Below, one piece after another: positions 1 to 64,000 of a stretch of 64,000 bases of DNA. Position numbers and translations under genes: made by a program. The notes under the pieces were generated by a model. It was given only the letters and a program-made list of their open reading frames with translations. It searched no databases and was not told the DNA's origin. Within the stretch, counting starts at the first letter, position 1; each line of letters begins with the position of its first letter. The stretch spans positions 2,852,001 through 2,916,000 of the forward strand of contig NZ_JAUSXG010000001.1 of the NCBI RefSeq assembly GCF_030815855.1, given 5' to 3'. Source of the DNA: Variovorax paradoxus. Lineage in GTDB: Bacteria > Pseudomonadota > Gammaproteobacteria > Burkholderiales > Burkholderiaceae_C.

Positions 1-127
1 GCTGCCCGTAGACCCGGGCACCCACGGGCTCACGGCCGGGCAGCTCGATCGAAAGATCGGCTTCCACGCCTTCTGCCGCGGCGAGAGCAGCGGCTTCGGC
101 AGAGCGGGACGACGGACGGGGTGACAT
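1..127 (-). CDS. GntR-type regulator, N-terminus only (partial)
   Basis: Only the first 42 codons are inside the window; the gene reads leftwards off the edge from an ATG at 127. The visible part is a low-complexity, Ala/Ser-rich leader ending in GARVYGQ. That ending resembles the lead-in to the winged-helix domain of GntR-family regulators, where an RVYxQL helix opens the DNA-binding domain. The next gene (LysR) is divergent. The family call rests on that short motif, so it is tentative; the product could be another protein with a disordered N-terminus. Confidence 0.4.
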   Translation of the reverse strand, partial: MSPRPSSRSAEAAALAAAEGVEADLSIELPGREPVGARVYGQ

Positions 128-310
128 GGAGGCAACCTCAGGAGGATTGGCGATAGTCGAAATATAAGGCGGCCAGTGTGGCGTTAAACAGGCAAGCTGC
201 CCCTACTCTGTTTCCAAACGGCTAACAATCCGGAAACTCTCGGGGGATTGTCACCTTGTGTGAGAATCCGCGTCCTCTCGGCAATGGCCGGGTTCCAGGA
301 ACAGTCATCA

Positions 311-1225
311 ATGGATCAAATCCAGGCAATGCGGATCTTCGTCCGCGTGGTGGAAGCCGGCACCTTCACGCGTGCCGCGGACTCGCTCGCCCTGCCCAAG
401 GGAACGGTCACCAAGCAGATCCAGGCGCTGGAGTCGCGCCTGCGGGTGAAGCTGCTCAACCGCACCACGCGGCGCGTGACGGTCACGCCGGACGGCGCGG
501 CCTACTTCGAACGCGCGGCCCGCCTGCTGAACGATTTCGACGACATCGAAGCCAGCATGACCAATGCGCAGGCCAATCCCACGGGGCGGCTGCGCATCGA
601 CATCGGCACCTCGGTGGCGCGGTTGATCATCCTGCCCGCCCTGGCCACCTTCTGCGACCGCTATCCGGACATCCAGGTCGACCTGGGCGTGAGCGACCGC
701 CCGGTCGACCTCATCAGCGACAACGTCGACTGCGTGATCCGGGCCGGCGAGCTGAGCGACCAGTCGCTGGTGGCCCGGCGCATCGGCACGCTGCATTTCG
801 TGACCGTGGCGTCGCCCGCCTACGTCAAGCGCTACGGCATTCCGCAGCATCCGAACGACATCGAAAAGCGGCACCATGTGGTGAGCTATTTTTCGGGCAG
901 CACGCGGCGCATCTACCCGCACGAGTTCAGGAAGGGCGACGAGTACATCGAACTCAACGGCCCCTACCGCGTGTCGGTCAACGAGAGCAATGCCCACATG
1001 GCGGCGGTGCTCGGCGGCTTCGGCATTTCGCAGTGCATTACGTTCATGGCCGAGCCACTGCTGGAAGCAGGCGAACTGGTCGAGATACTCCCCGAATGGC
1101 ACCGCGACCCGCTGCCGATTCACGTGGTCTATCCGCCCAACCGCCATCTGAGCGCCAAGGTGCGGGCGTTCGTCGATTGGGCCGCCGAGCTGTTTGCGAA
1201 GAACCCGCGGCTGCAGCGGCGCTGA
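311..1225 (+). CDS. LysR-family transcriptional regulator (CrgA-like group)
   Basis: 304 residues, the usual length for the family. A winged helix-turn-helix occupies about residues 5-62 (FTRAADSLALPKGTVTKQIQ, then LLNRTTRRV), followed by a LysR substrate-binding domain. The motifs DRPVDLISDNVDCVIRAGEL and SDQSLVARRIG are typical of the CrgA/AaeR-like group. The ATG at 311 (MDQIQAMRIF) is preferred over an upstream TTG at 248 because it places the HTH at the standard distance from the N-terminus. It is divergent from the GntR-type gene and convergent with the osmC-like gene 14 bp downstream. The effector is not evident. Confidence 0.9.
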   Translation: MDQIQAMRIFVRVVEAGTFTRAADSLALPKGTVTKQIQALESRLRVKLLNRTTRRVTVTPDGAAYFERAARLLNDFDDIEASMTNAQANPTGRLRIDIGTSVARLIILPALATFCDRYPDIQVDLGVSDRPVDLISDNVDCVIRAGELSDQSLVARRIGTLHFVTVASPAYVKRYGIPQHPNDIEKRHHVVSYFSGSTRRIYPHEFRKGDEYIELNGPYRVSVNESNAHMAAVLGGFGISQCITFMAEPLLEAGELVEILPEWHRDPLPIHVVYPPNRHLSAKVRAFVDWAAELFAKNPRLQRR

Positions 1226-1238
1226 GCCGCTCGTCGAT

Positions 1239-1715
1239 TCACTCGCCTGAGGCGAATACCGGTTCGCAGCGCACCTCGGTCTTCACCGAGTTGGCAATGA
1301 AGCACTCCTCGTGCGCCCGATGGTGCATGTGTTCGACCTGCTCGCGCGTGGGCAGGTTGACACCAGAGAATGTGACCTCAGGGCGGAGCGTGACCACGGT
1401 CATCGCGAGCTTGCCCTCGGCATTCTTTTCCATGAGGCCGCTCGCCGCGTCGAAGTAGCGGTCGACGCTGAACTTGCGCTTCACCGCCATGGTGAGAAAC
1501 CACAGCATGTGGCAGCTCGACAGCGAAGCGACGAAAGCCTCTTCCGGATCGACCGCCGCGGCATCGGAAAACGGCAGCGGCACCACGTGCGGCGACGAGG
1601 AGCCCGGCACTTCCGCACCGCCGTCGAAGCGCATCGAGTGCCTTCTGCTGTAGGTGTTGCCAAGGAAGTCCTGGTCGCCTCGCTGCCAGAGGATTTCCGC
1701 GGTGTATTCGGACAT
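1239..1715 (-). CDS. OsmC-family protein
   Basis: 158 residues of an OsmC/Ohr-fold protein. The two conserved cysteines are visible: Cys68 in SLSSCHMLW and Cys138 in AHEECFIA. In this family they form the peroxidatic/resolving pair that reduces organic hydroperoxides with thiol donors. The motif VDPEEAFVASLSSCH is characteristic. Whether it is a true peroxidase or one of the less defined OsmC paralogues cannot be told from sequence alone. It is the last leftward gene after cobC, 85 bp away, and probably has its own promoter. Confidence 0.88.
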   Translation of the reverse strand: MSEYTAEILWQRGDQDFLGNTYSRRHSMRFDGGAEVPGSSSPHVVPLPFSDAAAVDPEEAFVASLSSCHMLWFLTMAVKRKFSVDRYFDAASGLMEKNAEGKLAMTVVTLRPEVTFSGVNLPTREQVEHMHHRAHEECFIANSVKTEVRCEPVFASGE

Positions 1716-1800
1716 GGCGTTGTTCTCCTTGAAACAGTTGCTCGGGGAAAGAGTCTCGTGATGGTACCGAGCACGGGGGCGAGGCCTCGCTCGTCGCCGT

Positions 1801-2847
1801 TCAATGCCCGGCGGCGGCCGCCCTTTCCCAGCCCTCTCTTAGCGCCTGCTGGCTCTGCGGCGGCAGCACGCCGAGCCGCACGTGGCCCGGCAGTCCGAAG
1901 GATGCACAGTCGCGCAGTTTGACGCCTTCGGCGCGCAGCGCGGCGAACAACTGCGGATACGGCGCATCGGTGCGCGCGCAGAAGAAGTTGGCGTCGCTCG
2001 GCAGGCACTGCCATCCCAGTGATTCGCAGATGGCGCGCTGCTGCGCCTTCCAAGCTCGCAGGGTGTGCAGGCTTTGCGCGAGCCAGGCTTGTGCTTCGTC
2101 GCCGACCCAGGTTTCGAGCAACGCCACGCCGTGGGCGCCGATCGGCCAGGAAGGTGACAGTTGTTCGAGGCGCTGCTTCAGCGCCGCAGCGTCGTCGCTT
2201 TCGGGTGCGATGGCATAGGCTGCGCGAACGCCGGTCAGGCCCATCGCCTTGTTTGGCGTCCACAGCTGCCAGACACGGTTGCGCTGCACCACGTCGAACG
2301 ACGCCCGGCCTTCCAGGCGCTGCGGCTCGTAGGCCATGTCGAGCACGCAGGTGTCGATGGCCCTCGATTGAGATTCAAGATCGGTTTCGGGCTGGCCCAG
2401 CGGACTGGAGGGTTCGCACAGCCAGCGCAGTGCCGCATCTCCTCGCGGTGCGGCAATGCGCGACACCTGCAAGCCCCAAGCCGAAGCTGCACGTTCGTAG
2501 TCGCCGTAGCTATGCACGGGCAGGCAGACCTTCCGTCCACCACCTTGCGCCCAAGCGGCGCTGATGCGGTGGATGAATTCGCTTGCACTCGCAGCAATCA
2601 CGATACGGCCGGGCTCAACGCCATGAAAACCTGCCAGCGCGCGGCGCAGCGATGTGTAGCCTGGGTCTGGATAGTGCGCTGCATCGGCTGCGCGCAGCGC
2701 GGCCAGAACGGCTGGGCATGGGCCCGCCGCGTTGCTGTTGGTTGAAAAGTCGTGCCGAGCGGCCCCCGATGCATCAGGGCCGCCGTGCGCAACAGCCGTC
2801 AAATCTGACGAGCAAATCAATCCGGCTCCTTCATTGCCCCCGAGCAT
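1801..2847 (-). CDS. cobC: Threonine-phosphate decarboxylase-like aminotransferase of cobalamin synthesis
   Basis: 348 residues of a fold-type I PLP enzyme. The family makes (R)-1-amino-2-propanol phosphate from L-threonine phosphate, the linker that CbiB joins to the corrin ring. Visible motifs are AHGGPD near the start, DFSTNSN (substrate-binding loop) and TPNKAMGLTGVR, whose Lys should hold PLP. I take the ATG at 2847; a TTG two codons upstream is possible. The first 25 or so codons are atypical in composition, next to the lower-GC gene at 2890-3693, suggesting that the insertion gave this gene a new 5' end. It belongs functionally to the cob operon to its right. Confidence 0.85.
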   Translation of the reverse strand: MLGGNEGAGLICSSDLTAVAHGGPDASGAARHDFSTNSNAAGPCPAVLAALRAADAAHYPDPGYTSLRRALAGFHGVEPGRIVIAASASEFIHRISAAWAQGGGRKVCLPVHSYGDYERAASAWGLQVSRIAAPRGDAALRWLCEPSSPLGQPETDLESQSRAIDTCVLDMAYEPQRLEGRASFDVVQRNRVWQLWTPNKAMGLTGVRAAYAIAPESDDAAALKQRLEQLSPSWPIGAHGVALLETWVGDEAQAWLAQSLHTLRAWKAQQRAICESLGWQCLPSDANFFCARTDAPYPQLFAALRAEGVKLRDCASFGLPGHVRLGVLPPQSQQALREGWERAAAAGH

Positions 2848-2889
2848 GCTCAATGCATGAACGCGAGTGGAATTGCATATGCGACAAGC

Positions 2890-3693
2890 TCAAAGAACTG
2901 AGAAGTAGATTTCAGTCAACCTTGAGAAAGCCTCTGGACGTCCCACTACCTCGCCTTTCAAGAAGACGTCAGATGTCGAACGGTTAGGACCCGGTTTCAC
3001 CATGCCTGTCAGATTCGCCCTCTTCGCAGAAAATTGCTCGTAGTTTTCGGCGCTTTCCAAGCTCAGCTCAATGCCTCCCGCCGAGGATTTGCTAGCGAGC
3101 GCTTCTGGTACCCAGCCCCATACAGAGCACTTCCAATCGACATTCGGGCCATACGTGACAGAGAGCCAAAAAGTTTCGTTGCCAATACTCCCGTCCAAAA
3201 CCAGCGTGAAGGTGCTAACTACAGAGGTACTGAGCGCGTCGGTGGATCTGAGGAAGTACCAAATAAATTCAACCAACTCTTGGCAACGACTCGTGCTAGG
3301 TGGAGCCTTGTGCTGATGCTCTAGCAAATTCCGAAGTGCCGAAATCTCCAGAAGCATCGCAGGCCTCGCTACCCCGAAATGACCCAACATCTCCAGGAGT
3401 TCGTTTGGTTTTTTCGGATCCGCGATTTTTTTGAATCGGTATAACGAGTTCAAGCGCTTCAGCCGATGATCGACAGCCCTCTTCAGATTCGCAATGCAAT
3501 CAATTCGATAGTGCTCGCCACCGTCGTGGGTCAGTAAATGGTCCGCATGCTTCCAGTATTGATACGGCTTCTTCCAATCCGGATCTTCCGCAATTGAGGA
3601 ACTTTCGCGCGTCGCATCCCAAGAGAGAACATCGAGGGAAAGCGATAGATGTGAGGTCATGTAGGTGAACTGCTCGATCAGCAATTTGATCAC
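2890..3693 (-). CDS. Unrecognised protein with a HEPN-like RX4H motif, inserted in the cobalamin operon
   Basis: 267 residues with no close family recognised. The middle (about residues 70-150) looks all-helical and contains LRNLLEHQH. The RNLLEH string fits the R-polar-x3-H (RX4-6H) signature of HEPN RNases, which occur in toxins, abortive-infection and other defence proteins. The C-terminal 100 residues look beta-rich (TFTLVLDGS, FWLSVTYG, DWKCSVWGW). Composition is foreign: hand count of 3241-3300 gives 28 G/C of 60, against about two thirds in neighbouring genes. It shares the strand of the operon and separates cbiB from cobC. The start is uncertain (GTG at 3693, or ATG at 3660). HEPN assignment is inferred from one motif. 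Confidence 0.6.
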   Translation of the reverse strand: MIKLLIEQFTYMTSHLSLSLDVLSWDATRESSSIAEDPDWKKPYQYWKHADHLLTHDGGEHYRIDCIANLKRAVDHRLKRLNSLYRFKKIADPKKPNELLEMLGHFGVARPAMLLEISALRNLLEHQHKAPPSTSRCQELVEFIWYFLRSTDALSTSVVSTFTLVLDGSIGNETFWLSVTYGPNVDWKCSVWGWVPEALASKSSAGGIELSLESAENYEQFSAKRANLTGMVKPGPNRSTSDVFLKGEVVGRPEAFSRLTEIYFSVL

Positions 3694-3752
3694 TGATTAT
3701 TTCAGTAGTTGGGCTCCACGATTCGCTTCATTCGAAGATCACTGCGCATGGT

Positions 3753-4700
3753 TTACGCACAGACCGCCATAGCCAGCGTGCCTGCGAGGATGATCGCTGA
3801 ACCTTCAATTAGCAGAACCGCTCTCTTGCATAGAACAATTGCGCGTCGAAGGTCTAGTCCTTGGGCTCGCCGCCCTTCAGCATTCAAGGCATACACGCCC
3901 GGCTTGGCCAGCCGCACGCCAAGCAGCAATGCCATCGCGGCCATCGGCCATCCGCTGTTGGGCGAAGGCGTATGGCGCGCCTCCCGTGCCAGCCCGCGTG
4001 GCCATTGCCACGCCGCAAGCGCCAGCAGCAGCACGGTGAGCCGTGCCGGCAGCCACGAGAGCACATCGTCGGCGCGCGCGGCCCACTTGCCGAACCACGT
4101 CCAATCTCGCCCGTTGCGCTCGCCGCGGTAGCCCCACATGGCATCGGCGGTGTTGGCGAATCGGTAGACTGCCGCGCCGGGCAAGCCCAGCAGCACGAAC
4201 CAGAACACCGGCGCCACGAGCGAATCGTTGAGGTTCTCGGCCAGCGATTCGATGGCGCTTTCGCGCACCTCGTGCCCGCTGAGCGCGGAGACATCGCGGC
4301 TCACCAGCCGGGCAAGTTGCGCGCGGCCAACTTCGAGCGACACAGCCAATGCTGCCTCGACCGCGAGCACTTCGCCCCGCAGCATGCGCCACGCGAAAAG
4401 CGGCTTCAGCGCGAGCGCGAGCACCAGGGCCGTTGCCCAGACGGGCAGCGATTGCACAGCGACTGCCTGCACCGCCAGCGCCACGGCGCCGGCGAACAGC
4501 GCACCCGCGCACCAGGCCAACGCTCCCTTCAGGAACAGCAGCAGATCACGCGGCCTCGCATCGGCCGCCTGCGGTGCGTTGCGGGAACCGAACCAGCCAA
4601 GATAGTGCCCCATCCACACCACGGGATGCCAGCGCGCCGCGGGCTCGCCCAGCCAGCGGTCGATGGCCAGCGCAAGCCACAAGGCGGCCGCGGCTGCCAA
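3753..4700 (-). CDS. cbiB: Adenosylcobinamide-phosphate synthase, membrane protein
   Basis: 315 residues of the CobD/CbiB family, which attaches aminopropanol phosphate to adenosylcobyric acid at the inner membrane. Diagnostic strings are DRWLGEPAARWHPVVWMG at the N-terminus, SLAENLNDSLVAPVFWF, RFANTADAMWGYR and the C-terminal VRLAKPGVYALN. Several hydrophobic segments fit a polytopic protein. The start is a TTG 4 bp after the cobO stop codon; no better start is in frame. The last 40 or so codons are noticeably poorer in G and C than the rest, matching the foreign segment that follows, so the 3' end may have been rebuilt when that segment arrived. Confidence 0.92.
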   Translation of the reverse strand: MAAAAALWLALAIDRWLGEPAARWHPVVWMGHYLGWFGSRNAPQAADARPRDLLLFLKGALAWCAGALFAGAVALAVQAVAVQSLPVWATALVLALALKPLFAWRMLRGEVLAVEAALAVSLEVGRAQLARLVSRDVSALSGHEVRESAIESLAENLNDSLVAPVFWFVLLGLPGAAVYRFANTADAMWGYRGERNGRDWTWFGKWAARADDVLSWLPARLTVLLLALAAWQWPRGLAREARHTPSPNSGWPMAAMALLLGVRLAKPGVYALNAEGRRAQGLDLRRAIVLCKRAVLLIEGSAIILAGTLAMAVCA

Positions 4701-4704
4701 CGGC

Positions 4705-5274
4705 TCAGTCCTCGATGCCCCGCTGGGCGGGAATGCCGGCCTTGAACGCGTGCTTGACCATGGTCATCTCGGTCACGGTGTCGGCCAGTTCGACGATCTC
4801 GGGCGGGCAGCGACGGCCGGTGAGCACCACGTGCACATGCTTCGGCCGCTCGCGCAAGGTTTCGAGCACGACTTCGAGCGGCACCCAGCCATAGATCAGC
4901 GGATAGGTGATCTCGTCGAGCACCACCAGAAAGAACTCGCCGGAAAGAATGGCCGCCCTGGCTTTTTCCCATCCGTCGCGCGCCAGTTGGCCTGAACGCT
5001 CCAGGTCCTGGCTCTTCCAGCTGAAGCCGTCGCCCAGCCCTTCGATGGGCATGCCGATCTGCTCGAACATGCGGTGCTCGCCGAAACGCGCCGAGGGCAC
5101 TTTCATGAACTGGTAGATCTTCACGGCCTTGCCGCGGCCGTGCGCGCGCAGCGCAAGGCCGAAGGCGGCGGTGCTCTTCCCCTTGCCGTCGCCGGTGTTC
5201 ACGATGACGATGCCGCGGCGCTCGCCTTCGGGCTTTTCGTAGGGTTTGTCGCTGGGGGGTGTTTCGATCTGCAT
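4705..5274 (-). CDS. cobO: Cob(I)yrinic acid a,c-diamide adenosyltransferase
   Basis: 189 residues, typical for CobO/BtuR, which transfers the 5'-deoxyadenosyl group of ATP to the reduced cobalt of corrinoids. The P-loop GDGKGKST lies at residues 28-35, preceded by [25 protein letters not shown] and VLTGRRCP are family hallmarks. The ATG at 5274 follows the btuD stop by 24 bp and the gene is in the cobalamin operon under the riboswitch. This enzyme serves both de novo intermediates and salvaged cobinamide; as no ring-building genes are in view, salvage is the likely use here. Confidence 0.94.
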
Positions 5275-5298
5275 GATGTCGTGGGTATTCTGAAGTCG

Positions 5299-6081
5299 TT
5301 AGTTCGGCAAGGCGATCCACTGGTCCGCCACGCGGTGCACGCGAATGCGGTGGTCGAACACCTGTTCGAGCGCGGCATGGGTGGCCGGGTCGCTGCTGCC
5401 GCCGTGGTGCACCACGCGGCCATGGTTCATCACTACCAGTTCATCGGCCGCGAGCGCCATCGGCAGTTCGTGCAGCACGCTGACCACGGTGCGCCCTTGG
5501 GCCACCAGCGCACGCGTGGTCTGCATCCAGTCGGCCTGGTGCGGCGGGTCGAGGTTGGCGAGCGGTTCGTCCATCAGGAGCAGTTCGGCCTCGACCGCGA
5601 GCGCACGCGCCAGCAGCACGCGCTGGCGTTCGCCGCCCGAGAGCTGGCCCAGCGGCCGTTCGCGCCAGTCCCAGGCCTGGGTGCTGCGCAATGCGCGTTC
5701 CACCGCCTCGCGGTCGGCCGCGCTCGGCGTGGCGAGCCAACGCTGGTGCGGCAGGCGGCCGAGCATCGCAATGTCGTAGACCATCAGGTCGTCGGCGCTG
5801 CCCTCGCCGGCCGCGCCGCTCTGGCCCAGCCACGAAAGGCGCTGCGCGCGGATGCGGCCCGGCACTTTGGCCGCCGCTTCGCCGAACAGAAAAACCTCGC
5901 CGCGGTGCGCAAGCAGGCCCGCGAGCGCCTTGAGCAAGGTCGACTTGCCCGCGCCGTTCGGCCCGACGATGCTGGTCCACCGCGCGGCACCCAGCTTCAG
6001 GTCGATGCCGTGCAGCACCTCGGCGTTGCCGAGCGTGGCGCTTACACCGCGCGCCTCGAGCGCCGGGATGTGGCCGCTCAT
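5299..6081 (-). CDS. btuD: Cobalamin ABC transporter, ATP-binding subunit
   Basis: 260 residues of an ABC ATPase of the FecE/BtuD type. Walker A GPNGAGKST is at residues 40-48, followed by the signature LSGGERQR, Walker B LLLMDEP and the H-loop SVLHEL. It powers import of vitamin B12 through the BtuC channel. The ATG at 6081 overlaps the btuC stop by 4 bp (ATGA), which fits translational coupling and fixes the start; the same frame is open far upstream but that part is a shadow of btuC. Substrate is assigned from neighbours (btuF, btuB, cobU) and the riboswitch. Confidence 0.93.
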   Translation of the reverse strand: MSGHIPALEARGVSATLGNAEVLHGIDLKLGAARWTSIVGPNGAGKSTLLKALAGLLAHRGEVFLFGEAAAKVPGRIRAQRLSWLGQSGAAGEGSADDLMVYDIAMLGRLPHQRWLATPSAADREAVERALRSTQAWDWRERPLGQLSGGERQRVLLARALAVEAELLLMDEPLANLDPPHQADWMQTTRALVAQGRTVVSVLHELPMALAADELVVMNHGRVVHHGGSSDPATHAALEQVFDHRIRVHRVADQWIALPN

Positions 6082-7088
6082 GCCACACCGCCCCGCGCGC
6101 TGCGCCGGTGCATCAGCCACAGCAGGTAGCTGCCGCCGAGCACGGCCGTGAGCACGCCCACCGGCAGTTCCTGCGGGGCGATGAGCCAGCGCGCCGCCAG
6201 GTCGGCCGACATCAACAACAGGCCACCCATCAGCGCGGAAAGCACGATCAACCCGGCATGCGTGGTCTTCACCACGGACCGCACGAGATGCGGCGAGGCC
6301 AGCCCCACGAAAGCGATCAGCCCGGTCTGAGCCACGGCCGCGCCGGTGGCCAGCGCGAGCACCACCACCAGTGCGGCGCGCATCGCCCCCAGCGGCAAGC
6401 CCAGGCTCCTCGCGGTCGCTTCTCCGAGTGCAAGCCCGTCGAGCACCGGCGCGAGCGCCCAGCCCAGCAGCAGGCACACCACGCCGACCACGGCCATGAC
6501 GGCGCATGCGCTCCATCCGACCAGCCCGGTGCTGCCGAGGATGAAGCCCTGGATGGCCTGCAGGACATCGGCCGACGCGATGGTGATCAGGTCCTTGGCG
6601 GCGCCGAGCACCACGCCCACAATCACGCCCGCGAGCAGCAGCCGCAGTGTCTGCTGCACCCCGCGCGCAAGCACCAATGTGAGCATGACCGCGAGCACCG
6701 CGCCGACGAAAGCCGCGCCCGTGAGCCCCAGGCGCATCACCCATTGCATGCTGGCGGCCGAGCCGCCGAACAGCATGAGCGCCACCGCCACGCCGAGCGA
6801 AGCACCCGAGGCGCTGCCGAGCAGATACGGGTCGGCCAGCGGATTGCGGAACAGGCCCTGCGCCACCGCGCCCGCAAGCCCGAGCAGCGCGCCCGCAAGC
6901 CAGGCGCCGAGCGTGCGCGGCAGACGGATGTCCCACACGATCTGCAGCGCCACCGGGTCGCGCCAAGCCGCCAGCAGGCTTTCGAAGCCGGTGCTGCCGA
7001 TGCCCAGGCCGAGCATGGCGAGCGCACCGCCCAGGCCGAGCAATGCGATGCCGAAGAACCAGACCCGGCGCTGATGGTGCGTGTGCAT
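6078..7088 (-). CDS. btuC: Cobalamin ABC transporter, permease
   Basis: 336 residues, the normal length for a FecCD/BtuC permease with about ten membrane segments. Typical strings are RLPRTLGAWLAGALLGLAGA early, NPLADPYLLGSASGASLG (coupling region) and GLASPHLVRS near the C-terminus. It forms the inner-membrane channel through which BtuF-delivered corrinoid passes. It overlaps btuD by 4 bp and lies 17 bp downstream of btuF. Iron-siderophore permeases look very similar; the B12 role is inferred from the operon. Confidence 0.92.
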   Translation of the reverse strand: MHTHHQRRVWFFGIALLGLGGALAMLGLGIGSTGFESLLAAWRDPVALQIVWDIRLPRTLGAWLAGALLGLAGAVAQGLFRNPLADPYLLGSASGASLGVAVALMLFGGSAASMQWVMRLGLTGAAFVGAVLAVMLTLVLARGVQQTLRLLLAGVIVGVVLGAAKDLITIASADVLQAIQGFILGSTGLVGWSACAVMAVVGVVCLLLGWALAPVLDGLALGEATARSLGLPLGAMRAALVVVLALATGAAVAQTGLIAFVGLASPHLVRSVVKTTHAGLIVLSALMGGLLLMSADLAARWLIAPQELPVGVLTAVLGGSYLLWLMHRRSARGGVA

Positions 7089-7105
7089 GAAGTTCTTGCG
7101 GCTTT

Positions 7106-7978
7106 TTAACCGGCCTTGTCTGCGAGGCAGCGCGCCATCAATCGTGCGGCCTCGTCCATGCGCGGGCCGGGGCGCACGAGCACGTCGGACTCCTCTGCGC
7201 TGAAGCGGCAGATGCGGCCTTCGCGCACCGCGCGGATGCCGCTCCAGCCCGGGCGCTGCTCGAGACCTTGCGCACTGCGCACGCTGACCATGATGAGATC
7301 GGGATTGGCACGCACCACGTACTCGGGATTGAGCTTCGGAAACGGACCGAGCGAAGCCGGCACGATGTTCTTCACGCCCAGCCGCGTGAGCGTTTCGCCG
7401 ATGAACGACGACTCGCCGGCCGCAAACGGCGCGCTGTTGACCTCGAAGTACACGCGCTGGCCCTTCGCGCGGGCCGGCAGCGATTGCGCCGCCGCCGACA
7501 CGCTGGCATCGATCGCGCGCCAGACCGTCGGCGCCTCGCGGGTGCCGAGCACCTGGTCGAGCGTGTCGAGCACGCGCCGCACATCGGCATGGCTCTTGGG
7601 TTCGAGCACCAGCACCTTGAGACCCAGCGCCTCCAGCCGCTGCGTCACGCGCGACGACTTGGCAAGCAGCACCGCGTCGGGCCGCAGCGCCACGATGGCT
7701 TCCACATTGGGGTCGATCCCTCCGCCCAGCTGCGGCAACGCGCGCACGGCCTTTGGCGAGTTGGAATAGTTGTCGACGCCCACCAGCCGCGAACAGGCCC
7801 CGAGCGCGCAGACACCTTCGGTCAATGAAGGCAGCAGCGTGACGATGCGCTGCGGCGACTGCGGCAGGCTCACGGTGACGCCGCGCTCGTCGGTCACTTC
7901 AAGCGCGTGCGCGGCCAGCGAGAAAAGGCCAAGGCCGAGGGCCGCGCAAAGAAATTTCATCGTCCGGTGCTTCGTCAT
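7106..7978 (-). CDS. btuF: Cobalamin-binding periplasmic protein
   Basis: 290 residues from the chosen ATG at 7978, whose first base overlaps the cobU stop in an ATGA arrangement. A second ATG six codons on could also serve. Residues 7-25 form a signal peptide (KFLCAALGLGLFSLAAHA), so the mature protein is periplasmic. The body is a helical-backbone-type binding protein: DERGVTVSLPQSPQRIVTLLPS, GVDNYS, LGGGIDPNVEAIVALRPDAVL. It hands corrinoids from the BtuB receptor to BtuCD. The length and motifs fit BtuF/FecB; cobalamin is inferred from the operon. Confidence 0.9.
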   Translation of the reverse strand: MTKHRTMKFLCAALGLGLFSLAAHALEVTDERGVTVSLPQSPQRIVTLLPSLTEGVCALGACSRLVGVDNYSNSPKAVRALPQLGGGIDPNVEAIVALRPDAVLLAKSSRVTQRLEALGLKVLVLEPKSHADVRRVLDTLDQVLGTREAPTVWRAIDASVSAAAQSLPARAKGQRVYFEVNSAPFAAGESSFIGETLTRLGVKNIVPASLGPFPKLNPEYVVRANPDLIMVSVRSAQGLEQRPGWSGIRAVREGRICRFSAEESDVLVRPGPRMDEAARLMARCLADKAG

Positions 7979-8553
7979 TCGGCGGGCGTCTTCAAAGTCA
8001 ACGGCAACCCAGCCACCATCAGCGTGACACGGTGGCACGCGGCCGCGACGTCCTGGTTCATGCGGCCCAGCGTGTCGACGAACGCACGCGTTTCCCGGCC
8101 AAGCGGAATCACGCCCAGGCCGATCTCGTTGCCGACCAGCACCACCGGCCCGCGTGCCTCGTGCAGCGCGAGAAGCAGCATGGAGACGTGAGCCGAGGGC
8201 GTGCGCGTGGCCGGCTTCGCGGCCTCGGAGCGCAGCGGCATCAGCAGGTTGGTGAGCCAGAGCGTGAGGCAGTCGACCACCACCAGCGTTTCGGGACCAC
8301 TCTCGGAAACGATGGCGCGCGCCAGCTCGACCGGCTCTTCGACGGTCCGCAGGGCCGGCACGCGCCGGGCGCGGTCGGCCTGATGACGCACGATGCGCTC
8401 GCGCATTTCGTCGTCGAGGGCCTCGGCGGTTGCTATCAGCACGGCGCGGCGCGCTGGGGGCGCCCCGGCCAGCCAGTCGATGGCGCGCTGCTCGGCTTGG
8501 CGCGACTTGCCGCTTTTCTGGCCCCCGAGGATGAATTCATGTGCAATGGTCAT
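7975..8553 (-). CDS. cobU: Adenosylcobinamide kinase / guanylyltransferase
   Basis: 192 residues. CobU/CobP phosphorylates adenosylcobinamide and then transfers GMP, preparing the nucleotide loop of B12. The P-loop GGQKSGKS is at residues 10-17, and VVDCLTLWLTNLL and NEIGLGVIP are the family's other conserved blocks. The ATG at 8553 is preferred over a GTG two codons upstream because AAGG is well placed before it. It follows btuB by 43 bp and couples to btuF by a 4-bp overlap. Together with cbiB and cobO it forms a cobinamide-salvage set; cobS and cobT are not in the window. Confidence 0.93.
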   Translation of the reverse strand: MTIAHEFILGGQKSGKSRQAEQRAIDWLAGAPPARRAVLIATAEALDDEMRERIVRHQADRARRVPALRTVEEPVELARAIVSESGPETLVVVDCLTLWLTNLLMPLRSEAAKPATRTPSAHVSMLLLALHEARGPVVLVGNEIGLGVIPLGRETRAFVDTLGRMNQDVAAACHRVTLMVAGLPLTLKTPAE

Positions 8554-8596
8554 GGGCACCTTTCTTCCTTTGGGGCCGTCCCGCGGCGAAGTCTAC

Positions 8597-10537
8597 TTAC
8601 TGCGGGGTCCACTTCAGGCCGACGTACACGTTGCGGCCGCCGGTGGCATAGCCGCGTGCCAAGGTGTAGTCCTTGTCGCCCACGTTGTCGACGCGCGCCA
8701 CCAGGCCGATGTCGCGCGTGATCTGCGTGCTGGCCACGAGGTTCAGCACGGTGTAGCCGCTCAAGGTGCGGGTGTTCGCGGCATCGTCGAAGCGCTTGCT
8801 CGACGATTGCACCTCGGCGCCCAGCGTCCAGCCGGCCACGCGCCAGTCGGCGCCCAGGGTGCCGTGGCGGCGCGCGCGGCGTGCGAGCAGGTTGTCGGTT
8901 TCCAGATCGCGCGGATCCTGGAAGTCCGCCGATGCGCGCAGCGTGACGTCGCCGATGCGGTGGCCGCCCGACAAGGTAATGCCCCGGTAACGCGCGCGCG
9001 CCGTGCTGGCGTAGCAGCCGAAACCGGAATCGCAATTCGTGGCCCCGCCGTCGAACACGATCAGGTCCTTGACGCGGTTCTGGTACACCACGATGCCCGC
9101 ATGCGTGTCGCCGTCGGTGTACCGCAAGCCGAGCTCGACGTTGCGGCTCGACTCGGGCTTGAGCGTCGGCGTACCGTATTCGCTGAAGCGCTGGTACAGC
9201 GTGGGTGCGCGGAACGCGGTTCCGGCCGACACGGTGGCGCGCAGCTTCGGCGTGATCGAATAGCCGTAGGCGACGCTGCCGGTGGTCTTGCCACCGAACT
9301 CGCTGTCGTCGTCGTGGCGCACATGCAGCTGGAGCGAGTGCGCCCCCTGCACGAAGCCGTAGCCGAGCGACACCGCATCCTGCGAGCGTTTGCGCGAAAG
9401 CAGGCCGGTGAAGGTGGTCGGCGCGTTCTCGAGCGCGTCTTCGCGGCGTTCGAGCGTCGCCGTCACGAGGTGGGGGCCGAAGCGAAACTCGTTCTGGAAC
9501 AGATAGCCGCGCAGATTCGTCTCGGTGCGGTAGAACGAAGGCTGCGTCTTGTAGACCGATTGCGAATCGGTCACCTGCACGCGCGTGCTGTAGACGTCGT
9601 TCCACTTGGCCGACCACGAGAGCCCGGCCGTGCGCAGCGTGTTCTGCGAAACGTCGTTGTCGAACTGGAGCGGCGGCCTTCTGCTGAACACCGGCGAGTC
9701 GTAGCCGGCGTTGGTGTCGCTGTACAGCAGCGTGGCATCCAGCCGCTGGTTCGGGGTGAGCTGGTAGCCCAGGCGCAGGTTGCCGGAGTCGCCGCGATAG
9801 CCGTCGCGGTCGGGGCTGGTGAAACCGTCTTTCGAGGGCGTGCGCTTTTCGATCGGCAGTGCGTTGAAGCCCTTGCTTTCTTCGTGCGCGACACCGAACG
9901 AATAGTCGAGGTTGCCCGACTTCCCGCTCACGCCCGCCTCCGCCTTGCGCAGGCCATGACTGCCGAAGCCCACACCCGCATAGGGCGCCACGCCTTCTTC
10001 GCCGCGGCGGGTAAAGAGCTGGATCACGCCGCCCACGGCATCGGAGCCGTACACCGCGGCGGCCGGGCCGCGCAGCACTTCGATGCGGTCGATTTGCGCG
10101 AGCGGAATGCCTTCCCAGCCGGCACCCCCGGTCGATTGCGAATCGACGCGCACGCCGTCGATGTACACCGCCGTGAAGCGCGTATCCGCGCCGCGGATGA
10201 ACAGGCTGGTGGTGCTGGCCACGCCGCCGTTGCGCGTGATCTCGATGCCCGGCAGGCGCGCCAGCACGTCGGCCACGCCGACGGCGCCGCTGCGCTCGAT
10301 GGTCTGGCGGTCGATGATGGACACGTCGCTCACCAGGTCCGACAGCGGCTGCGGCGTGCGGTTGGCCGTCACCACGGTTTCACCCAGCGTGGCCGCAGCT
10401 TGCTGGGCATGCGCCGTCGAGGGCAGTTGAATCAGCGCCATGCCGCCGAAAGCGGAGGCCAGCGCAAGCGGCAGGCAGGCAAGGCGGCGACGGCGCGCGG
10501 GAGCACGGCCGAGAGAAAGGGGAACGCAGGAAATCAT
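8597..10537 (-). CDS. btuB: TonB-dependent vitamin B12 receptor
   Basis: 646 residues from an ATG at 10537; the frame stays open about 120 codons further upstream, but that stretch is the riboswitch leader. An N-terminal signal region ends near TAHAQQ and is followed by a TonB-box-like ETVVTA. A plug domain comes next (IEVLRGPAAAVYGSDAVGGVI) and then a beta-barrel ending in VYVGLKWTPQ with a terminal hydrophobic/Gln pattern. It takes up corrinoids across the outer membrane using TonB energy. It is first in the cobalamin operon, directly behind the riboswitch, which argues for B12 rather than a siderophore. Confidence 0.93.
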   Translation of the reverse strand: MISCVPLSLGRAPARRRRLACLPLALASAFGGMALIQLPSTAHAQQAAATLGETVVTANRTPQPLSDLVSDVSIIDRQTIERSGAVGVADVLARLPGIEITRNGGVASTTSLFIRGADTRFTAVYIDGVRVDSQSTGGAGWEGIPLAQIDRIEVLRGPAAAVYGSDAVGGVIQLFTRRGEEGVAPYAGVGFGSHGLRKAEAGVSGKSGNLDYSFGVAHEESKGFNALPIEKRTPSKDGFTSPDRDGYRGDSGNLRLGYQLTPNQRLDATLLYSDTNAGYDSPVFSRRPPLQFDNDVSQNTLRTAGLSWSAKWNDVYSTRVQVTDSQSVYKTQPSFYRTETNLRGYLFQNEFRFGPHLVTATLERREDALENAPTTFTGLLSRKRSQDAVSLGYGFVQGAHSLQLHVRHDDDSEFGGKTTGSVAYGYSITPKLRATVSAGTAFRAPTLYQRFSEYGTPTLKPESSRNVELGLRYTDGDTHAGIVVYQNRVKDLIVFDGGATNCDSGFGCYASTARARYRGITLSGGHRIGDVTLRASADFQDPRDLETDNLLARRARRHGTLGADWRVAGWTLGAEVQSSSKRFDDAANTRTLSGYTVLNLVASTQITRDIGLVARVDNVGDKDYTLARGYATGGRNVYVGLKWTPQ

Positions 10538-10639
10538 GGATGGACCGAACGAACGAGCGTCTATGCCCGTTGCCGGCCTCCCCGCCAGCGTTTTGGGCGC
10601 AATGGCCGCTTCATGCATCGATATCGATCGCGCATGCGG

Positions 10640-10815
10640 CAGCCGCCTCGTTGGCCGGTATCCGGGCTGGCAGTGCGGCCTCACCGCCTTCCCAGACGCC
10701 TGTTTCAGGGCGCCCAGTGGCTGGATGGATGAGGTTGACGCTTGCGGCGTCGACTGCTTGACCGTTGCGGGGGCAGCGCAGGCGGCTTCTGCCTTGTCCC
10801 GTTTCCGGGGGCGTT
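10640..10815 (-). promoter_or_regulatory. Cobalamin riboswitch in the btuB leader
   Basis: Read on the minus strand, the leader holds the conserved blocks of a cobalamin aptamer in the correct order. These are CTGCCCCCGCAACGGT (about 10759-10775), GCCACTGGGC around 10712-10721, GGGAAGGCGGTGAGGCCGCACTG (10671-10693), and the B12 box AGCCCGGATACCGGCC at 10653-10668. It ends about 100 nt before the btuB start, leaving room for an expression platform. It should repress btuB and the downstream transport/salvage genes when adenosylcobalamin is abundant. Boundaries are approximate. Confidence 0.9.
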
Positions 10816-11041
10816 CACTCCTGCTTCCCGTTGAACCGCGGCGTGTGAACCACGACGCAGGCACCAACGGGCGGGATTCTAGGGCCTCTCGCCGGCGCAT
10901 TAAGCCAAAAGTTGCGCAAGCTGTTGTTGTTCGTCGCGGAAAATTTGGAAAGCGCCTCGCGCAGGCCGCAGAATCCGTCCCGGTTCCACGCCGCGCGCGG
11001 CGGACCGGACCGCCTGTCCTGGGAAACTACAATCGCCAACC
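10816..11041. other. Divergent promoter region between btuB and the zapB-like gene
   Basis: Together with the riboswitch this belongs to a gene-free stretch of about 500 bp (10538-11041). It should carry the btuB operon promoter on the minus strand and the zapB-like/zapA promoter on the plus strand. I see no convincing repeat, operator or small gene in it. Confidence 0.5.
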
Positions 11042-11266
11042 ATGCCCGCCTCCAGCCCCATCGACCAGATCGCCGAGCGTGTGGAACGCCTGCTCGTGCG
11101 TCATGAAGAGGTGCAGCGCACCAATGCGCTGCTGCAGGAGCAGGTCGAAGCGCTCACGCGCGAGCGCGACGGGCTCAAGTCGCGGCTCGCCGCGGCCCGC
11201 ACGCGCCTCGACGCCTTGCTCGAGCGGCTGCCGGCCGAACCACCTTCCGAAGATTCCCCCGCATGA
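11042..11266 (+). CDS. Small coiled-coil protein (ZapB-like / TIGR02449 type)
   Basis: 74 residues, almost entirely one predicted coiled coil with heptad-spaced Leu/Val (IAERVERLLVRHEEVQRTNA onwards) and a Pro/Glu-rich tail. Small coiled-coil proteins of this type are commonly encoded just before zapA in proteobacteria. Its stop overlaps the zapA start by 4 bp, so the two are translated together. A role with FtsZ-ring accessory proteins is inferred from this context. It is short but has a coherent composition and a conserved position, so I regard it as real. Confidence 0.8.
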   Translation: MPASSPIDQIAERVERLLVRHEEVQRTNALLQEQVEALTRERDGLKSRLAAARTRLDALLERLPAEPPSEDSPA

Positions 11267-11598
11267 AGCAGATTGAAGTTCAGATCATGGGCCAGAGCTA
11301 TCTGCTCGGCTGCCCCGACGGCGGCGAGGCGCAATTGCGCGACGCCGTCGATCGCGTGGACGCGGCCATGTGCAAGATCCGCGATGCGGGCAAGGTGAAG
11401 GCCCGTGACCGCATTGCCGTGCTGGCTTCGCTGAACCTGGCTTTCGACCTGGCCGCACAGCAGGCTGCCGCCGCGGCGGCACCGACGGCCTCGACTTTCG
11501 CTGCTCCCGCGGCGGATGCCGGCGAAGCCGATGTCAAGGCCGCGCAACTCATTCAGAAACTCGATCAAGCCCTTGCGGGCGATGACCATTTACTCTGA
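11263..11598 (+). CDS. zapA: Cell division protein ZapA
   Basis: 111 residues. ZapA binds FtsZ filaments and promotes their bundling in the cytokinetic ring. The N-terminal KQIEVQIMGQSYLLGCP is the typical beta-hairpin of ZapA, followed by long helices with LRDAVDRVD and RDRIAVLASLNLAFDL. An Ala-rich stretch (AAAAAAPTASTF) precedes the C-terminal helix. It starts inside the previous gene's stop region (4-bp overlap) and is followed immediately by 6S RNA, the arrangement known from many beta- and gammaproteobacteria. Confidence 0.93.
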   Translation: MKQIEVQIMGQSYLLGCPDGGEAQLRDAVDRVDAAMCKIRDAGKVKARDRIAVLASLNLAFDLAAQQAAAAAAPTASTFAAPAADAGEADVKAAQLIQKLDQALAGDDHLL

Positions 11599-11636
11599 AT
11601 AGCGGCGCCCGGCTCGCCGGAGGCGTAAAATCCGAA

Positions 11637-11813
11637 CTGTCTGCGGTGCGCGTCGGGCTTAATATTTCCTTGTTCCAATGCTCTCCGGAGCCGGGCTTGG
11701 TACATCGCTTGACGGGTGTGATCATCTCGCGTCAGATGAACCCGAAGTCTTGCTGCCCTCGCCCACCTGAACCCTGGTTCAGGATGCGGGTTCGGCGCCC
11801 ACTTGCAGACACC
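11637..11813 (+). ncRNA. ssrS: 6S RNA
   Basis: About 177 nt directly downstream of zapA, a classic position for 6S RNA. The ends pair (TGTCTGC at 11638-11644 with GCAGACA at 11805-11811) as a closing stem. Near the 3' side the block CACCTGAACCCTGGTTCAGG resembles the conserved CACCTTGAACC...GGTTCAAGG region of E. coli 6S RNA, followed by a GCGG-rich strand. A -10 like TAAAAT lies at 11626-11631. The RNA mimics an open promoter and sequesters sigma-70 RNA polymerase in stationary phase. Confidence 0.88.
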
Positions 11814-11827
11814 TTTTTTCGTTCATA

Positions 11828-11865
11828 CGGCCCCGGCACGCGCTGCGCGGGGCCGTTGCTTTTTC
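11828..11865 (+). terminator. Rho-independent terminator after 6S RNA
   Basis: An 8-bp GC stem (CGGCCCCG at 11828-11835 with CGGGGCCG at 11848-11855), a 12-nt loop, and a T-rich tail reaching 11865. It closes the zapA-ssrS unit just before the TSUP gene, which argues that the latter starts at the GTG at 11881. Confidence 0.85.
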
Positions 11866-11880
11866 TCAAGGCCCCGCTGC

Positions 11881-12702
11881 GTGAACTCCCTGCTCGACCC
11901 CCTCCTGATCGCCGAACTCGCAGCGCTCGGCCTGGGCACCGGTTTTCTCGCGGGGCTGCTCGGCATCGGCGGCGGAATGCTCATGGTGCCGTTCATCACG
12001 ATCATCATGGGGCACCGCGGGGTGGCCTCCGATCTGGCCGTGAAGATGGCGATTGCCACCTCGATGGCGACGATCATCTTCACCTCGGTTTCCAGTGTGC
12101 GTGCGCACCACAAGCGCGGCGCGGTGCGCTGGGACATCGTGCGGCGGCTGGCGCCGGGCATCGTCATCGGTAGCCTGCTGGGCAGCCTGGGTGTGTTCTC
12201 GCTGCTGAAGGGCACGGTGCTGGCCATCGTGTTCGCGCTGTTCGTGGGCTTCTCCGCCACGCAGATGTTTCTCGACCGCAAGCCCAAGCCCACGCGCCAG
12301 ATGCCGGGCACTGCGGGGCAACTCTCGGCGGGCGGCGCCATCGGCTTCATCTCGGGCCTGGTCGGTGCGGGCGGGGGTTTCGTCAGCGTGCCGTTCATGA
12401 CGTGGTGCAACATCTCCATCCACAACGCCGTGGCCACCAGCGCCGCGCTCGGCTTTCCGATTGCCGTGGCCAATGTGCTCGGCTATGTGGTGAGCGGGCA
12501 GTCGGTGCAGGGCCTGCCCGACGGCTCCTTCGGGTACATCTGGCTGCCCGCACTCGTGGTGATTGCGTTGTGCAGCGTGCTCACCGCGCCCCTGGGCGCG
12601 AAGGCGGCGCACAACCTGCCGGTCAAGAAGCTCAAGCGCGTGTTCGCGAGCATCCTGTACCTGCTCGCCGCCTACATGCTCTGGAAGGGGCTGCAGGGCT
12701 GA
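11881..12702 (+). CDS. TSUP-family membrane transporter (TauE/SafE-like)
   Basis: 273 residues with about eight hydrophobic segments in two repeated halves. Each half begins with a Gly-rich turn: GLLGIGGGMLMVPF near residue 27 and GLVGAGGGFVSVPF in the middle. This duplicated G-x-GGG pattern is the hallmark of the TauE/SafE (TSUP) family, which exports sulfite, sulfoacetate or other small anions. The GTG at 11881 is chosen because an upstream ATG at 11803 would place the start inside 6S RNA and the terminator. The substrate is not evident. Confidence 0.88.
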   Translation: MNSLLDPLLIAELAALGLGTGFLAGLLGIGGGMLMVPFITIIMGHRGVASDLAVKMAIATSMATIIFTSVSSVRAHHKRGAVRWDIVRRLAPGIVIGSLLGSLGVFSLLKGTVLAIVFALFVGFSATQMFLDRKPKPTRQMPGTAGQLSAGGAIGFISGLVGAGGGFVSVPFMTWCNISIHNAVATSAALGFPIAVANVLGYVVSGQSVQGLPDGSFGYIWLPALVVIALCSVLTAPLGAKAAHNLPVKKLKRVFASILYLLAAYMLWKGLQG

Positions 12703-12783
12703 GTTCGCAGCGGATTTCGAAAGCCCCTCGGGTCGTGGGTGAGACCCGTTGCGATAGGTGGACGCCGGTCGTATAACCGGGTC

Positions 12784-13209
12784 ATGAAAATCCTCATCGC
12801 AGTCGACGGCAGCGCCTATACGCAGAAGGCGCTCAACTACCTGCTCGCCAACCGCGCCATGTTCGTGGACGGCCATGAACTGGTCATCGTGCACGTCTGT
12901 ACGGGCATCTCGGGCCACGTGGCGCGCCACCTCAGCAAAGAGGTGATTGCCGACTACTACGCCGAAGAGAACGCCAAAGTGCTCGACCCCGTGAAAGCAT
13001 TGCTCGCGGAGAACAGCGTGAGCAACTACACGATCGACAAGCGCCACGGCCATGCGGCCGAGGAAATTCTCAAGTCGGCAACGGCCGCACATGCCCAGCT
13101 GATCGTGCTCGGCACCCACGGCCACGGCATCTTCGGCCGTGCGTTGATGGGCTCGGTGGCCACCAAGGTGATTTCCGAAACGGATATCTCGGTGCTGCTG
13201 GTGCAGTAA
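12784..13209 (+). CDS. Universal stress protein (UspA family)
   Basis: 141 residues, one Usp domain. The N-terminal strand KILIAVDGSAYTQKAL and the C-terminal GTHGHGIFGRALMGSVA are visible; the latter matches the ATP-binding G-2x-G-9x-G-S/T signature, so it is probably an ATP-binding Usp. The ATG at 12784 follows a leader with no other start that keeps the first strand intact. It ends 6 bp before a strong terminator and probably forms a single-gene unit. Confidence 0.92.
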   Translation: MKILIAVDGSAYTQKALNYLLANRAMFVDGHELVIVHVCTGISGHVARHLSKEVIADYYAEENAKVLDPVKALLAENSVSNYTIDKRHGHAAEEILKSATAAHAQLIVLGTHGHGIFGRALMGSVATKVISETDISVLLVQ

Positions 13210-13215
13210 CCCGGC

Positions 13216-13237
13216 GAAGGCCGCGCCTTCTTTTTTT
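13216..13237 (+). terminator. Rho-independent terminator after the usp gene
   Basis: GAAGG at 13216-13220 pairs with CCTTC at 13226-13230 around a CCGCG loop, followed by a run of seven T. It ends the universal stress transcript just before the convergent AraC gene. Confidence 0.85.
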
Positions 13238-13241
13238 ATTG

Positions 13242-14204
13242 TTATTGAACCCGCTGTTGCCGCCACTCGCGCGGCGAGCAACCGAAGCGTTCGCGGAATG
13301 CACGGCTGAAGTGCGCCGCATCGTTGAAGCCGCGGCCGTAGGCAATGTCGGCCACCGGCCGGCCGGCCAGGCGCGGCTCGAGCAGGTCGCGGCTGCAGGC
13401 TTCGAGCCTGCGCTCCCAGATGTACTGCGACGGCGTGAACGGCTCGCTCTTGAAGATGCGGTGAATGTGGCTGGCTGAAACGCCCAACTCCGCCGCAAGG
13501 CTGCCTACCGAGAGCAACGGGTCCGCCAGCTGCTCGTCGATGCGCCGCTTCACGCGGGCCAGGTGGTAGGCCGTGAGATTGCTGAGACCCGGCGCACGCG
13601 CGGCGGGCAGCGTTTGCAGCCCGGCGACCAGAATGCTCTGCACCCCATTGGCCACCGCGAGTGCCGACGCAGGCTGCAAGGTGTCGATGTCTTCGCGCAG
13701 CGTGCGGATCATGCCGAGCAGCAGGTGCCCCGCGCCCTCGCGTCCCGACACGGTGGTGGCCGTCAATGCTTCGGTGTCGTGCAGCTCGCTGCGCAGGCGT
13801 TCGCCGGGCAGCTTGAGCACGATCTGCTCGAAAGCATTGTCGAACAGCAATTCGTACGGCCGGGTGCTGTCGTACAGCGCAAAGTCGCCCGCCGCCAGCA
13901 CGGCGTCGCGGCCGTCCTGCCGCACCACGCCCTGGCCGCGGGCCTGGATGCTGACCAGGAAGTAGTCGTCGCCCGACCGGGAGATGTGCCCCGGCGTCCG
14001 CATGACCTTCTGCGGCCCCGACTTGACCACCGACACATCGAGGCTCGGCAGCGTGTGCTGGCGGATGCTGCCCTCGAAATCGCCGGAACCGTCCCTGCGC
14101 ACCGCATCGCACCCGAGCTGCACGTACACGTTGCAGATCATGTCGGTCCAGTAGGCGAGCCGCTGATCGCGCGGAACGGCGTCGGTGCTGAGCAACTGGT
14201 TCAT
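13242..14204 (-). CDS. AraC-family regulator of the nitrilase/aldoxime dehydratase genes
   Basis: 320 residues from the ATG at 14204. The N-terminal two thirds is an AraC-binding-like-2 domain (QRLAYWTDMICNVYVQLG, GDYFLVSIQARGQG). The C-terminal 100 residues carry two helix-turn-helix motifs (SLAAELGVSASHIHRIFKSE and PVADIAYGRGFNDAAHFSRA). This domain order is that of XylS/NitR-type activators. It is divergent from the nitrilase gene with about 175 bp between them, so it most likely activates nitrilase and aldoxime dehydratase in response to a nitrile or aldoxime-derived inducer. Confidence 0.9.
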   Translation of the reverse strand: MNQLLSTDAVPRDQRLAYWTDMICNVYVQLGCDAVRRDGSGDFEGSIRQHTLPSLDVSVVKSGPQKVMRTPGHISRSGDDYFLVSIQARGQGVVRQDGRDAVLAAGDFALYDSTRPYELLFDNAFEQIVLKLPGERLRSELHDTEALTATTVSGREGAGHLLLGMIRTLREDIDTLQPASALAVANGVQSILVAGLQTLPAARAPGLSNLTAYHLARVKRRIDEQLADPLLSVGSLAAELGVSASHIHRIFKSEPFTPSQYIWERRLEACSRDLLEPRLAGRPVADIAYGRGFNDAAHFSRAFRERFGCSPREWRQQRVQ

Positions 14205-14381
14205 CGGGGTTCCTCGGGTTTCGTGAAAAGCCGGCATGCAACGCTGGAACAAGAACGCCGCAAGTTCGGGTCAAGGGGTTTCGCGGCGGCGAATCTACGC
14301 TTGAAGCAACCCGCATGCCACCGCGCAAACCCGGTGCGAGGTGTGCGAAGTTGTTTCACCACCCCCTCCCGGAGACCCGCC

Positions 14382-15428
14382 ATGCCCGCCACCGTTCACC
14401 CCAAGCTCCGCGTTGCCGCCGTGCAGGCCGCGCCCGTGTTCCTCGATCTCGACGGCACCATCGACAAGACCATCGACCTCATGGCCCAAGCCGCTGGCCA
14501 GGGCGTGAAACTCATCGCCTTTCCCGAAACCTGGGTGCCCGGCTATCCCTGGTGGATCTGGCTCGACTCGCCGGCCTGGGGCATGCAGTTCGTGCAGCGC
14601 TATCACGACAACGCGCTGGTCGTCGGCTCGGGCGAGTTCGACCGCATCCGCGATGCCGCGCGCAAGCACAAGATCTGGGTTTCCCTTGGCTACAGCGAAA
14701 AGGCCGCGGGCAGCCTCTACATTGCTCAGGCGCTGATCGACGACCAGGGCCACACGGTGCAGACGCGCCGCAAGCTCAAGCCCACGCACGTGGAGCGCAC
14801 CGTGTTCGGCGAAGGCGATGGCTCCGACCTCGCCGTGGCTGAAACGGCCATCGGCAACATCGGATCGCTCTCGTGCTGGGAGCACCTGCAGCCGCTCAGC
14901 AAATACGCGATGTACGCACAGAACGAGCAGATCCATTGCGGCGCCTGGCCCAGCTTCTCGCTCTACCGCGGCGCGGCTTTCGCCCTCGGCGCCGAGCTCA
15001 ACAATGCGGCCAGCCAGGTGTACGCGGCGGAGGGCCAGTGCTTCGTCGTCGCGCCGTGCGCCACGGTTTCGCCGGCGATGAGCGAGCTGATGTGCACCGA
15101 TGCGGGCAAGCAGCAGTTGCTGCGCGTGGGCGGCGGCTTTGCGCGCATCTACGCACCCGACGGCTCGCCGCTCGGTACGCCGTTGGCCGAAGACCAGGAA
15201 GGGCTGGTGATTGCAGACATCGACCTTGCAATGATTGCGCTCGCCAAGGCCGCGGCCGACCCGAGCGGTCATTACTCGCGGCCCGACGTCACGCAGCTGC
15301 TGCTGAACAAGACGCGGCGCGAACCGGTGGTGCTGCAGCGTACGCCCGAGGTCGAAGGCGGCGCCTTCGAAGCCATCGTCGCCACGCCCGAGCCGACGGC
15401 CGCGGCGCGCCAGCAGCTGGCCGCCTGA
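14382..15428 (+). CDS. Nitrilase
   Basis: 348 residues of the nitrilase branch of the C-N hydrolase superfamily, converting nitriles to carboxylic acids and ammonia. The catalytic triad is visible: Glu49 in FPET, Lys131 in RRKLKPTHVER and Cys165 in GSLSCWEHLQP. PGYPWWIW and the PTHVERTVFGEGDG block fit aryl/arylaliphatic nitrilases. It starts at the ATG at 14382 behind a GGAG-like ribosome site and is followed after 18 bp by the aldoxime dehydratase gene, so it probably consumes the nitrile that enzyme makes. Confidence 0.94.
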   Translation: MPATVHPKLRVAAVQAAPVFLDLDGTIDKTIDLMAQAAGQGVKLIAFPETWVPGYPWWIWLDSPAWGMQFVQRYHDNALVVGSGEFDRIRDAARKHKIWVSLGYSEKAAGSLYIAQALIDDQGHTVQTRRKLKPTHVERTVFGEGDGSDLAVAETAIGNIGSLSCWEHLQPLSKYAMYAQNEQIHCGAWPSFSLYRGAAFALGAELNNAASQVYAAEGQCFVVAPCATVSPAMSELMCTDAGKQQLLRVGGGFARIYAPDGSPLGTPLAEDQEGLVIADIDLAMIALAKAAADPSGHYSRPDVTQLLLNKTRREPVVLQRTPEVEGGAFEAIVATPEPTAAARQQLAA

Positions 15429-15446
15429 ACAAGCTGGAGCCACGCC

Positions 15447-16508
15447 ATGGAATCCGCCATTGCAGAGCACCTGAAATGTCCACGCACGCGCCACCGCCGC
15501 GTGGAGGACGACTACGCGCCGCCCTACCCCGTCTGGTCGGCACGCGCGCCGGCCGCGGTGAGGCAGGTGGTGATGGGCTACTTCGGCGTGCAGTCGCGCG
15601 GCGCCGATATGCAGGGGCGCGCTTGCGCCGCGCTGATGAAGATCGCGGCCGGCTTCGCGCTGCCCGACGGCCCCGGCCACCACGATTTCGCACACCACGT
15701 CGATGCCGACGGCTACGACCACATGATCGCCATCGCCTACTGGGACGACCCCGCAGCCCATGCGCGCTGGTGCGCGGCGCCCGAGACCGATGCGTGGTGG
15801 CGCTCGGAAGAACGGCTGACAGAGGGCCTCGGCTACTTCCGTGAAGTGGTGTCACCGCGCGTCGAGCACTTCGAGACCATGTTCAACACGCCGGACCGGC
15901 TCGAAGGCGTGGGCGTGGTGATGGGCGGCGTGAGCGGCGAACTGCAGGAGCACGGCTACTGGGGTTCGATGCGTGACCGCATTCCGCTGTCGCAAAACGA
16001 TGCCATGGCACCCTCCGGCACACGCGCCGTCATTGCCGGCACGCCGGCTCCCGGGCAGCGCGTGCGCGTTGCGGGCCACGAGAACATCGCGATGATCCGC
16101 TCCGGCCAGGAATGGGCCGACACTACCGGCCAAGAACGCAAGCTCTACCTGGAAGAGATGGAACCGGTACTGCGCGAAGGCATGGACTTCCTGCGCGACC
16201 AGGGTCTGGGCATCGGCTGCTACAGCAACCGCTACATGCACCATCTCGACGCCAAGGGCACGCCGCTCGAAAAATCGTTCGGCCTGAGCTTCTGGCGCTC
16301 GCTCGCCGACATGGAGCGATGGGCCGAGTCGCACCCGACGCACGTCGCGATCTTCGGCAGCTTCATGCGCTACGTGCAGGCGCTGAACTTCCAGCTGCAG
16401 CTGCGCGTGTACCACGAGGTGTCGGTGCTCAAGGCCGACGAGCAAAGCTACGAGTACATCAACTGCCATGCGCGCAGCGGGCTCATGAATGGCTTGGCCG
16501 CGGCCTAG
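15447..16508 (+). CDS. oxd: Heme-dependent aldoxime dehydratase
   Basis: 353 residues, the normal length for aldoxime dehydratases of the OxdA/OxdB group, which dehydrate aldoximes to nitriles on ferrous heme. Residues that fit the known active site are Arg178 (RDRIP), Ser219 (IRSGQ), His299 (HPTHVAIF, probable proximal heme ligand) and His323 (VYHEVSV, probable distal catalytic His). KSFGLSFWRSLADMERWAE is typical. It lies 18 bp after the nitrilase gene: the pair should turn an aldoxime into an acid plus ammonia, an intracellular cascade that avoids free nitrile. Confidence 0.93.
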   Translation: MESAIAEHLKCPRTRHRRVEDDYAPPYPVWSARAPAAVRQVVMGYFGVQSRGADMQGRACAALMKIAAGFALPDGPGHHDFAHHVDADGYDHMIAIAYWDDPAAHARWCAAPETDAWWRSEERLTEGLGYFREVVSPRVEHFETMFNTPDRLEGVGVVMGGVSGELQEHGYWGSMRDRIPLSQNDAMAPSGTRAVIAGTPAPGQRVRVAGHENIAMIRSGQEWADTTGQERKLYLEEMEPVLREGMDFLRDQGLGIGCYSNRYMHHLDAKGTPLEKSFGLSFWRSLADMERWAESHPTHVAIFGSFMRYVQALNFQLQLRVYHEVSVLKADEQSYEYINCHARSGLMNGLAAA

Positions 16509-16581
16509 AAGACCGCGCTTCGGGCATTTGCTTTAGGATGCGCGGCCCTATTCAAGCGCAAGCAAAGCCAAGGACCCGACC

Positions 16582-18285
16582 ATGTGGAGCGATCTTGACA
16601 GCCTCGTCGAAGCCTCGATGCAGGAATGGAAAGTACCCGGGCTTGCCCTGGCCGTGATCCAGGACGGCGAGATTGCCGTGCTCAAGGGCTACGGCGTGCG
16701 CGACACCGACACCGGCCTGCCCGTGACCGTCGATACGCAGTTCCTGCTGTGCTCGATCACCAAGTCGTTCACTGCGGCCGGCCTCGGCCTGCTGGTCGAC
16801 GAGCGCAAGCTCGAATGGTCCAGTCCGGTGCGCGACGTGATCCCGGAATTTCGCCTGCACGACCCCGTGGCGACCGAGCGGCTGACCGTGCGCGACCTGC
16901 TGTGCCATCACAGCGGGCTGCCGCGGCACGACTGGATCCACATGCCCGGCGACCTGAGCGACGCGCAGATGCTGGCGGCGCTCAGGCACCTTGCACCGAA
17001 CAAGGACCTGCGCGACACCTTTCAGTATTCGAACCTCGGCTACCTGGTCGCGGGAATGGTCACCGAGCGCATCAGCGGCCAGAGCTATCAGGCGTTCACC
17101 ACCGAGCGCCTGATGAAGCCGCTGGGCTTCAGCCATTTCGGCTTCTCCATCGAAGCACTCGCGGCCGCGGAAGACGCCGCGCGCCCGCATGCGATGGATG
17201 GCGACACGCGGTACCGCACACCGCTGTCGCCGATTCGCGCGATGCCGGCCGGCGGCATCAACGCTTCGGTGGCCGATCTTGCGAAGTGGTCGCGCTTCCT
17301 GCTCGACGGCAAGGCGAACGGACGACAGCTGCTCTCGGCGCAGGCGCTGCGCGAGATGACGACACCGCGCGTGCACATGGGACGCTCCGAATTCGCCGAG
17401 ATCGGCGACTCGCACTACGGCCTCGGCCTGTTCTGCGAGCAGTACCGCGGCGAGCGCACCATCGCGCACTCGGGCTCGTGGACCGGCTGGAGCACGCTCA
17501 TGACGATGCAGCCCGAACGCCGCGCGGGCGTGGTGGTGCTGACGAACCGCACGCCGGGCAGCGTCCACGCGATCCTCACCTACGCGGTGCTCGACCGCCT
17601 CTGCGGCCGCGAGCCGGTCGACTGGCTCGGGCGGCTGGTGCCCCGGCGCAAGCAGGCGCTCGAACAGCAGAAGATCGACGAAAAAGCGAGCGCGGAAGTG
17701 CGCAAAAGCGGAACCCGGCCGAGCCACCCGCTCGACGACTATGTCGGCGGCTACGAGCACCCGGCCTACGGACGCCTGCGCATCGAAAAGGAAGCCGACG
17801 GCCTCGGCTGGCGCTGGCGCGGTATCGAGGAAAAACTCGAGCACCGCCACTACGATGTGTTCATCACCCCCGACAGGCCGACGGTGCTGCACCCCAGCAA
17901 GCGGACGCTCACGTTTCGCTACGACCGGCAGGGCCACATCGATCGCGTCGAGATACCGCTCGAGGAGATGGTCGAAGACATCGTGTTCCGCCGCATCGCG
18001 GCCGGCGACGTGCTGGATGCGGCGTTTCGCCGGCTGTGCGCCGGAGACTACCTGCACAGCGGCCGCGTGATCGAGATCAGGCTCGACGCCAACGGCGAAC
18101 TCGGCATGACGATTCCGGGACAGCCCACTTACCGCCTGCTGCCGGCCGACGGACGCAGCTTCAACGTCGACACGCTCGAGGGCTACGGCGTGGAGTTCCG
18201 CCGGCCTTCGCCCGACACGGTGGACGCGATGATCTTTCACGAACCGCGCACCACCGCCCTCGCACCGAGGGTGGAGAAAACCTAG
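16582..18285 (+). CDS. Serine hydrolase of the beta-lactamase / D-aminopeptidase family
   Basis: 567 residues. The N-terminal 370 or so form a class C beta-lactamase-type domain with Ser58-x-x-Lys61 (SITK), Tyr149-Ser150-Asn151 (YSN) and a later HSGSW replacing KTG. The C-terminal 190 residues form beta-rich domains (DYVGGYEHPAYGRL) as in DmpB/PbpX-like D-aminopeptidases and esterases. No signal peptide is seen, so it is probably cytoplasmic. It follows the aldoxime dehydratase gene by 73 bp and may hydrolyse an amide or ester in the same pathway; the substrate is unknown. It overlaps the convergent matB gene by 4 bp. Confidence 0.87.
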   Translation: MWSDLDSLVEASMQEWKVPGLALAVIQDGEIAVLKGYGVRDTDTGLPVTVDTQFLLCSITKSFTAAGLGLLVDERKLEWSSPVRDVIPEFRLHDPVATERLTVRDLLCHHSGLPRHDWIHMPGDLSDAQMLAALRHLAPNKDLRDTFQYSNLGYLVAGMVTERISGQSYQAFTTERLMKPLGFSHFGFSIEALAAAEDAARPHAMDGDTRYRTPLSPIRAMPAGGINASVADLAKWSRFLLDGKANGRQLLSAQALREMTTPRVHMGRSEFAEIGDSHYGLGLFCEQYRGERTIAHSGSWTGWSTLMTMQPERRAGVVVLTNRTPGSVHAILTYAVLDRLCGREPVDWLGRLVPRRKQALEQQKIDEKASAEVRKSGTRPSHPLDDYVGGYEHPAYGRLRIEKEADGLGWRWRGIEEKLEHRHYDVFITPDRPTVLHPSKRTLTFRYDRQGHIDRVEIPLEEMVEDIVFRRIAAGDVLDAAFRRLCAGDYLHSGRVIEIRLDANGELGMTIPGQPTYRLLPADGRSFNVDTLEGYGVEFRRPSPDTVDAMIFHEPRTTALAPRVEKT

Positions 18286-19817
18286 GTGAACAACCCCTTG
18301 TGCCGCTCGCGCAGCAGCGCCTTCTGCACCTTGCCCATGGTGTTGCGCGGCAGTTCGTCCACCACGAAGCAGCGCTTCGGAATCTTGAAGTTCGCGAGCT
18401 TCGACTTGAGCTCCGCCACGATGGCATCGGCGTCCAGCGCGCCGCCTGCCTTCGCAATGACGATGGCCACGCCCACTTCGCCGAAGTCGGGGTGCGGCAC
18501 GCCGATCACCGCGCTTTCGGCCACGCCGGCCAGCTCGTTGATGTAGCCCTCGATCTCGGCGGGATAGACGTTGTAGCCGCCGCTGATGATGAGGTCCTTG
18601 CTGCGTCCGACGATGGTGATGTAGCCGCGGCCGTCGATCTTGCCGACGTCGCCGGTCTTGAAGAAACCGTCGGCGGTGAACTCTTCTTTCGTCTTCTCGG
18701 GCATGCGCCAGTAGCCGGCGAACACGTTCGGGCCGCTGACTTCGATGTTGCCGATCTCGTCGGTGGTGCAGTCGCGCCCGCTGTCGTCTCGCACGCGCAG
18801 TTGCACGCCGGGCAAAGCAAAGCCGACCGTGCCGCCGCGGCGTTCGCCCTGCGCCGGGCTGTAGGGGTTGGAGGTGAGCATCACCGTTTCGCTCATGCCG
18901 TAGCGCTCGAGAATGGTGTGGCCGGTGCGCTCGCGCCACTCGTCGAAGGTTTCGATGAGCAGCGGCGCGGAGCCCGCGACGAAGAGCCGCATGTTGCGCA
19001 CCGCTTCGCGCGTGAGCCCCGGCTCGGCCAGCAGCCGCACGTAGAGCGTGGGCACGCCCATGAACACGGAGGCTTCGGGCAGCTTCTCGACCACGCGCTT
19101 GGGGTCGAACTTCGAAAGCCAGATCATCTTGCTGCCGTTGAGCAGCGCACCGTGCAGTGCGACGAAGAGGCCGTGCACATGGAAGATCGGCAGCGCGTGG
19201 ATCAGCACGTCGCCTTCTGTCCAGCCCCAGTAGTCCTTGAGCACCTGGGCGTTCGACAGCAGGTTGCCATGCGTGAGCATGGCGCCCTTGCTGCGGCCCG
19301 TCGTGCCGCTGGTGTAGAGAATCGCCGCTAGGTCGTCCGCTTTTCGGTCGACCACCGCATGCTGGTCGCTGCACTGCGAGGCAACTTCCAGCAGCGTGCC
19401 GGTGCGGTTGTCGTCCAGCGTGAACACATGCCGCGTGCCCGCCGCATTGGCGATCGGCCCGACCCATGAGGCATTGCGGCTGGTGCACACCACCACGGCG
19501 GGTTCCGCATTGCCGACGAAGTATTCGATCTCGGCGCTCTGATAGGCCGTGTTGAGCGGCAGGAACACGTAGCCGGCACGCAAGGTGGCGAGATACAGGA
19601 TCATCGCCTCGACCGACTTCTCGACCTGCACCGCGACGCGGGCGCCCTCTTCCAGGCCCAGCGCTCCGAGCAGGTTGGCGATCATCGCGCTCGCGCGATC
19701 GAGATCTCGCCACGAGTAGAACAGGCCGTTGTCGGTCTCGACGGCAATGCTGTCGAGGTCGGCCGGAAAGGCCGCGCGCAAGGCGGCAAACAGGTTGGGG
19801 TTGGCTTTCGTCTTCAT
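18282..19817 (-). CDS. matB: Malonyl-CoA synthetase (malonate-CoA ligase)
   Basis: 511 residues of the acyl-adenylate-forming superfamily. The P-loop-like YTSGTTGRSKG is at residues 168-178, then GVPTLYVRLL, GSAPLLIETFDEW, ERYGMSE, and the C-terminal PRNTMGKVQKALLRE whose Lys closes the adenylation site. The protein resembles MatB enzymes that make malonyl-CoA from malonate, ATP and CoA. It is the last gene of a leftward operon with malonyl-CoA decarboxylase and a GntR regulator, which supports malonate or a substituted malonate as substrate. Confidence 0.9.
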   Translation of the reverse strand: MKTKANPNLFAALRAAFPADLDSIAVETDNGLFYSWRDLDRASAMIANLLGALGLEEGARVAVQVEKSVEAMILYLATLRAGYVFLPLNTAYQSAEIEYFVGNAEPAVVVCTSRNASWVGPIANAAGTRHVFTLDDNRTGTLLEVASQCSDQHAVVDRKADDLAAILYTSGTTGRSKGAMLTHGNLLSNAQVLKDYWGWTEGDVLIHALPIFHVHGLFVALHGALLNGSKMIWLSKFDPKRVVEKLPEASVFMGVPTLYVRLLAEPGLTREAVRNMRLFVAGSAPLLIETFDEWRERTGHTILERYGMSETVMLTSNPYSPAQGERRGGTVGFALPGVQLRVRDDSGRDCTTDEIGNIEVSGPNVFAGYWRMPEKTKEEFTADGFFKTGDVGKIDGRGYITIVGRSKDLIISGGYNVYPAEIEGYINELAGVAESAVIGVPHPDFGEVGVAIVIAKAGGALDADAIVAELKSKLANFKIPKRCFVVDELPRNTMGKVQKALLRERHKGLFT

Positions 19818-19828
19818 CGGCAGTTATT

Positions 19829-20608
19829 TCAGAAATTCGGTGTGCGCTTGGCCAGAAAGGCGGCGATGCCTTCGCGGTGTTCGGCGGAATCGGCGTAGTC
19901 GTAGGCGGTTGCGAGCAGGCTCTCGGTCGACTGCGCGCCGGCCTTCAGCATCGCGAAGGTGCGCTTGTGGAGGCGCGCGGCCTGCGGTGCCAATGCAGCG
20001 ATGCGCGCCGCATGCGCCTGCGCGGCGGCGGCCACTTCGTCGTCGGGCAGCACTTGCAGCAGAAAGCCGGCGTCGTAGAGGCGCTGTGCGCCGTGCACGC
20101 CGGCGGCCAGCAGCATGTCGCGCGCGAGCACGTCGCCGATGGCGCCGTGAACCAATGCGGCTTCTCGGGGCGCCATCGGAAAACCGAGCTTGGCAATAGG
20201 GGCGCCGAACTTCGCGGAGGCGCCAGCAAGCCGGATGTCGCAGCAGCTCGCAATCTCGATGCCGGCGCCCATGCACGCGCCTTCGATCTGCGCGACCACG
20301 GGCAGCGGGCAATCGAGCATGGCCTGCAGCGCGCCCCAGACTTCGTTCTCGTGGAATTCGCGCAAACTGGCTTCGTCGAAACGGAACGACGGGTATTCGG
20401 AGATGTCGCCACCCGCGCAGAAGGTTCCCGCTTCGCCGCCGACAACGACGCATCGAAGCTCCGTGTCATCGGGCTGGCCGATGCCGTCGAACACCGCACG
20501 CAGCTCGCGCCACATGGCGCGCGTCATCGCATTGAGGCGCCCCGCGTTCGACAAGGTGACGAACGCAACGGCGCCCTCGCGGCGCAAGGAAATCTGGCTG
20601 CCGCTCAT
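19829..20608 (-). CDS. Enoyl-CoA hydratase/isomerase-family protein
   Basis: 259 residues of the crotonase fold. The oxyanion-hole strings GEAGTFCAGGDISEYPS and EGACMGAGIEIASCCDIRLA are visible; CDIRLA and KFGAPIAKLGFP are typical. Its start ATG overlaps the stop of the upstream binding-protein gene (TAATG), so the two are coupled. It is not needed for plain malonate breakdown (MatB plus decarboxylase), so its presence suggests that the operon handles a longer or unsaturated malonate derivative. The exact reaction is not clear. Confidence 0.88.
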   Translation of the reverse strand: MSGSQISLRREGAVAFVTLSNAGRLNAMTRAMWRELRAVFDGIGQPDDTELRCVVVGGEAGTFCAGGDISEYPSFRFDEASLREFHENEVWGALQAMLDCPLPVVAQIEGACMGAGIEIASCCDIRLAGASAKFGAPIAKLGFPMAPREAALVHGAIGDVLARDMLLAAGVHGAQRLYDAGFLLQVLPDDEVAAAAQAHAARIAALAPQAARLHKRTFAMLKAGAQSTESLLATAYDYADSAEHREGIAAFLAKRTPNF

Positions 20609-21597
20609 TACTCGAGCTTGGCGCCCGAGGCCTTCACCACAGCGGCCCAACGCTTGATTTCCGAGTTGACGAAACCGCCATACGAAGCCATGGTGAGGTT
20701 CGGAATCTCGGACCCGTTCTGAGCCCAGATGGCCTTGAGCTCGTCCGTGGCAAGCGCCTTCTTCATGTCGTCGACGATGCGTGCCTGCAGGTCGGCCGGT
20801 GTGCCCTTGGGCGCCCACAGGCCATACCAGGTGGTGACCGTGTAGTCGGGCAGGCCCACCTCGGCGGCGCAGGGCACGTCGGGGAATGCGGGGTTGCGCT
20901 TGCTGCCGGCGACCATCAGCGCCTTGATGCGGCCGCCCTTGATGTGCTGGGCCGATGAGCCGAGGCCATCGAACATCAGGTCGACGTTGCCCGAGATCAG
21001 GTCCGACAGCGCCGGACCCGCGCCACGGTACGGAATATGGGTGATGAAGGTGCCGGTCTGCAGCTTGAACAGCTCGCCCGCCAGGTGATGCGACGTGCCC
21101 GAACCGGCCGAGCCGTAGTTGAGCTTGCCGGGGTTGCGCTTGGCGGCGGCAACGAACTCCTGCAGCGTGGTGGACGTGACGCGCTTCGGGTTGACCACCA
21201 CCACCTGCGGCACATTGGCCAGCAGCATCAGCGGCACGAAGTCTTTCTCGATGTCGTAGTCGAGCTTGGGGTAGATCGACGGGGCGATCGCGTGGTGCAC
21301 CGCGCCCATGAAGAGCGTGTAGCCATCGGCCTGCGCCTTCGAGGCGATGCTTGCGCCCACGGTGCCGCCGGCGCCGCCGCGGTTGTCGATCACCAGGGTC
21401 TGTCCGGTGATCTTGGAGAACTGAGCCGAGAGCGGGCGCGCGAACGCATCGGTGCCGCCGCCGGCCGGAAACGGCACGACCATGTTGACCGGCCGCGTCG
21501 GCCAGTTACCCCCCTGCGCATGGGCGCCGCCGCACAGAACGGCTGCACCGGCTGCGCCCAGGCGCAGCACGTCGCGTCGTTGAAAACCCTGAGTCAT
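20608..21597 (-). CDS. Bug/TctC-type periplasmic substrate-binding protein
   Basis: 329 residues with a twin-arginine-like signal (RRDVLRLGAAGAAVLCGGAHAQ). The core has the Bug-family blocks PTRPVNMVVPFPAGGGTDAFAR, VIDNRGGAGGTVGA, LNYGSAGSGTSHHLAGELFK and IPYRGAGPALSDLISG. Bug proteins bind carboxylates in the periplasm for tripartite tricarboxylate transporters. No TctA/TctB membrane genes are present here, so it must work with a partner elsewhere or act as a sensor. Its position in the malonate operon suggests a di- or tricarboxylate ligand. Confidence 0.92.
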   Translation of the reverse strand: MTQGFQRRDVLRLGAAGAAVLCGGAHAQGGNWPTRPVNMVVPFPAGGGTDAFARPLSAQFSKITGQTLVIDNRGGAGGTVGASIASKAQADGYTLFMGAVHHAIAPSIYPKLDYDIEKDFVPLMLLANVPQVVVVNPKRVTSTTLQEFVAAAKRNPGKLNYGSAGSGTSHHLAGELFKLQTGTFITHIPYRGAGPALSDLISGNVDLMFDGLGSSAQHIKGGRIKALMVAGSKRNPAFPDVPCAAEVGLPDYTVTTWYGLWAPKGTPADLQARIVDDMKKALATDELKAIWAQNGSEIPNLTMASYGGFVNSEIKRWAAVVKASGAKLE

Positions 21598-21671
21598 CTG
21601 TCATCTCCTGTCGTTGTAGATTGCCGCACCATGCGGGCCGGTGCATCACGCCCCGGACTTTCTTTCAGAAC

Positions 21672-23144
21672 TCAGCCTTTTTTGAAGAACAGGCTTTCGA
21701 CATCTCCCGATACCGCCACCTTGCCGTCGGCCAGCCACGCGCGATGCTTGTCGAGCCGCTTGAGATCGTAGAGGTAATTGACCATCAGGCCATACGCCTG
21801 TTTGTGCCCTTTGGGCGACGGGTCACCGGCCCAGTTGAGCCGCTCCACCCGCGCGCCGTTGCCCAGATGAAAGCGCGCCACGGGATCGGCCGGCGTACCG
21901 TCGATCAGCGTGTGGCCCAGGTATTCGGCGGCCGCCTGCAAAAGCCATTGGCGCAGCGGCGACTTCGCATCGAGCGTGGCGGCGCCGTCCACCGCGGCAA
22001 GCAGGCGGTCGGCGGTGGGCGGCAGCGATCCGACCAGGCGGCCGAGCTCGGCCTCGCGCTTTTCGTCCAGGCGCGGCAGCAGCTCCGCGGCGTTCTTCGC
22101 GAGCCAGGCGCGAAAGCCGGGAATCGGCGAGAGCGTGGCGAAGGTCTTCAGGCGCGGCAGCTCGTCCTGCAGCGTCTCGACCACGCGCTTGATGAGCGAA
22201 TCGCCGAAGCTCACGCCGCGCAAGCCGTTCTGGGTGTTGCTGATCGAATAGAAGATCGCCGTGGTCGCCTTGGCCGGCAGGATGGGCACGGCGGCCTCGT
22301 CGAGCAGCGGCGTGATGCCGTCGCTGATGCGGTCGACCAGCGCCACCTCGACGAAGATCAGCGGCTCGTTGGGCAGCCGCGGATGGAAGAAGCCGTAGCA
22401 GCGGCGGTCGCTGTCGTCGAGCCGGTTCTTCACGTCGGTCCAGCTCTTGATGTCGTGCACGGCCTCGTAGCGGATCAGCTTCTCGATCAGCGAAGCCGGC
22501 GAATGCCAGTCGATGCGGCGCAGTTCGAGAAATGCGACGTCGAACCAGGTGGAGAACAGGTGCTCCAGTTCGGCATCGAGCGCGATCAACCGCTTGTCGG
22601 ACTTCAGGAAAGGCAGCAGCTCGGCGCGCAGGTCGACCAGGAAGCGCATGCCCTCCGGCTCGACCGCAAAGCGCTGCAGGAGGCGCATGCGGGGCGACAC
22701 CAGCGCACGCCGCAGCTTCAGCTCGGCCTGGCCTTCGTCGGGCGTTCCGACAGCGGCCTGATGCTGGTCGCGCGCCGACTTGAGCTTTTGCGGATCGGCC
22801 GCGAAATGCTCGCTCATCAGCGCCCAGTAGTCGCGTCGCTCCTCGGGCGTGGCAGCGGCGTATTCGCGTGCAATGGCATGCGCCCTGCGGCCGCCCTCGA
22901 CCTCGCTCACGCGCGGATCGATGACCGACTGCAAGGCCGTGAGCACGCGGCGCAAGGCACGCGGCGACAGCGCTTCGTCGGCCTTTCGCAGCGTGGCCTG
23001 CATGCGCTCGGCCGTGGAGCGTACGCTGGGCTTCGCCGCCGTCTTGGGCGCGCTGCGAGTAGCGCCATCGGGTGCCACGGGTACGTTGTTGTCGGACTTC
23101 TCGCCAGAGCGCAGCCGCGCCTGGAACCACTCGGTCGCACTCAT
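21672..23144 (-). CDS. matA: Malonyl-CoA decarboxylase
   Basis: 490 residues of the eukaryotic-like malonyl-CoA decarboxylase family, which releases CO2 from malonyl-CoA to give acetyl-CoA. The catalytic region carries FYSISNTQNGLRGVSFGDSL (conserved Ser) and DPVARFHLGNGARVERLNW (conserved His). The N-terminal helical domain contains LRRALVSPRMRLLQRF and FLVDLRAELL. The ATG at 23144 is chosen; a TTG two codons upstream is possible. It is adjacent to the regulator matR and ends about 75 bp before the Bug gene. Confidence 0.93.
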   Translation of the reverse strand: MSATEWFQARLRSGEKSDNNVPVAPDGATRSAPKTAAKPSVRSTAERMQATLRKADEALSPRALRRVLTALQSVIDPRVSEVEGGRRAHAIAREYAAATPEERRDYWALMSEHFAADPQKLKSARDQHQAAVGTPDEGQAELKLRRALVSPRMRLLQRFAVEPEGMRFLVDLRAELLPFLKSDKRLIALDAELEHLFSTWFDVAFLELRRIDWHSPASLIEKLIRYEAVHDIKSWTDVKNRLDDSDRRCYGFFHPRLPNEPLIFVEVALVDRISDGITPLLDEAAVPILPAKATTAIFYSISNTQNGLRGVSFGDSLIKRVVETLQDELPRLKTFATLSPIPGFRAWLAKNAAELLPRLDEKREAELGRLVGSLPPTADRLLAAVDGAATLDAKSPLRQWLLQAAAEYLGHTLIDGTPADPVARFHLGNGARVERLNWAGDPSPKGHKQAYGLMVNYLYDLKRLDKHRAWLADGKVAVSGDVESLFFKKG

Positions 23145-23193
23145 CGACAAACTCCAATTCTGTGGGGTGGGGAGATGCCCTTCTTCGTGCCGT

Positions 23194-23889
23194 TCATGAC
23201 ATCACCCTGGATTTCTGTTGCCGCGCCACTTCGCGCAGCGCCTCGCGCTGGCGCGTCAGGTGCGTGCGCATGGCGGCATCGGCGCCTTCGCTGTCGCGCG
23301 CCTTGAGCGCCGCGAACACAGCCAGGTGCTCCGACAGGCTCTGCTCGAGCCGGCCGGGCGCGTGCAGCTGCTGAAGCCGCGCGAGCTTGAGAATCTTGCG
23401 CAGATCGCCGATCACCTGCGCCAGCCATTTGTTGTCGGCCAGCTGGATGATCGCCTCGTGAATCAGGTGGTTGGTGGCGTAGTAGTCGTTGATGCGCTTC
23501 GCCTTGGCATGGCGCACCAGCCGTTCGTGCAGCGCGTCGAGATCGTGCAGTTCGGAATCGCTCGCGTTGCGCGCGGCCTCGTAGGCGCAGCGGCCTTCGA
23601 GCAGCGCAATGACCGGAAATATCTCGTCGAGGTCGCGTTCCGTCACTTCGCGTACGAAGCAGCCGCGCCGCGGCTCATGCCGCAGCAGACCTTCGGCCGT
23701 CAGCACCTTGAGCGCCTCGCGCAACGGAGTGCGCGAAATCGACAGCCTCTCGCACAGCGCCGCCTCGTCGAGAAAGCTGCCCGGCGCCAGCTCGCCCGCG
23801 AAGATCTGCTCTCGCAAGGTTGCAGCGACTTCGTCGTGCAGGGAGTTGGGGACAAGGCGCATGGCGGAGTGCTCCGAGCCGAGGCCCAA
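23194..23889 (-). CDS. matR: GntR-family regulator of the malonate operon (FadR subfamily)
   Basis: 231 residues. The N-terminal winged helix (VAATLREQIFAGELAPGSFL, then LCERLSISRTPLREALKVL) is followed by an all-helical FCD ligand domain with metal-binding-type His residues (NHLIHEAI, EHLAVFAAL). Its length and position beside malonyl-CoA decarboxylase and matB fit MatR, which responds to malonate. The start is ATG at 23889 or, equally possible, 23862. A perfect 7-bp inverted repeat lies 3 bp upstream of the first start, suggesting autoregulation. Confidence 0.88.
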   Translation of the reverse strand: MGLGSEHSAMRLVPNSLHDEVAATLREQIFAGELAPGSFLDEAALCERLSISRTPLREALKVLTAEGLLRHEPRRGCFVREVTERDLDEIFPVIALLEGRCAYEAARNASDSELHDLDALHERLVRHAKAKRINDYYATNHLIHEAIIQLADNKWLAQVIGDLRKILKLARLQQLHAPGRLEQSLSEHLAVFAALKARDSEGADAAMRTHLTRQREALREVARQQKSRVMS

Positions 23890-23891
23890 AA

Positions 23892-23913
23892 GCGTAATTT
23901 CCTGTAATTACGC
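23892..23913. promoter_or_regulatory. Palindromic operator upstream of matR
   Basis: GCGTAAT at 23892-23898 and ATTACGC at 23907-23913 form perfect arms around an 8-bp spacer. It sits immediately 5' of the matR start and the malonate operon. GntR/FadR regulators bind such AT-cored palindromes, so it is the likely MatR site. Confidence 0.65.
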
Positions 23914-23993
23914 ATAATTGTGAGCCTGCAATGAATGCAGCGCAAGGCCGCGCATGAAACGCGCGGCCCGGACTTACCCTGAGACCTTGCCGC

Positions 23994-24815
23994 TCAGGCG
24001 ATTGCCGGCTTCGGGCGCCGCGCGGCCCAGATCCACAGGCCGATGCCGAAGAGCACCATGGGCACGCTGAGCCATTGCCCCTGGCTGAGGTTCAGCGCAC
24101 GCAGCCCGAGAAAATCGTCGGGCTCACGGAAGTATTCGGCAATGAAGCGAAGCGCGCCGTAGCCGATCAGGAACACGGCAGCCACCTGCCCCTCCTTACG
24201 CTCCTTGCGCGCGTACAGCCACATGATGACGAACAGCAGCAGCCCCTCGAGCAGGAACTGGTAGACCTGCGAAGGGTGGCGCGGCAGCATCGAGCCGCTT
24301 TGCGGAAACACCATGCCCCACGGCAAGTCGGGGCTGCTGAAGCGGCCCCAGAGCTCGCCGTTGATGAAGTTGCCGACCCGGCCTGCCGCCAAGCCTGTGG
24401 GCACGCAGGGCGAAACGAAGTCCATCACCTGCCAGAACGGCCGCGCCCGCGAACGTGCAAACCAGATCATCGCGCCGATCACGCCCAAGAGGCCGCCATG
24501 AAAACTCATGCCGCCCTGCCACACATAGAGAATTTCGAGTGGATGCGCGAGATAGAACTCGGGCTTGTAGAACAGGCAGTAGCCGAGCCGCCCGCCCACG
24601 ATGACGCCCATTACGCCGAGAAAGAGAATGTCCTCGATGTCCTTGCGTTGCCAGGCGCCCGCGCCGACGAGAGAGCGGTACGGCTCGTGGCGCAGCCGGC
24701 GGGTTCCAAGGAAATAAAACAGCGCAAAGGCGGCCAGGTAAGTCAGGCCGTACCAGTGAATGGCAATCGGCCCGAGCTGCAGGGCGATGGGATTGATCTG
24801 CGGATACATGAGCAT
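23994..24815 (-). CDS. lgt: Prolipoprotein diacylglyceryl transferase
   Basis: 273 residues, polytopic inner-membrane enzyme that adds diacylglycerol from phosphatidylglycerol to the lipobox Cys of prolipoproteins. The signature [14 protein letters not shown] is intact, as are [19 protein letters not shown] and the C-terminal [10 protein letters not shown]. The chosen ATG at 24815 (MLMYPQ) lies two codons before an alternative ATG. It probably forms a single-gene unit; the LysR gene upstream on the same strand ends 38 bp before it. Confidence 0.95.
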
Positions 24816-24853
24816 GCGGCAGATTGTGCCCGGAGCAAACGGCCGGGCTCGGG

Positions 24854-25792
24854 TCAGCCCGGCTTCTGCGTGCGCTCGCGAACGAATTCCACGAACCGCG
24901 CCAGCGCCGGATGCGTGGCCTGCGCCGGCCATACCAGACTGGTCTCGCAGGCGGGCAGCACCACGCCGCCGCGGCCTGCACCCTTGAACTCCCGCGCCTG
25001 GCGGTAGACCACGCCCGCGCGCCTGAACTGCATCACGCTGTGCGGCACCCATGCCACGCCGATGCCGCCCGAGACGAGGTTGACGATGGTCTGCATCTGG
25101 ATGGCCTCTTGCGCCACCGTCGGCGTGCGGCCGGCCGAGTGATAAAGGGCCTGGATCGCGTCGTGCAGCGAAGGCACGATGCGGCGCGGAAAGATCACCA
25201 GCGGCTCGGCCAGCACCTGCGCCAGCGGCACGGGCGTTGCACTCGCGAGCGCATGCTGCGCCGGCATCGCCAGTACCAGCGGCTCCTGCTCTACCGGCAG
25301 CCGCGCGAGCCCGGGAGGCGCAGCGCCGGGCGAATGCAGCATCAACCCCGCGTCGATCTCGCCGCGCGCGAAGGCTTCGAGCTGCACGTCGCCCGTGGCC
25401 TCGACCAGTTCGAGCGCCACCTCGGGGCACAGCACGCGGAACTCGCGCACCCAGGCCGGCAGTTTCTCGAAACCGATGGTGGAAACGAAGGCGATGCGCA
25501 CGCGCCCGACCTGTCCCGCCGCCGCCGCGCGGGCTCGCTCGGGAAGCGCCTGCGCACGCGCCAGCAGCTCGCGCACGTCGGGCAGCAGGGCCTCGCCGGC
25601 GGGCGTGAGCGCCACGCGGCGGCGCGTCCGGTCGAACAGCACCACGCCCAACGTCTTTTCAAGCTGGGCAATGGCCTGCGTGACGGGCGGCTGCGTCATG
25701 TGCAGGCGCTGCGCCGCTCGGCCGAAGTGAAGCTCCTCGGCCACGGCAACGAACTGGCGCCAGGCGCGCAGGTCGATCAGGGCTTCTTTCAT
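24854..25792 (-). CDS. LysR-family regulator divergent from ilvD
   Basis: 312 residues. HTH at about residues 20-40 ([20 protein letters not shown]) with the LFDRTRRRV wing, then a two-lobed ligand domain ([32 protein letters not shown]). It resembles BenM/CatR-like regulators. It is transcribed divergently from ilvD with about 108 bp between starts; that gap holds the inverted repeat ATCGGA (25821-25826) / TCCGAT (25848-25853). Whether it controls ilvD or an unlinked pathway is not known. Confidence 0.9.
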
Positions 25793-25900
25793 ATGTCGAG
25801 CATATCAATCAACGCACAACATCGGATTGGAATGAATCAATGAGAAGTCCGATACTTGACCCCTCCCCCGAGAATTCCCCCACGAGAAGAGACACCCACC

Positions 25901-27595
25901 ATGGACACCAAACCAATTCAGATCAACCGCCGCAGCGCCAACATCGTCGAAGGCAAGAGCCGCGCGCCCAACCGTTCGATGTTCTATGCCATGGGCTACG
26001 AAGAGAGCGACTTCAAGAAGCCGATGGTCGGCGTCGCCAACGGCCACAGCACCATCACGCCGTGCAACTCGGGCCTGCAGAAGCTGGCCGACGCGGCCAT
26101 CGCGGGCATCGAGGAAGCCGGCGGCAACGCGCAGGTGTTCGGCACCCCCACCATCTCCGACGGCATGGCCATGGGCACCGAAGGCATGAAGTACTCGCTG
26201 GTGAGCCGCGAAGTCATCTCGGACTGCATCGAGACCTGCGTCGGCGGCCAGTGGATGGACGGCGTGCTGGTGGTCGGCGGTTGCGACAAGAACATGCCCG
26301 GCGGCCTGATGGGCATGCTGCGCGCCAACGTGCCGGCCATCTACGTGTACGGCGGCACCATTCTGCCGGGCCGCTACAAGGGGCAAGACCTGAACATCGT
26401 GAGCGTGTTCGAAGCCGTGGGCCAGAACGCCGCCGGCAACATGAGCGACGAGGACCTGCACGAGATCGAGAAGCGCGCCATTCCGGGCACCGGCTCGTGC
26501 GGCGGCATGTACACGGCCAACACCATGTCCAGCGCGTTCGAAGCGCTCGGCATTTCGCTGCCCTATTCGTCCACCATGGCGAACCCGCACGACGAGAAAG
26601 CGAACTCGGCCAAGGAGTCGGCCAAGGTGCTGATCGAAGCGATCAAGAAAGACCTGAAGCCGCGCGACATCGTGACCAAGAAGGCCATCGAGAACGCCGT
26701 GGCGGTCATCATGGCCACGGGCGGCTCGACCAACGCGGTGCTGCACTTCCTGGCGATCGCCCATGCAGCCGAAGTCGAGTGGACCATCGACGACTTCGAG
26801 CGCATGCGCAAGAAGGTGCCGGTGCTGTGCGACCTGAAGCCTTCGGGCAAGTACCTCGCGGTCGACCTGCACCAGGCCGGCGGCATTCCGCAGGTCATGA
26901 AGGTGCTGCTGAATGCGGGCCTCTTGCACGGCGACTGCATCACCATCAGCGGCCAGACGATTGCCGAAGTGCTGAAGGACGTGCCCGACGTGCCGCGCGC
27001 CGACCAGGACGTGATCCGCACTATCGACAAGCCGATGTACGCCGAAGGCCACCTCGCGATCCTGAAAGGCAACCTGTCGCCCGAAGGCGCGGTCGCCAAG
27101 ATCACCGGCCTGAAGAACCCGGTCATCACCGGCCCGGCACGCGTATTCGACGACGAGCAGTCGGCGCTGCAGGCCATCCTGGCCGGCAAGATCGTGGCCG
27201 GCGACGTGATGGTGCTGCGCTACCTCGGTCCCAAGGGCGGCCCGGGCATGCCGGAAATGCTGGCGCCCACCGGCGCGCTGATCGGCGCGGGCCTCGGCGA
27301 AAGCGTGGGCCTGATCACCGATGGCCGCTTCTCGGGCGGCACCTGGGGCATGGTGGTGGGCCACGTGGCACCCGAAGCGGCGGCGGGCGGCACCATTGCG
27401 TTCGTGAACGAAGGCGACTCGATCACCATCGACGCGCACAAGCTGGTGCTCGAACTCAACGTGCCCGAAGCCGAGCTGGCCAAGCGCCGCGAAGGCTGGA
27501 AGGCGCCTGCTCCGCGCTACACGCGCGGCGTGCAGGCCAAGTTCGCGTTCAACGCCTCGAGCGCCAGCTCGGGCGCGGTGCTCGACAAGTTCTGA
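25901..27595 (+). CDS. ilvD: Dihydroxy-acid dehydratase
   Basis: 564 residues. IlvD dehydrates 2,3-dihydroxy-isovalerate and its homologue in branched-chain amino-acid synthesis using an Fe-S cluster. Cluster cysteines are visible in [10 protein letters not shown] and [15 protein letters not shown], together with [27 protein letters not shown] is the C-terminal signature. The ATG at 25901 has a purine-rich ribosome site and keeps the canonical start; the frame is open from 25856 but without a better start. No other ilv gene is adjacent. Confidence 0.95.
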
Positions 27596-27670
27596 AGCGC
27601 GGCTCCCGCGTCGTTCACGCGTGGGAGCGACGCGGCAGCATGCAGTCTGCAGTGCCGCCCAGTTCGGGTG

Positions 27671-27925
27671 TCAGCGCTTCGGGCGCTGGCTCTTGTTGGC
27701 CGGCAGGCCCATGTTGCTGCGCTGCCGGTCGATGCGCGCCTGCTTGCGCCGGTCTTCACGCTCGATGACCTTGCGCTTGGTGTAGCCCGACGAATCGGCC
27801 CATGCCCACCACGCCACGGCCAGCGCGAACGGCGACAGCACGATCCACCAGCTCCAGCCGGCAACCATGCCCACTTCGAAATATTTCAGGCCTATGCCTA
27901 GCAGGCCCAACAGCAGAAAAAGCAT
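27671..27925 (-). CDS. Small Trp-rich membrane protein (TIGR04438 type)
   Basis: 84 residues. Two hydrophobic segments (LFLLLGLLGIGLKYF and WSWWIVLSPFALAVAWWAW) are followed by a highly basic tail rich in Arg and Lys (KRKVIEREDRRKQARID). The short hydrophobic, Trp-rich head with DSSGYTKRK matches a small protein family typical of Comamonadaceae and relatives. Its function is unknown. The ATG at 27925 is chosen because the upstream extension is not hydrophobic. It lies divergent to a cytochrome c gene with about 106 bp between. Confidence 0.82.
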   Translation of the reverse strand: MLFLLLGLLGIGLKYFEVGMVAGWSWWIVLSPFALAVAWWAWADSSGYTKRKVIEREDRRKQARIDRQRSNMGLPANKSQRPKR

Positions 27926-28031
27926 CGCGAATCCCTCGGGGTTTGTCGGAAACGCTTCCGGGCGCCGGTGCACGGCGCTACCTACAATCGCGTTGCATCG
28001 AATGTAACCCAGCCATTACGAATTACATCTC

Positions 28032-28343
28032 ATGAAAAGACTCTTGTCGTCCGCGATTCTCGGCTTGGGCATTGGCTTGGCGGCGCCCGCGTTCGCCGAC
28101 CTGGCCCTGGCCACGTCGAAAAACTGCATGAGCTGCCACGCGGTCGAGCGCAAGGTGCTCGGCCCCAGCTTCAAGGATGTGGCGGCCAAGTACAAGGACG
28201 ACAAAGGCGCAGCCGACAAGCTCGCCAGCAAGATCGTCAAGGGCGGCTCGGGCGTGTGGGGGCCGGTGCCGATGCCGGCCAACAATCAGGTCAGCGAAGC
28301 CGACGCGAAGAAGCTCGCGACCTGGGTGCTGTCCACGAAGTAA
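28032..28343 (+). CDS. Class I cytochrome c (c-551/c-552 type)
   Basis: 103 residues with a 22-residue signal peptide (ending PAFA), so it is exported to the periplasm. The heme motif CMSCH is at residues 32-36 and the likely axial Met is Met81 in GPVPMPANN, the pattern of cytochrome c551-like electron carriers. LGPSFKDVAAKY and KLATWVLSTK are typical. It probably shuttles electrons to an oxidase or reductase; no partner gene is adjacent. Confidence 0.93.
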   Translation: MKRLLSSAILGLGIGLAAPAFADLALATSKNCMSCHAVERKVLGPSFKDVAAKYKDDKGAADKLASKIVKGGSGVWGPVPMPANNQVSEADAKKLATWVLSTK

Positions 28344-28360
28344 CGCCGCCCCGATGCGCC

Positions 28361-28861
28361 TCAGACCCGCGGATCGATGTCCGCGGGCAGCGGCCGCCGC
28401 TCGATGCGGTCTTCGAGCTGGCCGATGTGCGCGGCCACGGTGTTGTCCGACTGTTCGGAGCGCTGGCGGATCACGCTCTCGACCTGCCCGACCCGGGTCA
28501 GCAACGCGGCATGGCGCTCTGCGTTCTGCGCCATGTGCTTGTTCTCCTGCGCTTCGAGGAAGTTGCGCAGTTCGGTGAAGCGCGAAGCCTCGGCCTTGTC
28601 GGCGAGGTCGCGCTGCACCTGCATTTCCTTGTTGTGGCGCTTGGCATCGAGCAGCACCGAACTGTGCAGGTACAGCACATAGACCAGGAAGAACACACCG
28701 AGGGCCACCGTGAGCCCCAGCATCATGAGCCCCAGCGGCGCGGAAACGGTCATGAAGCCCAGCGAGACCGGCACGGGCGTCGACAGCGTTCCCCAGTTGA
28801 GCGCGGCGAGCGCCGCGATCAGCAGCAGAATGGCAAACAGGAAAGCAGATCTCACGCCCAT
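28361..28861 (-). CDS. Membrane protein with LapA-like domain and coiled coil
   Basis: 166 residues from the ATG at 28861. Two N-terminal membrane helices (SAFLFAILLLIAALAALNWG and LGLMMLGLTVALGVFFLVYV) resemble the LapA/DUF1049 envelope proteins. They are followed by a long charged helical region (KRHNKEMQVQRDLADKAEAS) likely to form a coiled coil in the cytoplasm. The function is unknown; LapA-type proteins act with LapB in envelope homeostasis, but no lapB is near. It is convergent with the cytochrome c gene. Confidence 0.78.
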   Translation of the reverse strand: MGVRSAFLFAILLLIAALAALNWGTLSTPVPVSLGFMTVSAPLGLMMLGLTVALGVFFLVYVLYLHSSVLLDAKRHNKEMQVQRDLADKAEASRFTELRNFLEAQENKHMAQNAERHAALLTRVGQVESVIRQRSEQSDNTVAAHIGQLEDRIERRPLPADIDPRV

Positions 28862-29002
28862 GGGGGGCCTCCTTCGGACAGATCGAACACAACGGAATCC
28901 GCCATGCGCGTCGAGGCGCATGGCAACTCCGCCGGTTGTACCTCAGGCCGCGGGCCTCAACGGCCCCTGCTTCCCATTAACGGCCATGTCCTACAGATCG
29001 AG

Positions 29003-31003
<2,001 letters not shown>

Positions 31004-31149
31004 TCTCTTGTCTCCTGGGTAGGTGCGGCCGTAATGTCGGCGGAGCCACTTACGGGTCACTGACGGGTCCGATATTAGTTCGCAGGGTTATCACGAGTCG
31101 GTCACGAGGGCACCTCTAGAATCTCCGGTCGTTCCCAACCCTCCTCCCG

Positions 31150-31779
31150 ATGTCCGCTCCCGACCCTTTCGATACCCGGAACCCGCCCACCCCAGCCCCC
31201 GGCTCGCCGCTTCGGCCGCTCCCCAAGCTGATTTTTGCCAGCCGTTGGCTGCAGCTGCCTCTGTACCTGGGCCTGATCGTGGCGCAGGCGGTGTACGTGG
31301 TGCACTTCCTGGTCGAGCTGCTGCACCTTGTCGAGGCTGCCTTCGGCAGCAAGGAAGCGCTGCAGTCGCTGATCACGAGCATCGGCTACAAGACCGCCGC
31401 GCCCGTGGGCACGCTCAACGAAACGGTGATCATGCTGGTGGTGCTGGCGCTGATCGACGTGGTGATGATCTCCAACCTGCTGATCATGGTGATCGTGGGC
31501 GGCTACGAAACCTTCGTGAGCCGCATGGACCTGGAAGGGCATCGCGACCAGCCCGAGTGGCTGAGCCACGTGAACGCGTCGGTGCTCAAGGTGAAGCTGG
31601 CCACGGCCATCATCGGCATCAGCTCGATCCACCTGCTGAAGACCTTCATCAACGCAGAGAACTACACGGACAAGGTGCTGATCGCCCAGACCGTGATTCA
31701 CATCACCTTCCTGCTGTCGGCCATTGCCATCGCCTACACCGACAAGCTGATGACCGGGAACGCCGCCAAGGGGCACTGA
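31150..31779 (+). CDS. UPF0114 / YqhA-family membrane protein
   Basis: 209 residues with four membrane segments. The TIGR00645/YqhA signature is present: FASRWLQLPLYLGLIVAQ at the start, then VIMLVVLALIDVVMISNLLIM and LKVKLATAIIGISSIHLLK. An N-terminal Pro-rich extension of about 25 residues precedes the domain. The family's function is not established. It ends 23 bp before a convergent LysR gene. Confidence 0.9.
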   Translation: MSAPDPFDTRNPPTPAPGSPLRPLPKLIFASRWLQLPLYLGLIVAQAVYVVHFLVELLHLVEAAFGSKEALQSLITSIGYKTAAPVGTLNETVIMLVVLALIDVVMISNLLIMVIVGGYETFVSRMDLEGHRDQPEWLSHVNASVLKVKLATAIIGISSIHLLKTFINAENYTDKVLIAQTVIHITFLLSAIAIAYTDKLMTGNAAKGH

Positions 31780-31801
31780 GCCGAGAGGGCGGCCTCGCGG
31801 C

Positions 31802-32719
31802 CTAAGCGGTGCGCGGCGCGTCCCAGGCCGGCACCGCGGTGAATCGCGCGGCCAGAAAGTCGAGCATCGTGCGCAGCGTGGCCGGCATGTGCTTGCGCGA
31901 GGCATACACCGCATACATGCCCACCACTTGCGGCTCGAACTCCGGGAACAACCGCACCAGTTCGCCGGAGCGCAGCAGGCAGGCCGTCAGGTAGGTCGGC
32001 AACATCGCGATGCCGGCCCCCGCCCGCGCAAGCTGCATCAGGCTCGCGGCATCGTTGGTCGACATGTTGCCGCCGACGGCCACCGAAACCGGCGTGCCGT
32101 CGTCCTTGCGTGTGAAGTTCCAGAGGCTGCGGCCGAAGTACGAGTGCGTGAGGCAATTGCGCTGGGCCAGTTCCTCCACGCGCAGCGGCTCGCCGTGCTC
32201 CTTCAGGTACCCGGGTGAAGCGCACACCACCGAGCGGCAATCGGTGAGCCGCCGTGCGATCAGGTTGGGGTCGATTTCCACCGCCACCCGGATCGCGAGG
32301 TCGATGCGCTCGTCCACGAGGTTCACCGCCCGGTCCAGCAGCACCAGGTCGACCGCCACGCCCGGATAGAGGCGCACGTAGTCGGCCACTGCTGCGGCCA
32401 ATTGCGCCTGCGCGAACGACGTGCTGGCCGTGATGCGCAACTGGCCGCGCGGCGCCTCCGCCGGATGCCGAACGGCCGCCTGCATGTCGCCCGCGAGTTC
32501 GAGCACCTGCCGGCAGCGCGGCAGCAATTCTTCGCCCGCCGCCGTGAGGCTCAGCCGGCGCGTGGTGCGGTGCAAGAGGCGCGCGCCGGTCCATTGCTCG
32601 AGCTCGGCGACATAGCGGGTGACCACCGGCCGCGAGAGGTCGAGCTTGTCGGCCGCAGCCGAAAGGCTGCCCGAATCCACCACGGTCACGAAGACCCGCA
32701 TTGCGTTCAAACGATCCAT
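31802..32719 (-). CDS. LysR-family regulator (CrgA-like group)
   Basis: 305 residues. HTH: SGSLSAAADKLDLSRPVVTR, with wing LLHRTTRRLSLT. The effector domain contains ASTSFAQAQL and LARAGAGIAMLPTYLTA. It is divergent from the NAD(P)H-binding protein gene (start 32825), with about 105 bp of AT-richer DNA between, so it probably regulates that gene. Such pairs often respond to electrophiles or quinones, but the effector is unknown here. Confidence 0.9.
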   Translation of the reverse strand: MDRLNAMRVFVTVVDSGSLSAAADKLDLSRPVVTRYVAELEQWTGARLLHRTTRRLSLTAAGEELLPRCRQVLELAGDMQAAVRHPAEAPRGQLRITASTSFAQAQLAAAVADYVRLYPGVAVDLVLLDRAVNLVDERIDLAIRVAVEIDPNLIARRLTDCRSVVCASPGYLKEHGEPLRVEELAQRNCLTHSYFGRSLWNFTRKDDGTPVSVAVGGNMSTNDAASLMQLARAGAGIAMLPTYLTACLLRSGELVRLFPEFEPQVVGMYAVYASRKHMPATLRTMLDFLAARFTAVPAWDAPRTA

Positions 32720-32824
32720 TCGAACGATTTTAGGAATAAAGAAGCGCGGAAATCGAGGTATTTCTTTCGAAACCAGAAACCTAAGATGCGCTTCATCGCC
32801 TCAACTTTTCAGGAGCATTCACCC

Positions 32825-33442
32825 ATGAGCCACATCGCCATCATCGGCGCCACCGGACGCGCCGGCAGCCGCCTTCTCGAAGAAGCACTGCGCCGCGGCC
32901 ACACCGTGACCGCCATCGCGCGCAAAGCCAGCGACAAGCTGTCGGGCCGCGCCAATGTGCAGGCCATCGACCTGGACGTGCTCGACGCCCCCGCGCTCGA
33001 AAAGGCATTGGCGGGCCATGACGCCGTGTTCAGCGCCGCCCACTTCTCCACCGTGCCGCCCGCGGCCATCGTCGAGCCGGCCAAGCGCGCGGGCGTAAAG
33101 CGCCTGCTGGTGGTCGGCGGCGCCGGCAGCCTGTTCGCGGCGCCAGGCCTGAAGGTGATCGATACGCCGAACTTCCCCGATGCCTACCGCGCCGAAGCCT
33201 CGGCCGGCGGTGTGTTCCTCGAAGCGCTGCGCAGCGAAAAGGAACTCGACTGGACCTTCCTTTCGCCCTCGGCCGAATTCGTCGAAGGCGAGCGCACCGG
33301 CAAGTTCCGCCTCGGCAAGGACGACCTGCTCGTGAGCGCCGAAGGCCGCAGCTGGATCACCTTCGAGGACTACGCCATCGCGTTCATCGACGAGCTCGAG
33401 AAGCCCGCTCACTCGCGCCAGCGCTACACGATCGGCTACTGA
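32825..33442 (+). CDS. NAD(P)-binding oxidoreductase of the NmrA/YwnB type
   Basis: 205 residues with an N-terminal Rossmann motif IAIIGATGRAGSRLL (G-x-x-G-x-x-G) and a short atypical-SDR body (FLSPSAEFVEGERTGKFRLG). Proteins of this group are putative NAD(P)H-binding reductases or sugar-epimerase-like proteins. A Tyr-x-x-x-Lys pair is not evident, so it may be regulatory or use another acid. The ATG at 32825 has AGGAG 9 bp upstream. It ends at a bidirectional terminator. Confidence 0.85.
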   Translation: MSHIAIIGATGRAGSRLLEEALRRGHTVTAIARKASDKLSGRANVQAIDLDVLDAPALEKALAGHDAVFSAAHFSTVPPAAIVEPAKRAGVKRLLVVGGAGSLFAAPGLKVIDTPNFPDAYRAEASAGGVFLEALRSEKELDWTFLSPSAEFVEGERTGKFRLGKDDLLVSAEGRSWITFEDYAIAFIDELEKPAHSRQRYTIGY

Positions 33443-33465
33443 TCGACTGCCGATCGGCAGGCAAA

Positions 33466-33492
33466 CAAAAAAGGACCCGCGGGTTCTTTTTT
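33466..33492. terminator. Bidirectional terminator between convergent genes
   Basis: A perfect ACCCGCGGGT palindrome (33475-33484) is preceded by A6 and followed by T6. It can stop transcription from both the NAD(P)-binding gene (+) and fumC (-). Confidence 0.8.
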
Positions 33493-33507
33493 CATGGGCT
33501 GTCCGAA

Positions 33508-34905
33508 TCAACGGCCCGTCATGTTTTCCGGAATCACCCATTGGTCGAACTGCTCGGCCGTGAGGTGCCCCGAAGCAATCGCCGCTTCGCGCAGGCTCGT
33601 GCCTTCCTTGTGCGCCTTCTTCGCGATGTAGGCCGACTTGTCGTAGCCGATGTGCGTGTTGAGCGCCGTGACGAGCATCAGCGAGCGTTGCACCAGTTCC
33701 GTGATGCGTTCGCGGTTCGGCTCGATGCCCACGGCGCAGTGGTCGTTGAAGCTCACCATGCCGTCGGCCAGCAGGCGCACGCTCTGCAGAAAGTTGTGCG
33801 CCACCATCGGGCGGAACACATTGAGCTCGAAGTTGCCCGAGGCGCCGCCGATGTTGATGGCGACGTCGTTGCCGAACACCTGCGCGGCGAGCATCGTGAC
33901 GGCTTCGCTCTGCGTCGGGTTGACCTTGCCCGGCATGATCGACGAGCCGGGTTCGTTCTCGGGAATGCTGAGCTCGCCGATACCGCTGCGCGGGCCGCTC
34001 GCGAGCCAGCGCACGTCGTTGGCGATCTTGTTCATGCTGGCCGCGAGCGTCTTGAGCGCACCGTGGGCATGCACCAGCGCATCGACGCTGGCCATGGCTT
34101 CGAACTTGTTCGGCGCGGTCACGAACGGCAGGCCCGTGAGCTTTGCGAGTTCGGCCGCCACCTGCTCCGCGTAGCCCTTCGGCGCATTGAGCCCGGTACC
34201 CACGGCCGTGCCGCCCAGCGCCAGTTCGCTCAGGTGCGGCAGCGCGGCGCGCACATGCGCCTCGCCGTGCGCCAGTTGCGCCATGTAGCCCGAGAACTCC
34301 TGTCCCAGCGTGAGCGGCGTGGCGTCCTGCAGGTGGGTGCGACCGATCTTCACGATGTCGGCGAAGTCCTCTGCCTTCTTGGCCAGGGTGCCGCGCAGCT
34401 TGGCAATGGCCGGCAGCAGCTTGTGCGTGATCGCCTCCACCGCGGCCACGTGCATGGCGGTCGGGAACACGTCGTTGCTCGACTGGCTGCGGTTCACGTC
34501 GTCGTTCGGGTGCACCAGGCGCCCTTCCCCGCGTTCGCCGCCGAGGATTTCGCTCGCGCGGTTGGCCAACACCTCGTTGACGTTCATGTTGGTCTGCGTG
34601 CCCGAGCCGGTCTGCCAGACCACGAGCGGGAACTCGCCCGGGTGCTTGCCGGCGATGACTTCGTCGGCCGCGGCCACGATGGCCTTGGTTTTCTTTTCGT
34701 CCTGCAGGCCCAGCGCATGGTTGACCACGGCCGAGGCGCGCTTGACCTGCGCCAGCGCCTTGATGATCTCGCGCGGCTGCTGCTCGCCGGAGATGTCGAA
34801 GTTCTGCAGCGAGCGCTGCGTTTGCGCGCCCCACAGCTTGTCGGCCGGCACGTCGATCGGGCCGAAGGTGTCGCGCTCGGCACGGGTCTTGGGGGAAGTC
34901 GTCAT
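33508..34905 (-). CDS. fumC: Fumarate hydratase class II
   Basis: 465 residues of the oxygen-stable class II fumarase, which interconverts fumarate and malate. [27 protein letters not shown], the signature [13 protein letters not shown] and [20 protein letters not shown] [13 protein letters not shown] are all present. The ATG at 34905 is chosen; a long open extension upstream has no fumarase similarity. It is divergent from the class I fumarase gene with 262 bp between them, an arrangement allowing iron- or oxidant-dependent switching. Confidence 0.96.
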
Positions 34906-35167
34906 GGTGAAAAAACTCCGCAGTCTTGGATGGTTGCGCCCGCTCGCCGGGTGCGGTGCCGAGTATCCACTCGATAAGAATGGCTCGCATTTGAAGAGGC
35001 TATTTGCTTCGGGCGATCGCCTCACGATACGCCCTGTCACCCCTCATTCACGCCTCGATCCACAGATGGATCGGGCGCGCCTGCGCAGCGCAAGCTCGCG
35101 CTGCGAGGCAGAGCGTGGCGGCTGAGATAATCGGGGGCGTTCCCCATTCCTCCAAAGAGCCCCCACC

Positions 35168-36721
35168 ATGACGACCACGATCCAGCAGGCCGACCTGATC
35201 GAATCGATCAGCGCCGCGCTGCAGTACATCAGCTACTACCATCCCGCCGACTACATCGCCCACCTGGCCCGTGCCTACGAGCGCGAGCAGAGTCCCGCCG
35301 CCAAGGACGCCATTGCGCAGATCCTGACGAACAGCAAGATGAGCGCCACGGGCCACCGCCCGATCTGCCAGGACACCGGCATCGTCAACGTGTTCCTCAA
35401 GGTGGGCATGGACGTGCGCTGGGGCGGCTTCACCGGCAGCCTGGACGACGCCGTCAACGAAGGCGTGCGCCGCGGCTACAACCACCCCGACAACACGCTG
35501 CGCGCCTCGGTCGTGGCCGATCCGCAGTTCGACCGCAAGAACACCAAGGACAACACGCCCGCGGTGATCTTCACCGAGATCGTGCCGGGCAATACCGTCG
35601 AAGTGACGGTCGCGGCCAAGGGCGGCGGCAGCGAAAACAAGAGCAAGCTCGTGATGCTGAACCCCGGCGACAGCGTGGTCGACTGGGTGCTCAAGACGGT
35701 GCCGACCATGGGCGCCGGCTGGTGCCCGCCCGGCATGCTGGGCATCGGCATCGGCGGCACGGCCGAGAAGGCCGCGCTGATGGCCAAGGAAAGCCTGATG
35801 GACGACCTGGACATGCACGAGCTGCAGGCCAAGAAGGCCTCGGGCGCGGAGCTCAGCAAGGTCGAAGCCTTGCGCATCGAGCTGTACGAGAAGGTCAATG
35901 CGCTCGGCATCGGCGCGCAGGGCCTGGGCGGCCTGGCCACCGTGCTGGACATCAAGATCAAGATGTACCCGACGCATGCGGCGAGCAAACCCGTCGCGAT
36001 GATCCCCAACTGCGCGGCCACCCGCCATGCGCATTTCGTGATGGACGGCAGCGGCGCGGTGTACCTCGACCCGCCCTCGCTCGACCTGTGGCCCAACGTC
36101 AACTGGGCGCCCGACGAGAAGAAGAGCAAGCGCGTCGATCTCGACAAGCTCACGCCCGCCGAAGTGGCGAGCTGGAAGCCCGGCGACACGCTGCTGCTGA
36201 ACGGCAAGATGCTCACCGGCCGCGACGCCGCGCACAAGCGCATCCAGGACATGCTGGCCAAGGGCGAGAAGCTGCCCGTGGATTTCACCAACCGTGTCAT
36301 CTACTACGTCGGACCGGTCGATCCGGTCGGCGACGAAGCCGTGGGCCCCGCCGGCCCGACCACCGCCACGCGCATGGACGGCTTCACCGAGATGATGCTG
36401 GCCCAGACCGGCCTGATCGCGATGATCGGCAAGGCCGAGCGCGGTCCGGTCGCCATCGAGGCCATCAAGAAGCACAAGAGCGCCTATCTCATGGCCGTGG
36501 GCGGCGCCGCCTACCTCGTGAGCAAGGCCATCAAGACCGCGAAGGTCGTCGGATTCGAAGACCTGGGCATGGAAGCCATTTACGAATTCGACGTGGTCGA
36601 CATGCCCGTGACGGTGGCGGTCGATGCCGGCGGCACCAGCGCGCACATCACCGGCCCGGCCGAGTGGCAGAAGCGCATCGCCAGCGGCGAGTTCAAGACC
36701 ATCATGATGGAAGAGGCTTGA
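35168..36721 (+). CDS. fumA: Fumarate hydratase class I (Fe-S)
   Basis: 517 residues, full-length class I fumarase, an oxygen-sensitive [4Fe-4S] enzyme. The three cluster cysteines are visible in PICQDTG, NCAATRH and GWCPPGM. VGPAGPTTATRMDGF and AGGTSAHI lie in the C-terminal beta domain. It shares an intergenic region with fumC, and its stop overlaps the murI start. E. coli-like partition of duty (FumA under iron-replete growth, FumC under oxidative or iron stress) is a reasonable inference. Confidence 0.95.
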   Translation: MTTTIQQADLIESISAALQYISYYHPADYIAHLARAYEREQSPAAKDAIAQILTNSKMSATGHRPICQDTGIVNVFLKVGMDVRWGGFTGSLDDAVNEGVRRGYNHPDNTLRASVVADPQFDRKNTKDNTPAVIFTEIVPGNTVEVTVAAKGGGSENKSKLVMLNPGDSVVDWVLKTVPTMGAGWCPPGMLGIGIGGTAEKAALMAKESLMDDLDMHELQAKKASGAELSKVEALRIELYEKVNALGIGAQGLGGLATVLDIKIKMYPTHAASKPVAMIPNCAATRHAHFVMDGSGAVYLDPPSLDLWPNVNWAPDEKKSKRVDLDKLTPAEVASWKPGDTLLLNGKMLTGRDAAHKRIQDMLAKGEKLPVDFTNRVIYYVGPVDPVGDEAVGPAGPTTATRMDGFTEMMLAQTGLIAMIGKAERGPVAIEAIKKHKSAYLMAVGGAAYLVSKAIKTAKVVGFEDLGMEAIYEFDVVDMPVTVAVDAGGTSAHITGPAEWQKRIASGEFKTIMMEEA

Positions 36722-37530
36722 GCCCTATTGGTGTTTTCGACAGCGGTGTCGGCGGGCTCAGCGTGCTCGCCGCGCTGCGCGCCGAGCTGCCGCGCGAACG
36801 CTTCGTCTATTTCGCCGATACGGCTTTTGCGCCCTATGGCGAGCGCGGCGATGCCTATGTGATCGAGCGCTCGCGCAAGGTGACCGGACAGCTCGTCGCC
36901 GAGCACGGCATCAAGGCGCTGGTGGTGGCCTGCAACACGGCCACGACGGCGGCCATCCACATGCTGCGTGCCGAACATCCGGTGTTGCCCATCGTGGGCC
37001 TGGAGCCCGCGCTCAAGCCCGCCGTGGCGGCGAGCCGCACCGGCCACATCTCGGTGATGGCCACGCGCGGAACGCTGGCCAGCGCCAAGTACGCCGCCCT
37101 GCGCGACTCCTTCGCGGGGCCTGCCAGCGTTCGCGCCGTGCCCTGCGATGGGCTCGTGAAGGCCATCGAAGGTTTCGACACCGAGGCCATCGCGGCGCTC
37201 TGCGCACGCTACATGGCGGAAGCCGGCCCCTTCGGCAACGCTTCCGGCGAGGTCGACACCGTGGTGCTCGGCTGCACGCACTACCCGCTCGTCAAAAACG
37301 AACTGCAGCGGCACGCGCCACCCGGGCTGCGCTTCATCGACACCGGCGCGGCGGTTGCGCAGCAGACCCGTCGCGTGCTGGCTTCGCTCGACCGGCTTGC
37401 GGACAGCGGCGACGGGGGGCTGCTGCTGCAAGGCAGCGGCGAGCTTGCCGTGCTCGAGGCTGCAGCCGCGCATTGGCTGCCACAGCCCCGGCAAAACGGT
37501 ACAACAGCAACTGCCGCAAACGTGGCCTGA
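36718..37530 (+). CDS. murI: Glutamate racemase
   Basis: 270 residues. MurI makes D-glutamate for peptidoglycan. The N-terminal GVFDSGVGGLSVL, catalytic Cys in VACNTAT and second catalytic Cys in GCTHYPL are all present. The start is a TTG at 36718 that overlaps the fumA stop codon (TTGA); no ATG or GTG allows the DSGVGG strand to be complete. This overlap ties racemase translation to fumarase expression. The Ala-rich C-terminal 30 residues are extra to the catalytic core. Confidence 0.92.
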   Translation: MSPIGVFDSGVGGLSVLAALRAELPRERFVYFADTAFAPYGERGDAYVIERSRKVTGQLVAEHGIKALVVACNTATTAAIHMLRAEHPVLPIVGLEPALKPAVAASRTGHISVMATRGTLASAKYAALRDSFAGPASVRAVPCDGLVKAIEGFDTEAIAALCARYMAEAGPFGNASGEVDTVVLGCTHYPLVKNELQRHAPPGLRFIDTGAAVAQQTRRVLASLDRLADSGDGGLLLQGSGELAVLEAAAAHWLPQPRQNGTTATAANVA

Positions 37531-37541
37531 AGCCGACCCGC

Positions 37542-38321
37542 ATGCGCTCCCAATTACGTAATGCCTTGCTCCTGGCGTGCCTCTCGGCCGCCGGCCTGAG
37601 TCATGCCGCCTGCGAGAGCGGACTGGCCGAGCGCATGCATGCCAAGCTGTATCCGAACCGCCCGCTCGACGAGCGCCTGGCTGCATGCAAGCCCTGGCCC
37701 GCCTTTCCGGGGCGCAGCATCGTGGTGCTGCCCGTGCCGCGCGAGACCAGCAGCACGGGCGCCAAGGTGTTCGATCTCGAACTGCTGCTCATCCAGCGGC
37801 CCGACAACGGCAACACCGAGCGGGACATGGTGATCGGCCGCATCTTCCAGCCCGACGCGCTCGACGAAGACAGCGCGACCGCCATTCAGGACATACGCAT
37901 CGACACCTCGCGCTATGTGCTGTCTTCCGACACCCGTGCCTTCGGGCTGCGCGTGCGCTACCGGGGCACGGCGCCCGGCAGCTCGGCCGCGAGCGAAACC
38001 GTTCGCCTCTACGTGCACCACGGCAGCAAGCTGCGCCAGGTGCTGCAGGAGGTCGAGCTCGACCGCGAGAGCGGCGAGTGGGACAGCACCTGCACCGGCC
38101 GCTTCGAGAAACTGCGCACCATGGTGTCGGTCGGCAAGTCGGCCAGCAACGGCTTTGCCGACCTTCAACTCTCGCGCACGCTCGTCCAGAGCCACGCGCA
38201 GGTGCAGGAAGACCAGGGCTGCATGGAAAAGGCCCTGCCCGCGCGGTTCAACACCGTGACGCTGCGCTACGACGGGGAACGCTACAGGGTGCCGAAGTCT
38301 CTGCAGCAGCAGACGCCTTGA
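37542..38321 (+). CDS. Exported protein of unknown function
   Basis: 259 residues. A clear signal peptide (RNALLLACLSAAGLSHA) is followed by a mature protein with four or so cysteines (ACESGL, LAACKPW, STCTGRF, DQGCMEK) that could form disulfides in the periplasm. The body is beta-rich and mentions no recognised motif (SIVVLPVPRETSSTGAKVFD). It starts 12 bp after murI and is probably cotranscribed. I recognise no family beyond a general Burkholderiales conserved exported protein. Confidence 0.8.
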   Translation: MRSQLRNALLLACLSAAGLSHAACESGLAERMHAKLYPNRPLDERLAACKPWPAFPGRSIVVLPVPRETSSTGAKVFDLELLLIQRPDNGNTERDMVIGRIFQPDALDEDSATAIQDIRIDTSRYVLSSDTRAFGLRVRYRGTAPGSSAASETVRLYVHHGSKLRQVLQEVELDRESGEWDSTCTGRFEKLRTMVSVGKSASNGFADLQLSRTLVQSHAQVQEDQGCMEKALPARFNTVTLRYDGERYRVPKSLQQQTP

Positions 38322-38336
38322 TTCGCCGCCCGCGGC

Positions 38337-39638
38337 TTATCGGCTGCGCTGCGCGGCCGCCCGGCCGCGCGCCATGTCGATGGGCAGCAACAGCAGCAGT
38401 CCCGCCACGAACAACCCCGCTGTCGAAAGAATGGCGATGCGCTGATTGCCGCCCGCCGCCCACGTGATGGCACCGAACATCAGCGGACCGATGATGCTCG
38501 CCAGGCGCGTGGCAAAGGTCCAAAGGCCGAAGAATTCCGCCAGCTGCTGCGGCGGAGCCAGGTAGCCCGTCATCGCCCGGCCCGCCGACTGGCTCGATCC
38601 CATGGCGAGCCCCGCGATGGCGGCGGCCCACCAGAAAGCGCCCTTGCTGGTCGCCAGCGCCGCAATCACACAGACCGCAATCCACGCCACCAGCGTGCCG
38701 GCCAGCGAGATCTTGTGCCCGATGCGGTCTTGCACGTAGCCGAAGCTGAACGCCCCGATCGCGGCCGCCAGGTTGAGCACGAAGATCAGCACCATGGTTT
38801 CGCTCGCGACGAAGCCGATGACCTGTTCGGCGTAGATGGCCGCGAGCGTGATGGCGACCGCCACGCCGCCCTGGTAGAAGACGGTGCAGATCAGCAGTTG
38901 CATGAAATCGCGGTAGGTACGCGCCTGCCGGAAGGTGGCACGCAATTGTTGCCACGTGCCCGTCGCCTGGCGGGCCGTTTGGGGCCGCGCACGCTCGGGG
39001 AGCAATGCGAAGGTGGCACAAGCCGCCGCACCGTAGATGCCCGCCGTGATCAGCATCGTGACAGGTACGAAGTGCGACGCCGGCAACCCCTTTGCCTGCG
39101 CCGACAGCACGTAGGCCAAGCACACGCCGAGTGCGAGCATGCCGCCGATATAGCCGAAACTCCAGCCCCACCCGCTGACCTTGCCCATTCCCTCGGCGGT
39201 TGCGAGCTCCGGCAGAAACGCGCCCGTCAACGATTCGCCGTACGAATAGAAAGTGTTCGAGACGATCACCAGCGCCATGGCCAAGGCGACCCCTGTCGAA
39301 CCCGAGAATCTTGGCGTGACTGCCAGCGCGGCAGTGGCGACCACGCAGCCCAGCGTCGCGATCGCAAGCACGCGCTTCTTGGCTGCATGCCGGTCGGCCC
39401 AGGCCCCCACGGCGGGCATCGAGAGCATGACGATGGCATAGGAGACGCTGAGTGCCGCGGTCCATGCGAAGGCCGCCCAAGGCGCTCCCTTGGCGATGCC
39501 GCCCACGAAGTAAGCGGCAAACACGGCCGTGATCACGACCGTCGTGTAGCCTGAATTCGCAAAGTCGTACATCGCCCAGCCGAACACCTCGCGCTTGCGC
39601 ACGCCGGGGTTCAGGGCGGAGGACGGAAACAGCGCCAT
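38337..39638 (-). CDS. MFS transporter, UMF1 family
   Basis: 433 residues with about twelve membrane segments. The opening VFGWAMYDFANSGYTTVVIT is the hallmark of the UMF1 (unknown MFS 1, Atg22-like) family. GAWADRHAAKKRVL is the MFS loop 2-3 motif, and GYVQDRIGHKISL repeats it in the second half. It should move small solutes; Atg22 relatives export amino acids, but the substrate here is unknown. The ATG at 39638 is chosen over one at 39746 because the added 36 residues are an Ala-rich shadow. Confidence 0.87.
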   Translation of the reverse strand: MALFPSSALNPGVRKREVFGWAMYDFANSGYTTVVITAVFAAYFVGGIAKGAPWAAFAWTAALSVSYAIVMLSMPAVGAWADRHAAKKRVLAIATLGCVVATAALAVTPRFSGSTGVALAMALVIVSNTFYSYGESLTGAFLPELATAEGMGKVSGWGWSFGYIGGMLALGVCLAYVLSAQAKGLPASHFVPVTMLITAGIYGAAACATFALLPERARPQTARQATGTWQQLRATFRQARTYRDFMQLLICTVFYQGGVAVAITLAAIYAEQVIGFVASETMVLIFVLNLAAAIGAFSFGYVQDRIGHKISLAGTLVAWIAVCVIAALATSKGAFWWAAAIAGLAMGSSQSAGRAMTGYLAPPQQLAEFFGLWTFATRLASIIGPLMFGAITWAAGGNQRIAILSTAGLFVAGLLLLLPIDMARGRAAAQRSR

Positions 39639-39678
39639 TCGGCGATCGGTCAAGGCGCCGGGCGTTCCCCGAACGGCC

Positions 39679-40311
39679 TCAATGCAGGTGGCGCGGACGG
39701 CGGCCGCCGCCATGCCCGCCGCCACTGCCGCTGCCGCCTGTGCCACGCGGCCGCTTGCCGATTTCGAGCGAATTCACGAGCGCATCGAAGCGGTCGCTGA
39801 AAAGGCGGTCGATTTCCGACACGACGCCACCGAGCTCGGCGCCGTCGAAGTGGCGCTCCATCAGGTTGACGACGTCTTCCACCAGCAGGTCGCGCTGCAC
39901 CTGCATGATCGCGGCCGGATTGGGGCCCACGAACAGCATCAGGAAATCGTCGCGCGATTCTTCGTCGGGGTCGCCCTCTTCCTCGTCGAAGTCGGTGTCG
40001 TAGAAGGTGACCTCGATGGCGGCACCGCGCTCCGACAGTTCGTTCAGCGCCATGCACATCTCGTCGAGCGCCTGGCGAAAGTCTTCGTCGCCCGGCACGG
40101 TCCAGCACATCTGGAGCACGTGGTCCTTCTGCTCGAAACGGATGCCGGGCTCTTCCTCGTAGGTGCTCGTGGCGCCATCGGCCAGCGATTTGGCGCCCGC
40201 ATAGGCCCAGAGCGGCTTGAGTGCTTCCTGGATCTGATCGAAATTGACGTCGGACCGCAGCGGCACGTCGCCGTGCACATGAATTTCAAATGGAGCGTTG
40301 TAACGAGGCAT
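39679..40311 (-). CDS. DUF6806-like protein with Gly/His-rich tail
   Basis: 210 residues. The N-terminal 190 form a soluble acidic alpha/beta domain (PRYNAPFEIHVHGDVPLRSD, FYDTDFDEEEGDPDEESRDD). The last 25 residues are a low-complexity Gly/Ser/His/Arg tail (GGSGSGGGHGGGRRPRHLH) that could bind metal or nucleic acid. I recall the domain as a small uncharacterised family of Burkholderiales; no function is known. It precedes the MFS gene on the same strand by 40 bp. Confidence 0.75.
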   Translation of the reverse strand: MPRYNAPFEIHVHGDVPLRSDVNFDQIQEALKPLWAYAGAKSLADGATSTYEEEPGIRFEQKDHVLQMCWTVPGDEDFRQALDEMCMALNELSERGAAIEVTFYDTDFDEEEGDPDEESRDDFLMLFVGPNPAAIMQVQRDLLVEDVVNLMERHFDGAELGGVVSEIDRLFSDRFDALVNSLEIGKRPRGTGGSGSGGGHGGGRRPRHLH

Positions 40312-40333
40312 TGAGTGCTCCCTTGTCTAAGTG

Positions 40334-40427
40334 TGGTGCCCGGAACGGGGTCGAGCCCGTCTGCCCCGATGAAGGAAGCGGCAAATTTTAAGCCGAAGAA
40401 TCGGTGCTGCACCGAGACCCTCCGGGC
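40334..40427 (-). other. tRNA-Leu(UAA)-like relic with intact acceptor stem and CCA
   Basis: Read on the minus strand, GCCCGGA (40427-40421) pairs perfectly with TCCGGGC (40344-40338), followed by A and CCA. A T-arm-like ACGGGCTCGACCCCGT precedes it, CTTAAAAT resembles the tRNA-Leu(UAA) anticodon loop, and CTCGGTGCAGCACC resembles its D-loop. The anticodon stem does not pair well, the T-loop has six rather than seven nucleotides, and total length is 94 nt. It is probably a decayed or recombined tRNA-Leu copy; a functioning odd tRNA is less likely. Confidence 0.4.
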
Positions 40428-40555
40428 CTGTATAGAGCCCTCTGCGACAGGTTTTCATAGGGACACCCCGTCTTGATGATACCCGGGTGTTTGATGCAAA
40501 TCGACCCGGCTCCCTTTGGGTTGGCTCCTGCCCTGCAAGGGGGCCATGTCGCTTT

Positions 40556-41557
<1,002 letters not shown>

Positions 41558-41637
41558 ACACTTAGACCCTCGCGTGTGCACGCTCGTGTGCACTCCAAAA
41601 CGCCCGAATACGCCCCATTTCGCCCTGTCGGCGCCGG

Positions 41638-42057
41638 CACAGGGACGCTCAGGAATGGGCTCTCGCGACCGAGCGCCGTATCGATCCGGGCGAGCCCGCC
41701 ACCCGCTCAAAGGTCAAGGACCCGACCACCTTCGGCGACCTGATCGATTTGCATGTCACCGACATGAGGGAAGTGCTGCGCGCGCCTGGGCGCTCCAAGG
41801 CCTTCACCCTCGTTGCGCTGAACACGAAGTTGGGCAAGCCGAAGCTGAAGGACCTCCCGCGCGAACGGCTCATCCAATTTGGCAAGGACCGCGCCAAGGA
41901 AGGCGCCGGTCCCGCCACCATCAGCATGGACATCGGCTACATCAAGCTGGTAGTTTCTCATGCGGCGGCCGCCGAGATCTGCCGCATCCGGCGGGAGGAC
42001 ATCGATGCCAGGGCTCATACCGTGATCGTGCGTGACCGGAAAGATCTGCGGGCATCG
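41638..42057 (+). pseudogene. Remnant of a dusA-associated tyrosine integrase
   Basis: In one frame the translation gives RDAQEWALATERRIDPGE, then TFGDLIDLHVTDMREVLRAP, KAFTLVALNTKLGKPKLKDL and GPATISMDIGYIKLVVSHAA. This is the arm- and core-binding part of a phage integrase. It then jumps directly to EICRIRREDIDARAHTVIVR, the Arg-containing start of the catalytic domain, with roughly 100 or more residues missing between, and no His/Tyr boxes follow. No start codon is clear. It points away from dusA, whose start is 80 bp to the left, the layout of integrases that insert into dusA. Confidence 0.78.
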
Positions 42058-42099
42058 ATACCGCGTCGCAGCCAACGGTGTCGTCCGCCGCGGAAAAGA

Positions 42100-42426
42100 C
42101 TATTTCGCAGGCGAGAAAGAGGTTGGCGCCAAGAACGAGTTGTTCATCTTCGCAACGATCGGTCCGGCTGCCTCGCTCGCCTTTCTGACCTCGATCCATT
42201 CGGGATCGACGACAAACTTGCCCCACTTGGCCTCACGATCGGCCAGGCTCTCCCAGACAAGCATGTAGGTCAGCGCGTTGCTGTCAGGTCCGACTGCAGT
42301 CGTCCAATATCCGAGTTGACGAATTCCCAGCCGGTTCCAGATGCCCACGGTGTGATCGCGAAATCTGGCAAGAACATCGGGTAGCCGGCCAGGCATTGCG
42401 GTATAGATGCGTAGTTCGTAGATCAT
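42100..42426 (-). CDS. NIPSNAP-family protein
   Basis: 108 residues, a complete NIPSNAP domain (a dimeric ferredoxin-like alpha/beta fold). MIYELRIYTAMPGRLPDVLA at the start, LGYWTTAVGPDSNALTYMLV in the middle and WGKFVVDPEW near the end are characteristic. The function of bacterial NIPSNAPs is not established; many lie next to catabolic genes. It sits just beyond the integrase relic, so it belongs to the accessory strip. ATG at 42426 is chosen; a start two codons upstream is possible. Confidence 0.85.
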   Translation of the reverse strand: MIYELRIYTAMPGRLPDVLARFRDHTVGIWNRLGIRQLGYWTTAVGPDSNALTYMLVWESLADREAKWGKFVVDPEWIEVRKASEAAGPIVAKMNNSFLAPTSFSPAK

Positions 42427-42717
42427 CGACATCTGTCCTGAAAAGATCGTTGCGAGTTGAAGGGGTGGCGGGCGTGACCGCCAGGCTCGCATAAAACCGC
42501 GGTGGGCCCACTGCAGTCTTTACGCGGCGCTCTGAAGCGGTCATTGGCTGGCGCATTGTGAGCGACATGCTTCCTTGCGCTTGCAAAGATACTCGCACGA
42601 ACGAACAGGCTCAGCTGCAGGCGTTGAACAAAGCCCAAGAGCAAATCAATCCGCCATTGCGCTTCGCCGCCAGCACAGCAGTTGGGCCCCTTGCACCGCA
42701 TTGCGTCCCGACCCGAT
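42427..42717. other. Gene-free stretch in the accessory strip
   Basis: About 290 bp of lower-GC, mixed-composition DNA between the NIPSNAP gene and the carboxymuconolactone decarboxylase gene. I see open frames on both strands but none with a family likeness, ribosome site or consistent codon use; it may be junction debris from the integration and rearrangement events around it. Confidence 0.4.
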
Positions 42718-43497
42718 TCAACTTCCCCGGCGTGTTGCAAGCTGGCGATCCAGCGCTTCACGAGCCCTGCGTGCCGCACCCGCGTCTACGCGGTCTGCAA
42801 GGACCCTGGTCAGCTGGTTCAACTGGGTCGCGGTGATGCCCACGTTCATGCTGACGCCCATGTGGGATTGGAGTTGGGACTCAGCGCCCGGAAGCGCCGA
42901 CAGCATGCCGACCGTCGCCAACTCGCGGCTCGGCCAGTCGAAATTGTCTCGCTCGAACAGGTCGCCGAAGAGGTGCGTCTTCAGATATTCGTCGATGACC
43001 GGCGCGAAATCGAACAATGCACCCTTGACCGGCTGCCCCACGAGCTTCGTCTGGTTTGCCGTCCCGGCCGCCAGCAGTGCATCGCCCTTCGGGATGGGGC
43101 GCGAGGGCAGTTGCCCCTGCTTGTCCTGGACACCACGCTGCTTGCGGGCCTCCACGACCTTCATCAGTTCGCCCAGCGCATTGAGGCTGCGCGGGAATCC
43201 GGCATAGGCATACACCTGCACCAGGATCTCTTTCGAGTCGTTGATCGTCAGGCCGGCATCGAGCCCCTGTTCGAGCGCGGCGTTCAGACGGGCGATGTCG
43301 CCGGCCGCTGCGAACGCTGCAATGGGGATGATGGATTGCTGACGCAGCGAAAGCGTCTCGGATGCGGTGCGCGTAGCGTTCATGTTCGTGGACTCCTGGG
43401 AGCCGGTGTCGGCATGGCACGGCGCCGCTGCGAGGCATAGGGCCAAGGCCAGCACGCCGGCCTTGCTGCAATGCCTAGCGTTGGTTGTATTGCTCAT
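42718..43497 (-). CDS. Exported carboxymuconolactone decarboxylase-family protein
   Basis: 259 residues. A signal peptide ([20 protein letters not shown]) precedes two AhpD/CMD-like helical repeats: [19 protein letters not shown] with [19 protein letters not shown], then [16 protein letters not shown] with [12 protein letters not shown]. The typical CxxC of AhpD is absent, so it is not a thiol peroxidase of that type. It starts 23 bp inside the end of the cupin gene, so the two are coupled. Cupin plus CMD pairs are widespread, and a lactone- or ring-opening role is inferred only from the family. Confidence 0.85.
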
Positions 43498-43966
43498 CGG
43501 TAACCTTCTCCATCCACTCGACGTTCTTTCCGTCCACGGTGCCGGTGACGGCCAGGTGGACCAGTGCCGTGAAGGGAGCGGCGCCGTGCCAGTGCTTGAC
43601 GCCCGGAGGGCACCAGACGACATCGCCGGGCCGGATTTCCTGCACGGGCTTGCCCCATTCTTGGGTCAGGCCGACACCCGACTGGACCACCAGGCGTTGT
43701 CCCGCCGGGTGCGTGTGCCAGGCGGAGCGGGCGCCGGGCTCGAAGGTCACGAGGCCACCGGAGGCATTGAGGGTTTCCGTGGCGGGCCAGACCGGATCGA
43801 CACGGACGCGCCCGGTGAAATATTCGGCAGGACCGACCGCGGAGGGTTGGCTGCCGGCCCTTGCGATCTGCTGGGGCGCCCCCGCGGCCGGCGCGGGTTC
43901 CGCGCCTGCACCGATGGAGTTCAGGGCCGCAAGGTAGAGCGCGGCTTTCAAGGGTCGGATGCACAT
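43475..43966 (-). CDS. Exported cupin-domain protein
   Basis: 163 residues. The N-terminus ([20 protein letters not shown]) is a signal peptide. The cupin metal site is visible: [14 protein letters not shown] (motif 1, with two His and a downstream Gln) and [15 protein letters not shown] (motif 2, His). The order and spacing fit the small cupins related to manganese-dependent hydroxynitrile lyases and TrhO-like oxidoreductases. It is divergent from the LysR gene at 44103, which is the probable regulator of this two-gene operon. Confidence 0.88.
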
Positions 43967-44102
43967 GGTGGATTCAACTCCTGGTTGATGGAAAGAACTG
44001 CGCCGGCGCTGTCGAAGCGACGGGCGTTCATGAACTTTATGAACATCGCAGCCCGTCGACAAGGAGGCAAAATCGGGATGCATATGTGAACATGGCTCAC
44101 CA

Positions 44103-45018
44103 ATGGCAAAAGAAAACCTGAATGACCTGCAAGCGTTCGTCGTCGTTGCGCGCGAACGCAGCTTCACCCGTGCCGCAGCCCAGATGGGCGTGTCGCGCTC
44201 GGCGCTCAGCCACTCGATGCTGGCGCTGGAGGCCCGCCTGGGCGTGCGCCTGCTGACCCGCACCACACGCAGCGTCTCGGTCACGGACGCAGGTGCCCGG
44301 CTCCTCAACACGCTGGCCCCCCGATTGCAGGACATCGAGCGGGAACTCGAATCCCTCACTGCGATGCGCGACAAACCGGCCGGCACGGTTCGCATCACCA
44401 CGCACGACCACGCGATTGCCACGGTGCTGTGGCCCAGGCTCATGCCCCTGCTGAAGCAGTATCCGGACATCGAGGTGGAGTTCAGCGTCGACTACGGGTT
44501 CACCGACATCGCAGCCGAAAGGTTCGATGCCGGTGTGCGGGTGGGCGACCGCGTCGACAAGGACATGGTGGCGGTGCCGATTGCACCGGCATTGAGGATG
44601 GCGGTCGCGGCTTCTCCGGAATACCTCGCGGGCAAGCCCGTGCCGATGAAACCCGCGGACCTGACGGCGCATCGCTGTGTGAACTTGCGGCTCCCCACGC
44701 ACGGCGGTCTGTACGCGTGGGATTTCGAGAAAGGAAAAAAAACAGGTCAGCGTGCGGGTTCAAGGCCAGACGGTGTTCAACAACACCTTCCTGATGCTGC
44801 GCGCGGCACTGGACGGCATGGGCTTCGCCTACGTGCCTTTCGACATCGTGGAACTGCACATCAAGGAGGGGTGGCTGATTCCGGTTCTGCAGGACTGGTG
44901 GCCGACCTTCCCGGGCTACCACCTCTACTACGCCAATCGTCGCCAGCTTTCGCCGGCGCTCGCCCTCGTCATCGAAGCCCTGAGATACCGGATGCCGCCG
45001 CCCAGGCGGGCGGGGTGA
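44103..45018 (+). pseudogene. LysR-family regulator interrupted by a +1 frameshift in an A8 run
   Basis: The frame from 44103 gives a good HTH ([32 protein letters not shown]) and two thirds of the ligand domain, up to YAWDFEKGKK. At the A8 run 44735-44742 the sensible translation switches to the +1 frame. It then continues as VRVQGQTVFNN, GMGFAYVPFDIVELHI and WWPTFPGYHLYYANRRQ to a stop at 45018. Removing one A would restore a normal 304-residue protein. It may be a true mutation, a slippage-prone site or a sequencing error. It is divergent from the cupin/CMD operon. Confidence 0.85.
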
Positions 45019-45024
45019 CTGCGG

Positions 45025-45093
45025 TCACAGGAGCTTTTCCGGTGTGATCGGCAGGTCGCGGATGCGCTTGCCGGTGGCGTGATACACCGCATT
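45025..45093 (-). pseudogene. C-terminal fragment of a molybdopterin aldehyde oxidase (inverted piece)
   Basis: Reading leftwards from 45093, 22 codons give NAVYHATGKRIRDLPITPEKL plus Leu and a TGA. This is the exact C-terminus of xanthine dehydrogenase/aldehyde oxidase molybdopterin subunits of the YagR/PaoC type. The rest of the same gene lies immediately next to it on the opposite strand. Confidence 0.8.
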
Positions 45094-45533
45094 ACAACGC
45101 CACGCCTTCGCCCGAGCGCGCGAAATACACCTCGCTGGCTCACGGCGCTCAGTTCGTCGAGGTGAAGGTCGATCCCAATCTGGGCACGATCCGCGTGAGC
45201 CGGGTGGTCGAGATCACCGCCTGCGGCAAGATTCTCAATCCACTCGCTTCGCATAGCCAGGAGATCGGCGGGGTGGTATGGGGCATCGGCATGGCGCTGG
45301 AGGAAGCAACGGAAGTCGATCACCGGACCGGCCGCATCATGAACGCAAGCCTGCAGGACTACCGCGTGCCGGTGAATGCCGACATCCATTCGATCGAGAC
45401 CGTCTTCGTCGAGGAAGACGACACCATCGTCAACCCGCTGGAAGTCAAGGGCATGGGCGAACTGGGCATGGTCGGCATCCCGGCGGCCATCGCCAAGCCT
45501 GAGACGACGGCAGCCGACAGGTACCTCAATTGA
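45093..45533 (+). pseudogene. Internal fragment of the same aldehyde oxidase subunit, opposite strand
   Basis: The plus-strand frame reads ATPSPERAKYTSLAHGAQFV, then ILNPLASHSQEIGGVVWGIG, DHRTGRIMNASLQDYRVP and LEVKGMGELGMVGIPAAIA. This is the late molybdopterin-binding part of a PaoC/YagR-type subunit. After AAIA the match ends; the missing continuation (NAVYHATGK...) lies on the minus strand at 45025-45093. The upstream three quarters of the gene is absent. This is a gene broken by an inversion whose breakpoint falls between the Ala and Asn codons. Confidence 0.82.
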
Positions 45534-45712
45534 CCGACGAGGCGCGACCCCCTCAGGATTGCACCGGTCGACAATTTCTCTCGCCATGAACGGGAGGAAC
45601 AGTCGACTTAGGCGCTTCATTGGGATGCGACGCAAACGCCCGTTGGCCGCGTCGTCGGCGACGACACCTTCTCCGGGTTTCCCGGTATGTCACTCGCAGC
45701 CACTTGAACCGC

Positions 45713-45739
45713 ATTTTTCCTATTTTTCCCATTTTTGCC
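45713..45739 (+). repeat. Three 9-bp tandem repeats ahead of the toxin-antitoxin pair
   Basis: ATTTTTCCT, ATTTTTCCC and ATTTTTGCC follow one another directly, then CATAAT (45739-45744, a possible -10). They stand out as AT-rich in GC-rich DNA, 25 bp before the antitoxin start, and may be the promoter/operator bound by the antitoxin. Confidence 0.6.
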
Positions 45740-45763
45740 ATAATGGACACAAAGGAGCACATC

Positions 45764-46111
45764 ATGGCCGCCGTCCTGCCCAGCCTCAACGATCTACCGC
45801 GTCAGAACGCCTCCCATGTCAAGAACCGATGGGGCGACGTGGTGCGCCAGGTCCAGCAGTCCGGCAGCGTGGCCGTGACCAACCACTCGACCGTGGAGAT
45901 GGTGCTCCTGACCGCAGCCACCTACAACCAGTTGGTGGAGGACGCGCAGGCGCTCAAGGCGCGTGAGCAGTCGGTGCTCGACGAACTCGGCCGCCGCTTC
46001 GACGCGCGGCTCGGCGTGCTTCAGCAGCCCGACGCGGCGGCGAAGGTCGGCAAGCTGTTCGCAGCCAAGGGCAAGCTGGAGCAACGTCCCAAGGCAGGCG
46101 ACACATTCTGA
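45764..46111 (+). CDS. Phd/YefM-type antitoxin
   Basis: 115 residues. The N-terminal half is a Phd/YefM-like DNA-binding fold (NASHVKNRWGDVVRQVQQSG, then SVAVTNHSTVEMVLLTAATY). The C-terminal half is helical and charged (LVEDAQALKAREQSVLDELG), suited to wrapping the toxin. AAGGAG is 6 bp before the ATG at 45764, which is chosen over an ATG seven codons upstream. It is coupled to the zeta toxin gene by a TGATG overlap, so it should neutralise that toxin and repress the operon. Confidence 0.85.
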   Translation: MAAVLPSLNDLPRQNASHVKNRWGDVVRQVQQSGSVAVTNHSTVEMVLLTAATYNQLVEDAQALKAREQSVLDELGRRFDARLGVLQQPDAAAKVGKLFAAKGKLEQRPKAGDTF

Positions 46112-46758
46112 TGGCGGTGACCCCGCGTCCGTTCATCCTGGTGCTGGCCGGAGTGAACGGCGCCGGCAAGAGCTCGGTCGGTGGCGCCTTGCTGGCCGAG
46201 CACGGGCTGAGCTGGTTCAACCCGGACACCTTCGCCCGGGAGCTCATCGCACAACTCGGGCTGACGCCTGAAGAAGCGAACGCCCGTGCATGGAATTTCG
46301 GCCGCGAGCGGCTGGAGGCGGCAATAGCGCAAGGTTCCAGCTACGCATTCGAAACCACGCTGGGCGCGAACACCATCCCCGCGCTGCTCGCCCGTAGCGC
46401 CTCGAGTCACGACTTGGTCATGATCTACTGCGGACTTTCTTCGCCCGAGCAGCACATTGCCCGTGTCCGAGCGAGAGTGGCACGCGGCGGCCACGACATT
46501 CCCGAAGCCAAGATCCGCGAGCGCTGGATCGCGTCGCGCGCCAACCTCATCCAGCTGCTGCCGAAGCTGACAAGGCTGCAGGTCTTCGACAACAGCGCGG
46601 AAGCGCTGCCCGGAAAAGGCATCGCAGACCCGATCCTGGTGCTCGAGCTCAGCGCGGGCGAGCCCATTTTTCCGCAGCCCGACGACCTGGCCGCGCTCGC
46701 GGCAACGCCGCCCTGGGCCCGGCCCATCGTTCAGGCGGCCATCGAGTTGCTGGGCTGA
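46111..46758 (+). CDS. Zeta toxin-family kinase
   Basis: 215 residues. The Walker A motif GVNGAGKSS is at residues 14-22, followed by FNPDTFARELIAQ (substrate-binding Asp region), YAFETTLGAN and ERWIASRANLIQLLP. This is the zeta/PezT fold, which phosphorylates UDP-N-acetylglucosamine and so blocks wall synthesis. The ATG overlaps the antitoxin stop by one base. Classical partners are epsilon-type antitoxins; here the partner is Phd-like. It is convergent with hmp and closes the accessory strip. Confidence 0.9.
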   Translation: MAVTPRPFILVLAGVNGAGKSSVGGALLAEHGLSWFNPDTFARELIAQLGLTPEEANARAWNFGRERLEAAIAQGSSYAFETTLGANTIPALLARSASSHDLVMIYCGLSSPEQHIARVRARVARGGHDIPEAKIRERWIASRANLIQLLPKLTRLQVFDNSAEALPGKGIADPILVLELSAGEPIFPQPDDLAALAATPPWARPIVQAAIELLG

Positions 46759-46778
46759 CAAGCGCCGCGGGGCTACGT

Positions 46779-46802
46779 CGCCACCTCGCCACCTCGCCAC
46801 CT
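46779..46802. repeat. 8-bp tandem repeat, three copies
   Basis: CGCCACCT repeated three times between the convergent zeta toxin and hmp genes. It is a short slippage-prone satellite with no evident function. Confidence 0.6.
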
Positions 46803-46821
46803 CCCCGGGAGCTTGCCCGCC

Positions 46822-48006
46822 TTATGCCTCGAGTGCCTCGAGTGGCCCGAAGAACTCATAGCGCAGCTGCTGCTTCGGCACGCCCAGCGCAAGGCCGCTC
46901 GCATACACCGCCTTCATGAAAGGCTTCGGGCCGAGGAAGTAGAGATCGACGTCGCGGTCGGGCGGCAGCTGCTGCGCCAGCAGTTCGCGGGTGACAAAGC
47001 CGGTCGCGTGCGGTGGATCGGATTCGCGCGGCGTGTCGTAGACATAGAGCGGCTTCACATTGGCATGCTGCGCCGCCAACTCGTCGACGCGCGCGCGGAA
47101 CGCGTGGGCGCCGCCGTGCCGCGCGGCATGAATGAAATGCACCGGGCGGCCAGTGTGTGCCACCGACTCGAGCATGCTCATGGCCGGCGTGATGCCCACG
47201 CCGCCCGTGACCAGCACCAGCGGGCGCGAACGCTCGCCCGCGGGCTGCAGCACGAAGTCGCCGCAAGGTGCCTGCACGCGCAGCAGGGTGCCGGGCTTTG
47301 CCGTCTCGTGCAGCCAGTTCGAGGCCCGGCCGCCCTCCTCCTGCTTGACGCTGATGCGGTACCACGGCTTGCCCGGCGCATCGGACAGCGAGTAGTTGCG
47401 CCGCAGCGGTTCGCCGTCGATGTTCAACACCAGCGTGAGGTACTGGCCCGGCGAGAACGTGAGGAGCGGGCCGCCGTCGGTGGGCTCCAGGTAGAAGGAG
47501 GTGATGACTTCGCTTTCCTGCTCGCGCCGCGCGACGCGGAACTCGCGCTCGCCGCGCCAGCCGCCCGTTTGTGCGGCGTTGGCGCGGTAGACCTCTTCCT
47601 CGGCAGCGATCAGGAGAGCCGCCAGCGATTGGTAGGCTTCGCCCCAGGCCGCGATGATCTCGTCGGTCGCGGCGTCGCCGAGCACGTCCTTGATGGCCTG
47701 CAGCAGGCAGCCGCCGACGATCGGGTAGTGCTCGGGCAGCACGCCCAGCGCGGCGTGCTTCTGGATGATGCGCGGCAGCGCGCCGGCAATCTCTTCCAGG
47801 CGGTCGATGTGCGTGGCATAGGCCAGCACCGCGCCCGCGAGTGCGCGCGCCTGGCTGCCCGCGGCCTGGTGCGCCTCGTTGAAGAACGCCTTCACCTCGG
47901 GATGACTCTCGAACATGATCCGGTAGAAGTGGCTGGTGATGGCCTCCCCGTGCGCCTGGAGCGCGGGAACGGTGGCTTTGATGATGGCGATGGTTTGCGG
48001 GGTCAT
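46822..48006 (-). CDS. hmp: Flavohemoglobin (nitric oxide dioxygenase)
   Basis: 394 residues. An N-terminal globin domain (to about residue 140) has the proximal heme His84 (IIQKHAALG) and distal Tyr28 (HFYRIMF). The FAD domain contains RRNYSLSDAP, and the NAD domain LVTGGVGITPAMSM and the terminal YEFFGPLEAL. It converts NO and O2 to nitrate. It is divergent from norR, and the 43-bp palindrome between them is the likely control site. Confidence 0.96.
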   Translation of the reverse strand: MTPQTIAIIKATVPALQAHGEAITSHFYRIMFESHPEVKAFFNEAHQAAGSQARALAGAVLAYATHIDRLEEIAGALPRIIQKHAALGVLPEHYPIVGGCLLQAIKDVLGDAATDEIIAAWGEAYQSLAALLIAAEEEVYRANAAQTGGWRGEREFRVARREQESEVITSFYLEPTDGGPLLTFSPGQYLTLVLNIDGEPLRRNYSLSDAPGKPWYRISVKQEEGGRASNWLHETAKPGTLLRVQAPCGDFVLQPAGERSRPLVLVTGGVGITPAMSMLESVAHTGRPVHFIHAARHGGAHAFRARVDELAAQHANVKPLYVYDTPRESDPPHATGFVTRELLAQQLPPDRDVDLYFLGPKPFMKAVYASGLALGVPKQQLRYEFFGPLEALEA

Positions 48007-48110
48007 CTGTGGCTTTCAGGATCGGCAGTGAAGAAGCTCTTTGCTTCTCACGATCCGTGCCAGCCCGCGGCGTGCGCCAAGTGCCTGCCGCCACTGGGGA
48101 TTTTCGACGC

Positions 48111-48153
48111 GTGGTCAAATTCACAACAAGATTAATGTTGTAGTTATGACCAC
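48111..48153. promoter_or_regulatory. 43-bp interrupted palindrome between hmp and norR (probable NorR site)
   Basis: Outer arms GTGGTCA (48111-48117) and TGACCAC (48147-48153) and inner arms ACAACA (48123-48128) and TGTTGT (48136-48141) are all symmetric about 48132. Each half contains GT-N7-AC (GTCAAATTCAC and GTAGTTATGAC), the NorR consensus. The right arm overlaps the norR start codon. Confidence 0.75.
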
Positions 48154-49729
48154 ATCGAGTGTCAACCTGACCACAAGAGAAGCGAATGCGGCCACCGAGG
48201 CGCAGCGCTACCGGGCGCTCCTTGCCGCGGCGCGTGGCCTCGTGCGATGCGACGCCGCCGCGCTGCTGCGGCTCGACGGCGATGTGCTGCGGCCGCTGGC
48301 CGTGGACGGCCTGAGCGACGAGACCCTGGGGCGGCAGTTTCCGGTGGCCTCGCACCCGCGCTTCGCGCGCCTGCTCGAAAGCGGGCGCGGCCTGCGCTTC
48401 GCCCACGACTGCGGCTTGCCGGATCCCTATGACGGCCTCGTCGCGGGCCAGCCTGGCATCCTGCCGGTGCACGACTGCATGGGCGCGCCGCTGCGCCTGC
48501 GCGGCGCCACGTGGGGCCTGCTGACGCTGGACGCGCTCGAGCCCGGCGCGTTCGAGGCCGTGAGCCCGGCGCAGCTCGATGCGCTGATTGCACTGGTCGA
48601 GACCGGTATCGAGGCCGCCCACACGATCCAGGAAATGGAAGCACGCGCCATGCGCGAGCAGGCTGTCGCGCAGGCCCTGCGGTCCGGTCGCGGTGCCCCG
48701 CGTGAATTGCTGGGCAGCAGCCCCGCCATGAAGCAGCTGTACAGCGAGATCGACACGGTCGCGATGTCCGACCTCACGGTGCTGGTGCTCGGCGAGACCG
48801 GTGTCGGCAAGGACCTGGTGGCGCAGCGGCTGCATGCGCGTTCGCGGCGGTCCGACCAGCCGCTGGTGCAGGTGAACTGCGCGGCGTTGCCCGAGACGCT
48901 GGCCGACAGCGAACTCTTCGGCCACAAGCGCGGCGCGTTCACCGGCGCGGTGCAGGACCGGAGCGGCAAGTTCGAGATCGCCGACGGCGGCACGCTCTTT
49001 CTCGACGAGGTCGGCGAATTGCCGCTGACGGTGCAGGCCAAGCTCTTGCGCGTGCTGCAGAGCGGTGAAGTGCAGCGGCCCGGCAGCGACCGCACGCTCA
49101 AGGTCGACGTCCGCGTGATCGCGGCCACCAACCGCGACCTGCCCGCCGCCATTGCACAGGGCCGCTTCCGCGCCGATCTCTACCACCGGCTCTCGGTGTA
49201 TCCGCTGGTCGTGCCGCCGCTGCGCGAGCGCGGACGCGACGTGGTGAGCCTGGCCGGCGGCTTTCTCGAAGAAAACCAGCATCGCCTGGGCGCGCGCAAC
49301 CTGCGGCTTTCACCGGCCGCCAAGGCCGCCCTCCTCGCGCACCGCTGGCCAGGCAACGTGCGCGAACTCGAGCATGTGATCAGTCGCGCCTCGCTCCGGG
49401 CCTTCGGCGAGCAGCGCCGCGGTGCGCGGTGGACGGCCATCGAACCGCATCATCTGGCGCTGGATGCGGCAGCCGCGGGCAGCCCTGCGCCACAGCCGCC
49501 GGTGCCGCCTGCGCCGGCCACAGCGGGCGCGCACGCGAACCTTGCAGCCGGCGGCGGCGGCACGCTGCGCGAAGCCACCGAGGCGTTCCAGCGGGCATGG
49601 CTTGCCGACGCCCTGGCGCGGCATCGCGGGCACATGGCCAACGCAGCGCGCGAGGCCGGCATCGACCGCAGCAACTTCCACCGGACGCTGCGCAAACTCG
49701 GGGTGGCACGGCCTGACAACACGCCCTGA
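48146..49729 (+). CDS. norR: NO-responsive sigma-54 activator NorR
   Basis: 527 residues. An N-terminal GAF domain (about 20-180) binds NO at a mononuclear iron in NorR. The AAA+ domain has Walker A GETGVGKD, the sigma-54 contact loop GAFTGA and [15 protein letters not shown]-terminal Fis-type HTH ([20 protein letters not shown]) follows a Pro/Ala-rich linker. The ATG at 48146 lies within the palindromic operator. It is divergent from hmp and probably activates it when NO is present. Confidence 0.93.
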
Positions 49730-49756
49730 ACTGCCGAGCGGTTCAAAGCCCCGTAG

Positions 49757-50599
49757 TCAGGGCAGGAGTTCGAACTTGAGGTCGGCCAGCGGCATGACTT
49801 TTTCTTCGCGCGCCATCTTGTACTCGGTGTTCGGCCCGAGCCACTTCGCCCAGAGCTTGTCGAGCTCGCCCGACTTCTCCAGCGCGTAGAGCGCGGTGTT
49901 CACCTTGGACAGCAGCGCCGGCTCGTCCTTCTTCATGCCGATGCCGATGGGCTGCAGCACCATCGGCTCGTTGATCATCTTCAGCGCCACGCCCTCGGTC
50001 TTCGACTGGTTGACCAGCTTGGTGATGGTCATGGTGTTCGCGACCATGCCGACCGACTTGTTCTGCTGCACCGCCATGAAGGCCGAACCCGTGTCCTGGA
50101 AGGTCACCGGCTCGGAGCCGTTCATCTTGATCGACAGCTCCGAGGTCGAACCCTTGGTGGAGCTCAGGCGCTTGCCCTTGAAATCGGCTTTGGCCGAGCC
50201 TGGGTCGGAGGCTTTCACCGCGAGCATTTCCTTGGCCACGTAGTACGGGTCGCTGAACTGGATCTGCTCGCCGCGGCTCTTGGTGTAGGCCAGGTTGGCA
50301 ATGGTCACGTCGACGCGGCCGAGCTTGACCTCGGGCACACGCGCCTCCACCGACAGCGGCGTGACCTTGGCCGTCAAGCCGAGTTCCTTGGCGAGCGCAT
50401 GACACAGGTCGACGTCGTGGCCCACCATTTCGCGCGTCTTCGGATCGGGGGCCGCGAACGGCGGCACGTCGGCAAAGGTGCCGCAGCGCAACTCCTTGCG
50501 CTGGCTGATCTCGCTCCACTGGTCGGCATGCGCCAGCAAGGACAGAGCGCAAAGGCAGGCGCCGATGGCGGTGAGACGGAAAGCGGTTCTGTTCGACAT
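49757..50599 (-). CDS. Amino-acid ABC transporter, periplasmic binding protein
   Basis: 280 residues with a signal peptide (AFRLTAIGACLCALSLLAHA). The mature protein is an extracellular solute-binding family 3 (PAAT) protein: LRCGTFADVPPFAAPDPKTR, GHDVDLCHALAKEL, VDVTIANLAYTKSRGEQIQF and LDKLWAKWLGPNTEY. Ligands of this family are polar amino acids such as glutamate, aspartate or glutamine. It is the last gene of a leftward operon (SDR, two permeases, ATPase, this gene) that starts at 53720. Confidence 0.9.
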   Translation of the reverse strand: MSNRTAFRLTAIGACLCALSLLAHADQWSEISQRKELRCGTFADVPPFAAPDPKTREMVGHDVDLCHALAKELGLTAKVTPLSVEARVPEVKLGRVDVTIANLAYTKSRGEQIQFSDPYYVAKEMLAVKASDPGSAKADFKGKRLSSTKGSTSELSIKMNGSEPVTFQDTGSAFMAVQQNKSVGMVANTMTITKLVNQSKTEGVALKMINEPMVLQPIGIGMKKDEPALLSKVNTALYALEKSGELDKLWAKWLGPNTEYKMAREEKVMPLADLKFELLP

Positions 50600-50643
50600 G
50601 ATGAACTCCTGGAGGATGCGAAGAAGAATAAGAAAACGACGAT

Positions 50644-51378
50644 TCAATGCGCGCGCAGGTCCGACAGAAAGCGCTGCGCGCGCGGATGCTGCGGATGGCT
50701 GAAAAAGCTCTCGGGGTCGGCCTTCTCGAGAATGCGGCCCGCGTCCATGAACCAGACGCGGTCGGCCACCTCGCGGGCGAAGTTCATCTCGTGCGTGACG
50801 CACATCATGGTCATGCCGTCGTTGGCCAGGCTGCGCATCACCGACAGCACCTCGCCCACCATCTCGGGATCAAGCGCGCTGGTGGGTTCGTCGAACAGCA
50901 TCGCCGGCGGCTCCATCGCCAACGCGCGGGCAATGGCCACGCGCTGTTGCTGGCCGCCCGAAAGCTGCGCCGGGTAGGCACCGGCCTTGTTCGAGAGGCC
51001 CACGCGCTCGAGCAGCTGAGCCGCCCTGGTTTTCGCCTCGCCGCGCCTCACGCCCAGCACGCGCATGGGCGACAGCATGATGTTCTCGAGCACCGAGAGA
51101 TGCGGAAACAGGTTGAAGCTCTGGAACACGAAGCCGATGCGGCTGCGCAGCTTGTTGAGTGCCGCGCTGCTCATGGGCGCGTGAATGTCGTGGCCATCGA
51201 ACAGCAGCTGCCCCGACTTCACTTCTTCCAGGCGGTTGACGGTGCGGATCAGCGTGGACTTGCCGGAGCCCGAAGGCCCGCAGACCACCACCACCTCGCC
51301 CTTCTTCACCTCGGCGTCGATGCCGGCCAGCGCCTGGTAGTCGCCGTACCACTTGTTGATGTTGGAGAACAGGATCAT
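50644..51378 (-). CDS. Amino-acid ABC transporter, ATP-binding subunit (GltL/GlnQ-like)
   Basis: 244 residues. Walker [11 protein letters not shown]-loop [13 protein letters not shown], signature LSGGQQQR, Walker B MLFDEP and H-loop CVTHEM are all standard for polar amino-acid transporters. The ATG at 51378 (MILFSN) is preferred over one at 51414. It powers uptake with the two permeases encoded upstream; the binding protein gene follows after 44 bp. Confidence 0.93.
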
Positions 51379-51459
51379 GGTGTCATCCCCTCTGGGGTGT
51401 GGAACGGGGTTCATGGCGCTGTCTCCTGGTCTTGTTGCCGATGGCCGTCGTGCGCGGCC

Positions 51460-52218
51460 TCACGGGTTCGCCGCCACCGGCGCCGGCAGCGGCGCACCGT
51501 CTTCGGATGTCTTCGCGGAAGTCGCACCGAGCCGCTTGTGGGCGATGCGCCGCTCCAGCCATTGCGTGAGCTGGGTCAGGCTGAAGCAGACCACGTAGTA
51601 CGTCATCGCGAGGATGAAGAACACCTGGAACGGTTTGGTCAGCAGCTGGTTGTTGATCTGGTTGGCCGCGAAGGTCAGTTCCTGCACGTTGATGACGTAG
51701 CCCAGCGTGGTCTCCTTGATGGTGGAGATGAACTGGCTCAGCATGCTCGGCAGCATGTTGTAGAGCGCCTGCGGCAGGATCACGAACCACATCGTGCCGA
51801 GATGGCTGTGGCCGAGCGCGCGCGCCGCCTCGGTCTGGCCCTTGGGCAGCGCCTGGATGCCGGCGCGCACCACCTCCGACAGGTAGGCGCCCTCGTAGAT
51901 CACCAACGTGCACAGCATGGTGGTGAAACCAGACACGTCCCGCCCGATCAGGATCGGCACCAGGAAGTAGACCCACAGAATCACCATCAGCAGCGGCACG
52001 CCGCGCACCACATAGACCAGTACCGTGGCCGGCCAGCGCAAGACGCGCCAGGGCGACAGCCGCGCAAGCGCCAGCAGCACCGAGAGCGGAAACGCCAGCA
52101 CGATGCCCAGCATCGAGAGGATCAGCGTGGCGACGATGCCGCCGAGCGGGCCGCTGGGGTACTGGCCGACGAGCAGCAGCAGCCAGTTGTCGCGAAGGAT
52201 TTCAAGGACGCTGAACAT
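51460..52218 (-). CDS. Amino-acid ABC transporter, permease (GltK-like)
   Basis: 252 residues with five or so membrane helices and the EAA loop YLSEVVRAGIQALPKGQTEAARALG that contacts the ATPase. The His/Glu/Met-type polar amino-acid permease pattern is clear (RGVPLLMVILWVYF, LPQALYNMLPSMLSQFIS). The C-terminal 25 residues are a low-complexity tail. It follows the other permease by 6 bp, so they probably form a heterodimer. Confidence 0.91.
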   Translation of the reverse strand: MFSVLEILRDNWLLLLVGQYPSGPLGGIVATLILSMLGIVLAFPLSVLLALARLSPWRVLRWPATVLVYVVRGVPLLMVILWVYFLVPILIGRDVSGFTTMLCTLVIYEGAYLSEVVRAGIQALPKGQTEAARALGHSHLGTMWFVILPQALYNMLPSMLSQFISTIKETTLGYVINVQELTFAANQINNQLLTKPFQVFFILAMTYYVVCFSLTQLTQWLERRIAHKRLGATSAKTSEDGAPLPAPVAANP

Positions 52219-52224
52219 GGCGTG

Positions 52225-52926
52225 TTACCTCGCGCCCACGATGCGGTAGCGCCGCGCCAGCCAGCCGCCTACGGCCATGATGAGCAGCGAGCACACGAGG
52301 TACAGCGCCGTCGCCATGCTGTAGGCCTCGAAAGTGCGAAAACTCTGGCTTTCGATTTCCTTCACCGCGTGGGTCAGCTCGGCCACGCCGATGGCCATCG
52401 CCAGGCTGCTGTTCTTGAACAGCGACACGCTGTGGTTGACCAGCGCCGGCACCGCATTGCGGATGGCCTGCGGCAGCATCACATGGCGCATCGAGCCGAT
52501 GTAGCCGTGGCCCAGGGCGCGCGCGGCCTCGGCCTGCCCGCCCGGGATCGAGCGCAGGCCCGAACGCATGTCCTCGCTGAAGTAGGCGGCCTGGCAGAGC
52601 CCGAGCGCGACGATCGAGAGAATGGTCTCGGCGTTGTGCACCGAGAGCCAACCCTGCAGCGCATCGGGCAGCAGGCTGAAGATGCCGAAGTACCAGAGCA
52701 TGAGCTGCACCAGCGTCGGCACGTTGCGGTGGTAGGAGACATAGCCGGCCACCACGCGCTCGGCCAGCCGGCTCGGGGTGAGGCGCACGACGAGCAGCAC
52801 GACCGCCATGGCCATGGCCAGCAGCCATGAACCGGCCGCGATCTTCAGCGTTTGCTGCAGGCCGTGCCAGAGCATCGCCCCGAACTCCGGTTTCAGCAGG
52901 ATCGCCAGCAGATCGAAGTCCTTCAT
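52225..52926 (-). CDS. Amino-acid ABC transporter, permease (GltJ-like)
   Basis: 233 residues. EAA loop YFSEDMRSGLRSIPGGQAEAARALG and SYHRNVPTLVQLMLWYFGIF identify the polar amino-acid permease family. The order J-K-L and GltIJKL-like sequences point to glutamate/aspartate or a similar ligand. The ATG at 52926 lies 41 bp after the SDR gene. The same frame stays open far upstream but that part is a shadow of the SDR gene. Confidence 0.91.
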   Translation of the reverse strand: MKDFDLLAILLKPEFGAMLWHGLQQTLKIAAGSWLLAMAMAVVLLVVRLTPSRLAERVVAGYVSYHRNVPTLVQLMLWYFGIFSLLPDALQGWLSVHNAETILSIVALGLCQAAYFSEDMRSGLRSIPGGQAEAARALGHGYIGSMRHVMLPQAIRNAVPALVNHSVSLFKNSSLAMAIGVAELTHAVKEIESQSFRTFEAYSMATALYLVCSLLIMAVGGWLARRYRIVGAR

Positions 52927-52967
52927 GCGCTGTTCCTTTGAGGCGGCGTGCGGCAGCGTGGCACCGC

Positions 52968-53720
52968 TCAGGCCTGCGGCGCTTCCGGCCGCGCGGTCGA
53001 GAGCCCGCCTGGCACCTGCAGCGTGGGCGTGATTTCCATGTGGCCCACGTTGACCGCAATGGGCGCCGCGATGGCGAAGGCGATCGCGTTGGCGATGTCC
53101 TCGGCCTGCGGCAGCTCGTAGCCTTCGACGAAGCGCTTGCGTGTCTCCTCGGAATCGCCGTGCACGTGCGCGAAGATGTCGGTGGCCACGCGCCCCGGGC
53201 AGATCTCGGTCACGCGCACGCGCTTGCCGAACACGTCGATGCGCAGCTGGCGCGACAGCATGCTCACGGCCGCCTTGGTCGCGTGGTAGGTGCTGTTGCC
53301 GCCGAAGTTGTAGGCCGCGGCAATGGAGCTGATGTTGACCACGTGGCCGCGGTCGCGCGCGGCCATGCCGGGCACCACGAGACGGCACAGGTGCAGCACG
53401 GCGCGCAGGTTCACGTCGACCAGCAGGTCGATGCCCTCGGCGTCGGCCTTCAGGATGGAACCGGGGCGGTCCACGCCGGCGTTGTTGACCAGCACGTCGA
53501 ACGCCACCTCCTGCGTGAGGCGCGTAATGCCGGCGAGGTCGCTCACGTCGATGGCGTGCGGAATGCAGCCGGTGCGCGCGGCCAATTCGGCGAGCTTGTC
53601 GCCGCTGCGCGCCAGTGCATGGACCGTGAGGCCTTCCTTGCACAGGCGCTCGACGACCGCGGCGCCGATGCCCGAGGAGGCGCCCGTCACCAGCGCGGTC
53701 TTGTAGTCGGAGAACGGCAT
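52968..53720 (-). CDS. Short-chain dehydrogenase/reductase
   Basis: 250 residues of a classical SDR. Cofactor motif TGASSGIG at residues 12-19, NNAG (structural), catalytic Ser in NISSIAA and Tyr/Lys in TYHATK are present. It resembles YdfG-like 3-hydroxy acid dehydrogenases (serine/3-hydroxypropionate type), which would fit an amino-acid operon. It is the first gene of the transport operon; the shared 40-bp element lies 68 bp upstream of its start. Confidence 0.92.
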   Translation of the reverse strand: MPFSDYKTALVTGASSGIGAAVVERLCKEGLTVHALARSGDKLAELAARTGCIPHAIDVSDLAGITRLTQEVAFDVLVNNAGVDRPGSILKADAEGIDLLVDVNLRAVLHLCRLVVPGMAARDRGHVVNISSIAAAYNFGGNSTYHATKAAVSMLSRQLRIDVFGKRVRVTEICPGRVATDIFAHVHGDSEETRKRFVEGYELPQAEDIANAIAFAIAAPIAVNVGHMEITPTLQVPGGLSTARPEAPQA

Positions 53721-53788
53721 CTTGCTTCTTTCGTTGGAAACTGCAGATCACTGCTTTGATTCACTGTATCGAGCGCTTCTGCGCGGCG

Positions 53789-53828
53789 CCAAGACGGATT
53801 GGCTGTGGAGCGATAAGCCGCCCTTATG
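53789..53828 (+). promoter_or_regulatory. 40-bp conserved element with a Nac-type site, upstream of the SDR/transport operon
   Basis: The proximal end reads CCAAGACGGATTGG and the distal end ATAAG-N5-CTTATG. The 15-bp core ATAAGCCGCCCTTAT fits the Nac consensus ATA-N9-TAT. The whole element recurs with identical spacing at 59016-59055 and, inverted, at 60079-60118, always with CCAAGACG nearest the regulated gene. Confidence 0.75.
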
Positions 53829-53886
53829 TTGCCCCTTGTTCGTGCGCATGACCTAGGGTAAGCACCATGTCCGGGCTCCGGACCTG

Positions 53887-54651
53887 CTAGTCCGGCTGCC
53901 TCGAAATGGGCATCACGCGTCCCGCCTGCTCGACCACGCCACGCACCGCGCGGGCCAGGTCCACCGCACCGGGCGTGTCGCCATGCAACAGGATGGAATG
54001 TGCGCGCATCGTGATCTTTTTTCCGCTGTAGCTGGTGACGGTGCCTTCCTCCAGCAGCTGGCGCACGCGCGCGAGCACCGCGCCCTGGTCGTGGATCACC
54101 GAGTCGGGCAGTTTGCGCGGCACCAGCAGGCCGTCGTCGTCGCAGGCGCGGTCGGCCAGGAAGGTGGTGCGCACGCGCAGGCCGCAGCGCGCGGCCGCAT
54201 CCTCGATGGCGCGGCTGGTGGAAGAACTGATGGTGAGCGAGGGATCGAAGTCGGCCACGGCGCGCACCAGCGGCTCGGCGAGCGCCGCATCGGCCGCGGC
54301 CATGTTGCCGAGCGCGCCGTGAAAGCTCATGTGCGTCATGCGGTGGCCGGCGGTGCGCGCCATACCGTCGAGCGCGCTCAGCTGGTAGAGCACGTAGGCG
54401 ACGAGTTCCTTCGGCTCGATCTGCATCGGCCGGCGGCCGAACCCGAGCAGGTCGGGAAAGCCCACGTGCGCCCCGACATCGACGCCGCGCGCGAGCGCCA
54501 TGCGCACGGTGCGGTCCATGATGACCGGGTCGCCCGCATGAAAACCGCAGGCCACGTTGGCCGAAGAGACGATGTCCAGCAGCGCCTCGTCCTCGCCCAT
54601 GTGCCAGGGGCCGAAGCCTTCGCCGAGGTCCGCGTTCAGGTCGATGTCCAT
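53887..54651 (-). CDS. pxpA: 5-oxoprolinase subunit A (LamB/YcsF family)
   Basis: 254 residues of the LamB/YcsF family, which with PxpB and PxpC forms a prokaryotic ATP-dependent 5-oxoprolinase. The opening DLNADLGEGFGPWHMG, the ACGFHAGDP loop and VKPHGAL-like MSFHGALGNM are characteristic. It is separated from pxpB/pxpC by a BCCP-like gene and a repeat. It is the last gene of the accB-accC-pxpB-pxpC-BCCP-pxpA series. Confidence 0.92.
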   Translation of the reverse strand: MDIDLNADLGEGFGPWHMGEDEALLDIVSSANVACGFHAGDPVIMDRTVRMALARGVDVGAHVGFPDLLGFGRRPMQIEPKELVAYVLYQLSALDGMARTAGHRMTHMSFHGALGNMAAADAALAEPLVRAVADFDPSLTISSSTSRAIEDAAARCGLRVRTTFLADRACDDDGLLVPRKLPDSVIHDQGAVLARVRQLLEEGTVTSYSGKKITMRAHSILLHGDTPGAVDLARAVRGVVEQAGRVMPISRQPD

Positions 54652-54674
54652 GGGGTGTCCTTCTTGCTCGTTCG

Positions 54675-55070
54675 TCAGAGGGCTTGCAGGTCGAACAGCG
54701 GCATACCGTAGCCGACCGCAAGGCCGTCGGCTGCGTGGATGCGGTCGACGATGCCGGCCTGCGGCGCGGTCACGGGCAGCAGCAGCGGGCCGATCTTCAT
54801 CAGGCCCACGGTTTGCCCGGTTTCCACGCGTTCACCGGTGCGCGCAAGGGGCGCGGCGGCTAGCGGATGGCTGTGCAGGAACAGGCCGACCGAAGGGGCG
54901 TGGATTGTCAGGCGTTCGGGCTCGGCTTCTTCATCCGGCAGTTCGATGATTTCGTCGCCCTGCCGGCCGAGGCGCAGCGTGCCCTGCGGCGTGCGCAGTT
55001 CGAGCAGGCCGATGTCGGTGCCGGCCAGCCAGGCGGCCAGTTGCGGGGTGCGCAGTGCGGTGTCCTGCAT
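54675..55070 (-). CDS. Second biotin carboxyl carrier-like protein
   Basis: 131 residues of the AccB/biotinyl-lipoyl type. The C-terminal domain (from about residue 55) has the fold's strings HAPSVGLFLH, GERVETGQTVGLMKIG and APQAGIVDRI. Lys92 in LMKIG occupies the biotin position, but the canonical A/V-MKM is changed to LMKI, so biotinylation is uncertain. A similar gene with EAMKM lies upstream at 58488. It is 23 bp from pxpA. Confidence 0.82.
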   Translation of the reverse strand: MQDTALRTPQLAAWLAGTDIGLLELRTPQGTLRLGRQGDEIIELPDEEAEPERLTIHAPSVGLFLHSHPLAAAPLARTGERVETGQTVGLMKIGPLLLPVTAPQAGIVDRIHAADGLAVGYGMPLFDLQAL

Positions 55071-55084
55071 GTCAGTTCTTCCCG

Positions 55085-55150
55085 GGGTGCTTTTGTTCGG
55101 GGCGCTTTTGTTCGGGGCGCTGCTGTTCAGGGCGCTGCTGTTCAGGGCGC
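55085..55150. repeat. 15-bp imperfect tandem repeats
   Basis: Four to five units of the form GGGCGCTKYTGTTCR follow each other between the BCCP gene and the large inverted repeat. On the minus strand they could encode Ala-Leu/Pro-Asn-Ser/Lys-Ser pentads, but the BCCP start at 55070 excludes them. Confidence 0.65.
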
Positions 55151-55411
55151 GTGCACAGGCCACCGGGTACTCCCCTCCGCGAATGTCCCCCGGCTTCGCC
55201 TCCTCCTTGATTTCGCTGCGGGGAGCACCCGATGCCCTGTGCACTAGGGCACGCTCTCGGTGCACCGCCGATCAACGACCGCTGTTTGCAACGCTCCGGC
55301 CGATGGGGTGCCTTGCGCAGCGAAATCAAGGAGGAGGCCGCAGGCCGGGGGACATTCGCGGAGCAAGGTACCCCGTCGGCGGGAGTGCGCCCTGAATGGC
55401 GCCCTGAACCG
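55131..55411. repeat. Large palindromic repeat element inside the pxp operon
   Basis: The left half carries CCGCGAATGTCCCCCGGC, then CCTCCTCCTTGATTTCGCTG (about 55176-55219). The right half (about 55317-55362) carries their reverse complements in mirrored order, with small differences. Outer shoulders also mirror each other (GTTCAGGGCGC at left; GCGCCCTGAA at right, to 55411). About 100 bp of unique sequence lies in the middle. No transposase is present. The element fills the 386-bp gap 55071-55456 and separates pxpC from the BCCP gene. Confidence 0.75.
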
Positions 55412-55456
55412 CCCACTTCACACACAAGAAGAAGAATTGAAAAGAGAGGTTCCATC

Positions 55457-56452
55457 TCAGTGCCTTCCCACAGGCACAGGCGCACCGCGGTGCAGTTCCA
55501 CCATGCGCGCCACCTTGTCCAGCCAGGCGCGCACTTCATCGAGCGCGGCCAGCGCTTCGTCCCAGGTGGTTTCGATGAAGCGCATGCGGCTGCCGATCGG
55601 CGCCTGGCCGAGACGCCACATGTCGGCCTCGATCACGGTGCCGAACTTGGGGTAGCCGCCCGAGGGCTGGGCGTCTCGCATCTGGATGATGGGCTGCCCG
55701 CTGTGCGGCACCTGGATCACGCCGGGCACGATGCCGTGCGAGCGCAGTTCCATCGGCGCGATGGGGCGCAGCGCTTCGCCCTCCAGCCGGTAGCCGTAGC
55801 GGTCGCTCTGGGAGGTGATCTTCCATTCACCGGCCCAGAAAGCGTCACGCGACGCCGGCTCGAAAGCCATGTACTCGGCTGCGGGCAGGACGCGTACAGC
55901 GGCCACGCCATCGCGCTCCAACGGCAATGCGAGCGCGGGCGGCACCAGGCCGAAGCCGGTCTTGCATGCCGCGCCTGCGCCTGCCGCGCGCAAGACATCG
56001 CCCCGGCGCAGCGCCCGCCCTTCATGGCCACCGAAGGCGCCGCGCAACTGCGTGCTGCGCGAACCCAGCACTTCGGGCACGTCGACCCCGCCCGCCAGGC
56101 ACAGCATGGCACGGCTGCCGCGCTGCGCGCCGCCTTGCGGCAGGCCCAGCGCCAGCACCTGCCCGGTCCGCGCCCGGTGCACCCACCAGGGCAGCAGCGG
56201 CTGGTCGTCCAGCCGCGCCGCGCAATCGGCCCCGGTCAATGCGAAAGCGCAGTCCTCGCCGAACCGCACCTTGAACGGAAACACCGGGACTTCGATGGCA
56301 GCCGCGTCGACCGCATTGCCCAGCAGCAGGTTGCCGGCCGCGAGCGACAGGTTGTCCATGGCGCCCGAAGTGCCGACGCCCCAGCGCAGGCTGCCGGTGC
56401 GCCCCAGGTCCTGCACGGTGGCGAGCGCGGCAGATGAAAGCACTTCGATCAT
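55457..56452 (-). CDS. pxpC: 5-oxoprolinase subunit C
   Basis: 331 residues of the biotin-dependent carboxyltransferase-like (KipA/AHS2) family. VLSSAALATVQDLGRTGSLR, GVGTSGAMD, GADCAARLDD and QPSGGYPKFGTVIEADMWRL are typical. With PxpB it makes the catalytic module that opens 5-oxoproline using ATP. Its ATG overlaps the pxpB stop by 4 bp (ATGA). The large repeat begins just beyond its 3' end. Confidence 0.93.
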   Translation of the reverse strand: MIEVLSSAALATVQDLGRTGSLRWGVGTSGAMDNLSLAAGNLLLGNAVDAAAIEVPVFPFKVRFGEDCAFALTGADCAARLDDQPLLPWWVHRARTGQVLALGLPQGGAQRGSRAMLCLAGGVDVPEVLGSRSTQLRGAFGGHEGRALRRGDVLRAAGAGAACKTGFGLVPPALALPLERDGVAAVRVLPAAEYMAFEPASRDAFWAGEWKITSQSDRYGYRLEGEALRPIAPMELRSHGIVPGVIQVPHSGQPIIQMRDAQPSGGYPKFGTVIEADMWRLGQAPIGSRMRFIETTWDEALAALDEVRAWLDKVARMVELHRGAPVPVGRH

Positions 56453-57123
56453 CGGACGATGCCCTCTACGCGGAAACGGATCATGTCGCCCGGCTGCAGC
56501 GCCGCGGGCGGGTCCTTCGCCGGGTCGAAGAAGCACATCGAGGTGCTGCCGATGGTGTTCCAGCCGCTGGGCCCGGCCGAGGCCGAGACGCCGGTCTGCG
56601 CACCGCCGATCGACACCGCACCGCCCGGGATGCTCAGCACCGGCACCTTGCGGCGCGGCGTGGCGATGCGCGCGTCCATGCCGCCCAGATAGCAGTAGCC
56701 CGGGTGGCTGCCGAGCGCATACACCGGATAGAGCGGCGCGCTATGCAGTTCGACGATCCGCTCGACGCTGAGGCCCGTGTGCGCCACCACGTCGGCCATG
56801 TGCGGGCCGCCCTCGCCGCCGTAGACCACGGGCAGCTCGACCACGCGGCCGTCCCGCGGCAGCGCGACGGCCGCGTCCCATGCATCGCACAGGCGCGCCT
56901 CCAGGGCCTCGAGCGCAGCATGGCCGCGCGGCGAGCGCAGGAAGGTCAGCATCAGGTTGTTCATGCCCGGCACAGCTTCGCGAATCTCTGGCCAGGCCTG
57001 GGTTTCGTGCGCCAGCGCCCAGATGCGCTGCTGCGAGCTGAGGTTCATCTCCCCGGGCGCTTCGAAGATCAGCGCGGTCGTGCCCAGCAGACTGATCGAT
57101 GGCTCTTGTGCAATTGCGATCAC
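56449..57123 (-). CDS. pxpB: 5-oxoprolinase subunit B
   Basis: 224 residues of the KipI/AHS1 family. [39 protein letters not shown] and [13 protein letters not shown] are diagnostic, as is [20 protein letters not shown]. The start is a GTG at 57123 that overlaps the accC stop by 4 bp (GTGA). The gene order accB-accC-pxpB-pxpC suggests a shared role with a biotin carboxylase. Confidence 0.93.
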
Positions 57124-58472
57124 GCCGCGCTCCTTTGCTGCAGCCAGCGTTCGAGGTGATGGATGTCCACGCCGCCGACGGCAAAACCCTCGTCGCGCAG
57201 CAGTTCGCGGTGCAGGGGCACGTTGGTCACGATGCCGTCGATGCGCATCTCCGCGAGCGCGAGGCGCATGCGGGCCAGCGCATCGGTGCGAGTGGCGCCG
57301 TGCACGATCAGCTTGGCGATCATCGAGTCGTAGTACGGCGGCACGCGGTAGCCGGCGTTGGCATGCGAATCGACGCGCACTCCGAAACCGCCCGGCACCT
57401 GCCAGCCGGTGATGCGCCCGGGCGAAGGCGCGAAGGTGTTGGGGTTCTCGGCGTTGATGCGGCACTCGATCGCATGGCCCTGGCATCGCACCTCGCGCTG
57501 CACCAGCGAAAGTCGCTCGCCGCGCGCCATGCGCAGCTGCTGCTGCACGATGTCGATGCCCGCGGTCATCTCGGTCACCGGATGCTCGACCTGAAGGCGG
57601 GTGTTCATCTCGATGAAATAGAAGGCGCCCTTCTCGTAGAGAAACTCGAAGGTGCCCACGCCGCAGTAGCCGATCTGCCGGCAGGCGGCCGCGCAACGCT
57701 CGCCCACCTCGGCCATCAGTGCGTCGTCGATGCCGGGCGCCGGTGCCTCCTCGATCACCTTCTGATGGCGGCGCTGCAGCGAACAGTCGCGGCTGCCAAG
57801 CCACACGGCGCTGCCGTGGCTGTCGGCCAGCACCTGGATCTCGACATGGCGCGGGTGCAGCAAGAATTTCTCGATGTAGACCTCGGGGTTGCCGAAGGCC
57901 TGGCGCGCTTCCTCGCGCGTGAGCGCCATTGCATCGAGCAGCGCCGCTTCGCCCAGCACCACGCGCATGCCGCGCCCACCGCCACCGCCCGCGGCCTTGA
58001 CGATGACCGGGTAGCCGATGTCGCGCGCAATGGCCTGGACGGCCGCCGGGTCTTGCGGCAGCGCCTCGTCAGGCCCCGGCACGCAGGGCACGCCGGCTTT
58101 GCGCATCGCGCGCTTGGCCGAGACCTTGTCGCCCATGGTACGGATGCAGGCGGCGCTGGGGCCGATGAAGACGAGCCCCGCCTCTTCGACGCGCGCGGCA
58201 AAGGCCGCGTTCTCCGACAGGAAGCCGTAGCCCGGATGGATGGCCTGCGCGCCGCTGACTTCGGCCGCGAACAGGATCGCGGACTGGTTCAGGTAGCTCT
58301 GCCCCGGCGCTGAGGGCCCGATGCACAGCGCCTGGTCGGCCTGTGCGACGTAGCTCGCCTCGCGGTCTGCCTCGGAGTGCGCGACCACGGTCCTGAGGCC
58401 CAGGCCGCGGCAGGCGCGCAGGATGCGCAAAGCGATTTCACCGCGGTTGGCAATGAGGACGGTATCGAACAT
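57120..58472 (-). CDS. accC: Biotin carboxylase subunit (AccC type)
   Basis: 450 residues, full-length. [20 protein letters not shown] at the N-terminus, the ATP-grasp glycine loop [27 protein letters not shown] and the catalytic region of EFLYEKGAF are all present. It carboxylates biotin with bicarbonate and ATP. It is unlikely to be the housekeeping fatty-acid enzyme, because it sits in a pxp operon under a Nac-type site. It is probably the carboxylase half of a catabolic enzyme. Confidence 0.92.
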
Positions 58473-58487
58473 ATCGCGCGGCCTTCC

Positions 58488-58916
58488 TCAACCGAAGCGG
58501 AACAGGGGCTGCCCTGCGTCCACTTCCTGGCCCGAACGCACCAGCACGGCCTGAACGGTGGCGTCTGCGTCGGCGCGAATTTCGTTGAACATCTTCATGG
58601 CCTCGATCACGCACAGCATCTGGCCGGCCTCCACGGCCTGCCCCGGCTGCACGAACGGCGGCTCGCCGGGCGTCGGCTGCAAGTGCACCACGCCATAGAG
58701 TGGCGCGAGGCATTCGGCTGCAGCCGCCGGCGTCGGTTCCGCAGACACCGCGGCGCGCGCCCTTCGCACGACCGCCGGGCTTCGCACCGCTGGCCCAGAC
58801 GTCAACGCCGATTGCTTCACCAGCCGCAACCTGCTGCCGTCTTCGCTGTACTCCAGCTCCGCAAGGTCCGAGGCCGCGAGTGCGTCGATGAGCGTCTTGA
58901 TCTGTTCCTGCTTCAT
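58488..58916 (-). CDS. accB: Biotin carboxyl carrier protein (AccB type)
   Basis: 142 residues. An N-terminal helical segment (KQEQIKTLIDALAASDLAEL) and an Ala/Pro linker precede the biotinyl domain, with EAMKM at 105-109 (Lys108 carries biotin). It is the first gene of the accB-accC-pxpB-pxpC operon, and the shared 40-bp element lies 100 bp upstream of its ATG. A second, degenerate BCCP occurs further down the operon. Confidence 0.92.
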   Translation of the reverse strand: MKQEQIKTLIDALAASDLAELEYSEDGSRLRLVKQSALTSGPAVRSPAVVRRARAAVSAEPTPAAAAECLAPLYGVVHLQPTPGEPPFVQPGQAVEAGQMLCVIEAMKMFNEIRADADATVQAVLVRSGQEVDAGQPLFRFG

Positions 58917-59015
58917 GCCGGGCCTGTCTGTGGCGACAGAACATCCTTGGTGGCCGACGCATTCCGCGAACGCGTGACGGCAGGCATGAAAGGTAACGGG
59001 CCGCGCACACAAAGC

Positions 59016-59055
59016 CCAAGACGGAATGGCTGTGCCGGGATAAGGCCGGCTTATG
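59016..59055 (+). promoter_or_regulatory. 40-bp conserved element with a Nac-type site, upstream of accB
   Basis: CCAAGACGGAATGG at the gene-proximal end and ATAAGGCCGGCTTAT (ATA-N9-TAT) at the distal end. It aligns without gaps with 53789-53828 and with the reverse complement of 60079-60118. It also lies just downstream of the nac-like gene's 3' end. Confidence 0.75.
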
Positions 59056-59076
59056 ACACCACGTACGACACCACGT

Positions 59077-60015
59077 TTAAGACAGCGCGGCGAGATCGGG
59101 TTCGGGCGTGGCCGCGAAGGTTGTGGCGAGATCGACCACCAGCTCGAGCAGGATGCTTTTCACCGCCTGCGCCGGCTCCGAAAGCGGCAGGTGGTCCGAC
59201 TGGCACAGTGCCAGCGGCGCCTCGATGACGGGATCGACGATCTGGAACTGCCAGGCCCCGCAGGCCGCCACCACTTCGCGCGCCATCGACGCCGGCAGGA
59301 TGGTAGCGCCCAGCCCGTCGGCGATGGCCGCCGTCAGCGTGAAGGCCGATTCGATCTCGGCCACCACGCGCGGCGCCATGCCCGCACGCACGAAGGCCGC
59401 GTCGACCAGCTTGCGCACCACGTTGTAGGGGCGCGGCAAAAAGAGTTCGATGTCGCGCAGGTCGGCCAGCTTCACCGGCTGCGCCGGCGCCGGCATCGCT
59501 GCCGGCCCGACCAGGAACAGCGGTTCCTTGAGCAGCGACAGGAAGCTCAGGCCGTGGATCGCCTTGTCGCCGTAGAGCACAGCGAGGTCCATGCGCCCGT
59601 TCATGATGAGCTCGCTCAGCGTGGTGCCGTAGTTCTCGTTCAGGTAGAGCAGGATGCCGGGGTGGCGCGCACGCACGGTGCGCAAGAGCGGCAACGAGAG
59701 CGCCGAGGCCGCCGTGCCGGGCGCAAGCCCCACCGACACCTGGCCCGAGAGCCCTTCGCCGGCCGCTTCCATATCGACGCGCGCCTGCTCGCACTGGCGC
59801 AGGATGATCTGCGCATGCCGGTACAGCACCTTGCCGGCCTCGGTGGGCGTCACGCCGCGCTTGGTGCGCACGAGCAACTGCTGGCGCACCTCGCCTTCGA
59901 GCGTGGCCAGTTGCTGGCTCAGCGCGGGCTGGGCGATGAAAAGAACCTCGGCCGCCTGCGTCAGGCTGCCGATGTCCACGATCTTCACGAAATATTTGAG
60001 GCGTCGCAGGTTCAC
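59077..60015 (-). CDS. nac: Nac-like LysR regulator
   Basis: 312 residues from a GTG at 60015. The N-terminal 65 residues (RRLKYFVKIVDIGSLTQAAE, IAQPALSQQLATLEGEVR, LLVRTKRGVTPTEAGKVLY) are nearly those of the enterobacterial nitrogen assimilation control protein Nac; GLAPGTAASALSLPLLRTVR also fits. Nac binds ATA-N9-TAT and adjusts nitrogen metabolism under limitation. Three such sites flank this gene and its neighbours. It is divergent from the aminotransferase gene. Confidence 0.9.
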   Translation of the reverse strand: MNLRRLKYFVKIVDIGSLTQAAEVLFIAQPALSQQLATLEGEVRQQLLVRTKRGVTPTEAGKVLYRHAQIILRQCEQARVDMEAAGEGLSGQVSVGLAPGTAASALSLPLLRTVRARHPGILLYLNENYGTTLSELIMNGRMDLAVLYGDKAIHGLSFLSLLKEPLFLVGPAAMPAPAQPVKLADLRDIELFLPRPYNVVRKLVDAAFVRAGMAPRVVAEIESAFTLTAAIADGLGATILPASMAREVVAACGAWQFQIVDPVIEAPLALCQSDHLPLSEPAQAVKSILLELVVDLATTFAATPEPDLAALS

Positions 60016-60078
60016 GCCGTGTCCCCAAGCAAAAGCCGAGCCTAGCACTGCGCCTGTGCGGCAGGTATAGGCGCTCAC

Positions 60079-60118
60079 CATAAGCTGCGCCTATACGACC
60101 AGTGCAATCTCGTCTTGG
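60079..60118 (-). promoter_or_regulatory. 40-bp conserved element with a Nac-type site, between nac-like gene and aminotransferase
   Basis: On the minus strand it reads CCAAGACG at the end nearest the aminotransferase gene and CTTATG at the far end; the plus-strand core ATAAGCTGCGCCTAT is ATA-N9-TAT. Overlapping it is a perfect 9-bp inverted repeat, GTATAGGCG (60065-60073) and CGCCTATAC (60088-60096), which could be the site for autoregulation. Confidence 0.75.
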
Positions 60119-60177
60119 CCTCGCGTGATCGATCTGCGTACCGTTCAGTCCATGCAATCCCAGACACAGGAAGTCAT

Positions 60178-61386
60178 GTGACCACGTCCCGCATTGCCGC
60201 CCGCGTGCGGCGCATCAAGCCCTCGCCCAGCACCTCGGCCGCCGACCGTGCCAACGAACTGCGCCGCCAGGGCAAGTCGATCGTGAACCTCGTGGTGGGC
60301 GAGCCCGACTTCGACACGCCGCCCCACATCCGGCAGGCCGCTGCCGCCGCCATCGAGAAAGGCGCGACGCGCTACACCCTCATGGCCGGCACGGTGGAGC
60401 TGCGTCAGGCCATCATCGCCAAGCTCGAACGCGAGAACGGCCTGCGCTACGCGATGAACGAGGTCATCGCCACCAGCGGTGCCAAGAGCGCGATCTACAA
60501 CGCCTTTGCCGTCACGCTGGAGCCAGGCGACGAAGTCATCATTCCCGCGCCTTACTGGGTGTCGTACCCCGACATGGTGCTGGCCTGCGAAGGCACGCCG
60601 GTCACGGTGGCCTGCCCCGAAGCCAACGGCTTCAAGCTGACGCCCGCGCAACTGGAGGCCGCGATCACGCCGCGCACGCGCTGGCTGCTGATCAACTCGC
60701 CCAGCAACCCGACCGGCGCCAGCTACACCGGTGGCGAATACCGCGCGCTGGCCGAGGTGCTGCAGCGCCATCCGCAGGTGATGGTGATGACCGACGACAT
60801 CTACGAGCACATCCGCTTCGACGCCGAGGCAACGCCGCACCTGCTTGCGGTCGCGCCCGCGCTGCGCGAGCGCACGCTGGTGGTGAACGGCGTTTCGAAG
60901 ACCTATGCGATGACGGGCTGGCGCATCGGCTATGCAGCCGGCCCGGCCGATCTGATCCAGGCGCTGGACACGCTGCTGTCGCAGTCCACCGGCAACTGCT
61001 GCTCGGTGAGCCAGGCGGCCGCCGCGGCGGCGCTCAACGGTAACCAGGGCTTCGTGGCCGAGAGCGTGGCGATCTACAAGCAGCGCCGCGACCGCACCCT
61101 TGCACTCATCAACGACATTCCCGGCCTGCGCTGCGCCGCGCCGTCCGGCGCCTTCTATCTGTACATCCACTGCGGTGGCCTCGTCGGCAAGACCACGCCA
61201 GAGGGCAAGCGGCTTGACGAAGACGGCGACGTGGTGATGTACCTGCTCGAAAGCGAAGGCGTGGCACTGGTTGCGGGCACCGCCTACGGGCTCTCGCCCT
61301 ACTTCCGTCTTTCCATCGCCACCGGCATCGAGACGCTGGAAGAAGGCTGCGCGCGCATCGCGCGAGCCGTGGCGGCCCTGCGCTGA
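60178..61386 (+). CDS. Aspartate/aromatic aminotransferase-like class I aminotransferase
   Basis: 402 residues. VGEPDFDTPPHI, GATRYTLMAGTVELR, NSPSNPTGA and the PLP-lysine region VVNGVSKTYAMTGWRIGYAAG are those of AspC subgroup Ib enzymes. The start is a GTG at 60178, with GGAAG before it; an ATG-initiated frame from 60115 is less likely because it would overlap the regulatory element. The gene lies 59 bp downstream of the 40-bp element and 28 bp before the RraA-like gene. Confidence 0.9.
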   Translation: MTTSRIAARVRRIKPSPSTSAADRANELRRQGKSIVNLVVGEPDFDTPPHIRQAAAAAIEKGATRYTLMAGTVELRQAIIAKLERENGLRYAMNEVIATSGAKSAIYNAFAVTLEPGDEVIIPAPYWVSYPDMVLACEGTPVTVACPEANGFKLTPAQLEAAITPRTRWLLINSPSNPTGASYTGGEYRALAEVLQRHPQVMVMTDDIYEHIRFDAEATPHLLAVAPALRERTLVVNGVSKTYAMTGWRIGYAAGPADLIQALDTLLSQSTGNCCSVSQAAAAAALNGNQGFVAESVAIYKQRRDRTLALINDIPGLRCAAPSGAFYLYIHCGGLVGKTTPEGKRLDEDGDVVMYLLESEGVALVAGTAYGLSPYFRLSIATGIETLEEGCARIARAVAALR

Positions 61387-61414
61387 AGCGCCCCTGAAAT
61401 CACCGAGAACACCC

Positions 61415-62086
61415 ATGCCCTACAAAGCCATTCGCAAGAACCCGTCCGCCGCACCGGTCGCACCCAAGATCCTCACCGCGCTGCGGGAGATTCCCGTGGC
61501 AGCGCTGAGCGACAACATGCACCGCAACATCGGCAGCATGGGCCTGCACCCTTACCACCGCCCGAGCGGCCGGACGATGGCGGGCACGGCCGTCACGGCG
61601 CGCTCGCGCGGCGGCGACAACCTGACGTATTTGCGCGCCCTGGAGTTCTGCCGGCCCGGTGACGTGCTGGTGATCGACGCCGGCGGCGACCTCAACAATG
61701 CGGTGGTCGGCGGCATCCTCTCGTTCTACGCGGCGCACATCGGCGTCCTGGGTGTGGTGATCGACGGCGCCATCCGAGACGTTGCCGAGGTCCGGGCGCG
61801 CGAGTTTCCGGTCTACGCGCGAGGCGTCACCCACCGCGGTCCCTACAAGGACGGGCCCGGCGAGATCAACGTGCCGGTTTCGGTGGGCGGGATGGTCGTC
61901 AATCCGGGCGACATCGTGGTCGGCGATCAGGACGGGCTCATGGCCTTCGCGCCCGACGAATCCGAGCTGCTGATCGAGAAGGCACAAGCGCACCTGGCGA
62001 CGGAAGCAGAGACCATCCGAGCCATGAAGGAAGGCCGTTGGGACCGCGCCTTCATCGACGCGCTCGAGGCACGCTGCCTCAACTGA
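61415..62086 (+). CDS. RraA-family protein (HMG/CHA aldolase-like)
   Basis: 223 residues of the RraA/demethylmenaquinone methyltransferase-like fold. The family includes 4-hydroxy-4-methyl-2-oxoglutarate/oxaloacetate aldolases and decarboxylases. GTAVTARSRGGDN, the GGDLNNAVVGGILS loop, GVVIDGAIRDVAEVR and VNPGDIVVGDQDG are conserved; the R and D of the active site (AIRD) are present. It follows the aminotransferase in the same operon, so it could cleave the 2-oxo acid that the aminotransferase yields. Confidence 0.88.
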   Translation: MPYKAIRKNPSAAPVAPKILTALREIPVAALSDNMHRNIGSMGLHPYHRPSGRTMAGTAVTARSRGGDNLTYLRALEFCRPGDVLVIDAGGDLNNAVVGGILSFYAAHIGVLGVVIDGAIRDVAEVRAREFPVYARGVTHRGPYKDGPGEINVPVSVGGMVVNPGDIVVGDQDGLMAFAPDESELLIEKAQAHLATEAETIRAMKEGRWDRAFIDALEARCLN

Positions 62087-62268
62087 CCCGCTCGCGCGAG
62101 CGCGCGGCAAAAAGGTCCAGCTGGCCGGAGTGGTTGGCCGAAGACATAATTGTGACCTGATGAAAACGCCTCCTCTTGCCCTTGGCCGCCGCACGCCGGC
62201 CCGCGAGAGCGGGACGTCGGACCTCATCGCATGAGGCTGTACGGTCGACGAGATCACTGGCGCGCTTC

Positions 62269-64000
62269 GTGAAACCGGGCAGCAAGGGCGGTCGGCGGAT
62301 TGGCCTTTGGATTGCAAAGCTGTGGCTGACCTTGCCGCTGGCCGTTCTGCCTTGTGCCCACGCGAATGAGCCGTCGACGGCGAACGAATTGTCGGAGCGC
62401 GGCGGCGCTGTCCACATCACGCATGCCGAATTGCTGTCCGTTGCCGGTACCGGCTACTCCGCGCCTCCGCGGCGTATCGAGGATGCCGGGCTGCCGAGCG
62501 ACGGGGTGGAAAGCGGTCAACCTCCCGCATACCGCCGGTCGCGAGCTGGTCCCCACATCGTCGGGCGGTGCACAGACGGTCACCGACTGGTACCGCATCG
62601 ACCTGGCCGCGGTGGCGCCATCGGCACAGGAGCGCCTTCTGTACCTCCCGCGCTGGAAGACGCTGGGCCACATCGCGGTGTACGGCGACGGCGTGTTGCT
62701 CTATCAATCCCACGGCAGCCCCGTGCACAACGGCTACAACCATCCGCTGCTGCTGCCGCTGAACGCGGCGGCCCACACGCTTTCGCCGGCGTCCGTGCTG
62801 ATTCGCGTCGACCGTCTGCGCAGCAGCGGGAGCGGATTTTCAACGGTGTGGGTGGGCGACCAGGCGTCCCTGAGCTGGCGCTACCAAGGCCGCCGATTGC
62901 TGCAAGTGCAGTTGCCGTTCATGGGGAGCGCCGCTTTCCTGGCCGTCGGCTTGTTTGCCTTCGCGGTGTGGCTGGGCAAGAGGCGCGAATCGCTCTACCT
63001 GTTGTTCTTTGCCATCTCGGCGACCGCTTCCTTGCGGATGTTTCACTACTACGCGGGCGGCGACTACTTTCCGATCTCGGACGAGTGGCTCGAATGGACG
63101 ACGGTTGCTTCCCTGCTCTGGCTGATCATCCTCATCCACCTGTTCCTGCAGCGCTTGCACCAGCAGCCCTCGCCTTGGCTGACGCGTTCGTCGGTGGCCC
63201 TGGCACTGGTCTGCAATGCCGCGACGCTGCCGCATGCGTCGACGTCGATCGCCAGTCTCTACTTGCTCACGCCCCTGCTCAACCTGGCGGTGCTGCCCAT
63301 CGCGGTGCTGATTTTTGCGGTGAACCTGCGCAAGGCCTTGCGCGCGCAGTTGCCCGAGGGGCGGTTGGTCGCGGGCTGGGCGGCGTTGACCGTCGCATTC
63401 ACCTCCTATGACGGGCTCCTGCAGAACAACCTGGTCAGCCCGGAGAGCGTGTACACATCGCCCTACGCCATCATCGGCCTGTTCTTCATCTTCTCGTACA
63501 TCATGTTCCAGCGCTACACGGGCGCGTTCGCCGAGGTGGGCCGGCTGAACAAGGGCCTCGCAGAGCGCCTGCGAGCGCGCGAAGCCGAGCTGGAGCAAAG
63601 CTATCAGCGGCTGCGCGTGATCGAAAACGAGCAAATGCTCAGTGCCGAGCGCCGGCGCCTGATGCAAGACATGCACGACGGCCTGGGTTCGTCGCTGATC
63701 AGCGCCATCCGTTCGGTGGAGCAAGGCGCGCTGAACGACGCCGAGGTATCTGGCGTGCTCAAAGGCTGCATGGAAGACCTGAAGCTGGCCATCGATTCCA
63801 TGGAAAGCGTCGACGCCGATTTGCTGCTGCTGCTCGCGACCTTGCGCTTTCGGCTGGCGCCGCGCATCGAGAGCGCCGGCCTCGCGCTGCGCTGGGAGGT
63901 GCAGCCCCTGCCTGCGCTGCCCTGGCTGGACCCGAGCAGCGCACTGCACATTCTGCGCATCATGCAGGAATGCGTGGCCAACGTGCTGCGCCACACGCGC
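62269..64000 (+). CDS. 7TM-type sensor histidine kinase, frameshifted and cut by the window edge
   Basis: From the GTG at 62269 a signal peptide (KLWLTLPLAVLPCAHA) leads into a periplasmic beta-sandwich domain. At the G4 run 62503-62506 the sensible reading shifts by +1 (GWKAVNLPHT continues in the new frame). The domain then gives DWYRIDLAAVA, YLPRWKTLGHIAVYGD, and seven membrane segments (7TMR-DISM type). A coiled coil, a HisKA_3 H-box (QDMHDGLGSSLISAIR) and the start of the ATPase domain (MQECVANVLRHTR) follow. NarL-type partners are expected beyond the window. The shift may be real or a sequencing error. Confidence 0.82.

Follow-up and report, generated by a model that had tools for sequence, protein, structure and literature searches.

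A gene cluster resembling 5-oxoprolinase and biotin carboxylase genes, accompanied by three copies of a 40-bp element and by a regulator gene close to Nac, raises the question of whether it is subject to Nac-style nitrogen control or carries a control system of its own. The cluster lies in a window of 64,000 nucleotides of Variovorax DNA (Table 1), for which a sequence-only reading had proposed a Nac-like regulon. Part of that proposal stands, in that the locus appears to hold a single regulon, with three operators, and its regulator falls in the LysR subfamily that contains Nac; Nac-style nitrogen control is the part that is not indicated. It is very probable, in our view, that all three elements serve as operator-promoters for a single local catabolic regulon under the adjacent LysR-type regulator; they are likely control sites for one local gene set using an unusual nitrogen compound.

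The elements and their genomic setting

The three 40-bp elements are real. They lie at the positions first assigned to them, an ATA-N9-TAT site is seen in all three, and CTTATG and CCAAGACG are present as described; in the gene direction, element 1 reads CATAAG-N5-CTTAT-N17-GTCTTGG. Twenty-two of 39 columns are common to all three elements, and runner-up places in the window reach 15 of these 22. When the 5.95-Mb genome was scanned with up to 3 mismatches, these three elements were the only matches, and the reversed element used as a control gave 0 matches under the same limit. The distances to the start codons, previously put at 59–100 bp, are 68 nt (element 1 to the SDR ATG at 53720), 99 nt (element 2 to the accB ATG at 58916) and 59 nt (element 3 to the aminotransferase GTG at 60178). 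For the regulator the most likely start codon is GTG 60015, the point at which similarity to the NAC model sets in (residue 23 of the listed open reading frame), and element 3 thus falls between two divergent genes. As for the enzyme, the PxpC-like protein does not reach the equivalog level of a PxpABC 5-oxoprolinase (299.6 vs 500 bits for PxpC_5OPro), and we therefore rejected "5-oxoprolinase" as a firm name.

Table 1. Positions of elements, predicted promoters and genes in the 64,000-nt window
Feature	Position	Strand	Remarks
Element 1	53789..53828	-	upstream of SDR/transport operon; palindrome 53813-53827
Element 2	59016..59055	-	upstream of accB-accC-pxpB-pxpC-bccp2-pxpA operon; palindrome 59040-59054
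Element 3	60079..60118	+	flanked by the regulator and aminotransferase genes, which diverge; palindrome 60080-60094
Predicted promoter, element 1	53763..53792	-	-35 TTGGCG (53787-53792), 18-nt spacer, -10 TACAGT (53763-53768)
Predicted promoter, element 2	58990..59019	-	-35 TTGGGC (59014-59019), -10 TACCTT (58990-58995)
Predicted promoter, element 3	60115..60144	+	-35 TTGGCC (60115-60120), -10 TACCGT (60139-60144)
Amino-acid-type ABC transporter (two permeases, ATPase, binding protein)	49757..52926	-	3' of SDR gene; conserved order, function from translations
SDR-family oxidoreductase	52968..53720	-	first gene past element 1
PxpA-like (LamB/YcsF)	53887..54651	-	331 bits, cut-off 226, subfamily model
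Second, weak biotin-carrier-like protein (bccp2)	54675..55070	-	28.9 bits
PxpC-like	55457..56452	-	above TIGR00724 cut-off; PxpC_5OPro 299.6 bits, cut-off 500
PxpB-like	56449..57123	-	TIGR00370 195.5 bits, cut-off 145.55
AccC-like biotin carboxylase	57120..58472	-	TIGR00514 666.4 bits, cut-off 626.5
AccB-like biotin carboxyl carrier protein	58488..58916	-	102.7 bits, below cut-off 115.2
LysR-type regulator, Nac-containing subfamily	59077..60015	-	probable GTG start 60015; listed ORF to 60081
PLP aminotransferase	60178..61386	+	NCBIfam PRK06107, 732.7 bits, cut-off 617
RraA-family protein, aldolase-like	61415..62086	+	NCBIfam PRK06201, 303.7 bits, cut-off 231

The arrangement recurs in betaproteobacteria, Pseudomonas and Acetobacteraceae-like genomes, where the element stands upstream of the accB, SDR and aminotransferase genes, and the regulon is found in some enteric and other Pseudomonadota genomes as well. 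Among the best 80 of 475 loci, chosen by similarity of the regulator and including many near-identical Variovorax loci, all 80 have at least one strict element and 55 have at least three. Within this same best 80 of 475, a strict element lies no more than 300 nt upstream of the SDR gene in 71/71 loci, of accB in 73/79 and of the aminotransferase gene in 63/79 (core alone, 78/79); before the genes for PxpA, PxpB, PxpC, AccC, the two permeases, the ATPase and the binding protein it was found in 0 of 64–79 loci each. In the four accB misses that lack even the core (L054, L056, L059 and L072), RraA is the first gene and the element precedes it, and where the RraA gene stands apart it has an element of its own (L073, L085, L087 and L091). 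The aminotransferase copy has kept the core and departs from the strict form in 15/79 loci, 12 of them from Pseudomonas; in the Pseudomonas copies that were read, TCTTATGG departs from the strict element. Upstream of the aminotransferase gene of L089, neither core nor strict element was found.

Across 101 Variovorax genomes, the regulator is present in 50 and the element in 50, with both in 49 and two genomes discordant, and a control element with its spacing off by one base occurs in 0/101. The observation that would have refuted the sequence-only reading did not turn up among the Variovorax genomes as far as presence was scored: all 48 PxpC-like-positive ones have regulator and element. In Variovorax the regulator gene and the elements are linked, so that this co-occurrence could reflect joint inheritance of the block, and the independent evidence for the module is its conservation across classes together with the moved RraA gene. 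That the elements are a dispersed repeat or a chance similarity without function is a reading to which we give practically no credence and which we rejected: there are three copies only in the genome, each upstream of an operon, 100 shuffles gave 0 matches, and the placement at operon starts holds across classes, with no element in front of internal genes.

A probable operator-promoter module

The elements belong to a larger fixed module, in which ATAAG-N5-CTTAT is followed at exact spacing by GTCTTGG over a predicted -35 and then by TANNNT as the -10. As the latter lies at equal distance in all three elements (TACAGT, TACCTT and TACCGT), the conserved unit extends to about 65 bp. Selection for the palindrome and GTCTTGG gave 221 sites, of which 64 are non-redundant. 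Beyond the selected parts, the logo of these 64 displays CA.A at positions 21–24 and A28, and TANNNT, which played no part in selection, falls at exactly position 60 in 51/64 non-redundant sites, whereas positions beyond the module average 0.10. The usual place of a LysR-type recognition site is near -65. With the transcription start inferred from the -10 alone, and +1 taken to lie 7 nt after it, the centre of the T-N11-A palindrome here is at -64; if the predicted -10 is right, the palindrome would thus occupy the usual recognition position. As is usual at LysR-type activated promoters, the regulator gene is divergent from a target promoter and adjoins it, with element 3 between 60015 and 60178, and owing to this position element 3 may control the regulator gene too.

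The sequence-only reading had suggested that the long flank beyond the core might be either a co-regulator or a promoter element, and the second of these fits better: GTCTTGG overlaps the -35, with the conserved TANNNT at 18-nt spacing, and is best read as promoter and LysR activation site together. We regard it as very unlikely that GTCTTGG instead binds a separate, unrelated co-regulator next to the LysR site. The flank matches the palindrome in conservation (selection used both) and reaches upstream of the minimal -35, but it keeps a fixed 17-nt spacing, and CTTAT takes the place of CTTGG in two loci from enterics as well as in those aminotransferase promoters of Pseudomonas that were read, a swap that would be expected if the same protein had a third half-site there.

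Under the local-regulon reading, a regulator dimer would bind the palindrome ATAAG-N5-CTTAT as its recognition site, centred near -64, and the other dimer of the tetramer would touch the GTCTTGG region adjoining the -35. The complex would recruit sigma-70 RNA polymerase to a weak -35 (TTGGNN) set 18 nt from the TANNNT -10, and the module would drive the accB-accC-pxpB-pxpC-bccp2-pxpA, SDR/ABC-transport and aminotransferase/RraA operons, presumably in response to a pathway metabolite such as a 5-oxoproline-like cyclic amide. We infer binding, activation and inducer from sequence, spacing, conservation and co-occurrence.

The regulator and enteric Nac

The regulator is indeed close to Nac, as had been claimed: it shares 54% identity with E. 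coli Nac over 293 residues, is identical at 57 of the first 66 residues, which form the DNA-binding region, and scores 495.8 bits against the NCBIfam NAC model (cut-off 309). Yet in a tree, seven cbl-linked enteric Nac rows form a 100/100 clade that leaves out the window's regulator, and we rejected identity with Nac on this ground; that no close match to a sigma-54 site was found points the same way. With a protein passing the NCBIfam NAC model yet placed outside that clade, the model seems to be drawn too widely, and regulators automatically named "NAC" include local ones that probably do not regulate nitrogen use. The Nac consensus is ATA-N9-TAT, and the constant GTCTTGG module is not known to be part of it. 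Nor does that core point to Nac in particular, as ATA-N9-TAT is also the site of the LysR-type regulator BhbR1, which governs 3-bromo-4-hydroxybenzoate catabolism in Pigmentiphaga (PMC12016517).

Enteric Nac is active without a coeffector, and its gene is under sigma-54 control. A true Nac regulon, in which NtrC and sigma-54 switch on the regulator when nitrogen is limiting and the regulator relays nitrogen control without a coeffector, would accord with the resemblance in sequence and core. However, no sigma-54-like site with at most 1 mismatch was found in the 400 nt upstream of the window's regulator, and such a site precedes 0/79 non-enteric relatives as opposed to 11/13 enteric ones. Allowing 2 mismatches, one site appears at -28 before the window's regulator, and 35/79 non-enteric relatives have such a site against 11% of shuffles, an excess that is hard to weigh, since the loci include many close relatives. 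The regulator gene sits, moreover, at its own pathway genes, and the enteric genome G938 carries the pxp-linked regulator type beside a cbl-linked Nac. We thus consider a true Nac regulon improbable, and Nac-type nitrogen control at this locus is unsupported. E. coli itself offers no direct parallel, as ATA-N9-TAT was not found in the 7 kb of its pxp region (L093), which led us to reject control of the E. coli pxp operon by Nac. A shared site in Nac self-control likewise gained no support: among 10 enteric regulators checked, ATA-N9-TAT occurs in the preceding 400 nt only for E. coli nac and L175.

Enteric Nac nests among pxp-linked regulators in the tree, and two enteric pxp-linked relatives have sigma-54-like sites, suggesting that Nac may descend from a local regulator. 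The global Nac would then derive from a regulator of a PxpABC/biotin-carboxylase-type pathway spread over the Pseudomonadota: in an enteric ancestor this regulator, still beside its pathway, would have gained a strong sigma-54 promoter, and a copy near tRNA-Asn, later joined by cbl, would have acquired a global regulon with its DNA-binding domain kept, so that the window's 40-bp module would represent the ancestral operator type. In the enteric loci inspected, nac has both cbl and tRNA-Asn close by. We judge this descent to be as easily wrong as right; the excess of 2-mismatch sites in non-enteric loci weakens it slightly and marginally strengthens the reading as a true Nac regulon. It would outline a possible route from a pathway regulator to a global one.

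Comparison with known systems

Among the matches listed in a search to which subscription journals were mostly external, we found no literature on this regulon or on the origin of Nac, and the locus offers a sharp operator-promoter, open to test, for a LysR regulon for which no prior study was found. Compared with Nac of the Enterobacteriaceae, the regulator here belongs to the same LysR subfamily, with a DNA-binding region identical at 57 of 66 residues and the same core, and its predicted -64 site on a sigma-70 promoter matches that of Nac at Klebsiella hutU. It differs in being of a local pathway type, outside the Nac clade and without a clear sigma-54 promoter of its own, and in its constant GTCTTGG module.

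A 2026 paper calls the regulation of bacterial 5-oxoproline metabolism previously unstudied to its authors' knowledge (PMC13274462). PxpR of Corynebacterium glutamicum, described there, resembles the present case in being a local regulator that controls pxpABC together with a transporter; in contrast, it is a GntR-type repressor with another operator, and no biotin carboxylase gene is named for its pxpTABC operon (PMC13274462). BhbR1 is alike in that its ATA-N9-TAT site for recognition lies near -65 while its activation site overlaps the -35, but it serves the 3-bromo-4-hydroxybenzoate pathway (PMC12016517), whereas here three promoters share one constant module.

Three copies of one predicted promoter module

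Consistent with the sequence-only reading, which had claimed three 40-bp operators around the pxp cluster, all three elements are present where it placed them and agree with one another in 22 of 39 columns; the next-best places in the window match at most 15 of those 22. The genome, a single contig of 5.95 Mb, holds no further match at up to 3 mismatches, and a reversed-pattern control has no match there.

Positions of elements and associated features
Feature	Location	Position	Context
Element 1	window	53789-53828	before SDR/transport operon
Element 2	window	59016-59055	before accB-accC-pxpB-pxpC-bccp2-pxpA
Element 3	window	60079-60118	between divergent regulator and aminotransferase genes
Regulator (LysR-type)	window	59077..60015 (-)	probable start at 60015
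PxpB/PxpC-like gene group	window	55457-58916
Palindromic repeat, ~257 bp	window	55140-55400	between bccp2 and pxpC
Nac-type gene	L175	10010-11089	near tRNA-Asn
Second Nac-like regulator	L021	7030-7914	beside same cluster
Second Nac-like regulator	L024	6862-7752	beside same cluster
Second Nac-like regulator	L032	7008-7889	beside same cluster
Two divergent elements	L089	617-715	before dehydrogenase-like genes
Extra element	L026	4371-4409	before a different SDR gene

From 80 loci encoding the regulator's closest relatives (the best 80 of 475) we collected 221 elements, selected for GTCTTGG at a constant spacing from the palindrome, with at most one substitution in each; all 80 loci hold at least one element and 55 hold at least three. 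Numbered from the first A of ATAAG, a logo of the 64 elements kept as sufficiently different has ATAAG at 1-5, C(T/C)TAT at 11-15 and GTCTTGGC at 33-40, together with features independent of the selection, namely CA.A at 21-24, A at 28 and TA...T at 60-65. TANNNT starts at exactly 60 in 51 of these 64 sites and anywhere from 59 to 61 in 57, against a mean background of 0.10 at positions outside the module. In the window the hexamer reads TACAGT, TACCTT or TACCGT, with 18 nt separating it from the preceding TTGGCG, TTGGGC or TTGGCC. Because of this spacing (TANNNT as -10, TTGGNN as -35, and a palindrome whose centre would lie at -64 if +1 is placed seven nt past the -10), the long conserved flank is best read as a putative activation site plus the -35 of a sigma-70 promoter. 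The flank has CTTAT in place of CTTGG in two enteric loci and in those Pseudomonas aminotransferase promoters that were read, as if it were a third half-site for the same protein.

In the loci of the best 80 of 475 relatives, to which all counts in this paragraph refer, the first gene after the 221 elements is SDR (72), AccB (67), aminotransferase (63), RraA (8), AccC (5, read as missed accB starts), the regulator (1) or unassigned (5). Among genes having 300 nt of upstream sequence, an element lies within that distance of SDR in 71/71 cases, AccB in 73/79, the aminotransferase in 63/79 (core alone, 78/79), RraA in 8/52 and the regulator in 1/79 (core, 67/79, since element 3 sits between two divergent genes); none lies within 300 nt upstream of PxpA (0/72), PxpB (0/76), PxpC (0/76), AccC (0/79), the permeases (0/68 and 0/67), the ATPase (0/67) or the binding protein (0/64). 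Four of the six AccB genes lacking an element belong to operons headed by RraA, itself preceded by one (L054, L056, L059, L072), and the remaining pair (L057, L061) carry the core. Where RraA is placed apart, an element of its own precedes it in L073, L085, L087 and L091, and the core only in L082; the element moves with the gene. The sole aminotransferase locus of 79 with neither element nor core is L089 (Caballeronia), from which pxp genes are also absent; its two elements precede alcohol-dehydrogenase-like and hydroxyacid-dehydrogenase-like genes (types from translations), possibly another regulon in the same family. Extra elements beyond the three operons occur in L026, with similar sites in genomes G534, G535, G537 and G576.

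Distribution and relationship to Nac

Of 101 Variovorax genomes, 50 carry the regulator, 50 the element and 48 the PxpC-like gene, and all 48 carriers of the last also have both others. Regulator and element coincide in 49; the discordant genomes are G554 (element only, with 2 mismatches) and G565 (regulator only, 55% identical, in a genome 58% complete). The reversed pattern gave one match among the 101, and the pattern with spacing off by one base gave none. Because elements and regulator are linked, their co-occurrence is not independent of joint inheritance. Among 399 genomes drawn from the order, the regulator type (E <= 1e-80) was found in the window's own genome only, and the system is therefore patchy.

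Over 293 residues the regulator shares 54% identity with E. coli Nac, including 57 identical positions among its first 66, and it scores above the NAC cut-off. A relative at E <= 1e-70 is present in 17 of 398 evenly sampled Pseudomonadota genomes. They comprise the window's own genome, 12 of family f58, which we take to be Enterobacteriaceae, and 4 of the more distant family f91. Contexts were compared in 12 regions from this sample (enteric and three f91). Seven enteric regions are Nac-type; cbl adjoins nac in six (L176-L181), and the seventh, L175, has tRNA-Asn and no cbl match. In enteric L173 and L174 and f91 L183 and L184 the regulator is located at a PxpABC/SDR/transport cluster in which recognisable elements precede SDR; pxp genes are absent from the 20 kb of L182 (f91). 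One genome, G938, holds both kinds (pxp-linked L173 and Nac-type L176). The second Nac-like regulators of some Variovorax loci show 64-66% identity.

In a maximum-likelihood tree of 51 rows, with pxp-linked status assigned from each row's locus (for L043 and L044, from contig stretches containing accB and accC only), the seven cbl-linked Nac rows form a clade (support 100/100), joined by L175 (100/92) and next by L173 and L174 (99/97). These sit inside a clade of 33 rows (100/99); its remaining 23 members are pxp-linked, and more pxp-linked rows branch outside it. Keeping the 28 core pxp-linked rows together cost 26.6 log units (p-AU 0.0121); with the question posed from the opposite side, p-AU was 0.0562, and removal of four long branches gave 0.0226, with branches at the family base lacking resolution. 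Sequence comparison thus supports the nesting of Nac among pxp-linked regulators, though not beyond doubt, the outgroup branches being long. The L175 gene, basal to cbl-linked Nac, is a possible intermediate.

Sigma-54-like sites before the regulator

We scanned up to 250 nt before the regulator for TGGCAC-N5-TTGC, with shuffled upstream sequences as control. With at most one mismatch, a site occurs in 11/13 f58 loci of the sample, both pxp-linked ones among them, and before E. coli nac; it occurs in 0/79 non-enteric loci (best 80 of 475), 0/4 f91 loci and ~1% of shuffles. With at most two, it occurs in 13/17 loci of the sample, 35/79 non-enteric loci (best 80 of 475, many of them close kin) and 10-11% of shuffles; the window's own two-mismatch site lies just 28 nt ahead of the regulator start codon. 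Given this distribution between f58 and non-enteric loci, nothing clearly points to Nac-style nitrogen control over the window's regulator. Enteric regulators seem to have had the strong site before Nac and the pxp-linked type diverged; a weak site of ancestral origin before the regulators is conceivable. A one-mismatch sigma-54-like site lies at -82 before the second regulator of L032.

Proposed regulation and pathway

Conservation and position, in loci picked by regulator similarity and with an inferred transcription start, are best read as three promoters built to one fixed plan under a local LysR activator. The activator would probably respond to a pathway metabolite. Because the PxpC-like protein scores below the 5-oxoprolinase cut-off and an AccC match was not found in the two enteric pxp-linked clusters (L173, L174), the pathway is conjecture: one could envision an ABC transporter taking up a cyclic amide or related compound, its ATP- and biotin-dependent opening by AccB, AccC, PxpB, PxpC and PxpA, and later oxidation by SDR, transamination and an aldolase-like step by the RraA family. 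The strongly palindromic repeat lying between bccp2 and pxpC has 35 near full-length genome copies, including the window's, at 84-100% identity, most matching the other strand too, and the bccp2-pxpC gap varies among Variovorax loci (best 80 of 475). The window's PxpB/PxpC-like genes are grouped with AccC, AccB and a second carrier-like protein, and this gene group resembles a split urea-carboxylase-type enzyme.
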